Source: an uncultured Oscillospiraceae bacterium
GTDB taxonomy: Bacteria; Bacillota; Clostridia; Oscillospirales; Oscillospiraceae
Length of the DNA: 56,545 nucleotides
Direction: 5' to 3'
Assembly: GCA_949916125.1 (NCBI GenBank)
Contig: CATLEJ010000002.1
Location: forward strand, 1-56,545
Shown piece by piece: positions 1 through 56,545 of the stretch. The stretch's first letter is position 1; every line of letters starts with the position of its first letter. The notes under the pieces are model-generated. The model was given only the letters and a program-made list of their open reading frames with translations, made no database searches and was not told the DNA's origin. A program made the position numbers and the translations under genes.

Positions 1-517
1 CGACGCGGTTCCAAGCCCTCCGACTTCGCAAAAGCCGTTGGGCCCCCTTGGGGCCTGTCTGCTTTTGCTCCGCTCCGGCCTTGGCCCGCTGCTCCCGGGC
101 GCTGCGCGCTTCAGCGCACAACAAGACCGCGAACCGGCCTTTGAAGGACAGCATATGCCCGGTACCCATACAGCCGGCTCAGGATCGGCAGCCCCGCGGC
201 ACACGCGCGGATCCGCTTAGTGCTGCTCGGTTCCCCGCCTGACACGGTTCACGGGGGCGCGTTGCGCGGGACCGATCCATCATCGCTGCTTATATGGGGC
301 AGACGGCACATCCTGCCTCCGGGGGCCGGGATTCATCCCTGCTGTAGCGGGTTGCAGGTACAGGGCACCGCTATCTCCCCGACTATCGCGGCCTTGCTGT
401 GCGCTGAAGCGCGCAGCGCCCGGGAGCAGCGGGCCAAGACCGGAGCGGAGCAAAAGCAGGCAGGCCCCGAAGGGGCCCAACGGCTTTTGCGAAGTCGGAG
501 GGCTTGGAACCGCGTCG
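1..517. repeat. Large imperfect inverted repeat (arms 1-131 and 387-517, about 255 bp centre); left arm may extend beyond the window
   Basis: Reverse complement of 387-517 aligns to 1-131 without gaps, about 6 mismatches, all transitions (cgacgcggttccaagccctccgacttcgcaaaagccgttgggcc...). Confidence 0.9.
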
Positions 518-625
518 CGGAGGGCGCGGAGCGTGATCTGGAAGCGCCCGGCAGGCTGACAGTTATTTTACCATGTCTGCGTCAAATTATCAACTATATT
601 TTTGTGTGCGCCTCCGGGGCCGCCG

Positions 626-1909
626 TCACAGGGCCAGCCTCAGCTTAAACCATCCGTTCTCCACCCGAAACGAGCATACGGCCTGGTATTTTTCCGCGAA
701 GGCGGCAATGGAGCGGGTGCCGATGCCGTGTCCGGCGCTCCGGGGGACGGGCAGGCCGTCCTGGCCGAAGCGCACGTCCTCCCCGCAGGGGTTGGAAAAC
801 TCCAGCATCAGGCAGGGGGAGCCCATGCACTTGCAGGTGATGCGCCGCTTTTCCGCAGGCAGGTCCCGCACCGCGTGGATCATGTTTTCCAGCGCGTTGG
901 CAAAGACGGTGGACACCTCCACGGCGGGCACGGGCAGCTCGGCGGGCAGGTTGATCTGCGTCTCCACCTGGATGCCCAGCTCCTGCGCCTGGCGGATATA
1001 GCTGCTCAGCACAGCGTCCAGGGCGGGGTTGGCGCAGTAGCGCTCCACCGCCGTGGCGGCCAGCGCCTGCTCGGAGACGCCGATATAGTCCAGCGCCGCC
1101 TTTGTGTCGTTCTGCTGGAGCATGGCCGCGATGGCCAACAGCCGGTGCCTCATGTCATGGCGTTCACAGCGGTACCGGTCCTCCGCGTCCCGCAGCTCGC
1201 CCACCCGCTGCTCCATCATGGCGGACTGGATCTCAAAGGTGTGCTGCCGCTCCCGGGCGTGGAACAGCTCGTCCTGCTGGAGCAGTACGATGAATATGGT
1301 GGCATAGGTGAGGGGGAGCAGGATCAGCATCATGACGGCGGCGGGCATATCCTCCGGCCGCTGCCGCAGGTTGGTGGGGATTGCGCTCATAATGGTCAGC
1401 GTGACGTAAAACAGGCCGGTCATGGCGGCGAACAGCCACCAGCCCCGGCTGACGGTGCGCAGCAGGAGCAGGTAGGGCCTGCGGACGAAGCGCCACCCGA
1501 CGTATATCATGACCGGAAGGGCCGCGACCCGCAGCACAAAGATGACCAGTCCCTCGCCGCCCACCGCGTAGTCGATCAGGTTTGTGGCCATCATCATCCA
1601 GATCACCGCGGTGTCCACCAGGCAGAACGTAAAGAAGAAGCGCCCGCCCCGGTGCTTCGCCGCAATCCAGAAGTAGAGCAGGCTGGGCAGGGTGGCGGTG
1701 AGCAGGGTGTAATTCCCCTGCACCTCAATGCCGTATGCGATCATAATGTACAGGTTCCCCCCAAACCAGAGCGCCAGGAAGGGGACCAGGGAGCACGCGT
1801 ATACCTTCGGCGGCCAGCGCGGCTCAAAGAGGATCAGGAATACGATAATAACCGCGAACATGGCAAGCGCGGTCGTCCATTCCACCAGGTACTGATATTG
1901 CAGGTTCAA
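626..1909 (-). CDS. Membrane sensor histidine kinase with C-terminal GHKL ATPase domain (AgrC/LytTR-partner type)
   Basis: Hydrophobic N-terminus (several TM), RHDMRHRLLAIAAML H-box-like segment, NALENMIHAV N-box, GHGIGTRSI G-box; start proposed at TTG 1909 after GGGAGG; longer ORF upstream is the structured leader. Confidence 0.85.
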   Translation of the reverse strand: MNLQYQYLVEWTTALAMFAVIIVFLILFEPRWPPKVYACSLVPFLALWFGGNLYIMIAYGIEVQGNYTLLTATLPSLLYFWIAAKHRGGRFFFTFCLVDTAVIWMMMATNLIDYAVGGEGLVIFVLRVAALPVMIYVGWRFVRRPYLLLLRTVSRGWWLFAAMTGLFYVTLTIMSAIPTNLRQRPEDMPAAVMMLILLPLTYATIFIVLLQQDELFHARERQHTFEIQSAMMEQRVGELRDAEDRYRCERHDMRHRLLAIAAMLQQNDTKAALDYIGVSEQALAATAVERYCANPALDAVLSSYIRQAQELGIQVETQINLPAELPVPAVEVSTVFANALENMIHAVRDLPAEKRRITCKCMGSPCLMLEFSNPCGEDVRFGQDGLPVPRSAGHGIGTRSIAAFAEKYQAVCSFRVENGWFKLRLAL

Positions 1910-1976
1910 GCGGCGTTTCCTCCCATCAGGCCATTGCCCCCGGCGCGGAACGGCCGGGACAGCGGGGAGCCTCAGT

Positions 1977-2143
1977 GTACCATAAATACAAGCCGTTTTC
2001 ACGGCTTGTACGCCGTAAATACGGCGGCAACCGGCAAAGCCGGTTGCTTTTATGGTGCAACATTCGCAACGGCATTTTGCTTGCAAAATACCGCCCGCTT
2101 TGCGGGCCCGCCGTGCTATGCACGGCGGTTGCGGATATTGTAC
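1977..2143. repeat. Two tandem cloverleaf-like multi-hairpin structures in the leader of the sensor kinase gene
   Basis: Closing stem 1977-1986/2049-2058 around hairpins TACAAGCCGT-tttc-ACGGCTTGTA, CGCCGT-aaat-ACGGCG, GCAACCGGC-aaa-GCCGGTTGC; second closing stem 2055-2070/2128-2143 around three further hairpins. Confidence 0.85.
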
Positions 2144-2157
2144 CACACCCGGCGCCG
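2110..2157 (-). promoter_or_regulatory. Putative sigma-A promoter for the sensor kinase (TTGACG-N18-TACAAT on minus strand)
   Basis: Minus strand reads ...TTGACGGGACGGCGCCGGGTGTGGTACAATATCCGCAAC...; the TACAAT box lies inside the outer stem of the second cloverleaf (coordinates approximate). Confidence 0.5.
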
Positions 2158-2176
2158 TCCCGTCAACGCCTATGTC

Positions 2177-3586
2177 CTACCGGGCCGGGCCCGCGCCGGG
2201 GTCCAGCCTGCCCAGCTTCTTGTAGAGCAGGGAGCGATGTATGCCCAGGCGTTCCGCCGCCCGGGCCACCGAGCCGCCGCAGGCGTCCAGGGCGCGGCGG
2301 ATGTACTCCGCCTCAAAGCGGCCGCAGGCCTCCCGGAGGGTGGCGCCCTCATCCAGCTCCACCGTCAGCCGCCCGCCGTCCCCGCCGTCCCCGTCCCCGC
2401 CGGCGATGTCCAGCCGCCCGGAGATGGCGTAGCGTTCGATCACATTGCGCAGCTCCCGGATATTGCCCGGCCAGCGGTATTCCAGCAGCCCCTGGCGCAT
2501 CTCCTGGTCCAGCGTCCGGCTCAGGCCGTACTTCCGGTTGTACCGGGAGAGGAACTGTTCCGCCAGGGGCAGGATGTCCTCCCTGCGCTCCCGGAGCGGG
2601 GGCAGGAACAGGGGCATCACGTTCAGCCGGTAATAGAGGTCCTCCCGGAACTTCTTTTCCGCCACCATCTGCTTCAGGTCCCGGTTGGTGGCGGCGATCA
2701 CCCGGGCATCCGTCCTGACGAGCCTGCTGCCCCCCACCCGCATGATCTCGCCCGTCTCCAGCGCCCGCAGCAGCTTGGCCTGCATGGGCAGGGGCAGCTC
2801 CCCCACCTCGTCCAGGAACAGGGTGCCGTGGTTGGCCATCTCAAACAGGCCGGATTTCCCCGAAGTGCGGGCCCCGGTAAACGCCCCCCGCTCATAGCCG
2901 AAAAACTCGGACTCCACCAGCTCGGCGGGGATTGCCGAGCAGTTTACCGGCACAAAGGGCTGCCCCGACCGCTTGCTGTGGCGGTAGATGTAGTTGGCCA
3001 GCACATCCTTGCCCGTCCCCGTCTCGCCGCAGATCAGCACCGTGCTGTCGATGGAGGCCAGGAACCGTGCGTCCCCGAAGGCCAGCTTGGTGGCCGGGCT
3101 GCGGCATATGACCACCTCGCTGGCCTCCTTCCGGGCGTCCAGATAGTCGGCGATCTCCTTGTACTTCTGGAGGTCCGACTTCTCCCGCTCGAAATAGTTG
3201 GAAAACTCGGTGAGCATCCGCTTGGGGATGGAGAACTGGGCGCTCATCAGCACCTGCCCCTGTTCGTCAAAAATGGGCTCGATGTGGGTGAACAGCTCGT
3301 CGCCGTACTTGCTGACGTTGTAGGCGTTGAACGGCTCCCGCTTCTCGTCGTACAGCTCCTGGGACACGGAGCGCAGCCACAGCTTCTGCTCCCGGAGCTC
3401 CGCCAGCGGCATCCCGGTCAGCTCCTCCTTGCTCATGTGGACCGACGCCGCCATGCGCTGGTTGACATAAAGGATCTTCTCGTTTTTGTACGTCACAAAA
3501 ATGTTTCCAAAGTAGCTGTCCAGCACCTTTTCCGCGTATTCCGCGAATTGCTCCGGATATTCCTCCATCAGCCTGCGCAGCACCAT
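2177..3586 (-). CDS. Sigma-54-dependent transcriptional activator (PAS-like sensor domain, AAA+, Fis-type HTH)
   Basis: GETGTGKD Walker A, ESEFFGYERGAFTGA (GAFTGA), FLDEVGELP Walker B, C-terminal HTH RAAERLGIHRSLLYKKL; ATG 3586 preceded by GGGGGGAGG. Confidence 0.93.
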   Translation of the reverse strand: MVLRRLMEEYPEQFAEYAEKVLDSYFGNIFVTYKNEKILYVNQRMAASVHMSKEELTGMPLAELREQKLWLRSVSQELYDEKREPFNAYNVSKYGDELFTHIEPIFDEQGQVLMSAQFSIPKRMLTEFSNYFEREKSDLQKYKEIADYLDARKEASEVVICRSPATKLAFGDARFLASIDSTVLICGETGTGKDVLANYIYRHSKRSGQPFVPVNCSAIPAELVESEFFGYERGAFTGARTSGKSGLFEMANHGTLFLDEVGELPLPMQAKLLRALETGEIMRVGGSRLVRTDARVIAATNRDLKQMVAEKKFREDLYYRLNVMPLFLPPLRERREDILPLAEQFLSRYNRKYGLSRTLDQEMRQGLLEYRWPGNIRELRNVIERYAISGRLDIAGGDGDGGDGGRLTVELDEGATLREACGRFEAEYIRRALDACGGSVARAAERLGIHRSLLYKKLGRLDPGAGPAR

Positions 3587-3612
3587 GGCGGCCTCCCCCC
3601 TTCGCCCCGTCA

Positions 3613-3679
3613 GTCTCAGTTTTGAGACAAATTTTGTCTTGCTTTTGATACAATTCTCCTGTTTGAGACATATGTCTTG
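3613..3679. promoter_or_regulatory. Cluster of palindromic sites, candidate enhancer/upstream activator sites for the sigma-54 activator
   Basis: GTCTCAGTTTTGAGAC (3613-3628), TTTGAGACAAATTTTGTCTTG (3621-3641), TTTGAGACATATGTCTTGG (3662-3680); shared half-site TGAGACA/TGTCTTG. Confidence 0.7.
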
Positions 3680-3745
3680 GACAAGCGTAGCACAAAACCC
3701 GCTGAAATACAAGTGGTTTCGCCCTTTTCCCCATGTTTTACAAGA

Positions 3746-3762
3746 TTGGCATATACCTTGCT
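3746..3762 (+). promoter_or_regulatory. Sigma-54 (-24/-12) promoter
   Basis: TTGGCATATACCTTGCT: GG-N10-GC spacing and match to YTGGCAYrNNNTTGCW, upstream of the transporter and next to an EBP gene. Confidence 0.8.
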
Positions 3763-3885
3763 CATTAAAAAAGCATCTCTCGGGAAAGGGGGGGCGCGTC
3801 CGGTCCGGCGGGCGGCCGAGGGTCCAGAACGGGGCTTGCGGTTTTGCCTGATCCATACTATTATAATGAATTGGGAGGAAAATTT

Positions 3886-5202
3886 ATGGAAATCTGGTTG
3901 AGCGTAGTTGGGTTCCTGGTGGTCATCGCCATCATCGCATCCATCATGACCAAGAAGCTGTCCACCATGGTGGCGCTTGCCGTCATCCCGCTGATCGGCG
4001 CCGTCCTCGTGGGGCAGTATGCCAGCATCCCCGCCTTCCTGGCGGCGGGCGTCAGCAAAGTGGCCGTCAACGGCGTCATGTTCTTCTTTGCCATCCTGTT
4101 CTTCGGCACCATGATGACCGCCGGCGCCTTTGACCCCATTGTGAGCTTCATCATCAAATGCTGCCGCGGCAATCCGCTCTATGTCTGCATCGGCACCTAT
4201 GTCCTGTCCATCGTGGGCCACCTGGACGGCTCCGCCACCACCACGGTGCTGCTGGTGTGCGGCGCCATGGTCCCCATCTACAAGCGGATGCATATGCGCC
4301 TGAGCAACCTGGCCGCCATCCTGGCCATGGCCGCCGGCCTGATGAACATCTCCCCCTGGGGCGGGCCCACCCTCCGGGCGGCCACGGTGATGGAGATGGA
4401 CCTCACCGAATTCTTCCAGCCCATGCTCATCCCCATCCTCATCACCATTGCCGTGGGCGTGGTCCCCGTGGTGCTGCTGGGCCTGGCGGAGACCAAGCGG
4501 CTGAAGGCGGAGGGCTTTGACTACACCGCCGTCACCGTGGAGCGGCAGGAGCAGGAGCTCAGCGACGAGGCCAGGGCCCTGCTGCGGCCCCACTTTGTGG
4601 TGCCCAACCTGATCCTCATCGTGCTGGTGGTGGGCCTGATGATCTCCGGCATCCTCTCCCCCGCCGCCGCCTTCCTCACCGGCACCGCCCTGGCCTGGCT
4701 GCTCAACTACCGCAAAATGGAGGACCAGCAGAAGATCATGCGCCTGCACGGCGCCAACGCGGTGTTCGTGGTCAGCGCCCTGTACGGCGCCGGCGTGCTG
4801 ATGGGGGTGCTCACCGAGTCCGGCATGGCCGCCGCCATGGCCAACACCCTGGTCAGCCTGATCCCCAGCTCCCTGACCCGGTTCGTGCCCATCCTGGTGG
4901 GCGTGCTGGCCACGCCGCTGTCCCTGGTCTTTGACGCGGACACCTTCTACTACGGCATCCTGCCCGTCCTCACCCAGAGCGCCTCCGCCATGGGCCTGTC
5001 CGGCGCGGGCATCTGCTATGCCGCCCTGGTGGGCCAGCTGACCCTGGGCTGGGCCATCACCCCGCTCACCCCCGCCACCCTGCTGATGACCGGGATGTGC
5101 GACCTGGACCTGGGCGAGCACCAGCGCTATACCATCAAGTTCGTGTGGCCGCTGTCCATCGTCCTGCTGATCCTGCTCACCGTGTTCGGGCTGATTCTGT
5201 AA
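3886..5202 (+). CDS. CitMHS-family citrate/organic-acid:H+ (metal) symporter
   Basis: Polytopic membrane protein MEIWLSVVGFLVVIAIIASIMTKK..., HLDGSATTTVLL and NISPWGGPTLRAA motifs; GGGAGG RBS. Confidence 0.85.
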   Translation: MEIWLSVVGFLVVIAIIASIMTKKLSTMVALAVIPLIGAVLVGQYASIPAFLAAGVSKVAVNGVMFFFAILFFGTMMTAGAFDPIVSFIIKCCRGNPLYVCIGTYVLSIVGHLDGSATTTVLLVCGAMVPIYKRMHMRLSNLAAILAMAAGLMNISPWGGPTLRAATVMEMDLTEFFQPMLIPILITIAVGVVPVVLLGLAETKRLKAEGFDYTAVTVERQEQELSDEARALLRPHFVVPNLILIVLVVGLMISGILSPAAAFLTGTALAWLLNYRKMEDQQKIMRLHGANAVFVVSALYGAGVLMGVLTESGMAAAMANTLVSLIPSSLTRFVPILVGVLATPLSLVFDADTFYYGILPVLTQSASAMGLSGAGICYAALVGQLTLGWAITPLTPATLLMTGMCDLDLGEHQRYTIKFVWPLSIVLLILLTVFGLIL

Positions 5203-5237
5203 CAACAAACGCAAAAGGTAAAGTGGTGTTGAATATC

Positions 5238-6587
5238 ATGAAGAAAATACGGATCGGGGGGGGCGCCGGCTTTGCCGGCGACCGCGTGGACCCCGCTGTC
5301 ACCCTGATCGAACGGGGGAAACTGGATTACATCATTTTTGAGTGCCTGGCCGAGCGCACCATCGGGCTGGCCCGGCAGGAAATGCTGAAGGACCCCGGCA
5401 AGGGGTACAGCCGTCTGCTGGAATACCGCCTGTCCCAGGTGCTGAAGCCCGCGTGGGAGCACGGTGTGAAAATCATCACCAACATGGGGGCGGTCAACCC
5501 CCGGGCGGCGGCGGCCAAGGCGGCGGAAATCGCCCGGGGCCTCGGCATCACGGGGATGAAATTTGCCGCCGTCACCGGGGACAGCGTGTATGAGTCGCTG
5601 CCCCAATACGCGGACGAGCCCATCCTGGAGTTCGAGGGCCGGGTGGGCCAGTGGACGGACCGCATCGTGTCCGCCAACGCCTACATGGGGGCGGAGGGCA
5701 TCATTGAGGCGCTGGAAAACGGCGCGGATGTGGTCATCACCGGCCGGGTGGCCGACCCCACCCTCACCCTGGCCCCCCTGTGCCACGAGTACGGCTGGAC
5801 GCTGGACAACCCGGAGCAGCTGGGCCAGTGCGTGCTGGCCGGGCACCTGCTGGAGTGCGGCGGCCAGGTTACCGGCGGCTACTACGCCGACCCCGGCTAT
5901 AAAGAGGTGCCGGATCTGGACAACCTGGGCTTCCCCCTGGTGGAGTTTGACGAGACCGGCCGCTTCACCCTCACCAAGGTGGAGGGTACCGGGGGCCTGG
6001 TCAGCGTGGACACCTGCAAGGAGCAGATGCTCTATGAGATCCACAACCCGGCGGCCTACCTGACGCCCGACTGCATCGCCGACTTCACCGGGGTGCGCTT
6101 CACCCAGGAGGGGGAGAACCGGGTGTCCGCCTGGGGGGCCGTCAGCCGGGGCCTGACGGAGAAGCTGAAGGTCAACGTGTGCTACCGGGACAGCTTCATC
6201 ACCGACTGCGAGATCAGCTACGGCGGCTGCAACGCCCTGGAGCGGGCCCGGCTGGCGGGGGAGATGTTCCTCAAGCGGCTGGACCGGCTGGGGGTGGCGT
6301 ACAGCGAAACCCGGGTGGACTACATCGGGTACAATTCCCTCTACCGGGACCGGCTGGCCCAGGCCCTCAGCGACGGCAGGTGGGGCGAAATCCGCCTCCA
6401 TGTGGCGGTGCGCACCGACGACCGGGAAAACGCCGTCAAGGTGTCCAACGAAGGGGATTCCATCTATACGAACGGCCCCGCGGGAGGGGGCGGCGCCACC
6501 ATGCGCATCTCCGAGATCATCTCGGTGTTCTCGTTCTTTGTGCCGCGCGGCGCGGTACGCGCCCAGGTCGCCTATCTCACCGTCTGA
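5238..6587 (+). CDS. Acyclic terpene utilisation AtuA N-terminal family (DUF1446) protein
   Basis: MKKIRIGGGAGFAGDR...DYIIFECLAERTI..., NMGAVNPRAAA, ITGRVADPTLTLAPL, GYNSL typical of the DUF1446/AtuA family. Confidence 0.85.
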   Translation: MKKIRIGGGAGFAGDRVDPAVTLIERGKLDYIIFECLAERTIGLARQEMLKDPGKGYSRLLEYRLSQVLKPAWEHGVKIITNMGAVNPRAAAAKAAEIARGLGITGMKFAAVTGDSVYESLPQYADEPILEFEGRVGQWTDRIVSANAYMGAEGIIEALENGADVVITGRVADPTLTLAPLCHEYGWTLDNPEQLGQCVLAGHLLECGGQVTGGYYADPGYKEVPDLDNLGFPLVEFDETGRFTLTKVEGTGGLVSVDTCKEQMLYEIHNPAAYLTPDCIADFTGVRFTQEGENRVSAWGAVSRGLTEKLKVNVCYRDSFITDCEISYGGCNALERARLAGEMFLKRLDRLGVAYSETRVDYIGYNSLYRDRLAQALSDGRWGEIRLHVAVRTDDRENAVKVSNEGDSIYTNGPAGGGGATMRISEIISVFSFFVPRGAVRAQVAYLTV

Positions 6588-6601
6588 GCCGGCAGGAGGT
6601 C

Positions 6602-6904
6602 ATGATGAAACTGAAGGAAATTTGCCATTCCCGCACCGGGGACAAGGGGGACATCTCCAACATCTCCCTGATCCCCTGGGATGAGGCGGACTACCCCATG
6701 CTGAAGGAGAAGGTCACCGCACAGCGGGTCAAGGAATACTTCTCCGAAATCTGCAAGGGCACCGTCACCCGCTACGAGGTGGACGGGATCTGCGCGCTGA
6801 ACTTCGTGATGGAGCGGGCCCTGGGCGGCGGCGTGCTGCGCAGCCTGGCCATGGACAAGCACGGCAAGGCGCTCAGCTCCGCCCTGCTGGAGATGGATTT
6901 GTGA
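6602..6904 (+). CDS. Small AtuA C-terminal-like protein (AtuA-related ferredoxin-like fold)
   Basis: HSRTGDKGDISNISLI...LNFVMERALGGGVLRSLAMDKHGKALSSALLEM, as found C-terminal in or next to DUF1446 proteins. Confidence 0.8.
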   Translation: MMKLKEICHSRTGDKGDISNISLIPWDEADYPMLKEKVTAQRVKEYFSEICKGTVTRYEVDGICALNFVMERALGGGVLRSLAMDKHGKALSSALLEMDL

Positions 6905-6916
6905 GGAGGCGGGCCC

Positions 6917-7771
6917 ATGTTTCAATTTGAGCCGGGCCGTATGTACCAGATGCCGGTCCACTTCGGCCCCTGCTGCGGGCCGCGGCAGGGGCCGGACGGG
7001 CGGCGGTTCGTGCTGGACGGCCCCCAGGAGAGCACCCAGCACATCCTGGTATATGAGACCGACCCGGCGGCGGTGGAACGCTGCCTGCCGGAGGGCTTCG
7101 CCCTGCGCAGCCCCCACGTCACCGTGACCCACAAAATGCACCGCAACCTGCCCTGGCTGGCGGGGCGGGGCTACAACGTGACCACCTTCAACGTCCCCGT
7201 CACCTACCGCGGGCGGGAGGAGACCGTCCGCGGCCGGTACCAGCTGGCCATCTGGGAAAACCATGCCGACCCCATCCTGTGCGGGCGGGAGCAGCTGGGT
7301 TATTCCAAAGTCTTTGCAGACATCGAGGATATGCATACCCTGCACGGCATCGCCTCAGCCTCTCTTTCTTCCTGGGGCTTCCGGTTCCTGGAGCTGCGGT
7401 TTGACACCGCGGCTGCGCCGGAGGACCCGGAGGGCCTGCGGGCCGTCCTGCTGGACCCGGAGGACGAGGGGCTGCTGCACTATAAATACATCCCCCGCAC
7501 CGGGGAGGGCTTCTGCGCGGCGGACGCGGCCTATGTCACGCTGTCCCCCAGCGGCTTTCCCCTGCCGCCGGAGGCCGGGCCCCTCCCGCCGCCGGAGCGC
7601 AGCTGGTGCAGCGGGGGCCTTGCCTGGCACGTCCCGGAGTGGGAGGATATGCCCACACAGTACCACATCGTCCGGGGGCTGGCGGCCATGCCCGTCCGCC
7701 GGGTCCTGGGCGGGAGCATCGTCCGGCTGAAGCACTGCAACGATATGTACCACCAGCGCCCCGTCCGGTAG
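6917..7771 (+). CDS. Acetoacetate decarboxylase (ADC) superfamily protein
   Basis: GYNVTTFNVPVTYRGREETVRGRYQLAIWENHADPILCGREQLGYSKVFADIE resembles the ADC-like fold; same operon. Confidence 0.75.
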   Translation: MFQFEPGRMYQMPVHFGPCCGPRQGPDGRRFVLDGPQESTQHILVYETDPAAVERCLPEGFALRSPHVTVTHKMHRNLPWLAGRGYNVTTFNVPVTYRGREETVRGRYQLAIWENHADPILCGREQLGYSKVFADIEDMHTLHGIASASLSSWGFRFLELRFDTAAAPEDPEGLRAVLLDPEDEGLLHYKYIPRTGEGFCAADAAYVTLSPSGFPLPPEAGPLPPPERSWCSGGLAWHVPEWEDMPTQYHIVRGLAAMPVRRVLGGSIVRLKHCNDMYHQRPVR

Positions 7772-7800
7772 CCGGAGGGGCCCGCCCAACTGCGTCCGAA

Positions 7801-7835
7801 GGGAGCCGCCTGGGGAATGTCCCCGGACGGCTCCC
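7801..7835 (+). terminator. Stem-loop at the end of the AtuA operon (no clear T-tract)
   Basis: GGGAGCCGCCTGGGGaatgtCCCCGGACGGCTCCC. Confidence 0.45.
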
Positions 7836-7868
7836 ATACTGTTTGCCGCAGGGGGCGGAGAATGGCGC

Positions 7869-7897
7869 TTGACAGAACGTCCTTTCGAGATTACAAT
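7869..7897 (+). promoter_or_regulatory. Sigma-A promoter
   Basis: TTGACA-N17-TACAAT. Confidence 0.75.
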
Positions 7898-7957
7898 ATA
7901 TTCCCACACAAGTGTTTTACTTGACACCAAGCGGTAAAGAGAAAGGATGCGTATGCG

Positions 7958-10900
7958 ATGAGACCATTGCGGCGATTGATTTCCGGCGCGCTCAGCCTGG
8001 CCATGATGTGGTCCCTGCTGGCGGCGGGGCTGCCTGCGGCGTCCGCCGCCCCGGCGGACGACCTCACCGGCTCCATCGGGCTGACCATCCGCTTCGACCT
8101 GCCCCAGACGGCAGCGGCTGCGGCGGCGCGGGGGATCTCCCTCGAGGTGAGCAGCGGCGGGCAGACGGCCCGCGTGACCCTGCCGGACGGGGCCGTCTCC
8201 ACCAACACCCTCGGGGCACAGGTCTCCGCCGTGGTGAAAAACACCGACGGCGTGGAGCTGACCCACGAGTCCCGGGTGGGCTACTATGAGGTGGAGCTGT
8301 CCGGCCTGCCCGCCGGTGGGCGGCGCTATGAGCTGACCCTCACCGGCAGGGGCTATCAGACCTTCTCCCAGACCGTGACCCTGGACGGCTACAGCCAGCA
8401 CGTCATCGTGGGCACCGGCGACGGCACCTTCTCCCTGGGCGATGTGAACGGGGACGGCGTGGTCAGCGACCTCGACCTCGCCGCCATGGACGGGCAGCTG
8501 GGGAAGACCGCCCAGCTCTCCATATACGACCTCAACGGCGACGGCCAGGTGGACGTGGCCGACCTGGCCTGTGTCAACCGCACCCGGAACGCCTCTGGGG
8601 CGGCCCAGGTGCTGGACACCGCCGCCATCGTCGCCCCCCAGGTGGACACCGCCGGCCTCGCCCTCACCGGCGGCACCGCCGACGACCTGTTCCGGGGGGA
8701 GCGGTCCGTCACCGTCAGCCCCGCGGCCGGGGGCGCGCTGGAGCTGCCCATCACCGTGGACAACGGCCCGGGGGTGGAGATGTCCGAGATTCAGATCACC
8801 TGCCCCGACGGGGCGGGCGCAGTGCAGGCGGGCTCCGCCCTGGTGGAGCTGGCCGACGGCTCCACCTTCCGCGCCCCCTTCGACACCGCCGCCCCGGCGG
8901 GGGTGTACGCCATCGGGGAGCAGGCGGGCCAGCGGGTGGTCTCCATCGACCTGGGCCGGAAGGTGGCCGTCAAGAAGGTCACCATCCAGGTCACCGCTAC
9001 CGCCGGCCAGGCCGGCTTTGCCACGGTGACCAAAATTGAGTTCCTCAAGGACATCGTGCCCGACAACCCGGTGAGCGATGCAGGCCGCGTCACCGGGGTC
9101 ACCGCCGCCCCCGGGGACGGCAGGGTCACCCTGTCCTGGGGCGCGGTACACAATGTGACGGGCTACACCGTGTCCTACGGCGCCAACAGCGGCGCGCTCA
9201 CCCAGACCGCGTCCTCCAACACCAACCAGGCCGTGATCTCCGGGCTGGACAACCTGAAGACCTACTACTTCCAGGTCACCGCCGTCAACGGCAGCTGGCG
9301 GGGCACGCCCTCCCGGACGGTGTCCGCCATGCCCCAGCCCAACGGGGCGCCCGGGGCCCCCTCCAACATCGCCGTGGCCGAGGCGGACCAGTCCCTGCGC
9401 CTGAGCTGGGGCCAGACCAAGGACGCGGCCTACTACCAAGTGTTCTTCCGCCCGAAGGGCCAGGGCGCGTTCCAGCAGTTCGGCGGCAACCTCACCGCCA
9501 CCACCGCCACCATCACCGGCCTGACCAACGGCACCGCCTACGAGGTGGCCGTCAAGGCGGGCAACCAGAAGGGGACGGGCCCCTATTCCGCCACCGCCCT
9601 GGGCACGCCCAGGCAGGAGGCGCTGGCCATGCCCGACCTGCCCGCGGAGGGCCGCATCGACAGCGGCATGGTGCAGTCCGTGACCATGGGCAATGCCAAC
9701 AACGTCAACCGCTCCCTGTGCCCCAATTTCAAGACGGAGCACGTGGTGGACGACGACGCGGCCACCTATTGGGTGGCCCGGGCCTGGTGGGAGTCCAGCC
9801 AGTTCACCTACACCTTCAAAGAGCCCCAGAACATGAACTACGCCATCCTGGTGCCCTACCTGGGCGGGAACTACAAGTACGCCCTGCGGTCCTACACCGT
9901 CACCGCCAAAAACAGCGCGGGGGAGACGGTGCTGGCCCAGACGCTGTACTACGCCCGCTCCATGGACCCCAGCAAAAACTACCTGGTCCTCACCTTCCCC
10001 CTGCTGGAGGACGTGAAGGAGATCTCCTTTACCCTCAATGAGCGGGAGGGAAACGGCTGCCGGGTGAGCATCTCCGAGATGGCCTTCTACAAGAGCGACA
10101 CCCTGCCGGACGACATTGCCGCCCTCTTTGCCGACGGCAGCTTTACCGCCCTGCGGCCCGGCGTCACCCAGGGGACCATCGACGCTTTGTCGGCGCGGCT
10201 GGCGGCCAAGGCCGACTTTTACCTGGATCTGGCCCGCCTCCAGGACGAGCTGAAGCTGGCCTCCGCCCTGCTGGCCGGGGACGGCTCCGCCCTGGGCCTG
10301 GTGAAATCCGGCTTCCAGAGCCGCGCCGCCGCCAAGGACGCCGCCTGCGGCCAGGGCGGCAGCGACCTCCAGCCCCTGGGCGTCACCGCCCGGGCGGGCT
10401 CGGTGGTGGCGGTGTACGCCTCCCTGCCGGGGGACGCGCCGGTGTACGTCACCCCCACCCAGTACTACGGGGAGTCCGGCATCTGGCGGGGCAGCCCCGT
10501 CAGGCTGGAGAACGGCCGCAACTATATCTATGTGCCCAAGATCGGTTCCCTGTCCGACGAGCGGGGCGGCCCGCTGTACCTGAGCTACGGCGGGGACAAC
10601 CCCGGCGCCATCCGCATCCAGGCCCGGGTGGACGGCAACTCCTTCGCCATGCCCGTGCTGGAGCTGTCCGGCTGGTATGACATGAACGAGGCCGCCCGCC
10701 GCCAGGCCATCCGCGCCTATGTGGAGCAGCTCCAGGCCCACGTGTCCGCCATCAAAACCACCGCGCCGGGCACCGATATCCGCAATGTCACCGAGATCTC
10801 CACCCCCAGCGTGCTGCTGTCCCTCCCCGCGGACCGGGTTCTGGCCGGGCTGACCGGGGTGGGCGCCGCCGTGGACGCCATGGTGGAGGCCATGTACCAG

Positions 10901-12736
10901 AACGTGCTGGCCTGGGAGGACGTGCTCTATGTGGCCAACCAGGTGCAGGGCATCGTGCCCGCCGGCGGGGCCCGGACGGACGCCTACCGCTACCCCATGA
11001 CCACCCGCCAGAATATCCGCTATATGCGGATGTTCGCCGGGGCCTTCATGTACGCCGCCGGCAGCCACATCGGCATCGGCTACGGCTCCGCCCAGGGCAT
11101 GGTGTGCGGGCGGCCCGTGTCCCAGACCGGCGCGGGCAACGCCAACGGGCTGTTTGGCTGGGGCATCGCCCATGAGATCGGCCACAACATGGACAAGCTG
11201 GGCAAGGCCGAGATCACCAACAACATCTACGCCCTGGCCGTCCAGGCCTGGGACGGCGGCTCCATGGTCCGGCCCACCCGCCTGACCCTCAGCAATATCT
11301 GGCCCGCCGTCTACGACAAGACCGCCCAGGGCCGACCCGGCTCCGCCGGCAGTGTGTTCGTCCAGCTGGGGATGTACTGGCAGCTCCACCTGGCCTACGA
11401 CAGCGCCGCCAAGCCCCTGGACTTCTACAACCGCTTCTTCGCCGCCTGGAAGGCCGGCCGCTACAGCGGCTACACCTACGACGAGCGGGTGGCCCTCATT
11501 GCCTCCGAGACCGCGGGCCGCGACCTCACCGAGTTCTTCACCCGCTGGGGCCTGATCCTGGGCGACGGCGCCAAGGCGGAGCTGGCAAAGCTGCCCGCCG
11601 AGACCCGGGCCGTCTGGTACCTGAACGACGATTCCTACGCCTACCGCCTGCAAAACGGCAGGGCCTTCGCGGGGACGGTGTCCGCCTCCGCCTCCGTCCA
11701 GGCAAACCAGGCCACCGTGGCCGTCTCCGGCGGGGACGACACCGTGCTGGGCTACGAGATCCTGCGCAACGGCAGCCCCATCGGCTTCACCACCGGGACC
11801 TCCTACACCGACGACCTGGGCGCGGCCAACAACCTGACCTATACCTACTCCGTCATCCCCGTGGACAAACTGGGCAACCGGGGGGCCGCCGTGTCCGCCG
11901 GGCAGGTCCGGGTGGCCTACGACAAGACCATCCCCGCCGACCAGTACACCCTGACCCGCAGCGGCGCGGATGTGGAGATCACCATGAAGGGCGGGGCCGT
12001 CCCCGTCACCGGGCTGAAGGTGAGCGGCGGGAGCCTGGCCGGCTGCACCGTCACCGCCCGCCTGGCCGGCGCGTCCCAGTGGACGCCCGTCACCCTGGGC
12101 CCGGCCCTCAACGGCGGCGGGCTGGCCTACTTCGCCAAGCCCGGCGCCTCCGGCGACAGCCGCATCTGGACCTATGACGTGTCCGCCCTGCGCATCGAAG
12201 GCCTGCCCGCCGGGGCCGGTCTGGAGCTGCTGGACTACCCCGGCGACCGGGTGGACCTCTACGAGGGGGCGGCTGTGGGCCGCCTGGCCCAGCCCCTGGC
12301 CTATGACGGCGGAACCGTCGCCGCGGGCACGCTGGTCATCGTGGGCACATACCGGGGCGACCCGGTGTTCAACACCCTGGAGGTGCAGGCCCGCTACAAC
12401 ACCACCGCCGAGGCCCAGGAGGAAAACGGCGTCACCAGCATGGAGCGCCCCATGAACGGCTTCTCCCTGTTCTACGCCGAAATCCCGGCGGACGGCCAGG
12501 TGAGCGACACCAGCGACGGCTTCTGGGTGTTTGTGCCCGACCTGGACGCCGAAAAGAAGCTCAACGCCGAGAACGGCGTGACCGCCGACGACCCCACGGA
12601 GATCCGCGTGGTGCTTTACCGGGAGGACAACGCCTACGGCGGCGCGGGTCGGCGGGTGACCAGCGAGACGCTGTGGACCAGTTACCCCCAGACCGATACC
12701 CTGCCCCAGATCGTCCTGACGGGCGGGGGCGTCTAA
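7958..12736 (+). CDS. Secreted multidomain M60-type (gluzincin, enhancin-like) metallopeptidase with internal dockerin and fibronectin type III domains
   Basis: Signal peptide; DVNGDGVVSDLD...DLNGDGQVDVADL dockerin-like duplicated Ca loops; two FnIII-like repeats; GWGIAHEIGHNMDKLGKAE = HExxH-X8-E. Confidence 0.88.
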   Translation: MRPLRRLISGALSLAMMWSLLAAGLPAASAAPADDLTGSIGLTIRFDLPQTAAAAAARGISLEVSSGGQTARVTLPDGAVSTNTLGAQVSAVVKNTDGVELTHESRVGYYEVELSGLPAGGRRYELTLTGRGYQTFSQTVTLDGYSQHVIVGTGDGTFSLGDVNGDGVVSDLDLAAMDGQLGKTAQLSIYDLNGDGQVDVADLACVNRTRNASGAAQVLDTAAIVAPQVDTAGLALTGGTADDLFRGERSVTVSPAAGGALELPITVDNGPGVEMSEIQITCPDGAGAVQAGSALVELADGSTFRAPFDTAAPAGVYAIGEQAGQRVVSIDLGRKVAVKKVTIQVTATAGQAGFATVTKIEFLKDIVPDNPVSDAGRVTGVTAAPGDGRVTLSWGAVHNVTGYTVSYGANSGALTQTASSNTNQAVISGLDNLKTYYFQVTAVNGSWRGTPSRTVSAMPQPNGAPGAPSNIAVAEADQSLRLSWGQTKDAAYYQVFFRPKGQGAFQQFGGNLTATTATITGLTNGTAYEVAVKAGNQKGTGPYSATALGTPRQEALAMPDLPAEGRIDSGMVQSVTMGNANNVNRSLCPNFKTEHVVDDDAATYWVARAWWESSQFTYTFKEPQNMNYAILVPYLGGNYKYALRSYTVTAKNSAGETVLAQTLYYARSMDPSKNYLVLTFPLLEDVKEISFTLNEREGNGCRVSISEMAFYKSDTLPDDIAALFADGSFTALRPGVTQGTIDALSARLAAKADFYLDLARLQDELKLASALLAGDGSALGLVKSGFQSRAAAKDAACGQGGSDLQPLGVTARAGSVVAVYASLPGDAPVYVTPTQYYGESGIWRGSPVRLENGRNYIYVPKIGSLSDERGGPLYLSYGGDNPGAIRIQARVDGNSFAMPVLELSGWYDMNEAARRQAIRAYVEQLQAHVSAIKTTAPGTDIRNVTEISTPSVLLSLPADRVLAGLTGVGAAVDAMVEAMYQNVLAWEDVLYVANQVQGIVPAGGARTDAYRYPMTTRQNIRYMRMFAGAFMYAAGSHIGIGYGSAQGMVCGRPVSQTGAGNANGLFGWGIAHEIGHNMDKLGKAEITNNIYALAVQAWDGGSMVRPTRLTLSNIWPAVYDKTAQGRPGSAGSVFVQLGMYWQLHLAYDSAAKPLDFYNRFFAAWKAGRYSGYTYDERVALIASETAGRDLTEFFTRWGLILGDGAKAELAKLPAETRAVWYLNDDSYAYRLQNGRAFAGTVSASASVQANQATVAVSGGDDTVLGYEILRNGSPIGFTTGTSYTDDLGAANNLTYTYSVIPVDKLGNRGAAVSAGQVRVAYDKTIPADQYTLTRSGADVEITMKGGAVPVTGLKVSGGSLAGCTVTARLAGASQWTPVTLGPALNGGGLAYFAKPGASGDSRIWTYDVSALRIEGLPAGAGLELLDYPGDRVDLYEGAAVGRLAQPLAYDGGTVAAGTLVIVGTYRGDPVFNTLEVQARYNTTAEAQEENGVTSMERPMNGFSLFYAEIPADGQVSDTSDGFWVFVPDLDAEKKLNAENGVTADDPTEIRVVLYREDNAYGGAGRRVTSETLWTSYPQTDTLPQIVLTGGGV

Positions 12737-12752
12737 GAAGGAGGGCATCCCC

Positions 12753-13766
12753 ATGAAACGAATCCTTTCCGCGCTTTTGGCGGCGGCGCTGGCCGTCTCC
12801 CTGCTGGCCGTCTCCGCCGCCGCGGCGGCCCCCGCCCCCTGGGTCCAGGCGGACGGGCTGGGCACCGCCAGCCAGACCATCAGCCTGCGGGGCCTGTCCG
12901 GCAGCTGCGACGCGGTCCAGATCACCCTGACCCTGGACCGGGCCCCCTCCGGGTTCACCTTTGACCCGTCCCTGTCCGGGGAGGGCTGCCACACCGCCTT
13001 TACCGTGGACGGGAACAGCATCACCCTGTATGTCACCTCCCGGGACCAGCTCAATTTAGGGGACACGATCCTGCTGGGTGTGCTCACGTCGGACAGGGCC
13101 TTCCAGGTGACGTCCGCCTCCAAACTGAAGCTGCTGGACCTGGACGGTCCGTCGGAGCAGGAGCGCAGCTACGCCGCCGTGGGCGTGGGCTCCCCCGCCG
13201 CCCTCCCCTTCACCGACGTGCCGGAGGCCGAGTGGTTCTATGACGCGGTGGTCTACGCCTACCAGGCGGAGCTGATGAACGGCGTCACCGCCACCACTTT
13301 CAACCCCCTGGGCTCCACAACCCGGGGCATGATCGTCACCATCCTCTGGCGGATGGAGGGCGAGCCGGTGGTCAACTACCTGCTCCCCTTCCCCGATGTG
13401 GCCCAGGGCGTCTGGTACACCGAGGCCATCCGCTGGGCCACCTCCAACCTCATTGTCAGGGGCTTCCCCAACGGCCAGTTCCGGCCGGAGGACCCCATCA
13501 CCCGGGAGCAGATGGCGGCCATCCTCTACAATTACGCCAAATACAAAGGGTACGACGTCAGCGGCCGGGCGAACCTGTCCGCCCTGTTCCCCGACGCGGC
13601 CCAGGTGAACGCCTACGCCGTGGACGCCCTGTCCTGGGCCAACCACGCCAAGCTCATCAACGGCGAGGCCAAAGGCAGCGCGGTGCTGCTCAACCCCCTG
13701 GGCTCCGCCACCCGCGCCCAGGCCGCCGCCATCCTGATGCGCTTCCGCGAGAACATCGCGAAGTGA
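12753..13766 (+). CDS. Secreted SLH-domain protein with N-terminal cohesin-like domain
   Basis: Signal peptide; AVQITLTLDRAPSGFTFDPSLSG...SITLYVTSRDQLNLGDTILLGVLTS region; three SLH-like repeats (FTDVPEAEWFYDAVVYAYQAELMNGVTATTFNP..., FPDVAQGVWYTEAIRWATSNLIVRGFPNGQFRPEDPITREQMAAILYNYA). Confidence 0.8.
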   Translation: MKRILSALLAAALAVSLLAVSAAAAAPAPWVQADGLGTASQTISLRGLSGSCDAVQITLTLDRAPSGFTFDPSLSGEGCHTAFTVDGNSITLYVTSRDQLNLGDTILLGVLTSDRAFQVTSASKLKLLDLDGPSEQERSYAAVGVGSPAALPFTDVPEAEWFYDAVVYAYQAELMNGVTATTFNPLGSTTRGMIVTILWRMEGEPVVNYLLPFPDVAQGVWYTEAIRWATSNLIVRGFPNGQFRPEDPITREQMAAILYNYAKYKGYDVSGRANLSALFPDAAQVNAYAVDALSWANHAKLINGEAKGSAVLLNPLGSATRAQAAAILMRFRENIAK

Positions 13767-14088
13767 CGCGCCAAGCCCCCATACGCCTCACGGCCCCTCC
13801 CCGGATCGCGGGGAGGGGCCGTGCGCAAATTTCCCACCGTTCCGTCCTTCGCCTCCGCCCCGCCCGGCCTGCCGGGCGGGGCGTCCCCTTACCCCGGGGC
13901 CGGCGCCCTGCCGGTCCCCGGCGCAGCTTTGCATCCACAATCTGTTTCCCTTGTATTTCCCCGAAAAATGTCGTATGATAGAACCAGAGCATCTGAAAAC
14001 GCGGACGATGCCCTCTGCGGCCGGACAGATGGGGCGCCCGGCGGCCCGCCACCCTGACGGGATCATCATACATAAAGGAGGCCCTCCC

Positions 14089-15759
14089 ATGAACAAGGAG
14101 AGAATGGTAAATGTCACAGTGGACGGCAAGGCGTACTCCTATCCCTATGGGACGCCCTACCGCGCCATCGCGGCGGATTTCCAGCACCTGTTCCCCTACG
14201 ACATCCTGCTGGTCAACCGGGACGGGAAGCTGTGTGAGCTGCACAAGCTGCTGGACCGGGACTGCTCGCTGAAGATGGTCACCGCACAGGATGTCCCCGG
14301 CATCCAGACCTATGAGCGCAGCGCGGTTTTTCTCCTGCTGAAGGCCTTTTACGATGTGGCGGGCAAAGAGAATATTGACCGCATCAGCGTGGAATACTCT
14401 CTCAGCCGCTCCCTTTTCATCAAGGCCCAGGGGAACTTCGTCCTGGACCAGCCCCTGCTGGACCGGGTGGAGGCGCGGATGCGGGAGCTTTCCGACCAGG
14501 CGCTGCCCATCGAAAAGCGGTCCATCAACACCGACGACGCCATGGACCTGTTCCGCCGGGAGCGGCTGTTCCACAAGGCCGACCTGCTCAGCTTCCGGGT
14601 CAACTCCCACGTCAACGTCTACTCCCTGGACGGCTTTGTGGACTATTTCTACGGCTATATGGCGCCGGACACCGGCTATATCCGCTGTTTCGCCCTGGAG
14701 CTGTTCGAGGACGGCTTCATCCTGCGCCTGCCCACCCTGAAGGACCCCGGCCGCCTGGGTGAGTTCCAGCCCTCTATGAAGGTATTTCGGGCGCTGCATG
14801 AGTCCACCCTGAGCGCCGGGGCGCTGCACGCCTCCCACGTGGCCGACCTGAATATGGCCATCGCCCAGGGCAGCGCCACCTCCCTCATCCTGGCCCACGA
14901 GGCCATGATGGAGAAAAAGATCGGCGACATCGCCGCCGAGATCGCCGCCCGGAAGGGGGTCCGCTTCATCATGATCGCCGGGCCGTCCTCCTCCGGCAAG
15001 ACCACCTTCTCCCACCGGCTGTCCACCCAGCTGCGGGCCTGCGGCCTGCGCCCCCACGCCATCGCCACGGACAACTACTTCAAAAACCGGGAGGATACCC
15101 CCAGGGACGAAAACGGCAATTATGACTTTGAGGGCCTGGGCGCCATGGACGTGGAGCAGTTCAACACCGACATGGTGCGGCTCCTCCACGGCGAGACGGT
15201 GGAGCTGCCCACCTTCAACTTCAAGCGGGGCGCCCGGGAATACAGCGGGAATTACCTGACCCTCGGCGAGGGGGACGTGCTGGTCATCGAGGGCATCCAC
15301 TGTCTGAACGACAAGTTCACCCACTCCCTGCCTGCGGAGAGCAAGCACCGGATCTATATCAGCTGCTTGACCACGCTGAACATCGACGACCACAACCGCA
15401 TCCCCACCACCGACGCCCGCCTGCTGCGGCGGATCGAGCGGGACGCCCGCACCCGGGGCTACAGCGCCCAGGCCACCATCAAAATGTGGCCCTCCGTCCG
15501 CCGGGGGGAGGAGCAGAACATCTTCCCCTTCCAGGACAGCGCGGACACGGTGTTCAACTCCGCCCTGATTTACGAAACCTCCCTGCTGAAGCCCTATGTG
15601 CAGCCCCTGCTGTTCGGCGTCCCCCGGGACAGCGAGGAGTACATCGAGGCCAAGCGGCTGCTGAAGTTCCTGAACTACTTCCTCCCCATCCCGGCGGACA
15701 ACATCCCCAAAACCTCCCTGATGCGGGAATTCATCGGCGGGGGCTGCTACCACGCCTGA
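14089..15759 (+). CDS. Nucleoside (uridine) kinase family protein with N-terminal TGS-like domain
   Basis: MIAGPSSSGKTTFSHRLSTQL Walker A, DNYFKNREDTPRDENGNYDFEG; N-terminal VNVTVDGKAYSYPYGTPYRAIA TGS-like; RBS AAAGGAGG. Confidence 0.9.
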   Translation: MNKERMVNVTVDGKAYSYPYGTPYRAIAADFQHLFPYDILLVNRDGKLCELHKLLDRDCSLKMVTAQDVPGIQTYERSAVFLLLKAFYDVAGKENIDRISVEYSLSRSLFIKAQGNFVLDQPLLDRVEARMRELSDQALPIEKRSINTDDAMDLFRRERLFHKADLLSFRVNSHVNVYSLDGFVDYFYGYMAPDTGYIRCFALELFEDGFILRLPTLKDPGRLGEFQPSMKVFRALHESTLSAGALHASHVADLNMAIAQGSATSLILAHEAMMEKKIGDIAAEIAARKGVRFIMIAGPSSSGKTTFSHRLSTQLRACGLRPHAIATDNYFKNREDTPRDENGNYDFEGLGAMDVEQFNTDMVRLLHGETVELPTFNFKRGAREYSGNYLTLGEGDVLVIEGIHCLNDKFTHSLPAESKHRIYISCLTTLNIDDHNRIPTTDARLLRRIERDARTRGYSAQATIKMWPSVRRGEEQNIFPFQDSADTVFNSALIYETSLLKPYVQPLLFGVPRDSEEYIEAKRLLKFLNYFLPIPADNIPKTSLMREFIGGGCYHA

Positions 15760-15838
15760 GAACCTGTACCCACAACCTCAACCCACCGCCTGGCCGGGCC
15801 TTTTCCCGCCATGCCGCCGCTGAAAGGAGCGCAACCCC

Positions 15839-17209
15839 ATGCCCTGTAACATCGTCTTCTACTTTACCGACCAGCAGCGCTGGGATACCTGCGGCTGCTT
15901 CGGCCAGCCCCTGGACGTCACCCCCAACCTGGACCGCCTGGCCGGGGAGGGCGTGAAGTTCGACAACGCCTTCTCCCCCCAGCCGGTGTGCGGCCCCTGC
16001 CGGGCCCTGTTCCAGACCGGCAGGTGGCCCACCGACATCGGCTGCTTCCGCAACGACATCATGCTCCCCGCCGGCGTCCCGACGCTGGGCGGCCTGATGG
16101 AGCAGGCAGGATACGAAACGGCCTATATCGGCAAGTGGCACCTGGCCAGCCAGGGCACGCCGGACAAGCCCTTCTCCCTGGTGGACCACACGGTCACCCC
16201 CATCCCCCGGGAGCTGCGGGGCGGGTACACCGGCTACTGGCGGGCCGCCGACGTGCTGGAGTTCACCTCCCACGGCTACGACGGCTTCGTCTTTGACGAG
16301 GACAACAACCGGGTGGACTTCAAGGGCTACCGGGCGGACTGCATCACCGACATGGCGCTGGAATTTTTCGACGCCTATGACGGGAAGAGGCCCTTCTTCA
16401 TGACCATCTCCCAGATCGAACCCCACCACCAGAACGACCGGGGGCACTACGAGGGGCCGGAGGGCTCCAAAGAGCGGTTCAAAGATTTTGTCCTGCCGGA
16501 GGATCTGAAGGCCCCCGGGGGCAACGGGTTGGAGGAATACCCCGACTACCTGGGCCAGTGCGCCAGCCTGGATTGGAACCTGGGCCGCCTGGTGGCCCGG
16601 CTGAAGGAGGAGGGGCTGTATGAGGACACGGTGATCCTCTTTTCCTCCGACCACGGCTCCCACTTCAAGACCCGCAACCGGGACGCCCACCTCAACGGCG
16701 GGGACGACTACAAGCGCACCTGCCATGACGCCGCCCTCCACGTGCCGCTGGTCATCGCCGGCGGGCCCTTCCGGGGCGGGAAAACGGTGTCCGAGCTGGT
16801 GAGCACCGCCAGCCTGCCCAAGACCATCCTGGCCCTGGCCGGGGTGGACGTGGGGGACGCCATGATCGGGGAAAACCTGCTGGACGTGGTGGAGAACAGG
16901 GACCCCCACAGGCCCAACGAGGTATTTGCCCAGATCTCGGAGAGCCGGGTGGGCCGGTGCCTGCGCACACCGGACTACCTCTATTCCGTCTACGCCCCCG
17001 GCGTCAACGGCTTCCAGGTCCCGGCGGCCCAGGCCTATGCCGACGACTTCCTCTATGATTTGAAGCGGGACCCCTTCCAGCTGGACAACCGGGCGGACGA
17101 CCCCGCCTACGCGGAGGTAAAGGCGGGGCTGCGCCGGCGCCTGCTGGACTGGATCGAGCGGGCGGAGGGGGCCCGGCCCGTGATCGCCGACGCGCCGCAA
17201 AAGAAGTAA
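15839..17209 (+). CDS. Sulfatase family hydrolase
   Basis: NIVFYFTDQQRWDTCGCFG...TPNLDRLAGEGVKFDNAFSPQPVCGPCRALFQTGRWP (CxPxR-x4-TG), ALAGVDVGDAM; FSSDHGSHF. Confidence 0.9.
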   Translation: MPCNIVFYFTDQQRWDTCGCFGQPLDVTPNLDRLAGEGVKFDNAFSPQPVCGPCRALFQTGRWPTDIGCFRNDIMLPAGVPTLGGLMEQAGYETAYIGKWHLASQGTPDKPFSLVDHTVTPIPRELRGGYTGYWRAADVLEFTSHGYDGFVFDEDNNRVDFKGYRADCITDMALEFFDAYDGKRPFFMTISQIEPHHQNDRGHYEGPEGSKERFKDFVLPEDLKAPGGNGLEEYPDYLGQCASLDWNLGRLVARLKEEGLYEDTVILFSSDHGSHFKTRNRDAHLNGGDDYKRTCHDAALHVPLVIAGGPFRGGKTVSELVSTASLPKTILALAGVDVGDAMIGENLLDVVENRDPHRPNEVFAQISESRVGRCLRTPDYLYSVYAPGVNGFQVPAAQAYADDFLYDLKRDPFQLDNRADDPAYAEVKAGLRRRLLDWIERAEGARPVIADAPQKK

Positions 17210-17336
17210 CCGCCCCCTTTGGAAGCCAGCGCCGCCCCGGCCTGGGCCCCGCTGGCGGCGGTTGACCCTGGCAGGGGCGGCGTCGGCCGCCCCTGTCTTC
17301 CGCCCATTTTCTTGCCCGGATTTCTCAGGATTGAGA

Positions 17337-17366
17337 TTGCATTGCCGCCATGCCATGCTGTATAAT
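17337..17366 (+). promoter_or_regulatory. Sigma-A promoter
   Basis: TTGCAT-N18-TATAAT. Confidence 0.6.
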
Positions 17367-17480
17367 GGGCGTATAGGATTTGCCCGGACCAGGCGCAGTC
17401 GCCCGCCGCCCAGGCTCCCCCCGGTCGGGGGCTTTCATTAAAACAGCCGCAGGACGGCCCGCGGCAGAGGAGGATTTGGT

Positions 17481-18845
17481 ATGGACACCCGGTTTGAATG
17501 GCAGGATGAGTTCAACATCGGCGTTGAGCTGATCGATCAGGAGCACCAGCGGCTGTTCAAAATCATCAATAAGTTGCTCCGCTTCCAGGAGGAGGAAAAG
17601 GACAGCCAGTTTGTGTGCCAGGAGGGCATCAAGTATTTTAAAGGACACGCCCTCAAGCATTTTGCCGACGAGGAAGCCTATATGGAGTCCATCGGCTATG
17701 AGGATCTGGAGCAGCACGAACGGATCCACCGGGGGTTCCAGGAGTACACCCTCCCCGCCCTGGAGGAGGAGATGGAGCGCACGGACTACTCCGTCGAGGC
17801 CATGGAGCACTTCCTGGGCGTATGCGCCGGATGGCTGGTGGGGCACACGCTGACGGAGGACCAGGCCATCACCGGCAAGCGGGCCCGGCGCTGGGCAAAG
17901 CTGCTGCCGGGGGAGGAGCTGGCTGCCATCGAAAAGGTCGTCGCCCAGCTGGTGTTCGATATGTTCCACCTGGAGTCCCAGATGGTCAGCAACGCCTACC
18001 ACGGGGAAAAATTTGGCACAGGTGTGTACTACCGGCTGGTCTACGGTATGCCGGGGGAGGAAAAACAGCAGCAGATCATCTTGGCCTTTGAGGAAAAGCT
18101 GCTTATCAATACGGTGGGCAAGGTGATCGGCATCCAGACCAACAAGCTGGACACCATGCTCATGCACGCCACACGCTATACGGCCCGTCAGTTTGCGCAG
18201 CGCGTCACCGAACAGATTCCGGCCATGGACGGCTATGACCTGAAGGAGGAAAACCTGCTGTCCTACGAGCAGCTCCAGGCCATCTTCCAGCGGGAACCCC
18301 TCCAGGTCAGCCTGCTGTTCAGCACGGGGGGCGCGGGGTACTTCGCCTTCTCCGTGATCGCGCCCCATCTGCTGGAAGAACACGTGGACACCACCCCCAT
18401 TGAGGCGGACAACGCCATGGCCGAGGTGGAACAGTACCTGATGAAACGGGAAGAGCAGAACGACGCCGCCCCGCGGTCCAAGATCCTGGTGGTGGACGAC
18501 TCCATGACCATCCGCCAGGGGATGAAGCAGCTCCTGGAGCCGGACTACGAGGTGGCGCTGGCGGAGTCGGGCATTGCGGCCATCCGCACCATCACCCTGA
18601 ACCGGCCCGACCTGGTGCTGCTGGACTATGAGATGCCGGTGTGCGACGGGCGGCAGACGCTGGAAATGCTGCGCTCCGCGCCGGAGTTCGCCGACGTCCC
18701 GGTCATCTTCCTCACCGGCCGCAGCGACCCGGACAGCGTGCGCAAGGTGATGACCCTGAAGCCCGCGGGCTATCTGCTGAAGTACTTAAAGCCGGAGGAA
18801 ATCAAGCAGAAAATCGACGCCTTTTTTGCCAAACAGAAGGGCTGA
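17481..18845 (+). CDS. Bacteriohemerythrin domain - uncharacterised middle domain - response regulator receiver domain
   Basis: N-terminal EFNIGVELIDQEHQRLFKIINKL...HFADEEAYMESIGYEDLEQHERIHRGF; C-terminal KILVVDDSMTIRQGMKQLL...LVLLDYEMPVCDGRQTLEML...VIFLTG. Confidence 0.9.
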   Translation: MDTRFEWQDEFNIGVELIDQEHQRLFKIINKLLRFQEEEKDSQFVCQEGIKYFKGHALKHFADEEAYMESIGYEDLEQHERIHRGFQEYTLPALEEEMERTDYSVEAMEHFLGVCAGWLVGHTLTEDQAITGKRARRWAKLLPGEELAAIEKVVAQLVFDMFHLESQMVSNAYHGEKFGTGVYYRLVYGMPGEEKQQQIILAFEEKLLINTVGKVIGIQTNKLDTMLMHATRYTARQFAQRVTEQIPAMDGYDLKEENLLSYEQLQAIFQREPLQVSLLFSTGGAGYFAFSVIAPHLLEEHVDTTPIEADNAMAEVEQYLMKREEQNDAAPRSKILVVDDSMTIRQGMKQLLEPDYEVALAESGIAAIRTITLNRPDLVLLDYEMPVCDGRQTLEMLRSAPEFADVPVIFLTGRSDPDSVRKVMTLKPAGYLLKYLKPEEIKQKIDAFFAKQKG

Positions 18846-18857
18846 CCAGACACAGCA

Positions 18858-18902
18858 AAGGCGCGGGAGCCGCCCCACCGGGCAGCCCCGCGCCTTTTCC
18901 GC
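18858..18902 (+). terminator. Stem-loop terminator
   Basis: AAAGGCGCGGGagccgccccaccgggcagCCCCGCGCCTTTTCC. Confidence 0.6.
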
Positions 18903-18924
18903 CGCATCCCGGCGGTTCCGCCCG

Positions 18925-20286
18925 TCATCCGGCCCCCCCGTCTTCCCGGAGCAGCTTCCGCGACACCGCGAAGTAGCTGGCCAGCAGCACCGCATCCGCC
19001 CCCAGCCAGGCGGCGGGCTCGGCCAGGAAGATGCCCGTCTCCCCCATGGTGAGGGGCAGGTACAGGGCGGCCCCGGTGCGCATCAAAAACTCCACCACGC
19101 CGGAGGCCATGGGCAGGCGGGTATTCCCCAGGCCCTGGACGGCAGCGCGCAGCACATGGAGCAGGTACAGCACCGGCAGACACACGCTCATAATGGCCAG
19201 ATAGAAGTAGGCGACCTGGGTGGCCTGTTCCACCTCCTGGGGCGTGCCTGAGATAAACCAGCCCACAATGCCCCGGCCGCACAGCAGCATGACGGCGGCG
19301 ATCACCACCGAGGTGGCGGCGGCAATGGCCGTCCCCACCCGCACCCCCTGGCGGATGCGGCGGTGTTCCCCCGCGCCCAGGTTCTGCCCCACAAAGGTAA
19401 TCATGGCGTAGCCGTAGGAGGTGGCCGCGATCTCCAACACGCCGTACAGCTTATTGGTGGCGGTAAAGCCCGCGATAAACACCACGCCGCAGCGGTTCAC
19501 CACAAACTGGACGATCATGCCGCCGATGCCGATCATGCAGTTCTGGAGGGCCATGGGGAAGCCCAGCCCCAGCAGCCTGGGGGCTGTGTCCCGCCGGAGC
19601 CGCAGGTTTTCTCGCTTCAGCCGCAGCAGCTCCAGCCGGCCCACGTGGTACAGGCAGAACAGGCCGGACACCCCCTGGGCGATCAGGGTGGCGGCGGCGG
19701 CCCCGGCGATGCCCCAGTGGAACACCATGACAAACAGCAGGTCCAGCGCCACGTTGGTGACGGAGGCCACCGCCATGGCCTGTAACGGCGTTTTCCCGTC
19801 CCCCAGGGAGCGCAGGACGCTGGCCAGCAGGTTATAGGCCGTCACAACGGGGACGCCGAAAAACATGATGCGCAGGTAGAGCAGCGTGTCGGGCAGGATG
19901 TCGGCGGGCGTCTGCATCAGCAGCAGCACGGGCCGCACCGCCGCCTGGCTGCCCACCACCAGCGCCGCCGCGAACAGGGCGGACAGGACGGCGGAATTCC
20001 CCACCACGTCCCGGAGCCGGTCGTACCGGCCCGCGCCGAACTCCCTGGACATGAGGATGGCAAAGCCCTGGGTGAAGCCCTGCACAATGCCCAGCATCAT
20101 CCAGTTGATCCAGTCGGCGGCGCCCAGGGCGGCCAGCGCGCCCACGCCCAGGTATTTGCCCACCACCATGGTGTCCACCACGGTGTAGAGCTGCTGGAAC
20201 ACATTGCCCACCATCAGCGGCAGGGCAAAGGTGAGGATCAGCCGTCCGGGCCGTCCCTCGGTCATGCTTTGAATGCGGGCTGCCAT
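18925..20286 (-). CDS. MATE family efflux transporter
   Basis: TEGRPGRLILTFALPLMVGNVFQQLYTVVDTMVVGKYLG...; 12-TM pattern; GGAGGAAGCT RBS. Confidence 0.92.
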   Translation of the reverse strand: MAARIQSMTEGRPGRLILTFALPLMVGNVFQQLYTVVDTMVVGKYLGVGALAALGAADWINWMMLGIVQGFTQGFAILMSREFGAGRYDRLRDVVGNSAVLSALFAAALVVGSQAAVRPVLLLMQTPADILPDTLLYLRIMFFGVPVVTAYNLLASVLRSLGDGKTPLQAMAVASVTNVALDLLFVMVFHWGIAGAAAATLIAQGVSGLFCLYHVGRLELLRLKRENLRLRRDTAPRLLGLGFPMALQNCMIGIGGMIVQFVVNRCGVVFIAGFTATNKLYGVLEIAATSYGYAMITFVGQNLGAGEHRRIRQGVRVGTAIAAATSVVIAAVMLLCGRGIVGWFISGTPQEVEQATQVAYFYLAIMSVCLPVLYLLHVLRAAVQGLGNTRLPMASGVVEFLMRTGAALYLPLTMGETGIFLAEPAAWLGADAVLLASYFAVSRKLLREDGGAG

Positions 20287-20289
20287 AGC

Positions 20290-20469
20290 TTCCTCCGTCC
20301 GGGGCGGGCCGCCGGGGGGCGGCGCGTCCCTGCTGTTGTCGGTTTCCTGTCCTGTCAGGGACGCCGGCCCGGGTTTTCCCCGGCGTCTCCCTGAGCTGTA
20401 TGATGATATGGTCAGCCCGTGGGCTGACTATGAAGTCTGACGCGAGGCCGCAAAGCGGCCTGTGCGTCA
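20290..20469 (-). ncRNA. Structured 5' leader (candidate attenuator/riboswitch-like element) upstream of the MATE gene
   Basis: Minus strand: TGACGC..GGCCGC-ttt-GCGGCC..GCGTCA, GTCAGCCC-ac-GGGCTGAC, then CAGGGAgaCGCCGG/CCGGCGTCCCTG overlapping an alternative GCGTCCCTG/CAGGGACGC pairing. Confidence 0.5.
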
Positions 20470-20498
20470 ACTATAAAGGATATCGCCCCAAAAAGCAA
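20470..20498 (-). promoter_or_regulatory. Sigma-A promoter for the MATE gene
   Basis: Minus strand TTGCTT-N17-TATAGT. Confidence 0.6.
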
Positions 20499-20542
20499 GC
20501 GGTACTTTCCCGCCCCGCCCCCAAAAAACAGCCCTCGCCCCC

Positions 20543-20571
20543 TTGACGGCGGCGGCCGCTTCCTGTATGCT
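20543..20571 (+). promoter_or_regulatory. Sigma-A promoter of a short transcription unit
   Basis: TTGACG-N17-TATGCT. Confidence 0.6.
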
Positions 20572-20612
20572 GGAGTCATGGATGACAGCCGCCGGAGGGC
20601 GGCGTATTTGAA

Positions 20613-20687
20613 ATGAACCCCGGCAAGACCACCCTCACCCCGGAGGAATACGCCGGGATGATCGAGAAGCTCAAGGCCAACCTGTAA
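20613..20687 (+). CDS. Possible 24-aa small protein MNPGKTTLTPEEYAGMIEKLKANL, overlapping a 12-aa ORF (20578-20616)
   Basis: Lies between a plausible promoter and a strong terminator; ORFs overlap (ATGA). Confidence 0.35.
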   Translation: MNPGKTTLTPEEYAGMIEKLKANL

Positions 20688-20714
20688 AGGCGGCCCCTAT
20701 CCGCAGCCAAAGGG

Positions 20715-20748
20715 GCGCCCCGCGTGTGAACACGCGGGGCGCTTTTTC
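20715..20748 (+). terminator. Rho-independent terminator of the short unit
   Basis: GCGCCCCGCGTGT-ga-ACACGCGGGGCGC followed by TTTTTCTT. Confidence 0.85.
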
Positions 20749-20749
20749 T

Positions 20750-21193
20750 TCAGCCCTCGCCGCCCCCCGACGGGTCGCGGCACACATTTTCCTCCAGCCG
20801 TCTGAGCAGCCCCGCCAGCAGCGCCCAGTCCTCCGCGCCGATCCCCTGGGACAGCTGCCGCTGGAACTTCTCGTGGGCGCCCTCCAGCACCGCCAGCATT
20901 TCCTCCCCCTCCCGGGTGAGGAACAGCCGGTACTGCCTGCGGTTTTCCGGGTCCTGCTCCCGGCGCAGGTGCCCCATCTCCTCCAGCCGCCGGGCCGAAC
21001 GGGCCACGCTGGCCTTGTCCAGGGCATAGAAGCCCACCACGTCCTCCTGGCTGCCCCCCGGATGGCGGCCGATGTACAGGATGATTAGGTGCATGGCCCC
21101 CACGTACTGGCTGGGGGCCAGCGTCCCCCGCCGGAGCATCCGCATCCGCTGCCGGTTGATCCGCAGCAGGCTGGACAGGACCGGGTCGGTCAT
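20750..21193 (-). CDS. MarR family transcriptional regulator
   Basis: GGSQEDVVGFYALDKASVARSARRLEEMGHLRREQDPENRRQYRLFLTREGEEM winged HTH. Confidence 0.9.
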   Translation of the reverse strand: MTDPVLSSLLRINRQRMRMLRRGTLAPSQYVGAMHLIILYIGRHPGGSQEDVVGFYALDKASVARSARRLEEMGHLRREQDPENRRQYRLFLTREGEEMLAVLEGAHEKFQRQLSQGIGAEDWALLAGLLRRLEENVCRDPSGGGEG

Positions 21194-22608
21194 GCCGGCT
21201 CACCCCCCGGGGCGGCGGACAGTTCCGCGGCCTGGGCGTCCGCCGCCTCCTGGATCCTCCGCTTCACCCGGCGGATCAGGGGCACCGCCAGAAACAGGGT
21301 GAGCACGTCCGCCACCGCCTGGACGGCGGCTACGCCGTTGGCCCCCCAGGCCCAGGCCATGGGGTAGACAATGGGCAGGAAGCAGGTGCCCTGCCGGGAG
21401 GTGGACAGCAGCAGCGCCCCCCGGGCGTTGCCCAGCCCCGCGCAGAACATATTGACCACCGCCACCCAGCCGTGTATGGGCAGCACCAGGCATTGCAGGC
21501 GGATGCACAGCGCCCCCACCGCCAGCATCTCGGCGGACTGGTCGGACTTGGCGAACACGCCGATCAGGGGGTCGGCCAGCGCCGCCAGCGTCAGGCCCAT
21601 CACCAGCGCCCCGGCGATGGCGGCCCGGGAGGCAAAGCGGTAGCTCTCCTTCACACGGTCATACTGCTTCGCCCCCCAGTTGAAGCCCGCCACCGGCTGG
21701 AACCCGGTGCCGAAGCCCAGGATCACGCCGAAGGGGAACATCATCACCTTGGTGGACACGCCCACCCCGGCCAGCACCGCGTCGGAGATCCCCCCGGCGA
21801 TGTTGTTGAGCACGATGGCCGACACCACCGCCAGCCCGGAGCGGAACATGGACGAGGAGCCCACGGTAAAGACCTGGGTGAGGATGTCCCGGCTGGGCCG
21901 GAAGCAGCGGACGGACAGGCGCAGCACGCTGCGCCGGGTGAGGTAGGGGAACACCAGGATGGCAAAGCTCACCATCTTGGAGATGGCGGTGGCCAGGGAC
22001 GCGCCCGCCACCCCCATGTCAAAGTTGAAGATAAAGATGGGGTCCAGGAAGCAGTTCAGCACGCCGCCGAAGCCCATGCCGATCATGGAGCGCAGGGCGC
22101 TGCCCTCCGCCCGCAGGCACTGGTTCATCACAAAGTTGGCCGCCATGAAGGGGGCCACCAGCAGCACATAGGTGGCGTACTCCACGGCGAACTGCTCGCA
22201 GGTGTCGGTGGCGCCCAGCAGGCGCACCATGGGGTGCAGGAAGCTCACGCCCAGCAGGGTGACCACCCCGCCGAAGATCATGGCCACAAAAAAGGCCGTG
22301 GACAGCACCCGGTCGGCCTTTTCCTTCTCCCTGGCCCCCAGCAGGCGGGAGATATAGCTGGCCGCGCCCACCGCCAGCATGGACCCGGCCATCATGATAA
22401 TCTGGTCCAGAGACGCGTTGACGCTGATGGCCGCCTGGGCGCTCTCCCCCAGGTCGCTGACGAAGTAGGTGTCCGCCAGATTGTAGATGGATGTGATCAG
22501 AAAGGAGATGATGGAGGGCAGGGCCATCTTGGTGATCACCTTGGGCAGCGAGCCCTTGAGCATCATGTCCTCCCGCTGCTGCTGCCGCGCTTTCTCTGTC
22601 TGTGCCAT
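21190..22608 (-). CDS. MATE family efflux transporter
   Basis: KMALPSIISFLITSIYNLADTYFVSDLGESAQAAISVNASL...; the MATE start (22608) is upstream, so its 3' end overlaps the MarR start by 4 nt. Confidence 0.92.
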   Translation of the reverse strand: MAQTEKARQQQREDMMLKGSLPKVITKMALPSIISFLITSIYNLADTYFVSDLGESAQAAISVNASLDQIIMMAGSMLAVGAASYISRLLGAREKEKADRVLSTAFFVAMIFGGVVTLLGVSFLHPMVRLLGATDTCEQFAVEYATYVLLVAPFMAANFVMNQCLRAEGSALRSMIGMGFGGVLNCFLDPIFIFNFDMGVAGASLATAISKMVSFAILVFPYLTRRSVLRLSVRCFRPSRDILTQVFTVGSSSMFRSGLAVVSAIVLNNIAGGISDAVLAGVGVSTKVMMFPFGVILGFGTGFQPVAGFNWGAKQYDRVKESYRFASRAAIAGALVMGLTLAALADPLIGVFAKSDQSAEMLAVGALCIRLQCLVLPIHGWVAVVNMFCAGLGNARGALLLSTSRQGTCFLPIVYPMAWAWGANGVAAVQAVADVLTLFLAVPLIRRVKRRIQEAADAQAAELSAAPGGEPA

Positions 22609-22828
22609 TGGGGTATTGCCTCCCTGTTCGTTTCATTTGCAACTGTTTCATCTGGCACTATATCATACCCCCCGAACGCGGCTTTGTCAAGCCCCTTCCC
22701 GCTCCCTTCACTGACGCCGCAGGGTGTCAAAAGGGGCCGGCTTGCTTTTTGGGGCGTCTTCTGTTATACTACACAGGTTCCCCAAAGCGGTGGGACAGCA
22801 GCATCGTCAGAGAAAGGAAGTGACGTCC

Positions 22829-24139
22829 ATGTGGGCGGAGCACAGCGTATTTTATCAGATTTATCCCCTGGGCTTTTGCGGGGCCCCGCGGGAAAATGAC
22901 GGCATACAGGCCAGCCGCATCGGCAAAATCGGCGATTGGGCGGGCCATATTCAGAAGCTGGGCGCGGACGCGGTATACCTCTCCCCCATTTTTGAGAGCG
23001 ACCGCCACGGCTACGACACCCGGGACTACCGCAAAATCGACTGCCGCCTGGGCACCAACGAGGAATTTGCCCAGGTGTGCCGCACCCTCCATGACCACGG
23101 GATCAAGGTGGTGCTGGACGGGGTGTTCAACCACGTGGGCCGGGGCTTCTGGGCCTTCCGGGATGTGCAGGAGAAGAAGTGGGACTCCCCCTATAAGGAC
23201 TGGTTCCACATCAGCTTCGACGGCAACTCCAACTATAACGACGGCTTCTGGTACGAGGGTTGGGAGGGCCATTTCGAGCTGGTGAAGCTCAACCTGCGCA
23301 ACCCCGCCGTGGCGGACTACCTGCTGGACACCGTGAAGTTCTGGGTGGACGAGTTCGGCATCGACGGGCTGCGGCTGGACGTGGCCTACTGCCTGGACAA
23401 GGATTTCCTGCGCCGGCTGCGGGCCTTCTGCAATGAGCTGAAGCCGGAGTTTTTCCTGCTGGGGGAGACCCTCCACGGGGACTACAACCAGTGGGTCAAC
23501 GACGAGATGCTCCACTCCTGCACCAACTACGAGTGCTACAAGGGGCTGTACTCCAGCTTCAACTCCATGAACCTGTTCGAGATCGTCCACTCCCTGAAGC
23601 GGCAGTTCGGCCCGGAAAACTGGACGCTGTACAAGGGCAAGCACCTGCTGTGCTTCGCCGACAACCACGACGTCACCCGGGTGGCCTCCATCCTGCAAAA
23701 CCCCGAACACCTGCCCCTGCTGTACGGGGTGCTGTTCGGGATGCCCGGCATCCCCTGCCTGTACTACGGCAGCGAGTGGGGGGCGAAGGGGGACAAAGCC
23801 CAGGGGGACGACGCCCTGCGGCCCTGCTTTGACAAGCCGGAGTGGAACGGGCTCACCGATACCATCGCCGCCATGGCAAAGGCCCATAAGGAGAGCGAGG
23901 CCCTGTGCTTCGGCGACTTTCAGGACGTGGTGCTTACCAACAAGCAGGCCGTTTTCCAGCGCCGCACCGACGGCGAGCGGGTGCTGGTGGCGGTGAACGC
24001 GGACAGCCAGCCCTACTGGGCCCACTTCGACGCGGGCTGCGGCCGGGCGGTGGATCTGCTCACCGGGGAGACCCACGACTTCGGCGGCGGCAGCGAGCTG
24101 CCCCCCTACAGCGTATTTTACTGGAAATGCGAGCAGTGA
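22829..24139 (+). CDS. GH13 alpha-amylase family glycosidase (maltogenic/cyclomaltodextrinase-like)
   Basis: DGVFNHVG, GLRLDVAYCLD, GETLHGD, FADNHDVTR conserved GH13 regions. Confidence 0.92.
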   Translation: MWAEHSVFYQIYPLGFCGAPRENDGIQASRIGKIGDWAGHIQKLGADAVYLSPIFESDRHGYDTRDYRKIDCRLGTNEEFAQVCRTLHDHGIKVVLDGVFNHVGRGFWAFRDVQEKKWDSPYKDWFHISFDGNSNYNDGFWYEGWEGHFELVKLNLRNPAVADYLLDTVKFWVDEFGIDGLRLDVAYCLDKDFLRRLRAFCNELKPEFFLLGETLHGDYNQWVNDEMLHSCTNYECYKGLYSSFNSMNLFEIVHSLKRQFGPENWTLYKGKHLLCFADNHDVTRVASILQNPEHLPLLYGVLFGMPGIPCLYYGSEWGAKGDKAQGDDALRPCFDKPEWNGLTDTIAAMAKAHKESEALCFGDFQDVVLTNKQAVFQRRTDGERVLVAVNADSQPYWAHFDAGCGRAVDLLTGETHDFGGGSELPPYSVFYWKCEQ

Positions 24140-24159
24140 CCCCGGCGGGGCCCGCGGCA

Positions 24160-24198
24160 AAAAACGCCCGGAAGCATTGCTTCCGGGCGTTTCCTTTT
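24160..24198. terminator. Bidirectional terminator between GH13 and flavoprotein genes
   Basis: AAAAAACGCCCGGAAGC-att-GCTTCCGGGCGTTTCCTTTTTT. Confidence 0.85.
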
Positions 24199-24202
24199 TT
24201 GC

Positions 24203-25369
24203 TCAGACGGCCTGGGCCATGGCCTTGGCCAGCTCCCGCATCTGCGCCCGGTTTTCCTCCGTGGCGGCGGAGCGGATGGTGATGTTCGGCTCCAGCAGGG
24301 TGAGGCCCTTCATGGCCTCCAGCTCGGCCAGCATGGTCTTCAGCGCCGAGGGGCCCCAGGAGCCGTTCTCTATCAGGCCCACCGTCCGGTCCCGGAAGCC
24401 CTTGGACTTCAGCCGCGCCAGGAACTGGGCCATGGGCGGGAACACCCCCGCGTCATAGCTGGACGCCGCCAGCACCAGGCCGCTGTACCGGAAGGCCCCG
24501 GCCACCGCCTCCGCCCAGTCCCGGCGGGTGAGGTCCACCGTCTCCACCGCCGCCCCCTCGGCCCGGAGCATCTCGGCCAGCTCCAGCGCCGCCCGGGCGG
24601 TATTGCCGTGGATGGACGCGTAGGCCACCAGCACCCCCCGGTCCTCCGGGACGTAGCGGCTCCACAGGTCGTATTTCTCCAGGGCCAGGGCCAGCGCCTC
24701 CCCCGTCAGCACCGGGCCGTGGAGGGGGCATACCGCCCGGATGTCCAGCCCCGCCGCCTTTTTCAGCAGGGCCTGCACCTGGACGCCGTACTTGCCCACG
24801 ATATTCAGGTAGTACCGCCGGGCCTCGTCCACCCAGGGGAGGTCGGGGTCCGCCGCGCCGAAGCGGCCGAAGCCGTCGGCGGAGAACAGGATGCCGCCGG
24901 CCCGCTCGAAGGACACCATGACCTCCGGCCAGTGGACCATGGGCGCCATGTAAAAGGTGAGCGCATGGGCGCCCAGCTCCAGGGTGTCCCCCTCCTTCAC
25001 GGTGAGGGCGCGGGCGGAAAAGTCCCGCCCGGTGAAGGCGGCCAGCATGGGGAAGGTCTTGGCGTTGCCCACGATGGTCATGCCGGGGTACTTGTCCGCC
25101 AGGGCCGCCGCGCCGCCGGCGTGGTCGGGCTCCATGTGGTGGACCACCAGGTAGTCCGGCGTCCGGCCCGCCAGCGCCCGCTCCACGTTGGCCAGCCACT
25201 CGTCCACCCTGCGCGGGTCCACCGCGTCCAGCACCGCCGTCTTCTCGTCCAGAATGACGTAGGAGTTGTAGCTCACCCCGCCGGGGACGGCGTACTGGCT
25301 TTCAAACAGGTCCAAATCGCCGTCAAAGCATCCCACCGGCACAACAGCCGGGTCAATCGTTGCAATCAT
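24203..25369 (-). CDS. FprA-family A-type flavoprotein (beta-lactamase fold plus flavodoxin)
   Basis: HHMEPDHAGG, HWPEVMVSF, FSADGFGRFG, flavodoxin VAYASIHGNTARAA. Confidence 0.92.
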   Translation of the reverse strand: MIATIDPAVVPVGCFDGDLDLFESQYAVPGGVSYNSYVILDEKTAVLDAVDPRRVDEWLANVERALAGRTPDYLVVHHMEPDHAGGAAALADKYPGMTIVGNAKTFPMLAAFTGRDFSARALTVKEGDTLELGAHALTFYMAPMVHWPEVMVSFERAGGILFSADGFGRFGAADPDLPWVDEARRYYLNIVGKYGVQVQALLKKAAGLDIRAVCPLHGPVLTGEALALALEKYDLWSRYVPEDRGVLVAYASIHGNTARAALELAEMLRAEGAAVETVDLTRRDWAEAVAGAFRYSGLVLAASSYDAGVFPPMAQFLARLKSKGFRDRTVGLIENGSWGPSALKTMLAELEAMKGLTLLEPNITIRSAATEENRAQMRELAKAMAQAV

Positions 25370-25460
25370 ATCCGTTCCCTGCCTTCCTTCGTATGGATTC
25401 CCAACCATTCTACTATGATTAACGGGCCGCGTCAAGTGGCTTTTCCTCCGAGGGCCGCCC

Positions 25461-26399
25461 TTATGCCAGCGTCCCCAGCACCGCCGCCCACAGGGGGATG
25501 GTGACGGCGGACAGCACGGTGGACAGCAGCACGGCGGCGGCGGCCTCGAACTGGCTGTCCTGGCTGGGGTCGTACTGGATGGTAAACGCCGCCAGCAGGG
25601 AGGGGACCGGCAGGGCGGAGAAGACCACCGCCACCTGGGTCAGCTCCGGGTCCAGCCCCAGGGCCAGCGACAGGCCCAGCACCAGGGCGGGCATCGCCAG
25701 CACCCGCACCAGCGGCGCGCCGAAATACCGGGGGCGGAGCAGCCGCCTGAACTCGTACTTGCCCAGGGAGACGCCGCACAGCACCATCCCCAGCGGGGAG
25801 GCGCAGGAGCCCAGGGAATTGATGACCCCGGACACCGGCGCGGGCAGGGGCAGCTGGGTGATGTACAGCACAAGCCCCACAAACACCGCCGCCACCGGCG
25901 GGGAGAACCAGCCCTTCAGGCGCTCCGGCCAGCTCCGCTTCTGCCGCTCCACCCCCGGCGGGGAGAGCAGCGGCCCGGCGGAGCTGTAGTAGATCATCCG
26001 GTAGGGCACCAGGAACACCACGAAGCGGAACACCCCCAGGTCGCCGTACAGCGCCTCCATCACGGGTATGCCCACAAAGGTGAAGTTGGTGTACATCATC
26101 CCGAAGCGCATGATCCGGGCGGAGGCCGTCTTCCCCATGAGGTGGTAGGCCGCCTGCCCCAGGGCGAAGGTGAGCGCCCACAGGGCCAGGGCCAGCACCA
26201 CGAGCTGCCCGCAGGTTTTCAGCTCCTCCCAGGAAAAGGTGCCGGACATGGAGCGCACGATCATGCAGGGCAGGGCGATCTTCATGAGGAAGGAGGTGAG
26301 CTGCTTGTCAAAGTCGCCGGAGACAATCCCGGTCCGCCAGGCAAACACCCCCACGGCGGCCATCAGCATCAGCTGGACGGAGAGGGCGGCGGCGGTCAT
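25461..26399 (-). CDS. AEC family (auxin efflux carrier-like) transporter
   Basis: FLMKIALPCMIVRSM; polytopic; GMMYTNFTFVGIPVMEALYG. Confidence 0.85.
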   Translation of the reverse strand: MTAAALSVQLMLMAAVGVFAWRTGIVSGDFDKQLTSFLMKIALPCMIVRSMSGTFSWEELKTCGQLVVLALALWALTFALGQAAYHLMGKTASARIMRFGMMYTNFTFVGIPVMEALYGDLGVFRFVVFLVPYRMIYYSSAGPLLSPPGVERQKRSWPERLKGWFSPPVAAVFVGLVLYITQLPLPAPVSGVINSLGSCASPLGMVLCGVSLGKYEFRRLLRPRYFGAPLVRVLAMPALVLGLSLALGLDPELTQVAVVFSALPVPSLLAAFTIQYDPSQDSQFEAAAAVLLSTVLSAVTIPLWAAVLGTLA

Positions 26400-27253
26400 G
26401 GGCGCGCCCCCCTCTCCGGGCCGCCCGCCATATGCACATTCAGATGCGGGTAGGTCATCTCGATGCCGGCGTCGTCAAAGGCGGGCTTGAAGCCCTCCAG
26501 CAGGTCGTAGTACACCGTCCAGTAGTCGGCGTTGGCGCACCACGCCCGCACCACGTACTCGATGGCGCTGTCCCGGTAGCCCTCCACCTTGATCATGGGC
26601 TCCGGGTCGGCCAGCACCAGGGGGTGGCCCCCCACCACCCGGGCCAGGGCCGCCTTCACCCTGTCCGGCGGCGCGTCGTAGGAGGCGGTCACCTTCAGCT
26701 CCACCCGGCGGGTGGGCTGGTGGGAGAAGTTGATGATGTTGCCGGCCACCACGGTGCTGTTGGGCAGCTGCACCAGCTTGTTGTCCGGGGTGGTGAGCTT
26801 GGTGTAGAACATCCCCATCTCCTCCACCGTGCCCGAGCATCCGCCGGCCTCCACAAAGTCCCCCACCGAAAAGGGGCGGGAGGCCAGCAGCTGCATCCCC
26901 CCCGCCGCGTTGGACAGGAAGTTTTGCAGCGCCAGCGAGAAGGCCAGCCCCACCACCGACAGCACCGCCACCAGGGAGGTGACCTCAATATTCAGGCAGC
27001 CCAGCACGATGATGGCGGTGACAAACCACAGCCCCGCCTTGAGGGCGCCCCGCAGCAGCTTTTGCAGGGAGGGGTCCAGCTTGGAGCGGCCCAGCGCCCG
27101 GTCCAGCACCTTGAGCAGCACCTTCATGACCACCAGGCAGACCGCCGCCACCAGCACGGCGCTGAATATGCTGTTGGCGGTGATATTGCGGACGCTGTCC
27201 CACAGGTCCTCCGCGGCCCCCTCCGGTACGTTCACCGTGAGCGTCACGGGCAT
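26396..27253 (-). CDS. Small-conductance mechanosensitive channel (MscS family)
   Basis: [76 protein letters not shown]; start ATG 27253 with AAGGTGG. Confidence 0.93.
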
Positions 27254-27313
27254 AGGCCCCACCTTCTTTCTCGTCTATCGGCACAGGTGCGCGTGTTTAA
27301 CGGCTCTACTATA

Positions 27314-28615
27314 TCATGATTCCCCGTCCGGCGCAAGCTCGCCCAGCAGGGCGGAGCCCTCCACCCCGGTGACCGCCACCTGCCGCAGCTGGTTGTGGAG
27401 GGGCTCCATGCTCTTGACCCCCACCCGGCAGTAGCGGGTGGTGTGGCCCCACCACAGGCCGTCCTTCTCTTCCTCGAACAAAACCTCCACCCGCTTCCAC
27501 TGCCCCAGGTAGCGCCGCTCCATCTGGGCGGCCAGCTCCGCCGCCTCTTTGGCCCGGGCCTCCTTGACGGCGTTGGGCAGCTGATCCGGCATGGACGCCG
27601 CCGGGGTGTCGGGGCGGCGGGAGTAGGGGAAGATGTGCATGGCGGCAAAGGCCATGCGCCGGATAAATTCCAGGGAGCGGGAAAATTCTTCCTCCGTCTC
27701 CCCGGGGAAGCCCACGATCAGGTCGGTGGTGACGGCGGGCTCCCGGAAGTGCCTGCGCAGCAGCCCCACGCTCTGCTCAAACCGGGCGGTGTCATACTTC
27801 CGGTTCATCCGCTTCAGGGTGGCATCGCAGCCGCTCTGCATGGACAGGTGGAAGTGGGGGCACAGGTTGGGCAGCCGGGCCGCCCGGGTGCAGAAGTCCT
27901 CCGTAATGGTCCGGGGTTCCAGGGAGCCCAGCCGGATCCGGCACCGGGGCGCGGCGGCGCACACCGCCTCGACAAGGTCGATGAGGGCCTCTCCCGTCCG
28001 CAGGTCCCGGCCCCAGGAGGAGATCTCGATGCCGGTGAGCACGATCTCCCGGTAGCCCTCCCCGGCCAGCCGCCGGGCCTCCTCCGCCGCCTCGTTTAGG
28101 GGCAGGGAGCGCACCGGTCCCCGGGCGTAGGGGATGACGCAGTAGGAGCAGAAATTGGCGCAGCCGTCCTCCACCTTCAACATGGCCCGGGTGCGGCCCG
28201 ACACCCCCCCCGCGGGGAGGCGCTCGAAGTCCCGGCGTTTGAGCGCCTCGTCCACCGCCACCACCTGGCCCGTCCGCTGCCGCAGCAGCCCCTCCAGCCG
28301 GTCCAGGAAGTCCATCCGCCCCGCCGAGCCGGACACCAGGTCCACCCCCAGGGCGGACACCGCCTCCGGGGCGGTCTGGGCGTAGCAGCCGCACACCGCC
28401 ACCACCGCCTCCGGGGCGTTCTTCCGGGCCCGGCGGATGAGGCCGCGGCACTTCTTGTCGCTGACGGCGGTGACGGTGCAGGTGTTCACAATATAGGCGT
28501 CCGCCGGGCCATCGAAGGGCGCCAGGGCGTGGCCCCGGCGGAGCAGCTCCCGCTCCATGGCCTGGGTCTCGTACTGGTTCACCTTGCAGCCCAGGGTGTA
28601 GATGGCGATCCGCAC
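27314..28615 (-). CDS. mtaB: tRNA (N(6)-L-threonylcarbamoyladenosine(37)-C(2))-methylthiotransferase MtaB
   Basis: TLGCKVNQYETQAM, VKVEDGCANFCSYCVIPYARGP radical SAM CxxxCxxC, TRAM-like C-terminus; GTG start. Confidence 0.9.
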   Translation of the reverse strand: MRIAIYTLGCKVNQYETQAMERELLRRGHALAPFDGPADAYIVNTCTVTAVSDKKCRGLIRRARKNAPEAVVAVCGCYAQTAPEAVSALGVDLVSGSAGRMDFLDRLEGLLRQRTGQVVAVDEALKRRDFERLPAGGVSGRTRAMLKVEDGCANFCSYCVIPYARGPVRSLPLNEAAEEARRLAGEGYREIVLTGIEISSWGRDLRTGEALIDLVEAVCAAAPRCRIRLGSLEPRTITEDFCTRAARLPNLCPHFHLSMQSGCDATLKRMNRKYDTARFEQSVGLLRRHFREPAVTTDLIVGFPGETEEEFSRSLEFIRRMAFAAMHIFPYSRRPDTPAASMPDQLPNAVKEARAKEAAELAAQMERRYLGQWKRVEVLFEEEKDGLWWGHTTRYCRVGVKSMEPLHNQLRQVAVTGVEGSALLGELAPDGES

Positions 28616-28637
28616 GGGCGGTTCCCCCTTTCCAAAA

Positions 28638-28672
28638 ATAAGCGGCCGCCCGGTTGTTCGGGCGGCCGCGCC
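28638..28672 (-). terminator. Terminator downstream of the CNNM/CorC gene
   Basis: GCGGCCGCCCG-gttgtt-CGGGCGGCCGC with TTATTTTTGG on the minus strand. Confidence 0.8.
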
Positions 28673-28691
28673 AGATATTCCTATGGAGCGG

Positions 28692-29954
28692 TCAGCCGTC
28701 CCCGCCGTCCTCCGGCTCCGGCAGGACCACCACCCGGATTTCCAGCACCCGGTGGTGCTCCGCCCGGGTGACGGTGACATCCAGGTTCTCCCAGGTGAAG
28801 CGGTCGCCCGGCTCGGGCACCCGGCCCAGCTGCTCCAGCACCCAGCCGGACACGGTGGCGGCGTCGCACTCCCCCGTCACTTGGAACAGGTCGTACAGGT
28901 CGTCCAGATCGGCGGAGCAGGCGATGAGGTAGCTGCCGTCGGGCTGCTTGCGGAATTCCTCCACCACCTCGTCGTGCTCGTCCCAGATCTCGCCCACCAG
29001 CTCCTCCACAATGTCCTCCATGGTGAGGATACCCTCGGTGCCGCCGTACTCGTCCACCACCACCGCCATCTGGGTCTTGGTGCGCTGGAACTGGCGCATC
29101 AGGTCGTCGATCTTGGTGCCGGAGGTGATGTGCAGCACCGGGCGAACCAGGGGCTCCAGCTGGGTGCGGCCGTGGAACCGGGCGGAAAACAGGTCCTTCT
29201 GGTGGAGCACCCCCACAATATCGTCGATGCTCTCCTGGTACACGGGCAGGCGGGAGTAGCCCTCGGCGGCAAACACCGACGCCACCTCTTCCAGGGTGGA
29301 GGACGCCTCCACCGCCACCACGTCCACCCGGGGGGTGAGGATGTCCCCGGCCTCCAGGTTGTCGAAGCGGATGGCGGAGCGGATGAGCTGGCTCTCATCC
29401 TTGTCCAGGCCGCCCTGGTCCTCCGCCTCGGCCACGATGGTGACCAGCTCCTCATCGGTGATGCCCTCCTCCTGCTCCCGGTGGAACAGCAGGGTCAGCA
29501 GCTTTTTCCACTGGCCGAACAGGAAGTTCAGCGGGGTGAGCAGCGCCATGAACAGCCGCAGCAGCGGCGCGGAGAACATGGCGAAGGCCTCCGGGGACTC
29601 CTTGGCCAGGCTCTTGGGGGAGATCTCGCCGAAGATGAGCACCACCACCGTCAGCACAATGGTGGACACCGCCGGGCCGTTTGCCTGCCCGATGAGCTTG
29701 ATGAACAGCAGGGTGGACAGGGTGGCGGCCACGTTGTTGACGATGTTGTTGCCGATGAGGATGGTGGAGAGCAGCCTGTCGTAGTCCTCCGCCAGGGCCA
29801 GGGTTTTTTCCGCCTTTTTGTCGCCGTTGTCGGCGCGGCTTTTCAGGCGGATGCGGTTGAGGGAGGTAAACGCCGTCTCGGTGGCGGAGAAATACCCCGA
29901 CATCACCACCATCAGCACCAGTACGGCCAGCAGCAGCATACTATCTGGGTCCAT
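28692..29954 (-). CDS. Hemolysin-family/CNNM-CorC transporter (DUF21 + CBS + CorC_HlyC)
   Basis: VVMSGYFSATETAFTSLNRIRLK, CBS pair, VDEYGGTEGILTMEDIVEELVGEIWDEHD. Confidence 0.93.
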   Translation of the reverse strand: MDPDSMLLLAVLVLMVVMSGYFSATETAFTSLNRIRLKSRADNGDKKAEKTLALAEDYDRLLSTILIGNNIVNNVAATLSTLLFIKLIGQANGPAVSTIVLTVVVLIFGEISPKSLAKESPEAFAMFSAPLLRLFMALLTPLNFLFGQWKKLLTLLFHREQEEGITDEELVTIVAEAEDQGGLDKDESQLIRSAIRFDNLEAGDILTPRVDVVAVEASSTLEEVASVFAAEGYSRLPVYQESIDDIVGVLHQKDLFSARFHGRTQLEPLVRPVLHITSGTKIDDLMRQFQRTKTQMAVVVDEYGGTEGILTMEDIVEELVGEIWDEHDEVVEEFRKQPDGSYLIACSADLDDLYDLFQVTGECDAATVSGWVLEQLGRVPEPGDRFTWENLDVTVTRAEHHRVLEIRVVVLPEPEDGGDG

Positions 29955-30088
29955 TTGGACAAATCAACTCCTGTAATCTATAATTATGTAATGGGGCAGT
30001 GCAAAAATTTATACCATACTTCCGGGGAAAATGCAAGAGCCTGGGCCATTTTCCCGGCCGCTGCCGGGAAAAATGCCGTCTCGGGGCA

Positions 30089-30112
30089 TGAAAAAGCCGC
30101 CCTTGCGGGCGG
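30089..30112 (-). terminator. Terminator
   Basis: Minus strand GCCGCCCgcaaGGGCGGCTTTTTC. Confidence 0.65.
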
Positions 30113-30345
30113 CGAACGGAGCCTGTGCAGGCTTCGGGGCGTTTAGTCCGGGGGGCTCCGGCCTGCGCCGAAGCAGCCCCGGTTATGAGAGCAGGGAGGT
30201 TTTGGATCGTCAGGCTCGCTTTTCCTGACATCCATAGTGTACCACAGCTCCAATGGAAAAACCATGGATATTTTGCGAAAAAATTGTTAAAAATTTATGA
30301 AGCGGCCTTCCCTCCAGGGCGGGGAGTTAGTCGAATCGGCAAAAA

Positions 30346-30843
30346 TCACTGGATGGTATACGGCCCCCGGGCCAGTACCTTCACCGTGCCCGACGTGGCG
30401 GTCACCGACCGGGTGCTGATGGTGACCATATACAGGTGGTTGGTGGCCAGCGCGCCGCCGTTCCCCAGGTTCCCCCCGGAGGTGGTGTCAATGAGGCCCA
30501 CGCTGTCATCCGTGCCGCAGACGGCGCTGCCGATGCGCAGCATCACCTCGCACCCCACGTCCCCCACCAGCTTCTGCCCGCGGCTGAGGGTGACCACGGT
30601 GAACACATTCCCGCTGCCCGCCGGGCCGCCCTGCTCCAGCACCTTGGCCAGGGCCTGCTCCATCTCCGCCTTCCGCTCGTCCACCGTCTGGTCCACCATG
30701 GCCTCCACCTGTTTGGTGAACGTGGTGTTCAGGTAGCTCAGGGTGACCAGGGGGTCGCCGGCGCCGCCCGCGTTGGCGGCGTAGGCCACCGTCAGCAGGA
30801 AACAGACGCAGGCCGCGCACGCGGCGATCTTCCACTTTTTCAT
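30346..30843 (-). CDS. Small secreted/membrane-anchored protein of unknown function
   Basis: MKKWKIAACAACVCFLLTVAYAANA signal-like N-terminus; 165 aa; GGNLGNGGALATNHLYMVTISTRSV. Confidence 0.7.
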   Translation of the reverse strand: MKKWKIAACAACVCFLLTVAYAANAGGAGDPLVTLSYLNTTFTKQVEAMVDQTVDERKAEMEQALAKVLEQGGPAGSGNVFTVVTLSRGQKLVGDVGCEVMLRIGSAVCGTDDSVGLIDTTSGGNLGNGGALATNHLYMVTISTRSVTATSGTVKVLARGPYTIQ

Positions 30844-30931
30844 ATGTAATCCCTCCAAGGCTTGTCCGTCGTCGGGGCAAACTGTGCTCCTTCCGCTTCC
30901 GGCTTCGCCGAAAGCTCCATGCGCTCCGTTG

Positions 30932-31004
30932 CCCCTCCTCTCCCCACAAAAGCTGAAAGGCGCTTTTGCGGGGGCCCCATTAGGGTGCTTTCGCAGAGGA
31001 GGGG
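30932..31004. repeat. Structured intercistronic element (10-bp closing stem plus inner hairpin)
   Basis: CCCCTCCTCT (30932-30941) / AGAGGAGGGG (30995-31004); inner CAAAAGC/GCTTTTG. Confidence 0.65.
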
Positions 31005-31008
31005 TCAA

Positions 31009-31374
31009 TTATACCAACCGCTCCGGGCTCAGCCCGAAGCTGACGGCGATGGCGCTGTCCACACGCCGCATCACCTGGTCGTCCACCCGGCCCATGTGCT
31101 CCCGCAGGCGCTTCTTGTCCAGGGTGCGGATCTGCTCCAGCAGAACCACGGAATCCTTGGGCAGGCCGCAGCTGTGGGAGGCCAGGGTGATGTGGGTGGG
31201 CAGGCGGGCCTTGCCCGTCTGCGAGGTAATCGCCGCGGCGATCACCGTAGGGCTGTGCTTGTTGCCGGTGTCGTTCTGGACGATGAGCACCGGGCGGACG
31301 CCGCCCTGCTCGCTGCCCACCACCGGGCTCAAATCCGCATAAAAAATGTCGCCGCGTTTGACGCTGTTGTCCAC
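31009..31374 (-). CDS. mazF: MazF/PemK family endoribonuclease toxin (EndoA/NdoA-like)
   Basis: [48 protein letters not shown]...LPTHI...[16 protein letters not shown] start. Confidence 0.93.
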
Positions 31375-31396
31375 AGGATCTCACACTCCGCCGGAT

Positions 31397-31433
31397 ATAG
31401 TGCCCGGCTACAGCTATGTAGACCGGGTACTAT
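31397..31433. promoter_or_regulatory. 37-bp near-perfect hairpin/palindrome upstream of mazF
   Basis: ATAGTgCCCGGCTACA-gcta-TGTAGaCCGGGtACTAT; minus-strand loop region contains UACAU. Confidence 0.75.
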
Positions 31434-31526
31434 CATTCTCCCACGGGGCGGCGGCTTTTATACCGTCCTGGCAGGGAAAAACCGCCGCGGCTCGCCGCCG
31501 GCGCTCCGGCGGGCTCCCTGACTATC

Positions 31527-32660
31527 CTATGCGTCCGCATAGATTCTTGGCACACGGGGGGCCACAGCGGTCAGCAGCTCATAGGAGATGGTGCCCGCCA
31601 GCTCCGCCTGCCCCTCCACCGGCAGGCGCTCCCCGAAGATCTCCGCCACGTCGCCGGGGTGGACGTTCGCGGCCTCGTCCAGCCCGATCATGCACAGATC
31701 CATGCACACCCGGCCCATGACAGGCCGGGGCCGGCCGTCCAGCCACACGCTGCCCTGGTTGGACAGCGTCCGGTGCAGCCCGTCGGCGTACCCGATGGGC
31801 AGCACCGCCGTCCGCCCGCCGCCTTCGCCGAACCGGGCGGTGCAGCCGTAGCCCACCGGGGTGTCCGCCGGGAAGTCCCGCACCGCCGCCACCCGGCTGT
31901 ACAGCGACATGACGGGCTTCAGCCCCGGCCCGTCCAGCCCCTCGCAGGAGGGATCCGGATAGTGCCCGTACAGGGCGATGCCCGGGCGGACCATGTCCAT
32001 GTGGGTACAGGGATAGTTTAACACAGCGGCGCTGGCGGCGCAATGGCGGATTTCAAAGGCGCGGCCATATGTTTCTTCCAGCTCCTTCAGCACGTCCAGG
32101 AACCGGGTGAACTGGAGCATGGTGTAGTCCTCGTCCCCGTCGGCGTTGGCGAAGTGGGTGAAGATCCCCTCCGGCTTCAGATGGGGCAGGGCGCACAGTC
32201 CGGCGATCTCCGCCGCCGCCCGCTCGGGCTGGTGATCCAGCACGCCCAGTCGGCTCATGCCCGTGTCCACCTTCAGGTGGATCCTGGCCCGCTTCCCGGC
32301 GGCCCCCGCCGCCTCGGACAGGGCCCGGGCCAGATCCGGCGTAAACACCGTCTGGGTCACGTCCAGCGCCACCGCCTCCCCTGCCAGCTCTGGCTGGGTG
32401 TAGCCCAGGATCAGGACGGGGGCCATGATCCCCGCCTGCCGCAGCTCCGCCGCCTCTTCCAGGCAGGCCACCGCCAGGTAGTCCGCGCCCAGCTCCTCCG
32501 TCAGATACCGGGCCACCGGGACGGCCCCGTGGCCGTAGGCGTTGGCCTTCACCGTGGCCAGGAATTTGCTGTCCGGGGCGCAGCCCCGCAGCGCCCGGTA
32601 GTTATGCTCCAGATTGCCCAGGCTGATCTCAGCCCAGGTTCTCGCCGTCTTCCGTGTCAT
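31527..32660 (-). CDS. alr: Alanine racemase
   Basis: RTWAEISLGNLEHNYRALR, VKANAYGHGAVPVA PLP-Lys motif, VDTGMSRLG, MVRPGIALYG, GRVCMDLCMI. Confidence 0.96.
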   Translation of the reverse strand: MTRKTARTWAEISLGNLEHNYRALRGCAPDSKFLATVKANAYGHGAVPVARYLTEELGADYLAVACLEEAAELRQAGIMAPVLILGYTQPELAGEAVALDVTQTVFTPDLARALSEAAGAAGKRARIHLKVDTGMSRLGVLDHQPERAAAEIAGLCALPHLKPEGIFTHFANADGDEDYTMLQFTRFLDVLKELEETYGRAFEIRHCAASAAVLNYPCTHMDMVRPGIALYGHYPDPSCEGLDGPGLKPVMSLYSRVAAVRDFPADTPVGYGCTARFGEGGGRTAVLPIGYADGLHRTLSNQGSVWLDGRPRPVMGRVCMDLCMIGLDEAANVHPGDVAEIFGERLPVEGQAELAGTISYELLTAVAPRVPRIYADA

Positions 32661-33255
32661 TTGAGTTCAACTCCATTGTAAAATTGCGGAACTGGGCCGT
32701 CAGCACCGACGTCCCGTCCACGCTCACCTCCGCCGACAGCAGGGCCTGGCTCCCCCGGTCGAAGGACAGGACGTATTCCGTCCCCCCGCCGGGCGTTTCC
32801 TCCGGGTCCCGGAAGGTGATTTGCAGCACCCCGCCGCCCTCCCCGGCCCAGACGCACCGGGCCATGTAGCCCTTGTCGATCTGCTCCATGATCCAAGGCA
32901 CGGCGGATACGGCGGTGAGCCCCCTGCCGTCCAGCAGGCCCAGGGACAGCCCCGCCCCGTCGTACTCCAGCACCGTCTCCCCCTTGGCGATCCGGGCGGT
33001 GATGCCCGCCAGCAGCTCCGGGGCGGTGATGGTGAGCACCGTCTCCCCCTCCCGCCGCCAGTCGGCCTTCAGGGTAAAGTCAAACACCTTGTCCCCCACC
33101 GACGCCGTGAGATCCACGTCGGCGGTCCAGCCCGCCAGCTTCTGGTACGTGTCCCGGACGGCCAGCGCCGCCGCCTCGGGGTTCTCCCCGCCGCCTGCCT
33201 TGCAGGAGCACAGCAGCAGGGTCATCATCAGTACACAAGACAAAATCCTGCGCAC
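32629..33255 (-). CDS. Lipoprotein, LolA-like
   Basis: Lipobox MMTLLLCSCKAGG; KLAGWTADVDLTASVGDKVFDFTLKADWRREGETVLTI...; context upstream of alr. Confidence 0.75.
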   Translation of the reverse strand: MRRILSCVLMMTLLLCSCKAGGGENPEAAALAVRDTYQKLAGWTADVDLTASVGDKVFDFTLKADWRREGETVLTITAPELLAGITARIAKGETVLEYDGAGLSLGLLDGRGLTAVSAVPWIMEQIDKGYMARCVWAGEGGGVLQITFRDPEETPGGGTEYVLSFDRGSQALLSAEVSVDGTSVLTAQFRNFTMELNSNDTEDGENLG

Positions 33256-33280
33256 CTTTCCAAGTCCTCCTTGTTTACAT

Positions 33281-33340
33281 CAGCTCTTTGATTGCGTATG
33301 GTATTTGCTCGATGAGATCGGAGGGGGTCATGCCGTACTC
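33281..33340. repeat. 60-bp direct repeat copy 2 (extra copy of the nnrD 3' end)
   Basis: 56/60 identical to 33496-33555; encodes EYGMTPSDLIEQIPYAIKELM* on minus strand. Confidence 0.9.
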
Positions 33341-33342
33341 AT

Positions 33343-33480
33343 CCCCATCGGGCCAGCCCGATGGGGGCCCCGGATTTATCTCAAATCGCCGGAAATGAAT
33401 TCCGGCGATTTCAAGGTTTTCGCTTCGCGAAAACGCTTGTACGGCGCACCTGCGCCGTCCCGGCTTCGCCGGTGCCGGGG
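33343..33480. repeat. Multi-hairpin element between the two copies of the nnrD 3' end
   Basis: Hairpins CCCCATCGGGC/GCCCGATGGGG, AAATCGCCGGAA/TTCCGGCGATTT, GTTTTCGC/GCGAAAAC, ACGGCGCA/TGCGCCGT, CCGGC/GCCGG; closing CCCCGG (33368-33373)/CCGGGG (33475-33480). Confidence 0.85.
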
Positions 33481-34353
33481 TCACCCCCTTTCAGCCAGCT
33501 CCTTCATTGCGTATGGTATTTGCTCGATCAGGTCGGAGGGGGTCATGCCGTACTCCCCCTTGTCCTCCGCCGCCAGATCCCCCGCCCGGCCGTGGAGCCA
33601 TACCGCCCCGTGTACCGGCAGGCCGTACCGCCCCTGGGCCGTCAGCGCGCCCAGCAGGCCCGCCAGCACGTCGCCGCTGCCCCCCCTGGCCATGCCGGGG
33701 TTGCCGGTGGGATTGACCACGCAGTCCCCGCCGGGGTAGGCGGTGACGGTGCGGCGCCCCTTCAGCACCAGGGTGCAGCGGTGGGCCAGGGCGAACCCCC
33801 GGGCCGCCCCCAGCCGGTCGGCGATGGGCAGCGGGCAGCCGGACAGCCGGGCGAACTCCCCCTCGTGGGGGGTGAGGACGGTGTGCCCCGCCCGCTCGTC
33901 CAATACATTGATATGCCTGGAAATGATATTTAGACCGTCCGCGTCCAGAATCACCGGACAGGGCAGCTCCCGCGTCAGGGCCAGGACAAGCCGCTCCACC
34001 CGCGCCCCCTGGCCCAGGCCGGGGCCGATGACGGCGGCGGAAGCGCCCTGGGCCTTGTCCAGCACGGCCCCGTCGTCCTCGGGGAGGGGCCACACCATCG
34101 CCTCGTCGTAGCACTTGGCGGCCAGGATGGGGTACACGTCCTCCGGCACGGCCAGCGTCACCAGCCCCGCCCCGGCGCGCACCGCCGCTTTGGCGCACAG
34201 CGCCGCCGCCCCGGTGTAGCCCCGGCTCCCGGCCAGGATGAACAGTTTCCCGTAATCCCCCTTGTGGCTGTCCCTCGGGCGGCGGGGGAGGGGGAAATCC
34301 TTCGGATCCGCAGTCCGGGCGGCCCGGCCGGGCCCAGTATATGGTTCACTCAC
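33481..34353 (-). CDS. nnrD: ADP/ATP-dependent NAD(P)H-hydrate dehydratase (carbohydrate-kinase fold; no epimerase domain)
   Basis: DSHKGDYGKLFILAGSRGYTGAAALCAKAAVRAGAGLVT, LTPHEGEFARL, NPTGNPGMARGGSGDVLAGLL; GTG start 34353. Confidence 0.9.
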   Translation of the reverse strand: MSEPYTGPGRAARTADPKDFPLPRRPRDSHKGDYGKLFILAGSRGYTGAAALCAKAAVRAGAGLVTLAVPEDVYPILAAKCYDEAMVWPLPEDDGAVLDKAQGASAAVIGPGLGQGARVERLVLALTRELPCPVILDADGLNIISRHINVLDERAGHTVLTPHEGEFARLSGCPLPIADRLGAARGFALAHRCTLVLKGRRTVTAYPGGDCVVNPTGNPGMARGGSGDVLAGLLGALTAQGRYGLPVHGAVWLHGRAGDLAAEDKGEYGMTPSDLIEQIPYAMKELAERG

Positions 34354-34883
34354 GGCAAATCCTCCTGTTTCAGGGCCGTCCGCAGCTCCTCTTTGGTCAG
34401 AACGGGGCCGAAGTCCGCGCCGCTGTAGTGCCAAGCGCCGATCAGCCCCATGACCACCCGGTAAAGGCCCAGGGTCAGCCCTGCGGCGGGCACGCCGCTG
34501 CCGGTCTCCCACTCCAGCAGGGGGGCGATCCAGAAAAACCGGGTGATCTCCCAGGCCCACCACGCCGTCAGGGGCAGGGTGACGCACCAGTCAAAAATCC
34601 CGAAGCGGGAGATGCAGTTGGGCCGTTGATTGAGGTAAAAGCGGTTGAACAGCGGGCGGAAGTTGGTGTAGAGCCTGTTGTGGTACCCGCCGTACCGGGT
34701 CACCAGCAGCCGGGCCAGCCGGGGGGAGCGCAGCTCCACATAGCCGGGGATCTTCATCCCCGGGGCCGCCCAGCCCGACCGGCGGGCCCCCGAGATGCCG
34801 AAGCCGTACCCCACAAACACCAGGAACAGCAGCCACACGGCTGTAATCAGCAGCAGCCCGCCCAGCAGCTGTAACGGCCCCAT
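34350..34883 (-). CDS. Uncharacterised membrane protein (178 aa)
   Basis: MGPLQLLGGLLLITAVWLLFLVFVGYGFGISGARR...; GGGAGGGACTGGG upstream; its 3' end overlaps the nnrD start. Confidence 0.75.
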   Translation of the reverse strand: MGPLQLLGGLLLITAVWLLFLVFVGYGFGISGARRSGWAAPGMKIPGYVELRSPRLARLLVTRYGGYHNRLYTNFRPLFNRFYLNQRPNCISRFGIFDWCVTLPLTAWWAWEITRFFWIAPLLEWETGSGVPAAGLTLGLYRVVMGLIGAWHYSGADFGPVLTKEELRTALKQEDLP

Positions 34884-34910
34884 CCCAGTCCCTCCCCCGC
34901 GTTTTTTCCT

Positions 34911-34939
34911 ATTATACGGGTTTCCCCCCTGTATTTCAA
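34911..34939 (-). promoter_or_regulatory. Sigma-A promoter, minus strand
   Basis: TTGAAA-N17-TATAAT on minus strand. Confidence 0.8.
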
Positions 34940-34991
34940 CTGTTATTATGCTGGGAGGCGGGGAGAGCCCAACAAATCGGCGTTTTCCCTC

Positions 34992-35020
34992 TTGCATTTC
35001 AACCTTTAATATGATATAAA
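34992..35020 (+). promoter_or_regulatory. Sigma-A promoter of the pheST T-box transcript
   Basis: TTGCAT-N17-TATAAA. Confidence 0.7.
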
Positions 35021-35034
35021 AGAACAAGTGAAAT

Positions 35035-35262
35035 GTGAGGAACGGGAAAATAGCGGGCTTGCGCAGTCCAAGAGAGGGGCGGTCACCGGCTGAGAGCCGC
35101 CCCGGTGCGTGCCGCTTGTTCGCCCGGGAGCGGCCCCCGAGAGGGGGACGGTGTGCCCGCCGTTACGGGGCGTTGAGTGCGCGCGCAGGCGCGAATGCGG
35201 GTGGTACCGCGGAAGGGTTGCCTTTCGTCCCAGCTTTGGGGGCGGAGGGCTTTTTTGTTATC
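35035..35262 (+). promoter_or_regulatory. T-box leader (tRNA-sensing riboswitch) for pheST, probable UUC (Phe) specifier at 35119-35121
   Basis: T-box GGGTGGTACCGCGG at 35199-35212, following terminator CCTTTCGTCCCagctttGGGGGCGGAGGGCTTTTTT, AGAGAG stem I element, UUCGCCCGGGAGC. Confidence 0.92.
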
Positions 35263-35289
35263 CCAATCCCAATCAAAGGAGTCTATGCC

Positions 35290-36315
35290 ATGAAAGAACA
35301 GTTAGCGAAAATCCGCGCCGAGGCCCTGGCGGCCTTCGACTCGGTCAAGGACGCCGCCGCCCTGGACGAGCTGCGGGTGAAATACCTGGGCAAAAAGGGC
35401 GAGCTGACGGCGGTGCTCAAGCAGATGGGCCGCCTGTCCGCCGAGGAGCGCCCCGCCATGGGCCAGCTGGCCAACGAGGTGCGCGCCGCGGTGGAGGGGG
35501 CCCTGGAGACCGCCTCCCACAAGCTGGAGGAGGCCGCCTTAGAGCTGAAGCTGAAGGCGGAGACGGTGGACGTGACCATCCCGGGCAAGAGCGTCCGGCT
35601 GGGCCGCCGCCACCCCATGAACGCCGCCCTGGAGGAGATCAAGGAGATCTTCATCGGCATGGGCTTCACCGTGCTGGACGGCCCGGAGATCGAGCTGGCG
35701 GAGCTGAACTTCGACCGCCTCAACGCCGAGGAGGGCCACCCCTCCCGGGACTGGTCGGACACCTTCTATTTCGACACGGACGAGCGGGTGATGCTCCGCT
35801 CCCAGACCAGCCCCATGCAGGTGCGGGCCATGGACTCCATGCCCCTGCCCATCCGGATCATCGCCCCTGGCCGGGTGTACCGCAAGGACGAGGTGGACGC
35901 CACCCACTCCCCCATGTTCCATCAGGTGGAGGGCATGGTCATCGACAAAAACGTGACCATGGCGGACTTGAAGGGCACGCTGAATCTGCTGGCGGAGCAG
36001 CTGTTTGGCGCAGGCACCGTCACCCGCTTCCGCCCCCACCACTTCCCCTTCACCGAGCCGTCCTGCGAGATGGACGTGCAGTGCCACAAGTGCGGCGGCG
36101 CGGGCTGCCCCACCTGTAAGGGGGAGGGCTGGATCGAGCTTTTGGGCGCGGGGATGATCCACCCCCACGTGCTGGAGATGGCGGGCATCGACCCCGATGA
36201 GTGGTCGGGCTGGGCCTTCGGCATGGGTTTGGAGCGCACCGCCATGCGGCGGTTCAAGATCGCCGACCTGCGGCTGATCTTTGAGAACGACGTGCGCTTC
36301 CTGGAGCAGTTTTGA
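35290..36315 (+). CDS. pheS: Phenylalanyl-tRNA synthetase alpha subunit
   Basis: DTFYFDTDERVMLRSQTSPMQVRAM, HQVEGMVIDKNVTMADLKG, GWAFGMGLERTAMRRF. Confidence 0.97.
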   Translation: MKEQLAKIRAEALAAFDSVKDAAALDELRVKYLGKKGELTAVLKQMGRLSAEERPAMGQLANEVRAAVEGALETASHKLEEAALELKLKAETVDVTIPGKSVRLGRRHPMNAALEEIKEIFIGMGFTVLDGPEIELAELNFDRLNAEEGHPSRDWSDTFYFDTDERVMLRSQTSPMQVRAMDSMPLPIRIIAPGRVYRKDEVDATHSPMFHQVEGMVIDKNVTMADLKGTLNLLAEQLFGAGTVTRFRPHHFPFTEPSCEMDVQCHKCGGAGCPTCKGEGWIELLGAGMIHPHVLEMAGIDPDEWSGWAFGMGLERTAMRRFKIADLRLIFENDVRFLEQF

Positions 36316-36329
36316 GGCAGAAGCGCGGA

Positions 36330-36444
36330 GAAGCGGACAGCGAGGGAGCTTGGACTGGAGCGAGCTTTGCAAACCAAGAAATGCGAAGCATTTCTGTTTG
36401 TGAAGCGAGTCGCAAGGAAAGCGACCGAGCGTTCTGGCCGCTTC
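36330..36444. repeat. Structured pheS-pheT intercistronic element
   Basis: GCTTTGCAAACcaAGAAATGC-gaa-GCATTTCTGTTTGTGAAGC long hairpin (36364-36406), GTCGC/GCGAC, outer GAAGCGG (36330-36336)/CCGCTTC (36438-36444). Confidence 0.7.
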
Positions 36445-36483
36445 GCAGCGTGACAACTTTAAATAATAAAAGGGGTTTTATAT

Positions 36484-39309
36484 ATGAATCTATCCCGAAA
36501 ATGGCTCAATGAGTTTGTAACCATAGATATCCCCGACCGGGAATTCGCCGAGGCCATGACCCTCTCCGGCTCCAAGGTGGAGGGCACGACCGATCTGGGG
36601 GCGGAAATCTCCAACATAGTGGTGGGCAAAATTTTGTCCATGGAGCGCCACCCAGACTCCGACCATATGTGGGTGTGCCGGCTGGACGTGGGCCGGGGCG
36701 AACCCCTCCAGATCGTCACCGGGGCGTGGAACATCCACGTGGGGGATCTGGTGCCGGTGGCCCTCCACAACTCCACCCTCCCCGGCGGCAAGCGCATTGA
36801 GCGGGGCAAGCTGCGGGGGGTGCTGTCCGACGGCATGATGTGCGGCCTGGACGAGCTGGGCCTGGACCAGCGGGACTTCCCCTACGCCGTGATCACCGCC
36901 GCCGCCATTTTAGGCGACTACCACCCCATCGACCCGGCCAAACCCTCCATCCCTGCCGACATCCAGCCGGGGGACAAGGTCTACGGCCCGGTGGTGTGCG
37001 CCGGGGTTGGCGCCGTCACCTCCGCCGGGGCGGGCCGCTGGGCCTGCGGCCTGATGTGGAAGGAGGGCGAGGAGCCCGTTGGCACCACGGTGGAGACGGA
37101 ATGCCAGAACCTCCACTCCATGGATCTGGTGGCCTTCAACACCAAGACCCGGACGATCTGCACCCTGGCCGACCTGCGCGCCGAGCAGCGGGAGTTTCCC
37201 CACTGCATCCCCGACGGTATCTTCGTTCTCCACGAGGACTGCAAGCCCGGCGACGACATCAAGCCCGTCATCGGCCTGGACGACCATGTGGTGGAGTTCG
37301 AGATCACCCCCAACCGCCCGGACTGCCTGTCCGTCATCGGCCTGGCCCGGGAGGCGGCGGCCACCTTTGACAAGCCGCTGGCCCTCCACACCCCCGAGGT
37401 AAAGGGCGGGGCCGACGGCGTCCTCACCGACCTGCTGGACGTGGAGACCCCCGACGCCGACCTGGTGCCCCGGTATACCGCCCGGATGGTGCGCAACGTG
37501 AAGATCGCCCCCTCCCCCAAGTGGATGCGGGAGCGCCTGCGGGCCATGGGGGTGCGGCCCATCAACAACATCGTGGACATCACCAACTACGTCATGCTGG
37601 AGTACGGCCAGCCCATGCACGCCTTCGACTACCGCTACGTCAACGGCGGCAAGATCATCGTCCGCCGCGCCGCTGAGGGCGAGAAGCTCACCACCCTGGA
37701 CGGCAAGGAGCATACCCTGAGCGCCAACCATCTGGTCATCGCCGACGAGGGCCGGGCGGTGGGCCTGGCGGGCATCATGGGCGGCCTGAACTCCGAGATC
37801 GTGGCCGACACCGCCGACGTGGTGTTCGAGTCCGCCTGCTTTGACGGCACCTGCATCCGCAAGGGGGCGCTGGCCCTGGGTATGCGCACCGAGGCCTCCG
37901 CCAAGTTTGAGAAGGGCCTGGACCCCATGAACACCCTGCCCGCCGTGAACCGGGCCTGCGAGCTGGTGGAGCTCTTGGGCGCGGGCGAGGTGGTGGACGG
38001 GTGTATCGACATCCTCAATTTTGTCTTGCGTCCGGTGGAGCTGCCTGTGGAGCCGGATAAGATCAATGGCCTGCTGGGCACCGATGTGTCACGGGAGGAG
38101 ATGCTCTCCATCTTGAAAAAGCTGGGCTTCCTGGTGGAGGAGGAGCCCGACGTGGTCACCGTGCCCTCCTGGCGGGGCGACGTGCGCCGCATGGCGGATC
38201 TGGCCGAGGAGGTGGCCCGGTTCCACGGCTACAACAACATCCCCAACACCCTCATGCGGGGGCAGACCACCCAGGGGGGCTGGTCGCCCACCCAGAAGGT
38301 GGAGAACAGGCTGGGCGAGGTGTGCCGCGCCTGCGGGTACAGCGAGATCATCACCTACTCCTTTATCTCCCCCGCGGCCTACGACAAGATCCTGTGGAAG
38401 CCCGACGATTTCCACCGCAAGTCCTTCAAAATCCTGAACCCCCTGGGGGAGGACACCTCCATCATGCGCACCTCCACCCTGCCCTCCATGCTGGAGGTGC
38501 TGGGCCGCAACTGGAACAACCGGAACAGGTCCGCGTGGCTGTACGAGCTGGGCCGGATCTATATGCCCAAGACCCCCTCCGAGCCCATGGACGCCAACGA
38601 CCCCGCCCTGGCCGGTTCCAAGGCCAAGCTGGAGGGCATGGGGCTGGCCGGCCTCACCGAGGCCGTGGTGGACGCGGTGAACGATATGGGCAAGGACGAC
38701 GGGCTGGCCATGGAGGCCCAGATCCTCACCCTGGGGGCCTACGGCGACGGCATGGATTTCTTCACCCTGAAGGGGGCGGTGGAGGCGGTGCTCAAAGCCA
38801 TCCGGGCGAAGGACGTCCGCTTCGAGCCCTGCGCCGAGGACCCCTCCTACCACCCGGGCCGCTGCGCCTACGTCTACAGCGGCAGCGACATCGTGGGCGT
38901 GTTCGGCCAGATCCACCCCCAGGCGGCGGCCAACTTCGGCGTGGATGGCGAGCTGTACTGTGCGGAGCTCAGTTTTGACGAGCTGATGATGGCCTGCGGG
39001 CCGGATCCGGAGTACGCCCCTCTGCCCAAGTTCCCCGCCGTCACCCGTGACATCGCCGTGGTATGCGATGAAGCGGTGAGCGTGGGCGCCCTGGAGGCGG
39101 CCATCCGCCGCGGGGCCCGGGGCCTGCTCAAAGAGGTATCCCTGTTCGACATCTACCGGGGCAAGAACCTGGGGGAGGGCAAAAAGTCGGTGGCCTTCAG
39201 CCTGGTGCTCCGGGCGGACGACCGCTCCCTCACCGGCGAGGAGGCGGACGAGGACGTGAAGTCGATTCTCGAAACGCTGGAGAAGGACTGCGGCGCGGTC
39301 TTGCGCTGA
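36484..39309 (+). CDS. pheT: Phenylalanyl-tRNA synthetase beta subunit (with extra segments)
   Basis: MNLSRKWLNEFV, EITPNRPDCLSVIGLAREAAA, NNIVDITNYVMLEYGQPMHAFD, FDIYRGKNLGEGKKSVAFSLVLR. Confidence 0.96.
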   Translation: MNLSRKWLNEFVTIDIPDREFAEAMTLSGSKVEGTTDLGAEISNIVVGKILSMERHPDSDHMWVCRLDVGRGEPLQIVTGAWNIHVGDLVPVALHNSTLPGGKRIERGKLRGVLSDGMMCGLDELGLDQRDFPYAVITAAAILGDYHPIDPAKPSIPADIQPGDKVYGPVVCAGVGAVTSAGAGRWACGLMWKEGEEPVGTTVETECQNLHSMDLVAFNTKTRTICTLADLRAEQREFPHCIPDGIFVLHEDCKPGDDIKPVIGLDDHVVEFEITPNRPDCLSVIGLAREAAATFDKPLALHTPEVKGGADGVLTDLLDVETPDADLVPRYTARMVRNVKIAPSPKWMRERLRAMGVRPINNIVDITNYVMLEYGQPMHAFDYRYVNGGKIIVRRAAEGEKLTTLDGKEHTLSANHLVIADEGRAVGLAGIMGGLNSEIVADTADVVFESACFDGTCIRKGALALGMRTEASAKFEKGLDPMNTLPAVNRACELVELLGAGEVVDGCIDILNFVLRPVELPVEPDKINGLLGTDVSREEMLSILKKLGFLVEEEPDVVTVPSWRGDVRRMADLAEEVARFHGYNNIPNTLMRGQTTQGGWSPTQKVENRLGEVCRACGYSEIITYSFISPAAYDKILWKPDDFHRKSFKILNPLGEDTSIMRTSTLPSMLEVLGRNWNNRNRSAWLYELGRIYMPKTPSEPMDANDPALAGSKAKLEGMGLAGLTEAVVDAVNDMGKDDGLAMEAQILTLGAYGDGMDFFTLKGAVEAVLKAIRAKDVRFEPCAEDPSYHPGRCAYVYSGSDIVGVFGQIHPQAAANFGVDGELYCAELSFDELMMACGPDPEYAPLPKFPAVTRDIAVVCDEAVSVGALEAAIRRGARGLLKEVSLFDIYRGKNLGEGKKSVAFSLVLRADDRSLTGEEADEDVKSILETLEKDCGAVLR

Positions 39310-39326
39310 CCCCTTCCCGACTGTGA

Positions 39327-39369
39327 CGCGGAAAAGCTGCCCGGCTGTATGCCGGGCAGCTTTTCCGCG
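39327..39369 (+). terminator. Perfect 19-bp stem-loop terminator-like structure after pheT
   Basis: CGCGGAAAAGCTGCCCGGC-tgtat-GCCGGGCAGCTTTTCCGCG. Confidence 0.7.
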
Positions 39370-39693
39370 CCCCGGCCCCGTACGCAGGAACCGCGTCATC
39401 ACCCGCCCGGCCCCTGGTCAAATTGTGTAAAATTGTGGGATTCCACCTGCGGTTTTGGACGCACACTGGTAAAAACGCCGGAGGCTCTCCTGAGAAAAAT
39501 GACAGGTTTTTGTGAAATAGTATATGTTTCAGGGCCGGTCCACCGGGCCGGGCGAGAAAACTTGCAAAACCTCCTTCAAAATTTCCATTCAATTTCACAA
39601 ATATGGCCGCTACAATAGAGCCAGCAAATGGCTGATTCGCCCAAATGCCGCAGCGGGCGCACCGGCCAGGAATGAAAATGAGGAGGAACCAAC

Positions 39694-41052
39694 ATGAAAA
39701 AGCTCGGCAAGATTCTTGCGCTGGCGCTGGCCCTGGTGATGGCGCTCAGCCTGGCCGCCTGCGGCGGCAACCCCGGCGGCGAGGGCACCACCCCCCCCAG
39801 CACCAACACCGACCAGCCCGCCCAGACCCAGCAGGGCGGCGGCAATGAGCCCAGCGGCGAGCCCGTCACCCTGAACTGGGCCATCTGGGACAAGGAGTCC
39901 ACCGCCTACTGGACCGCCCTGGCCGACGGGTACATGAAGACCCATGAGAACGTGAAGATCGAGATGACCGACCTGGGCTCCAGCGACTACATGACCCAGC
40001 TGGCCACCCAGCTGGCGGGCAACAACAGCGAGCTGGACGTGCTGTCCATCAAGGACATCCCCGGCTACGCCAACCTCATCAACCTGGATATGCTGGAGCC
40101 GCTGAACGACGCGCTCACCACCCCCAAGGAGAGCTTCAACGGCGTCCTGGAGCAGCTCACCGCCGAGGACGGCAAGTTCTACGGCATCCCCTTCCGCTCC
40201 GACTTCTGGGTGGTGTTCTACAACAAGGACCTGTTCGCCGCCGCCGGCGTGGACTACCCCTCCAACGACATGACCCTGGACGACTATGACGCCCTGATGC
40301 GCAAGATGACCTCCGGCTCCGGCGCGGAGAAGGTCTACGGCGGCCACTACCACACCTGGCGCTCCGCCGTGTCCCTGTTCGGCATCCTGGATGGCAAGCA
40401 GACCATCGTGGACGGCACCTATGACTTCCTGAAGCCCATCTACGAGCGGGTGCTGAAGCAGCAGGAGGACGGCATCGTCATGGACTTCGGCGAGATCAAG
40501 ACCTCCAGCCTGCACTACTCCGCCGCCTTCCAGAACGGCACCGCCGCCATGGTGAACATGGGCAGCTGGTTCCTGGCCACCATGCAGCAGTACAACGCCA
40601 ACGCCGCCTCCGAGGGCTATGAGCCCGTCAACTTCGGCATGGTGAAGTACCCCCATCCCGACGGGGCCCCCGCCGGCAGCACCCTGGGCACCGTGACCTC
40701 CCTGGGCGTGAACAAGAACTCCGAGAACAAGGAGGCCGCCCTTGACTTCGTCAACTGGTGCGCCAGCCCCGAGGGCGCCGCCGTCGTGGCCGCCACCGGC
40801 ACCTTCCCCGCCGTCAGCACCAGCGAGACCCTGGACATCATCGCCGCCACCGAGGGCTTCCCCGATGACGCCAACTCCAAGGACGCGCTGACCACCGCCG
40901 CCGTCTACCTGGAGATGCCCTACAGCACCAAGGCCTCCGAGATCGAGTCCGTCCTCAACACCGAGCATGACGCCATCATGACCGGCGCCGAGACCGTGGA
41001 CGAGGCCATCGCCAAGATGAACGAGCAGGTTGGGGCCATCCTCAACGGCTGA
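39694..41052 (+). CDS. Extracellular solute-binding lipoprotein (sugar ABC transporter)
   Basis: Lipobox LSLAACGGNPGG; NWAIWDKESTAYWTALADGYMKTHENVKIEM; GIPFRSDFWVVFYNKDLFAAAGV. Confidence 0.93.
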   Translation: MKKLGKILALALALVMALSLAACGGNPGGEGTTPPSTNTDQPAQTQQGGGNEPSGEPVTLNWAIWDKESTAYWTALADGYMKTHENVKIEMTDLGSSDYMTQLATQLAGNNSELDVLSIKDIPGYANLINLDMLEPLNDALTTPKESFNGVLEQLTAEDGKFYGIPFRSDFWVVFYNKDLFAAAGVDYPSNDMTLDDYDALMRKMTSGSGAEKVYGGHYHTWRSAVSLFGILDGKQTIVDGTYDFLKPIYERVLKQQEDGIVMDFGEIKTSSLHYSAAFQNGTAAMVNMGSWFLATMQQYNANAASEGYEPVNFGMVKYPHPDGAPAGSTLGTVTSLGVNKNSENKEAALDFVNWCASPEGAAVVAATGTFPAVSTSETLDIIAATEGFPDDANSKDALTTAAVYLEMPYSTKASEIESVLNTEHDAIMTGAETVDEAIAKMNEQVGAILNG

Positions 41053-41149
41053 TCCCACCCGGACAACGGAATCTGACCATGCGAAGGGGGGCGGGCGCTG
41101 GCCCGCCCCCCTTCCCCTTGAAATTAGCGGGAAGGGAGAGAACATTGTT

Positions 41150-42070
41150 ATGACTGCCCCGGCAAAAAGCGCCCCCGGCAAGGCCCCCGCGAAACAAAGC
41201 GGCCGCGCCCTGCGCAACAACCTCACCGCCTATTCCTTTATCGCCCCCAACTTCATCGGCTTCTGCGTGTTCACCCTGGTGCCCATGGTGTTTGCCGTGG
41301 CCCTGTCCTTTTGCAGCTGGGACGGCGCCCACGACATTGAGTTTATCGGCCTGAAAAACTTCCTCGATCTGGCGGGGGACCAGACCTTTAAAACCGCCTT
41401 TATCAACACCATCGTCTACTGCCTGGGCACCGTGCCCCTGACCCTGGTGTGCAGCCTGGGCCTGGCCATGCTGCTCAACCAGAAGATCAAATTCCGCAAC
41501 TTCTTCCGCACCGTGTCCTTCTTCCCCTACGTGGCCTCGCTGGTGGCGGTGGCCGCCGTGTGGAACATGATCTTCAGCCCCAGCATGGGCCTGGTGAACA
41601 TGGTGCTGGCCTCCCTGGGGGTGGAGAACCTGCCCCGGTGGGCCGCCGGCAAGGAGACGGCCATGATCACCGTCATCCTGTTCAGCGTGTGGAAGAACAT
41701 GGGCTACTACATGGTGATCTACCTGGCGGGGCTCCAGGGCACCAACCCCTCGCTGGAGGAGGCCGCCGCCCTGGACGGCGCCAACAAGTGGCACATCTTC
41801 CGGCACATCACCCTGCCCCAGCTGCGCCCCACCACCTTCTTCGTGACCATCACCCTGACCATCGCCTCCTTCAAGGTGTATGACCAGATGTATATGATCA
41901 CCCAGGGCGGCCCCGGCGACGCCACCATCACCCTGGTGTACGACATTTACAACATCGCCTTTGTGAACACCCCGAAATACGGATACGCCAGCGCGGTGGC
42001 CATGGTGCTGTTTGCCATGGTGCTGATCATCACGCTGATCCAGTTCAAAGGCTCGTCCAACGACAATTAA
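41150..42070 (+). CDS. Carbohydrate ABC transporter permease (MalF type)
   Basis: EEAAALDGANKWHIFRHITLPQLRP EAA motif; NNLTAYSFIAPNFIGFCVFTLVPM. Confidence 0.93.
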   Translation: MTAPAKSAPGKAPAKQSGRALRNNLTAYSFIAPNFIGFCVFTLVPMVFAVALSFCSWDGAHDIEFIGLKNFLDLAGDQTFKTAFINTIVYCLGTVPLTLVCSLGLAMLLNQKIKFRNFFRTVSFFPYVASLVAVAAVWNMIFSPSMGLVNMVLASLGVENLPRWAAGKETAMITVILFSVWKNMGYYMVIYLAGLQGTNPSLEEAAALDGANKWHIFRHITLPQLRPTTFFVTITLTIASFKVYDQMYMITQGGPGDATITLVYDIYNIAFVNTPKYGYASAVAMVLFAMVLIITLIQFKGSSNDN

Positions 42071-42083
42071 GGGGGCGGCGGAT

Positions 42084-42935
42084 ATGGAAGGGAAGAAACT
42101 CTCCAACAAAAAGACCAACCACGCCATTATGATGGTTATCATCTATGTGGTGCTCATTATCATCACCGCCCTCATGCTCATCCCGTTCCTGTGGATGCTG
42201 TCCGCGTCGCTGAAGATGAACAAGGACGTGTTCACCTTCCCCATCCAGTGGATCCCGGACAATCCCCGCTGGAAGAACTACGTGGACATCTGGACCAAGA
42301 TCCCCCTGCTCACCTTTGTGAAGAACAGCGCCAAGCTGACCATCATCGTCACCCTGCTCCAGCTGTTCACCTCCAGCTTCGCCGCCTACGCCTTCGCCAA
42401 GATGGACTTCAAGGGGAAGAACCTGCTCTTCCTGGGCTACATCGCCACCATCGCCGTGCCCTGGCAGGCGTACATGGTGCCCCAGTTCATGATGATGCGG
42501 GCCTGGCACCTGAACAACACCCACCTGGCCATCATCTGCCTCCAGGCGTTCTCCGCCTTCGGCGTGTTCCTGATGAAGCAGTTCTACGAGGGGGTGCCCT
42601 CCGAGCTGTGCGAGGCCGCCCGGATCGACGGGCTGACGGAGTACGGCATCTGGTTCCGGATCATGCTGCCCCTGTCCAAGCCCGCCCTGTCCACCCTCAC
42701 CATCTTCACCTTCGTGAGCACGTGGAACGACTTCCTGGGCCCGCTGATCTACCTGACCAAGAACGAGCTGAAAACCATCCAGATCGGCCTGCGGATGTTC
42801 ATCAGCCAGTACTCCGCGGAGTACGGCCTGATTATGGCCGCGTCGGTCATCGCCCTGATCCCGGTGCTGGTCGTGTTCCTGGCCCTGCAAAAATACTTTG
42901 TCCAGGGTGTTGCGTCCACCGGCCTCAAGGGATAA
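42084..42935 (+). CDS. Carbohydrate ABC transporter permease (MalG type)
   Basis: CEAARIDGLTEYGIWFRIMLPLSKPALSTLTIFTFVSTWNDFLGPLIYL. Confidence 0.95.
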   Translation: MEGKKLSNKKTNHAIMMVIIYVVLIIITALMLIPFLWMLSASLKMNKDVFTFPIQWIPDNPRWKNYVDIWTKIPLLTFVKNSAKLTIIVTLLQLFTSSFAAYAFAKMDFKGKNLLFLGYIATIAVPWQAYMVPQFMMMRAWHLNNTHLAIICLQAFSAFGVFLMKQFYEGVPSELCEAARIDGLTEYGIWFRIMLPLSKPALSTLTIFTFVSTWNDFLGPLIYLTKNELKTIQIGLRMFISQYSAEYGLIMAASVIALIPVLVVFLALQKYFVQGVASTGLKG

Positions 42936-43013
42936 CCTCAAACAGCGTGAAACTGTCGCCAAGGGGCAGGGCACCGGCCCTGCCCCTTGGCTCATATAAC
43001 GGGGTGTATATTT

Positions 43014-44738
43014 ATGGTATGTTATCACTACACGGAACAGGATTTTGCCTCCAAGGAGGGGGCCCGGGCCGCCCTGCTGCGGCTGCTAAAGCCGCTGAAG
43101 CCCTTCTACAGCGCGGGGGGCGCACGGGTGACGCCGGGCGTCACCAGCGCCCACTACGAGAACGACTCCATCCCCATGGAGGCGTTCGCCCGGCCATTGT
43201 GGGGGCTGGCCCCCTTCTGGGCGGGGGGCGGCTCGGATCCGGGCTTTGAGGATCTGTACCGCCGGGGCTTCGCCCACGGACCCGACCCGGACCACGCCGA
43301 GTACTGGCACAAATGCCGGAACTACGACCAGAAGTTCTGCGAGATGGCGGCGGTGTCCTACGCCATGCTGCTCTGCCCGGACAAGGTGTGGGGACCGCTG
43401 ACGGATCGGGAGCGGGACAATCTGGCGGACTGGCTGTGGGAGATCAACCGCTTCGAGTGCGTGGCCAGCAACTGGCAGTGGTTCTGCATTCTGACCAACC
43501 TGGCCCTGAAGTCGGTGGGGCGGCCCTACAGCCGGGAGCGGCTGGACTTCGGCCTGGGGCTCATCGAGGACTACTACGACGGCGGCGGCTGGTACCACGA
43601 CGGGGCCGGGGGGGAGAAGGACTACTACAACCCCTTCGTCATGGTGAGCTACGGCCTGCTGTACGCCATGTTCATGGAGCGGGAGGAGCCGGAGCGCTGC
43701 GCCCGCTACCGGGAGCGGGCCCGTGCCTTCGCCCGGGACTACGTGTACTGGTTCGGCGGGGACGGGGCGTCCATCGCCTACGGCCGCTCCCTGACCTACC
43801 GCTTCGCCCAGGGGGCCTTCTGGGCGGTGGCCCTGCTGGCGGGGGAGGAGGTGCTGCCCCTGCCGGTGGTGAAGGGGCTTCTGTGCCGCCACCTGGCCTG
43901 GTGGCTGAACCAGCCCATCTGCGACAACGCCGGGGTGCTCACCATCGGCTACGCCTACCCCAATTTGCAGATGTCGGAGACCTACAACGCCCCCGGCTCC
44001 CCCTACTGGGCGCTCAAGGCCTTTGCCTTCCTGGCCCTGCCCGACGATCACCCCTTCTGGGCGGCGGACTGCGCCCCCCTGCCCCAGCTGGAGCCCTGCA
44101 GGTTCCTGCCCCACGCCAACATGATCGTCCAGCACGGGGGGGACAATGCCGTGGCCCTGGTGCCGGGGCGGCTGGAGATGGAGCCCTACGCCCACACAGC
44201 GGAGAAGTACAGCAAATTCGCCTACTCCAGCAAGTTCGGATTCAGCATCGCCAGGGCCAACTACGAGCTGGCCCAGATGGCCCCGGACAGCTCACTGTGT
44301 TTCAAGGTTGGGCGGTACTACTACCAGCGGGACGTGGCCCAGCCTGGGTATTCCATCGGCCCCGATGGTATCGAGACCCGCTGGTCGCCCCTGGACGGCG
44401 TCCGGGTCACCACCCGGATCCAACCCACCCCCACGGGGCATATCCGCGTTCACACCATTGACAGCATGGTTGACTGCGAGGCGTACGACTGCGGCTTCGC
44501 CGTCAACGCCGACGACCGGCTGTCCCCCGCCCGGAGCGCCGGCGGCCCCAGGGCCGAAGCCCGGTGCGGGTCTGATTTCTGCGCCGTGGAATCCCTGGAA
44601 GGGGACGGCCGGGGGGAGGTGCTGCTGCCCGACCCCAACACCAATCTGATCTTCCCCAAAACCGCCATCCCCCTGGCGGCCTACGCCATCCGCAAGGGGA
44701 CGCAGACCATCCGCACCAGGGTGGACTACCTCCCGTGA
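43014..44738 (+). CDS. DUF2264 domain-containing protein
   Basis: LKPLKPFYSAGGARVTPGVTSAHYENDSIPMEAFARPLWGLAPF, CPDKVWGPLTDRERDNLADWL family hallmarks. Confidence 0.8.
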   Translation: MVCYHYTEQDFASKEGARAALLRLLKPLKPFYSAGGARVTPGVTSAHYENDSIPMEAFARPLWGLAPFWAGGGSDPGFEDLYRRGFAHGPDPDHAEYWHKCRNYDQKFCEMAAVSYAMLLCPDKVWGPLTDRERDNLADWLWEINRFECVASNWQWFCILTNLALKSVGRPYSRERLDFGLGLIEDYYDGGGWYHDGAGGEKDYYNPFVMVSYGLLYAMFMEREEPERCARYRERARAFARDYVYWFGGDGASIAYGRSLTYRFAQGAFWAVALLAGEEVLPLPVVKGLLCRHLAWWLNQPICDNAGVLTIGYAYPNLQMSETYNAPGSPYWALKAFAFLALPDDHPFWAADCAPLPQLEPCRFLPHANMIVQHGGDNAVALVPGRLEMEPYAHTAEKYSKFAYSSKFGFSIARANYELAQMAPDSSLCFKVGRYYYQRDVAQPGYSIGPDGIETRWSPLDGVRVTTRIQPTPTGHIRVHTIDSMVDCEAYDCGFAVNADDRLSPARSAGGPRAEARCGSDFCAVESLEGDGRGEVLLPDPNTNLIFPKTAIPLAAYAIRKGTQTIRTRVDYLP

Positions 44739-46876
44739 GCGCGGGCTGGCTCACCGTCCGGTCGTGGGCGGGCGTCCGGCAGATCGACGTGTTCCGCCGG
44801 GAACAGGATAACAGCCCCCTGCCGGACACAAGTGCGCCCAAAAACTTCCACGTACTGGCCCGGTGCCGGGTAGAGCTGCCGCCGGGGCAGTATACGCTGA
44901 GGATTAGCGCCGACGATTATTACCACCTGTGGCTGGACGGGGCGTGGCTGGGCCAGGGGCCCGCGCCCGCCTACCACGACCGCTATTATTACCAGGAGTA
45001 CCCGGTGGAGGGGGGCCGGACGGCGACGCTGGCCGTCCACCTCTACTACCAGGGGCTGGTGAACCGGGTGTGGAACAGCGGGGACGGGCGGTTCGGCCTG
45101 TGGGCGGAGCTGACCGGGGCGGATGGGACGCCCCTCCCCTTGGAGCGGGACTGGCGGTATCAAATCTGCCCCGCCTACTCCGGGGAGGTCATCGGCTACG
45201 ACACCCAGTTTTTAGAGGACTTCGACAGCCGCCTGTGGCCGGAGGGCTGGGAACAGCCGGAGTTCGACGACAGCGGCTGGGACCGCCTCGTCCCGGCGGA
45301 GTGGGCGGACTACCGCCTGTCCCCCCAGCCCACGGCGAACCTGTGGCGGGGCCGGGTGGAATCCGTCTCGTCCCGCCCCGTCCCCGGCGGGGTGCTGCTG
45401 GACTTCGGGCGGGAGCGGGTGGGCACCCTCCACGCCGCCGTCCGGGGCAGGGCGGGCCAACAGCTCACCCTGCGCTTCGGCGAGGAGCTGGACGGGGGGC
45501 GGGTGCGGTTCGAGATGCGCTGCAACTGCCGCTACGAGGAGACGTGGACGCTGGCGGAGGGGGCGAGCACCCTCCACCAGTTCGACTACAAGGCGTTCCG
45601 CTATGTGGAGCTTTTGGGGCTGGACGCCCCCGGCGTCACCCTGGAAGAATGCTGGGTGTGGGAACGGCACTATCCCATGGACGAGGGGCTGTGCGCCCTG
45701 TCCTGCCCCCAGGATCAGCTGGAGGACATCTTCCGAATCTGCAAAAACGCCGTGCGCTGCGGCTCCCAGGAGGCGTACCTGGACTGCCCCAGCCGGGAGA
45801 AGGGCCAGTACCTGGGGGACGCCGTCATCACCGCCAGGGCACAGGTTTGGCTGACAGGGGACGTCACTTTACTGCGCAAATGTATCCGGGACTTCATGAC
45901 CTCCGGGCGGGTGGCCCCCTCCCTGCTGGCGGTGGCCCCCGGCTCGCTGATGCAGGAGATCGCCGACTTCTCCCTGCTGTTCCCCGCCCTGCCGCTGACG
46001 GACTACGACTTCACCGGGGACAGGGACTTCCTGCGGGAGTGTTACCCCGCCGTGGAGGGGATCGTCCGCTATTTCGCCCGGTATCAGCGGTCCGACGGCC
46101 TGCTGGAAAACGTGTCCCACGGCTGGAACCTGGTGGACTGGCCGGAAAACCTCCGGGACGGCTACGACTTCCCCCTCACCCGCCCGGTGGTGGGGGAGGG
46201 ATGCCATAACGTTATCAACGCCCTGTGGTATGCCTGTCTGTTGATGAAGGAGCGGATGGAGCGGGCGCTGGCCCTGCCCCAGGCGGAGGAAGCACAACGG
46301 GTGGGGGCGGCGTTTGTCCAGGCGTTCTGGCGGCCGGAACAGCTCCTGTTCGCCGACAGCGAGACCAGCGCCCACTGCTCCCTCCACGCCAACCTCTACC
46401 CCGCCTGCTTCGGCCTCACCCCGGAGGGCGGGGCGGACGCCTATGAGGCCCTGCTGCGGGAGCCGGGGCGGGTGTGCGGGGTGTTCCCCATGTACTTCGC
46501 CCTGCGGGGGCTGGGGCGGCTGGGGAAAGGGGATGCCCTTTACAGCCTCCTGACCCGGACGGACGGGTACGGCTGGCGGAATATGCTGGCGGAGGGGGCC
46601 ACCGCCTGCTTCGAGGCCTGGGGGAAGGAGCAGAAGTGGAACACCAGCCTGTGCCACCCCTGGGCGGCGGGGGCCATCCCCCTCATTATCGAGGAGCTGG
46701 CGGGGCTGCGGCCCGACCGGTCGACGGCGGAGGGCTTCCGCTTCGATCCCCGCCTGCCTGACAAGCTGAGAGACTTTACCCTGCAAGCGCCCTTTCAGGG
46801 GCGGCTGCTGCGGGTGGAAGCGAAGGGCGGGAGGGCGGCATTGTCCGTCCTGCCCCGCCGTGAGAAAGGGGAATAA
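44735..46876 (+). CDS. GH78-type alpha-L-rhamnosidase
   Basis: YYHLWLDGAWLGQGPAPAYHDRYYYQEYPV, CNCRYEETWTLAEG, YLDCPSREKGQYLGDA; GTG start overlapping previous stop. Confidence 0.8.
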   Translation: MSAGWLTVRSWAGVRQIDVFRREQDNSPLPDTSAPKNFHVLARCRVELPPGQYTLRISADDYYHLWLDGAWLGQGPAPAYHDRYYYQEYPVEGGRTATLAVHLYYQGLVNRVWNSGDGRFGLWAELTGADGTPLPLERDWRYQICPAYSGEVIGYDTQFLEDFDSRLWPEGWEQPEFDDSGWDRLVPAEWADYRLSPQPTANLWRGRVESVSSRPVPGGVLLDFGRERVGTLHAAVRGRAGQQLTLRFGEELDGGRVRFEMRCNCRYEETWTLAEGASTLHQFDYKAFRYVELLGLDAPGVTLEECWVWERHYPMDEGLCALSCPQDQLEDIFRICKNAVRCGSQEAYLDCPSREKGQYLGDAVITARAQVWLTGDVTLLRKCIRDFMTSGRVAPSLLAVAPGSLMQEIADFSLLFPALPLTDYDFTGDRDFLRECYPAVEGIVRYFARYQRSDGLLENVSHGWNLVDWPENLRDGYDFPLTRPVVGEGCHNVINALWYACLLMKERMERALALPQAEEAQRVGAAFVQAFWRPEQLLFADSETSAHCSLHANLYPACFGLTPEGGADAYEALLREPGRVCGVFPMYFALRGLGRLGKGDALYSLLTRTDGYGWRNMLAEGATACFEAWGKEQKWNTSLCHPWAAGAIPLIIEELAGLRPDRSTAEGFRFDPRLPDKLRDFTLQAPFQGRLLRVEAKGGRAALSVLPRREKGE

Positions 46877-46879
46877 ATC

Positions 46880-48673
46880 ATGCTGTATCCAAAGATGAAC
46901 CGATCCCGGATGGTGTTCGACCTGGGGGGCGTGTGGGACTTCCAGACCGCCGGGGCGGACCAATGGCCCCAGGAGTGGGTGAGGGGCCCCCTGCCGGAGC
47001 CCATGACCATGGCGGTGCCCGCCTCCTACAACGACCAGAAGGACGACGTGAACCTTCGGGCCCACTACGGCTGGGTGGTATATCAGCGCACCTTCGACCT
47101 GCCCGAACAAGTGGCGGGCCAGCGGCTGTGGCTGCGGTTCGGGGCGGTGACCCACGCCGCCCAGGTGTGGATCGACGACACCTTCCTGGGGGAGCACAAG
47201 GGGGGCTTCCTGCCCTTCGAGTTCGAGCTGACGGACTACGCCACGTCAGGGGTGCACCGCCTCACCGTGGCGGTGGACAACCGGGTGGACTTCTCCACCC
47301 TGCCGGTGGGCAACGAGGGGGGCGTGGCCTTCTTCGGCTCGGACAATCCCGGCATCCCCTCCATCGAGCTGGCCAAAACCCGGTGCAGGCCCCAGAACCG
47401 GCCCAACTTCGACTTTTTCAACTACGCCGGCATCACCCGGCCCGTGACGCTGTATACCACGCCAAAGGACTATATCCAGGACATCTCCATCGTCACGGAC
47501 GTGGAGGGCGAAAACGGTGTGGTGGACTATACGGTGGAGGCAGTGGGCCGGGGAGAGGTGGCCGTGACCGTTCTGGACCAGGAGGGGGCGGAGGTGGCCG
47601 GCGCCCAAGGGACCCAGGGCCGTGTCATCCTCCCCAAGGCGAAGCTGTGGAACCCCGGCGCGGCCTACCTGTACCGGCTGCGGGTAACCATGGGGGACGA
47701 CGTGTATGAGCAGGCCTTCGGCGTGCGCACGGTGAAGGTGGAGGGGACAAAATTCCTCATCAACGGCAAGCCCTTCTACTTCAAGGGCTTCGGCAAGCAC
47801 GAGGACTCCTTCTTCCACGGCCGGGGGCTGGACCAGTGCCTGAACGTGAAGGACGTGTCCCTCATCCGCTGGCTGGGGGCCAACTCCTTCCGCACCAGCC
47901 ACTACCCCTACGCCGAGGAGATGTACGACCTGTGCGACCGGGAGGGCATCGTGGTCATCGATGAGGTCCCCGCCGTGGGCATCAACGCCGGGGGAAGCCA
48001 GAACCCCTACGAGGCTATGCGGATCGGGGGGCACCACGCCGACGTGATCCGGGACATGATCCGGCGGGACAAGAACCACCCCTGCGTGGTGATGTGGTCC
48101 ATTGCCAACGAGCCGGACACGGAGCACTTCCCCCAGGCCGCCTACGACTACTTCTACCCGCTGTATGAGCTGGCCCACGCCTGCGACCCCCAGAACCGCC
48201 CGGTCACCCTGGTGTGCTGCCAGAACGACTACACCCGCGACCTCATCACCCGGGCCATGGACGTGTGCTGCGTCAACCGCTACTACGGGTGGTATAACCT
48301 GAGCGGCGACCTGGACGCCGCCTGCGACGCCTGGAACACCGAGCTGGACTTCTGGGCGGGCGTCGGCAAGCCGCTGATGGTGACGGAGTACGGCGCGGAC
48401 ACCTACCCCGGCGTCCACAACACCAACGGGGAGATGTTCAGCGAGGAGTTCCAGCTGGACTACTATTCCCGCATCAACGCCGAGCTGGACAAGCGCCCCT
48501 TCGTGGTGGGGGAGCAGGTGTGGAACTTCGCGGATTTCGCCACCATCCAGGGCCCCATGCGGGTGGACGGCAACAAAAAGGGCCTGCTCACCCGGGACCG
48601 ACGCCCCAAGCTGGCCGCCCACTACTTCCGCAAGCGCTGGCACGCCATCCCAGACTTCGGCCACAAGGGCTGA
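46880..48673 (+). CDS. uidA: GH2 beta-glucuronidase
   Basis: FYFKGFGKHEDSFFHGRGLD, SFRTSHYPYAEEMYDLCDREGIVVIDEVPAVG, WSIANEPDT, VTEYGADTYPG, and NKKGLLTRDRRPK (N-x-K glucuronate-recognition motif). Confidence 0.92.
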   Translation: MLYPKMNRSRMVFDLGGVWDFQTAGADQWPQEWVRGPLPEPMTMAVPASYNDQKDDVNLRAHYGWVVYQRTFDLPEQVAGQRLWLRFGAVTHAAQVWIDDTFLGEHKGGFLPFEFELTDYATSGVHRLTVAVDNRVDFSTLPVGNEGGVAFFGSDNPGIPSIELAKTRCRPQNRPNFDFFNYAGITRPVTLYTTPKDYIQDISIVTDVEGENGVVDYTVEAVGRGEVAVTVLDQEGAEVAGAQGTQGRVILPKAKLWNPGAAYLYRLRVTMGDDVYEQAFGVRTVKVEGTKFLINGKPFYFKGFGKHEDSFFHGRGLDQCLNVKDVSLIRWLGANSFRTSHYPYAEEMYDLCDREGIVVIDEVPAVGINAGGSQNPYEAMRIGGHHADVIRDMIRRDKNHPCVVMWSIANEPDTEHFPQAAYDYFYPLYELAHACDPQNRPVTLVCCQNDYTRDLITRAMDVCCVNRYYGWYNLSGDLDAACDAWNTELDFWAGVGKPLMVTEYGADTYPGVHNTNGEMFSEEFQLDYYSRINAELDKRPFVVGEQVWNFADFATIQGPMRVDGNKKGLLTRDRRPKLAAHYFRKRWHAIPDFGHKG

Positions 48674-48696
48674 CCATCCCGGCCGGCTGACACGCC

Positions 48697-48731
48697 AAGG
48701 GACCCGCCGCTGTGCGGCGGGCCCCTTTTCC
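48697..48731 (+). terminator. Terminator of the glycan operon
   Basis: AAGGGACCCGCCGC-tgt-GCGGCGGGCCCCTTTTCC. Confidence 0.75.
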
Positions 48732-48777
48732 GCGCCTTGCTGCCCCGCGTCACCCGGCCCCTCCCGCAGGCGCATGA

Positions 48778-48806
48778 AAAAAGCCGCCCCGCAAAGCGGG
48801 GCGGCT
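48778..48806 (-). terminator. Terminator downstream of secG
   Basis: Minus strand AGCCGCCCCGC-ttt-GCGGGGCGGCTTTTTTC. Confidence 0.85.
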
Positions 48807-48822
48807 CGTCTTTTCGGTATGC

Positions 48823-49059
48823 TTACAGCAGGCAGACCACCAGGGTGAGCACCATGAACACCACGGCCACCCACTTGGTCATGCGGGCCAGGCGGGCGTC
48901 GGTGGATTTGGACTTGTTCTTGGACAGGAAGGTGTCCGCGCCGCCGGCGATGGCGCTGGACAGTCCCGCGCTCTTGCCGGACTGGAGCATCACGATGGCC
49001 ACCAGGACCAGGGAGACGATAAAGTAAATAATGGACAACACGAGCTGGGGCGTAGTCAT
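48823..49059 (-). CDS. secG: Preprotein translocase subunit SecG
   Basis: LVAIVMLQSGKSAGLSSAIAGGADTFLSKNKSKSTDARLARMTKWVAVVFMVLTLVV. Confidence 0.93.
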   Translation of the reverse strand: MTTPQLVLSIIYFIVSLVLVAIVMLQSGKSAGLSSAIAGGADTFLSKNKSKSTDARLARMTKWVAVVFMVLTLVVCLL

Positions 49060-49199
49060 ATGACTCATATCCTTTCGGTTTCAGCTTCTGACAGGCGGGC
49101 ATACCGCCCCGCACAGGTATTGGTTATCATACCACACCTTTCGGCGGATTGCAAGGGTTTTTCGCCCCAAAATCCCCTTCCGGCGCAAAATATTTTAAG

Positions 49200-49778
49200 C
49201 TACCGCCCCGGGCACCCCATCCGGCGCAGCAGGGCGCGCATCTGCCCGGCCTCTCCGCACTGCCCGTCGATGATGGAGCGCAGGATGGGGGCCAGCTCCA
49301 GGCACACCTCGTACCGCAGGGCGTTCCGGGCCATGCGCACCGCCCCCTCGTGATGGGGGAGCATCTGCCGCAGGAAGACGGCGTCCAGCCGGTTCCCCTC
49401 CGGCGCGGCCCCCATGGCGGCAAACATCTCCCGGAGGATCAGGTCGGTCCGCCGCTGGTAGAGCCGCAGGTCCATCTGGGGGGTGGCGAGCTGCGTACAG
49501 GCGGGCAGGGCGGCCTCCATCCGGGCGACGCACTGGTTCTGCCGGTCGATGATCCGCCGGGCCAGCAGACGCAGGGTCCGGCTGTCCGACACCTCCAGAA
49601 GGTCCTCCGAGATCTGGACCGCCGCCCGGTGGTGGGGGATCATCTGGACAACGAAGTTGTGGGAAATGCTCTGGGTAAGTCTGGCGGTGGTGACGCCCTG
49701 GACCATCTCGTCCAGCGTCCGGTAATAGCGGCACAGATACCGCTTGGACGCGTCGGTAAGCAGATATGTATTTGCCAT
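49200..49778 (-). CDS. DUF305 domain-containing protein (two PHH modules)
   Basis: NFVVQMIPHHRAAVQISEDLL and VFLRQMLPHHEGAVRMARNAL. Confidence 0.82.
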   Translation of the reverse strand: MANTYLLTDASKRYLCRYYRTLDEMVQGVTTARLTQSISHNFVVQMIPHHRAAVQISEDLLEVSDSRTLRLLARRIIDRQNQCVARMEAALPACTQLATPQMDLRLYQRRTDLILREMFAAMGAAPEGNRLDAVFLRQMLPHHEGAVRMARNALRYEVCLELAPILRSIIDGQCGEAGQMRALLRRMGCPGR

Positions 49779-49895
49779 GGGTTGACCCTCCTTTTGCCCA
49801 TTCTATGAGCAAAAGGGCGGGGATGTTCAAAAAACGCGAATCGAAAGGCCCCCCGGGCCGATGGCTCGGGGGGCTCTCGCGTCTGCCGCCAGGAG

Positions 49896-52550
49896 TTACC
49901 CGGCGGCCTTTGTCCCGTAGTTGCAGAAGATCTGGGCCAGCTGCGCGCGGGTCAGGGCGCCGGCGGGGTCCAGGCTGCCGTTGGCATGGCCCTGGATCAC
50001 CCCCGCGCCCACCGCCCAGGCCAGGGCATCCTCCGCCCAGTCGGCGCAGGCCGGGGCGTCGTCAAACCCGTCCAGGCCGCCGGCGGCCTCGGGCTCCTCC
50101 AGGGCGCGCCACAGCATGGTGACGACCTCCTGGCGGCTGACTGCCTCCGTGGGATCCGTGCCCAGGTTGACGCCGTTGGCGTCGGCCCACTCCATGCCCT
50201 TGGCGTACCAGGCCTGGCCGTCCTCGGGCTCGGTGTCCACGCCCTTCATGCGGGCCAGCATGGTGGCGACGGCGCCGCGGCTGACGGTGCCCTTGGCCTC
50301 AAAGCTCCGGCTGTCCGTGCCCTCCATGATGCCCCGGGCGGCCACATAGTCCACCGCCCCGGCGTACCACGCGTTGGGGGAGACATCCTGGAACGCCATC
50401 ACATAGGTCACGTTCCCCACGGTCTTGACCAGCTCGGTGACCTCCTCGCCGTCCAGGGTCAGGGTGCCCCGGACAAAGACGGTGACGGGGGCCTCGGCGG
50501 TGACGGCGGAGCTGGCGGCGGTCAGGTTGTTGACGATGCTGTCGCCGGTGACGGCCCAGGCGGCGTCATCGGTCAGGGTGACGTTGACGGGGTTCACGCC
50601 GTTGTAGTAGTTCTGGTTGACGACGTGGCCCAGCTTGCCCGCGGCCGCGGCGGCGGTCTCATAGCGGAAGCCCTCCTCGTCGGTGCGGTAGGTGAAGCTC
50701 TTGTACAGGTTGTCCAGGCTGTCGCCGTGCTGGGTCTCGGTGGAGGAAATCACGCCGGTGAGGCTGGCGCCCTTCTTCAGGTTGACGTTCAGCACAGAGC
50801 CGCCGTTGTTGGCGGCGCCCACGGCATAGCCGGTGCCGTTATAGAGGTTGCCCTTCAGGTCGGCGTCGGTGACGTTGAACTCGGTCTGCCAGCCGGAGGA
50901 CTTGTACTGGGTGCCCCAGGTGGAGGACCAGCCGTCCTTCTCGGTAAAGCTGTAGTTGAAGGTGGGCATCCCGTAGAATTCGTCCATAAACGCGCCCACG
51001 CCGTCGTCGTCATTGTCGATCATCTGGAGGATCACGCCGTTGCCGGCGTTGATCTTCGCGCCGTCCACGTTGATCTCGGCGTTGATCTTCTTCACCAGGA
51101 AGGCGGCGTTGCCGGTGTTGACCTCGGTGCCGGGGTTCAGGTTCAGCACGTTCCAGCCGCCGGGGGCGTTGTGGTGGAACATGAAGCCGAAGTTCTTGGA
51201 GTTGACCACGCTGTTGGCGTCGGCGGTGGCGGTCTCGGTGGTGACCAGCTCGCCGGTTTTGGCGGAGAGGGAGCGGCTGTCGTCGTCGGCCACGATCTTG
51301 CGCACCTCGATCTGGTCGCCCTTCTTCACGCCGTTCAGGGTGGCGGTGGCGCCGGTCATGATGATGGCGTAGGTGTCCACGTCGAAGCTGGTGCCGTAGT
51401 AGTCCTCCCAGGTGCCGTTGCCGATGGCGTAGGCGCCATAGCCGGAGCCCGCCACCTTCACGGCGCTGTTGATGAGGGTCAGGTGCATATAGCTGCCGGT
51501 GTCGATGGACACCGCGCCCCAGTCGGCGGCGTCAAAGGTGGTGTCCACATAGGTGCCGGTGGTGTAGGCGCCCATGACGTTGGTGGTGCGGGAGGAGCCG
51601 GCAATGCCCAGCACCCAGGGGGGCGTAATCATGTAAGACTGGGTGGCGGTGGACTTGTAGTCCTTGTAGATCTCGCCGCCCTTGGTGGTCAGGGTGGAGC
51701 CGCGCACGATCAGGTCGGCGCCCCGGTCAGCGAAGGTGGCGGCCTTGGCCACGCCGGTGGTGGTGATGCTGGAGTCCTCGATCTCCACCTTCATCACCTC
51801 GGGCTTATACGCCTTGACGGCGTTATCATCGGCGAAGTCGGGGTTGCTGCCATACACCGCCACGCCCGCCCCGTAGCCGGCGAAGTCGCACACGTCGGTG
51901 CCGTCGGACTTGCTGTCCAGGGTAATGTCGGCGCCCTTGATGGTGTAGCCGCTGTCCCGGACGACCACGGCGCTGAAGCCGGAGGTCTGGGACTGGGATT
52001 TCACGTTGGAAGCGGCGGCGTCGGAGATCGTGCCGTCGATGGCGGAGCGGACGGACTCGTCATCCGCCACCTTGCCGTCCCGGATGGACAGGGCGGCGCG
52101 GTAGGGCAGGCCGGAAAGGGTGTTCCAGCTGCCCAAGGCGGCCAGCTTGCCGTCCTCCCCGGCGTCCTGGAGATAGTTGGTGACGGTGATGACCACCTTA
52201 TCGGCGGCGGTATACGTGCCCTCGGCCACCGGGACCTCCACGCCGTTCTTGGTCATGGTGAGCAGGCCGGAGACCTCTTTGCCGTTGACGGTGGCGCCCA
52301 CCACGATGTCGGCCAGCTTGTTGAGGCTGGGCTCGGTTTTCACGCCGGCCACGGAGGTCACATCCTCAATGACCTGGTACTCATAGCCGGGATCCTCCAG
52401 GGTGAGGATGCTGGGCGCGCCGCCGGGGCCGCCGGGACCGTCCGGGCCGCCGGGGGGCAGATCCGGGGGCGCGGCCAGCGCGCTCACACTCAGCAGGCCC
52501 AGGGCCATGGCTGCGCAGAGCAGGACGGACAGGAACTTCTTTGCTTTCAT
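49896..52550 (-). CDS. Secreted SLH-domain surface protein with long repetitive beta-helix-like region
   Basis: Signal peptide MKAKKFLSVLLCAAMALGLLSVSALA; C-terminal SLH repeats (FQDVSPNAWYAGAVDYVAARGIMEGTDSRSFEAKGTVSRGAVATMLARM); GSTLTTKGGEIYKDY-type beta-solenoid-like repeats. Confidence 0.85.
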   Translation of the reverse strand: MKAKKFLSVLLCAAMALGLLSVSALAAPPDLPPGGPDGPGGPGGAPSILTLEDPGYEYQVIEDVTSVAGVKTEPSLNKLADIVVGATVNGKEVSGLLTMTKNGVEVPVAEGTYTAADKVVITVTNYLQDAGEDGKLAALGSWNTLSGLPYRAALSIRDGKVADDESVRSAIDGTISDAAASNVKSQSQTSGFSAVVVRDSGYTIKGADITLDSKSDGTDVCDFAGYGAGVAVYGSNPDFADDNAVKAYKPEVMKVEIEDSSITTTGVAKAATFADRGADLIVRGSTLTTKGGEIYKDYKSTATQSYMITPPWVLGIAGSSRTTNVMGAYTTGTYVDTTFDAADWGAVSIDTGSYMHLTLINSAVKVAGSGYGAYAIGNGTWEDYYGTSFDVDTYAIIMTGATATLNGVKKGDQIEVRKIVADDDSRSLSAKTGELVTTETATADANSVVNSKNFGFMFHHNAPGGWNVLNLNPGTEVNTGNAAFLVKKINAEINVDGAKINAGNGVILQMIDNDDDGVGAFMDEFYGMPTFNYSFTEKDGWSSTWGTQYKSSGWQTEFNVTDADLKGNLYNGTGYAVGAANNGGSVLNVNLKKGASLTGVISSTETQHGDSLDNLYKSFTYRTDEEGFRYETAAAAAGKLGHVVNQNYYNGVNPVNVTLTDDAAWAVTGDSIVNNLTAASSAVTAEAPVTVFVRGTLTLDGEEVTELVKTVGNVTYVMAFQDVSPNAWYAGAVDYVAARGIMEGTDSRSFEAKGTVSRGAVATMLARMKGVDTEPEDGQAWYAKGMEWADANGVNLGTDPTEAVSRQEVVTMLWRALEEPEAAGGLDGFDDAPACADWAEDALAWAVGAGVIQGHANGSLDPAGALTRAQLAQIFCNYGTKAAG

Positions 52551-52775
52551 TGCGTTACCTCCTCGTTGTGCCTGCGGCTTCGCCCACAGGCCGCGGTTCG
52601 GACCGCCGCCGGCCGGAAACGCCCCGGCGGCCATCCCTCCTGCCATTTATTGTAGCCTTTTCCAGAGAGAAGCACAAGTGAATTTCACCAAAATAAAGTG
52701 CAATTATTTGTGGATTTTGTGCCATTTTTATAGCGTACACCCGCTCAGGGGGACACAGCGCCCCATGCCGCCGCC

Positions 52776-52804
52776 TTGACTTTGGCCCGCCGTTTCTATA
52801 TAAT
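52776..52804 (+). promoter_or_regulatory. Sigma-A promoter
   Basis: TTGACT-N17-TATAAT. Confidence 0.85.
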
Positions 52805-52887
52805 GTGGGCACTGCCGCGGACAGGCCGCCGGCCCCACCGGCCGCGCCGCGTCCGCCGGATATCCCCATACGATGGAGGTTCAATCA

Positions 52888-55173
52888 ATGAAGCAGCAAC
52901 GAACGCTGTATCGGCTGGCCGCGCTTCTGGCCCTGATCCTGCTGGCGGGCCTGTCCCCCGCGGCCCAGGCGTCCCCCGCCCCGGCGGGCGTGGCGGACCT
53001 GCGCTATCTGGCCCAGGACGGCGCGGAGGCCACCGCCGTGGCCCCCCAGTGGGAGCAGGGGGGGCGCTGGCTGTTCCTCCCCGCCTCGGCGGACCTGGCC
53101 GCCCTGCGGCTGTGGTTTGAGGGCGGCGAGATCCAGGCGGCCGCCAACGGGCGCGCCGCCGCCATCGCCAGCGGCCAGCCCTTTGACCTGGCGGGGCTGT
53201 TCCCCCAGCCGCCGGAGGACGGCAGGTACACCGTGACCCTCACCCGCGGCCAGGAGACGGCGGAGCTCACCATCATGAAATCCGCCGGCGTGGGCTCGCT
53301 CTACATCACCAGCCCCGATGGGGCCCACGACCGGGCCTGGGTGGAGCTGGACAAGGACAACAAGGCCGCCGGGGGCGGCGTGGCCCTGCTGCGCCCCGAC
53401 GGCACGCAGGTCTACAGCGGCACCCTCAAAAACATCAAGGGCCGGGGCAACTCCACTTGGCACTACCCCAAGCGGCCCTACCAGATCAAGCTGGGCGAAA
53501 AAATCGACCTGCTGGAGACCGGCGACCCCGGGGAGGCGGCCTCCACCTGGGTGCTGCTGGCCAACTACAACGACGAGACCCTGATTCACAACAGCCTGAC
53601 CTACGACCTGGCGGCGGAGCTGGGCCTGCCCTACTCCCCCCACAGCAAGCCGGTGGACCTGTACTATGACGGCCAGTACCGGGGCTCTTACCTGCTGTGC
53701 GAGAAGACGGAGGTGGCCCCCGGCCGGGTGGACATCCGCGACCTTGAAAAGGAGATCGAGAAGGCCAACCCGGACGCGGGCGATTTCGACCTGCTGGAGA
53801 CCGGCGCCGCGGCGTCCGAATCGGGCCTGACCTACCAGTATGTCTCCGGGCTGGCCCTGCCGGAGGACATCTCCGGCGGCTACCTGCTGGAGCTGGACAT
53901 GAAGGAGCGGGCCCTGGAGGAAAAAAGCTGGTTCCGCACCACCCACGGGAACTATGTGGTGTGCAAAAGCCCGGAGTACCTGCCCGCCGAGGCGGTGGAG
54001 TACATCGGCGGGCTGTACCAGGAGTTTGAGGACGCAGTTTACAACGGCGGCGTACACCCCGTCACCGGGAAGGCGTACAGCGAGTATGTGGACGCGGAGT
54101 CGCTGGCCAAGTGCTACCTGCTGATGGAGCTGAGCCAGGATGGGGACGCCTTCCTGTCCTCCACCTATTTCTACAAGCCCGCTGGGGAGGAAAAGCTGTA
54201 CGCCGGGCCGGTGTGGGACTTTGACTACACCTATGGGCTGTTCGGCAGCCGGGACAACGGCGCGGCGCTCAGCAGCCCGGAGGGGCTCACCGCCGCCCTG
54301 AACAGCCGTTTCGCCATCAAGCTGCTGTCCATCCCCGCCTTTCAGGAGGAGGTCCAGCGGGTCTACCGGGAGGAGCTGTACGGGCTGGTCACCGGCATTG
54401 CCCTGGGCGGGGCCGAGGGCGGCGGGGAGCGCCTGCGCCCCCTCGCCGGCTACGGGGCCCAGTGCGCCGCCAGCCAGGAGATGAACCGGGTGCTGTGGAC
54501 GCAGTACCTCACGGGCAGCTATGCCCAGGCCCTGGAAAAGTTCCGGGACTTCCTGGAGCGCCGCAACGACTGGCTGTACGCCGAGGTGACAGGCTGGACG
54601 GGCGAGCCCCTGGACACCCAGCGGTTTGTGGACGTGGGGGAGGACCAATGGTATTTTGACGCGGTGAGCTTTGTGGAGCGCCAGGGGCTGTTCCACGGGG
54701 TCAGCGAGACCCGCTTCGACCCCCGCGGGGTGATGAGCCGGGCCATGGCCGTCACCGTGCTCCACCGTCTGGCGGGCACGCCGGAGCCCGCCGGGGCCGG
54801 CTCCTTCCTGGACGTGCCCCAGGGCGCCTATTACGCCGAGGCGGTGGCCTGGGCCCAGGAGAACCGGATCATCGAGGGCGACGGCGGCGGGTACTTCCGC
54901 CCGGACAGGCCCGTCAGCCGGGAGGAGCTGGTGACCATGCTGTACCGGTGGGCCCAGGCGGACCAGGCCCCCGGCGGGGACGCGCCCGCCATCCCGGACC
55001 GCTTTGCCGACCGCGGCACGGTGAGCGACTGGGCCCGCGCCGCCTTTGGCTGGGCCATCGACCGGAAGATCCTCCTGGGGAGGACGGAGACCACCCTGGC
55101 GCCCCGGCAGGATATCCTGCGCTGCGAGGCCGCCGCGGTCTTCCAGCGGTTCGCGCAGGGGCAGGGCGGCTGA
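52888..55173 (+). CDS. CotH kinase family protein with C-terminal SLH domains
   Basis: IKGRGNSTWHYPKRPYQIKLGEKIDLL, YLLCEKTEVAPGRVDIRDLE, GPVWDFDYTYGLFG; SLH FVDVGEDQWYFDAVSFVERQGLFHGVSETRFDPRGVMSRAMAVTVLHRLAG. Confidence 0.92.
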   Translation: MKQQRTLYRLAALLALILLAGLSPAAQASPAPAGVADLRYLAQDGAEATAVAPQWEQGGRWLFLPASADLAALRLWFEGGEIQAAANGRAAAIASGQPFDLAGLFPQPPEDGRYTVTLTRGQETAELTIMKSAGVGSLYITSPDGAHDRAWVELDKDNKAAGGGVALLRPDGTQVYSGTLKNIKGRGNSTWHYPKRPYQIKLGEKIDLLETGDPGEAASTWVLLANYNDETLIHNSLTYDLAAELGLPYSPHSKPVDLYYDGQYRGSYLLCEKTEVAPGRVDIRDLEKEIEKANPDAGDFDLLETGAAASESGLTYQYVSGLALPEDISGGYLLELDMKERALEEKSWFRTTHGNYVVCKSPEYLPAEAVEYIGGLYQEFEDAVYNGGVHPVTGKAYSEYVDAESLAKCYLLMELSQDGDAFLSSTYFYKPAGEEKLYAGPVWDFDYTYGLFGSRDNGAALSSPEGLTAALNSRFAIKLLSIPAFQEEVQRVYREELYGLVTGIALGGAEGGGERLRPLAGYGAQCAASQEMNRVLWTQYLTGSYAQALEKFRDFLERRNDWLYAEVTGWTGEPLDTQRFVDVGEDQWYFDAVSFVERQGLFHGVSETRFDPRGVMSRAMAVTVLHRLAGTPEPAGAGSFLDVPQGAYYAEAVAWAQENRIIEGDGGGYFRPDRPVSREELVTMLYRWAQADQAPGGDAPAIPDRFADRGTVSDWARAAFGWAIDRKILLGRTETTLAPRQDILRCEAAAVFQRFAQGQGG

Positions 55174-55286
55174 GGGCCGGGGCCTTCTTAACCTGAGGCT
55201 GCAAACAGGGCGTCATAAAAACGCAGGTCCGGGCGGCGGCCGGTCCGGACCTGTGGCGCACATCAGGCCGGACAGGAGGAATTCGT

Positions 55287-55817
55287 GTGACCCAATACCG
55301 CACGCTGAACGAACAGGAGATCTGCCGGGAGCTGTTTTGCGGCTTTACCCGCCGCCAGGTGGTCACGAAATGCCGGCGGCGGGAAAACGGATCCTGGGTG
55401 GTCCGGGACGACCCGTTCATCGACGACTGGTCCGAGGCGGACTATCAGACCCTCGTCTCCTGCCTGAGAAATACCGCGGCCACCGGGGGCATGGTGTGCG
55501 CCGCCTTTGTGGACGGCGTGCTGAAGGGCTTTGCCTCGGTGGAACCGGGCCTTTTCGGCGGGGAAAACCGATACCTGGACCTGACCAGCATCCATGTGTC
55601 GGAGGACCTCCGGGGGCGGGGGATCGGGTCCGCCCTGTTCCGGCTGGCCGGGGAGTGGGCCAGGGGGCAGGGGGCGAAAAAGCTGTACATCTCCGCCCAC
55701 TCGGCGGTGGAGAGCCAGGCGTTTTACCGGGCGATGGGCTGTGTGGAGGCCGAGCAGTACTGCCGGGCCCATGTCGACGCGGAGCCCTTTGACTGCCAGC
55801 TGGAGTGCGCGCTGTGA
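55287..55817 (+). CDS. GNAT family N-acetyltransferase
   Basis: LTSIHVSEDLRGRGIGSALFRLAGEWARGQGAKKLYISAHSAVESQAFYRAMG; GTG start with GGAGGAAT. Confidence 0.88.
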   Translation: MTQYRTLNEQEICRELFCGFTRRQVVTKCRRRENGSWVVRDDPFIDDWSEADYQTLVSCLRNTAATGGMVCAAFVDGVLKGFASVEPGLFGGENRYLDLTSIHVSEDLRGRGIGSALFRLAGEWARGQGAKKLYISAHSAVESQAFYRAMGCVEAEQYCRAHVDAEPFDCQLECAL

Positions 55818-55856
55818 GCGCCGCCCTCAAAACAGCGTTGACCACAAAGCGGACGC

Positions 55857-55894
55857 CGGCGGGGCGGCCAGGGCCGTCCCGCCGGCGTCCTCGC
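55857..55894 (+). terminator. Terminator-like stem-loop
   Basis: CGGACGCCGGCGGGGCGGCcagGGCCGTCCCGCCGGCGTCC. Confidence 0.5.
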
Positions 55895-55993
55895 TTTTCC
55901 CGTCCGTCATCTCGTGACCCTGCCGCGGCATTCCATAACAGCGGGATTGCCCTCCCGCCCCGAATCTGCTAAGCTGTACCGGGAGGTGTGGTG

Positions 55994-56545
55994 GTGAACA
56001 TGATCAGGTTTGCAGTCTGTGACGACGAGCCGCTGATGGCCCGGGACATCGCCGACCGTCTCGCCGGCTACATGGGGGAACGCCGGGCCGCCCCCTGCCG
56101 AGTCCAAAGCTTTTCCAGCGGCCGCGCCCTGCTGGAGCACGCCGGCGGCTTCGACGTGATTTTTCTTGACATCCGCATGGAGCCGCCTACCGGGATGGAC
56201 ACCGCCAAAGCCCTGCGCCGGCGGGGGGACCGGAGCCTGCTCATCTTTGTGACGGCCCTGCCGGAATGCGTGTTTGACTCCTTCGAGGTGGAGGCCTGCG
56301 GCTATCTCGTCAAGCCGCTGGACGACGCCCGCTTCCGGCAAACCATGGACCGGGTCCTCAGGCTGCTGGAGCGGAGGGCCGCCCAGACCATCGCCGTCCG
56401 GCGGGGCAGCGGCTGCGAGGTGCTCCCCCTCGCCGAGCTCGTATACTGCGAGGTGCAGGGCCGGAAGCTCTACCTCCACAAAAGCGGCGGCGGAGTGGTG
56501 GACTGCTACGGCAGGCTGGAGGAGCTGGAGCGCCGGGTTGACCGG
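55994..56545 (+). CDS. LytTR-type response regulator (REC + LytTR), truncated by window end
   Basis: MIRFAVCDDEPLMARDIADRLAGYM...FDVIFLDIRMEPPTGMDTAKALR...FVTALPECVFDSFEVEACGYLVKPL...IAVRRGSGCEVLPLAELVYCEVQGRKLYLHKSGG; GTG or ATG (56000) start; not in the ORF track because it is open at the edge. Confidence 0.92.
   Translation, partial: MNMIRFAVCDDEPLMARDIADRLAGYMGERRAAPCRVQSFSSGRALLEHAGGFDVIFLDIRMEPPTGMDTAKALRRRGDRSLLIFVTALPECVFDSFEVEACGYLVKPLDDARFRQTMDRVLRLLERRAAQTIAVRRGSGCEVLPLAELVYCEVQGRKLYLHKSGGGVVDCYGRLEELERRVDR

Follow-up and report, generated by a model that had tools for sequence, protein, structure and literature searches.

Several kinds of small mobile or repeated DNA resemble the locus described here in part. 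PATEs and other non-autonomous IS200/IS605 derivatives are short, non-coding and palindromic, insert in one orientation and carry no terminal inverted repeats. REP/REPIN elements are GTAG-headed hairpins with RAYT, and they persist in genomes as dispersed intergenic palindromic repeats. MITEs, BOX, RUP and Correia elements are small non-coding mobile repeats with flanks that look like target duplications, and putative mobile promoters are similar promoter-bearing sequences that lie ahead of unrelated genes. Bacterial mobile elements usually settle in terminators, repeats or tRNA genes, where they do little harm. REP/REPIN elements with RAYT are modelled in PMC8049555, and the terms for putative mobile promoters and "promoter propagation" occur in PMC9208149. 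No relevant published description of promoter- or -10-targeting elements was found in the open-access literature searched. The structure at the present locus, in a window of 56,545 nt (the whole stretch of DNA that was analysed), is very probably mobile DNA: an element of about 154 bp, non-autonomous and non-coding, inserted in fixed orientation at extended -10 boxes of the form TGnTAyAAT with one 9-nt box left on each side. Its mobility is deduced from comparison of sequences among copies.

Positions 1960–2160 of the window folded with -107.5 kcal/mol on the plus strand and -111.2 kcal/mol on the minus strand (z of -7.60 and -7.81, respectively), and none of 200 shuffles folded as well. Segment 1974–2148 formed two cloverleaves with three hairpins each on either strand. 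The first-pass annotation had placed six hairpins and two closing stems at these positions, and folding confirmed them; its description of a strong structure of no known family also held (z about -7.6 on either strand, with no shuffle as good, and no Rfam score near the gathering threshold). It had further proposed a shared GTGC arm with mutually exclusive outer stems. This agreed with the fold, in which the middle segment GTTGCACCA (minus strand, 2061–2053) can pair either with the 5' end, closing unit 2, or with the 3' end, closing unit 1, so that the outer stems compete. The strand that matters biologically is the minus one, which also carries the kinase gene. The element was limited by two 9-nt boxes with 154 nt between them, TGGTACAAT at 2145–2137 and TGGTACACT at 1982–1974, and the covariance model R2 matched 1974–2148 with 168 bits. 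The features of the locus are as follows, in the order of the minus strand.

2161–2166, minus strand: -35 hexamer TTGACG of the predicted native promoter, from the sequence, 18 nt upstream of the left -10 hexamer
2137–2145, minus strand: left 9-nt extended -10 box TGGTACAAT, the copy of the target site, from the alignment of copies and the single box at empty sites
1983–2136, minus strand: putative inserted element, 154 nt, two cloverleaves, with boundaries from empty and filled sites of other copies
2109–2127, minus strand: unit 2 hairpin 1, CGCCGTGC-ata-GCACGGCG, from the fold; helix 2 of alignment A5, 8/8 pairs varying on both sides
2093–2107, minus strand: unit 2 hairpin 2, GCCCGC-aaa-GCGGGC, from the fold; helix 3, 6/6 pairs covarying
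2071–2092, minus strand: unit 2 hairpin 3, GGTATTTTG..CAAAATGCC, from the fold; helix 4, 9/9 pairs covarying
2053–2061, minus strand: middle guide-like segment GTTGCACCA, complementary to both 9-nt boxes with conserved mismatches
2027–2047, minus strand: unit 1 hairpin 1, GCAACCGGC-ttt-GCCGGTTGC, from the fold; helix 6
2011–2026, minus strand: unit 1 hairpin 2, CGCCGT-attt-ACGGCG, from the fold; helix 7
1987–2010, minus strand: unit 1 hairpin 3, TACAAGCCGT..ACGGCTTGTA, from the fold; helix 8
1974–1982, minus strand: right 9-nt -10-like box TGGTACACT, gene-proximal and without a -35 hexamer, from the alignment of copies and the count of -35 spacings
626–1909, minus strand: downstream gene for a GHKL-domain sensor kinase (Pfam PF14501, E 5.5e-10), with a TTG start 65 nt behind the element

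No gene was recognised within the 154-nt element (1983–2136). The gene preceding it, also on the minus strand, encoded a sigma-54-type regulator. Elsewhere in the window, a bacterial large SRP RNA (Rfam RF01854, 200.7 bits) was located at 127–391 on the minus strand, and its gene was enclosed by a 132-nt inverted repeat with arms at 1–132 and 386–517 that were 95% complementary.

A DNA search of the same genome found two fragments and a second full copy (C5, 89%). Diverged copies stood at other places in related genomes. Covariance models were built from seven copies (R1, alignment A3) and from 13 copies (R2, alignment A4). With these models, 7 of the 42 genomes of the genus yielded 13 full copies; in the family, 32 of 401 genomes, from 16 of 106 genera, had matches (E ≤ 1e-5). 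An alignment was made of 53 full copies from relatives in the Oscillospiraceae. When GTDB genomes were searched with a gapped DNA pattern, 56 stretches were obtained, about 49 of which were confirmed by the covariance model. Confirmed hosts included Flavonifractor, Intestinimonas, Ca. Fimivivens and two strains of Anaerotruncus colihominis, DSM 17241 (complete genome) and JM4-15. The model did not confirm seven bacterial stretches from unrelated taxa or the one viral stretch, and these served as a useful negative control. Viral carriage was rejected, the single pattern match among viral contigs being no element. A. colihominis carried on the order of 15–20 copies and Fimivivens more, and some copies stood in tandem with one common box (G201:C85; Fimivivens). 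Among the strong covariance-model matches there was no coding (autonomous) copy; strong partial matches lay at contig ends.

The six hairpins in two cloverleaves were kept in all aligned copies. In A3, a sequence-only MAFFT alignment of seven copies that was not fitted to the covariance model, compensatory changes were found in 20 of 69 pairs. The 13-copy alignment A4 and the enlarged alignment A5 (58 rows, including a few opposite-strand self-hits) were fitted to the model and therefore lean towards it; compensatory changes occurred in 39/69 pairs of A4, and 66/69 pairs of A5 changed on both sides. The latter contained 789 double-change cells compared with 187 in shuffled alignments, and 95.7% of its cells were paired compared with 72.7% when shuffled and 31–43% when slid. 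Covariation across homologues, which the first-pass annotation had proposed as a test, was found decisively, in the unfitted A3 as well as in A4 and A5. In the hairpins, G-T pairs made up 2.1% and A-C pairs 1.3% of the cells (49 and 31 cells, with the opposite-strand self-hit rows left out), and so few G-T pairs are unlike typical structured RNA. Judged from these alignments, either selection acts on the fold or the fold is actively maintained. The shares of G-T and A-C pairs suggest a role at the DNA level (single strand, cruciform or palindrome repair) more than a role as RNA.

At an xseB-like promoter in two species, the element was identical (0 differences in 175 nt; L042 5914–6088 and L043 1852–2026) while the flanks differed, which suggests either conservation or recent exchange. 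Two A. colihominis strains (L371 and L388) had the same target and the same right unit at a gltX-like promoter and different left units, a short hairpin in one strain and a full cloverleaf in the other; the units seem to be exchangeable modules. Diverged elements with different hairpins were present at L054 (5999–6137), L055 (449–582) and L061 (5937–6092). The first of these, ahead of a Fic gene, retained the plan of box, hairpin, middle segment, hairpins and box, and the other two, ahead of other genes, retained it less clearly.

The full copies were bounded on the left and right, on the plus strand of the element, by TGnTAyAAT or a close variant, and the orientation of the element relative to the boxes was almost always the same. 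Orthologous empty sites contained one box where filled sites read box, element, box. Ahead of degV, the empty site was CTTGAAATGATATAATCAGGC in G013 and G009, and the filled site of G023 was the same as the empty one up to TGATATAAT, followed by the element and then by TGATATAATCAGGC. Ahead of ilvD, G011 was empty (CTTTGTGATACAATACCGG) and G010 was filled. Further pairs of empty and filled sites were found in genus g23, and two between A. colihominis strains, L383 (TGGTACAAT) and L375 (TGGTATAAC). Two different subfamilies occupied the same target at L168 and L179 (G063 and G271). A TTG at the -35 position, 17–18 nt before the hexamer of the left box, was present in 18 of 48 copies, compared with a chance rate of about 5% for a random 5-nt window, and in none for the right box. 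The left box is therefore probably part of genuine sigma-A-type promoters, and the native -35 and -10 pair at the present locus is a predicted promoter, from its consensus and position. One insertion, L158, was located at an operon junction instead of a promoter (empty site TGGGCTGAT).

The right box lay 23–69 nt before the start codons of unrelated, codirectional genes supported by Pfam; two of the 12 genus copies (L046 and L047) had no codirectional gene start close behind. The genes behind the right box encoded the kinase, an xseB-like product (named by eye, with no Pfam match), an L,D-transpeptidase, an S41 peptidase and a NUDIX protein, or were ilvD and degV. Variant or partial copies preceded glyA, a Fic gene, a MATE-like transporter gene and others. 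In A. colihominis, as read from sequence only, copies preceded ligA-, gltX-, ispE- and parA-like genes, a helicase gene and tRNA-Leu. The first-pass annotation had placed the structure in the leader of a sensor kinase gene. It does lie just upstream of the GHKL kinase gene, but it is not tied to the kinase, because it also stood before ilvD, degV, glyA, ctpA, a NUDIX gene and many others, and the same promoters of relatives were without it. The element is evidently a mobile insertion into the kinase promoter and no dedicated leader.

A cis-acting RNA, such as an attenuator or riboswitch in the 5' leaders of the genes it precedes, would account for a structure that is strong, covaries and lies shortly before coding sequences on the same strand, and a transcript from the left box would include the element. 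This reading is highly improbable: the downstream genes had no common pathway, the same promoters were empty in close relatives, G-U pairs were very few with A-C pairs nearly as many, and no Rfam match was found. Neither functionally related genes nor constant presence at orthologous genes was observed, and a riboswitch or attenuator was rejected on the unrelated genes and the empty sites. In 24 of 51 copies the left and right 9-mers were the same, where permutation gave 10 (within genera, 23 against 16, p 0.001), and the excess of matches was confined to the variable positions 1, 3 and 6, with none outside the 9 nt. This supports the reading of one box left on each side of the element. It also favours a miniature element of the conventional sort, mobilised by a DDE (cut-and-paste) transposase with a staggered 9-bp target duplication, as do the right boxes of L053, L173, L174, L154 and L375, which copied an odd target base against the middle segment. 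Such an element is nevertheless rather unlikely, since there were no terminal inverted repeats (by eye, the ends RTNNGC... and ...CTA/CGA did not match each other), the asymmetric target was always read one way, which is unusual for such transposases, and the right box was at times unlike the target. A simple, exact 9-bp duplication was contradicted by L158 and L171.

The right box looked element-supplied in L158, L171 and L181. This would fit a PATE-like, non-autonomous IS200/IS605-type element, in which a Y1 HUH transposase inserts a single strand 3' of a target read by a guide, the right box being the element's own. Fixed orientation, hairpins and the lack of terminal inverted repeats agree with this model, as does an internal guide complementary to the target and the right end. 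The middle segment was complementary to both boxes with conserved mismatches; its base R4 (G or A) predicted whether the left box carried C or T (Fisher p 8e-5, with related copies not fully independent), and at position 3 it agreed with the right box in 44 of 47 copies and with the left in 36, all eight discordant cases having the same direction. Insertion 3' of the target without duplication fitted L158, L171 and L181 but not L375, L154, L053 and L173; at L375 the unusual target base was in the right box, the reverse of the model. A left box that is always the target and a right box that is always the element's were contradicted by L375, L154 and L173. Y1_Tnp (PF01797) had matches in 13 of 25 element-bearing genomes and was not found in the complete A. 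colihominis genome (G445), JM4-15, Fimivivens, G117, G192 or G159, all of them hosts with many or recent copies. The genomes without a match included G445, G446, G447, G117, G192, G159, G246 and G129, and none of the Y1 genes checked for neighbours had an element beside it. IS200/RAYT mobilisation was rejected on this absence from key hosts and lack of linkage elsewhere, and the IS200/IS605-type model is quite improbable. A circle with a single -10 box that recombines site-specifically with chromosomal boxes (tyrosine-recombinase-like, the overlap being mixed as in Tn916) would explain a target-derived box on the left or on the right (L158 and L375, respectively) and the tandem copies with a common box in G201:C85 and Fimivivens. 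This model does not predict the excess of identical boxes without chance or repair, and is unlikely. No one simple mechanism accounts for every copy, be it duplication, a carried right end or exchange of strands within the box.

The element would fold as single-stranded DNA or as a cruciform during transposition, and the middle segment, by pairing with both boxes, may help to choose the target. The -10 box left beside the gene would spare expression after insertion and so may allow survival before essential genes. The native -35 and -10 pair would now start transcripts inside the element, which would become a 5' leader, and the right box may act as a second extended -10 promoter. No transposase or recombinase was linked to the element. 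A more tentative proposal, possible though doubtful, is a new class of mobile element: folded DNA whose own guide segment pairs with -10 boxes, guides an enzyme to the -10 region that is single-stranded in open promoters, a -10 box being restored behind the element to keep host genes on. If true, an element that lands on the most sensitive bases of a promoter and leaves a box at either side would solve the problem of harm in a different way, and would rewire the transcription starts of many genes of common gut bacteria. With its guide-like complementarity to TGnTAyAAT, the choice of target can be tested directly in a cultured species.

A second family in A. colihominis was a 109-nt repeat, tandem and dispersed, with each unit bounded by TGGTATAAT and each box given its own inverted partner (GGTATAATAACCGC/GCGGTTATTATACC and ATTATACCATGCCGC/GCGG.CATGGTATAAT; DNA fold z -8.8). 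It was often located directly behind the first family, and formed tandem arrays of 6–9 units in CP102255.1 (about 22088–22740 and 395879–396882) in addition to many dispersed copies. The plan thus recurs in this family as box, inverted partner, hairpins and box.

When compared with PATEs and other IS200/IS605 derivatives, the element is likewise short, non-coding and palindromic, without terminal inverted repeats, inserted in one orientation and provided with an internal segment complementary to the flanking target and the right end. In some respects it resembles them in how it works. It differs in its 9-nt promoter box target, the box on both sides, the two full cloverleaves and the several host genomes without a Y1 transposase. 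It shares with REP/REPIN elements the nature of a dispersed intergenic palindromic repeat that persists in genomes, but it sits at a -10 box and is not a GTAG-hairpin REP: the alignment contained no conserved GTAG-type motif at the element ends, and A. colihominis, like several other hosts, yielded no RAYT-type Y1 protein. Membership of IS200/IS605 or REPIN is not claimed, because element-rich genomes lacked Y1 and because, in the tested genomes that have it, it was not linked to the element. The small size, non-coding nature, mobility and duplication-like flanks recall MITEs, BOX, RUP and Correia elements, from which it is set apart by the lack of terminal inverted repeats, an asymmetric promoter-motif target and internal covarying cloverleaves. 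As with putative mobile promoters, a similar promoter-bearing sequence lies ahead of unrelated genes, whereas this element inserts into existing promoters, leaves a second -10 box, has exact junctions at empty sites and keeps a covarying fold. It is apparently an undescribed variant among non-autonomous mobile repeats, and there is a real chance that its targeting principle is new.
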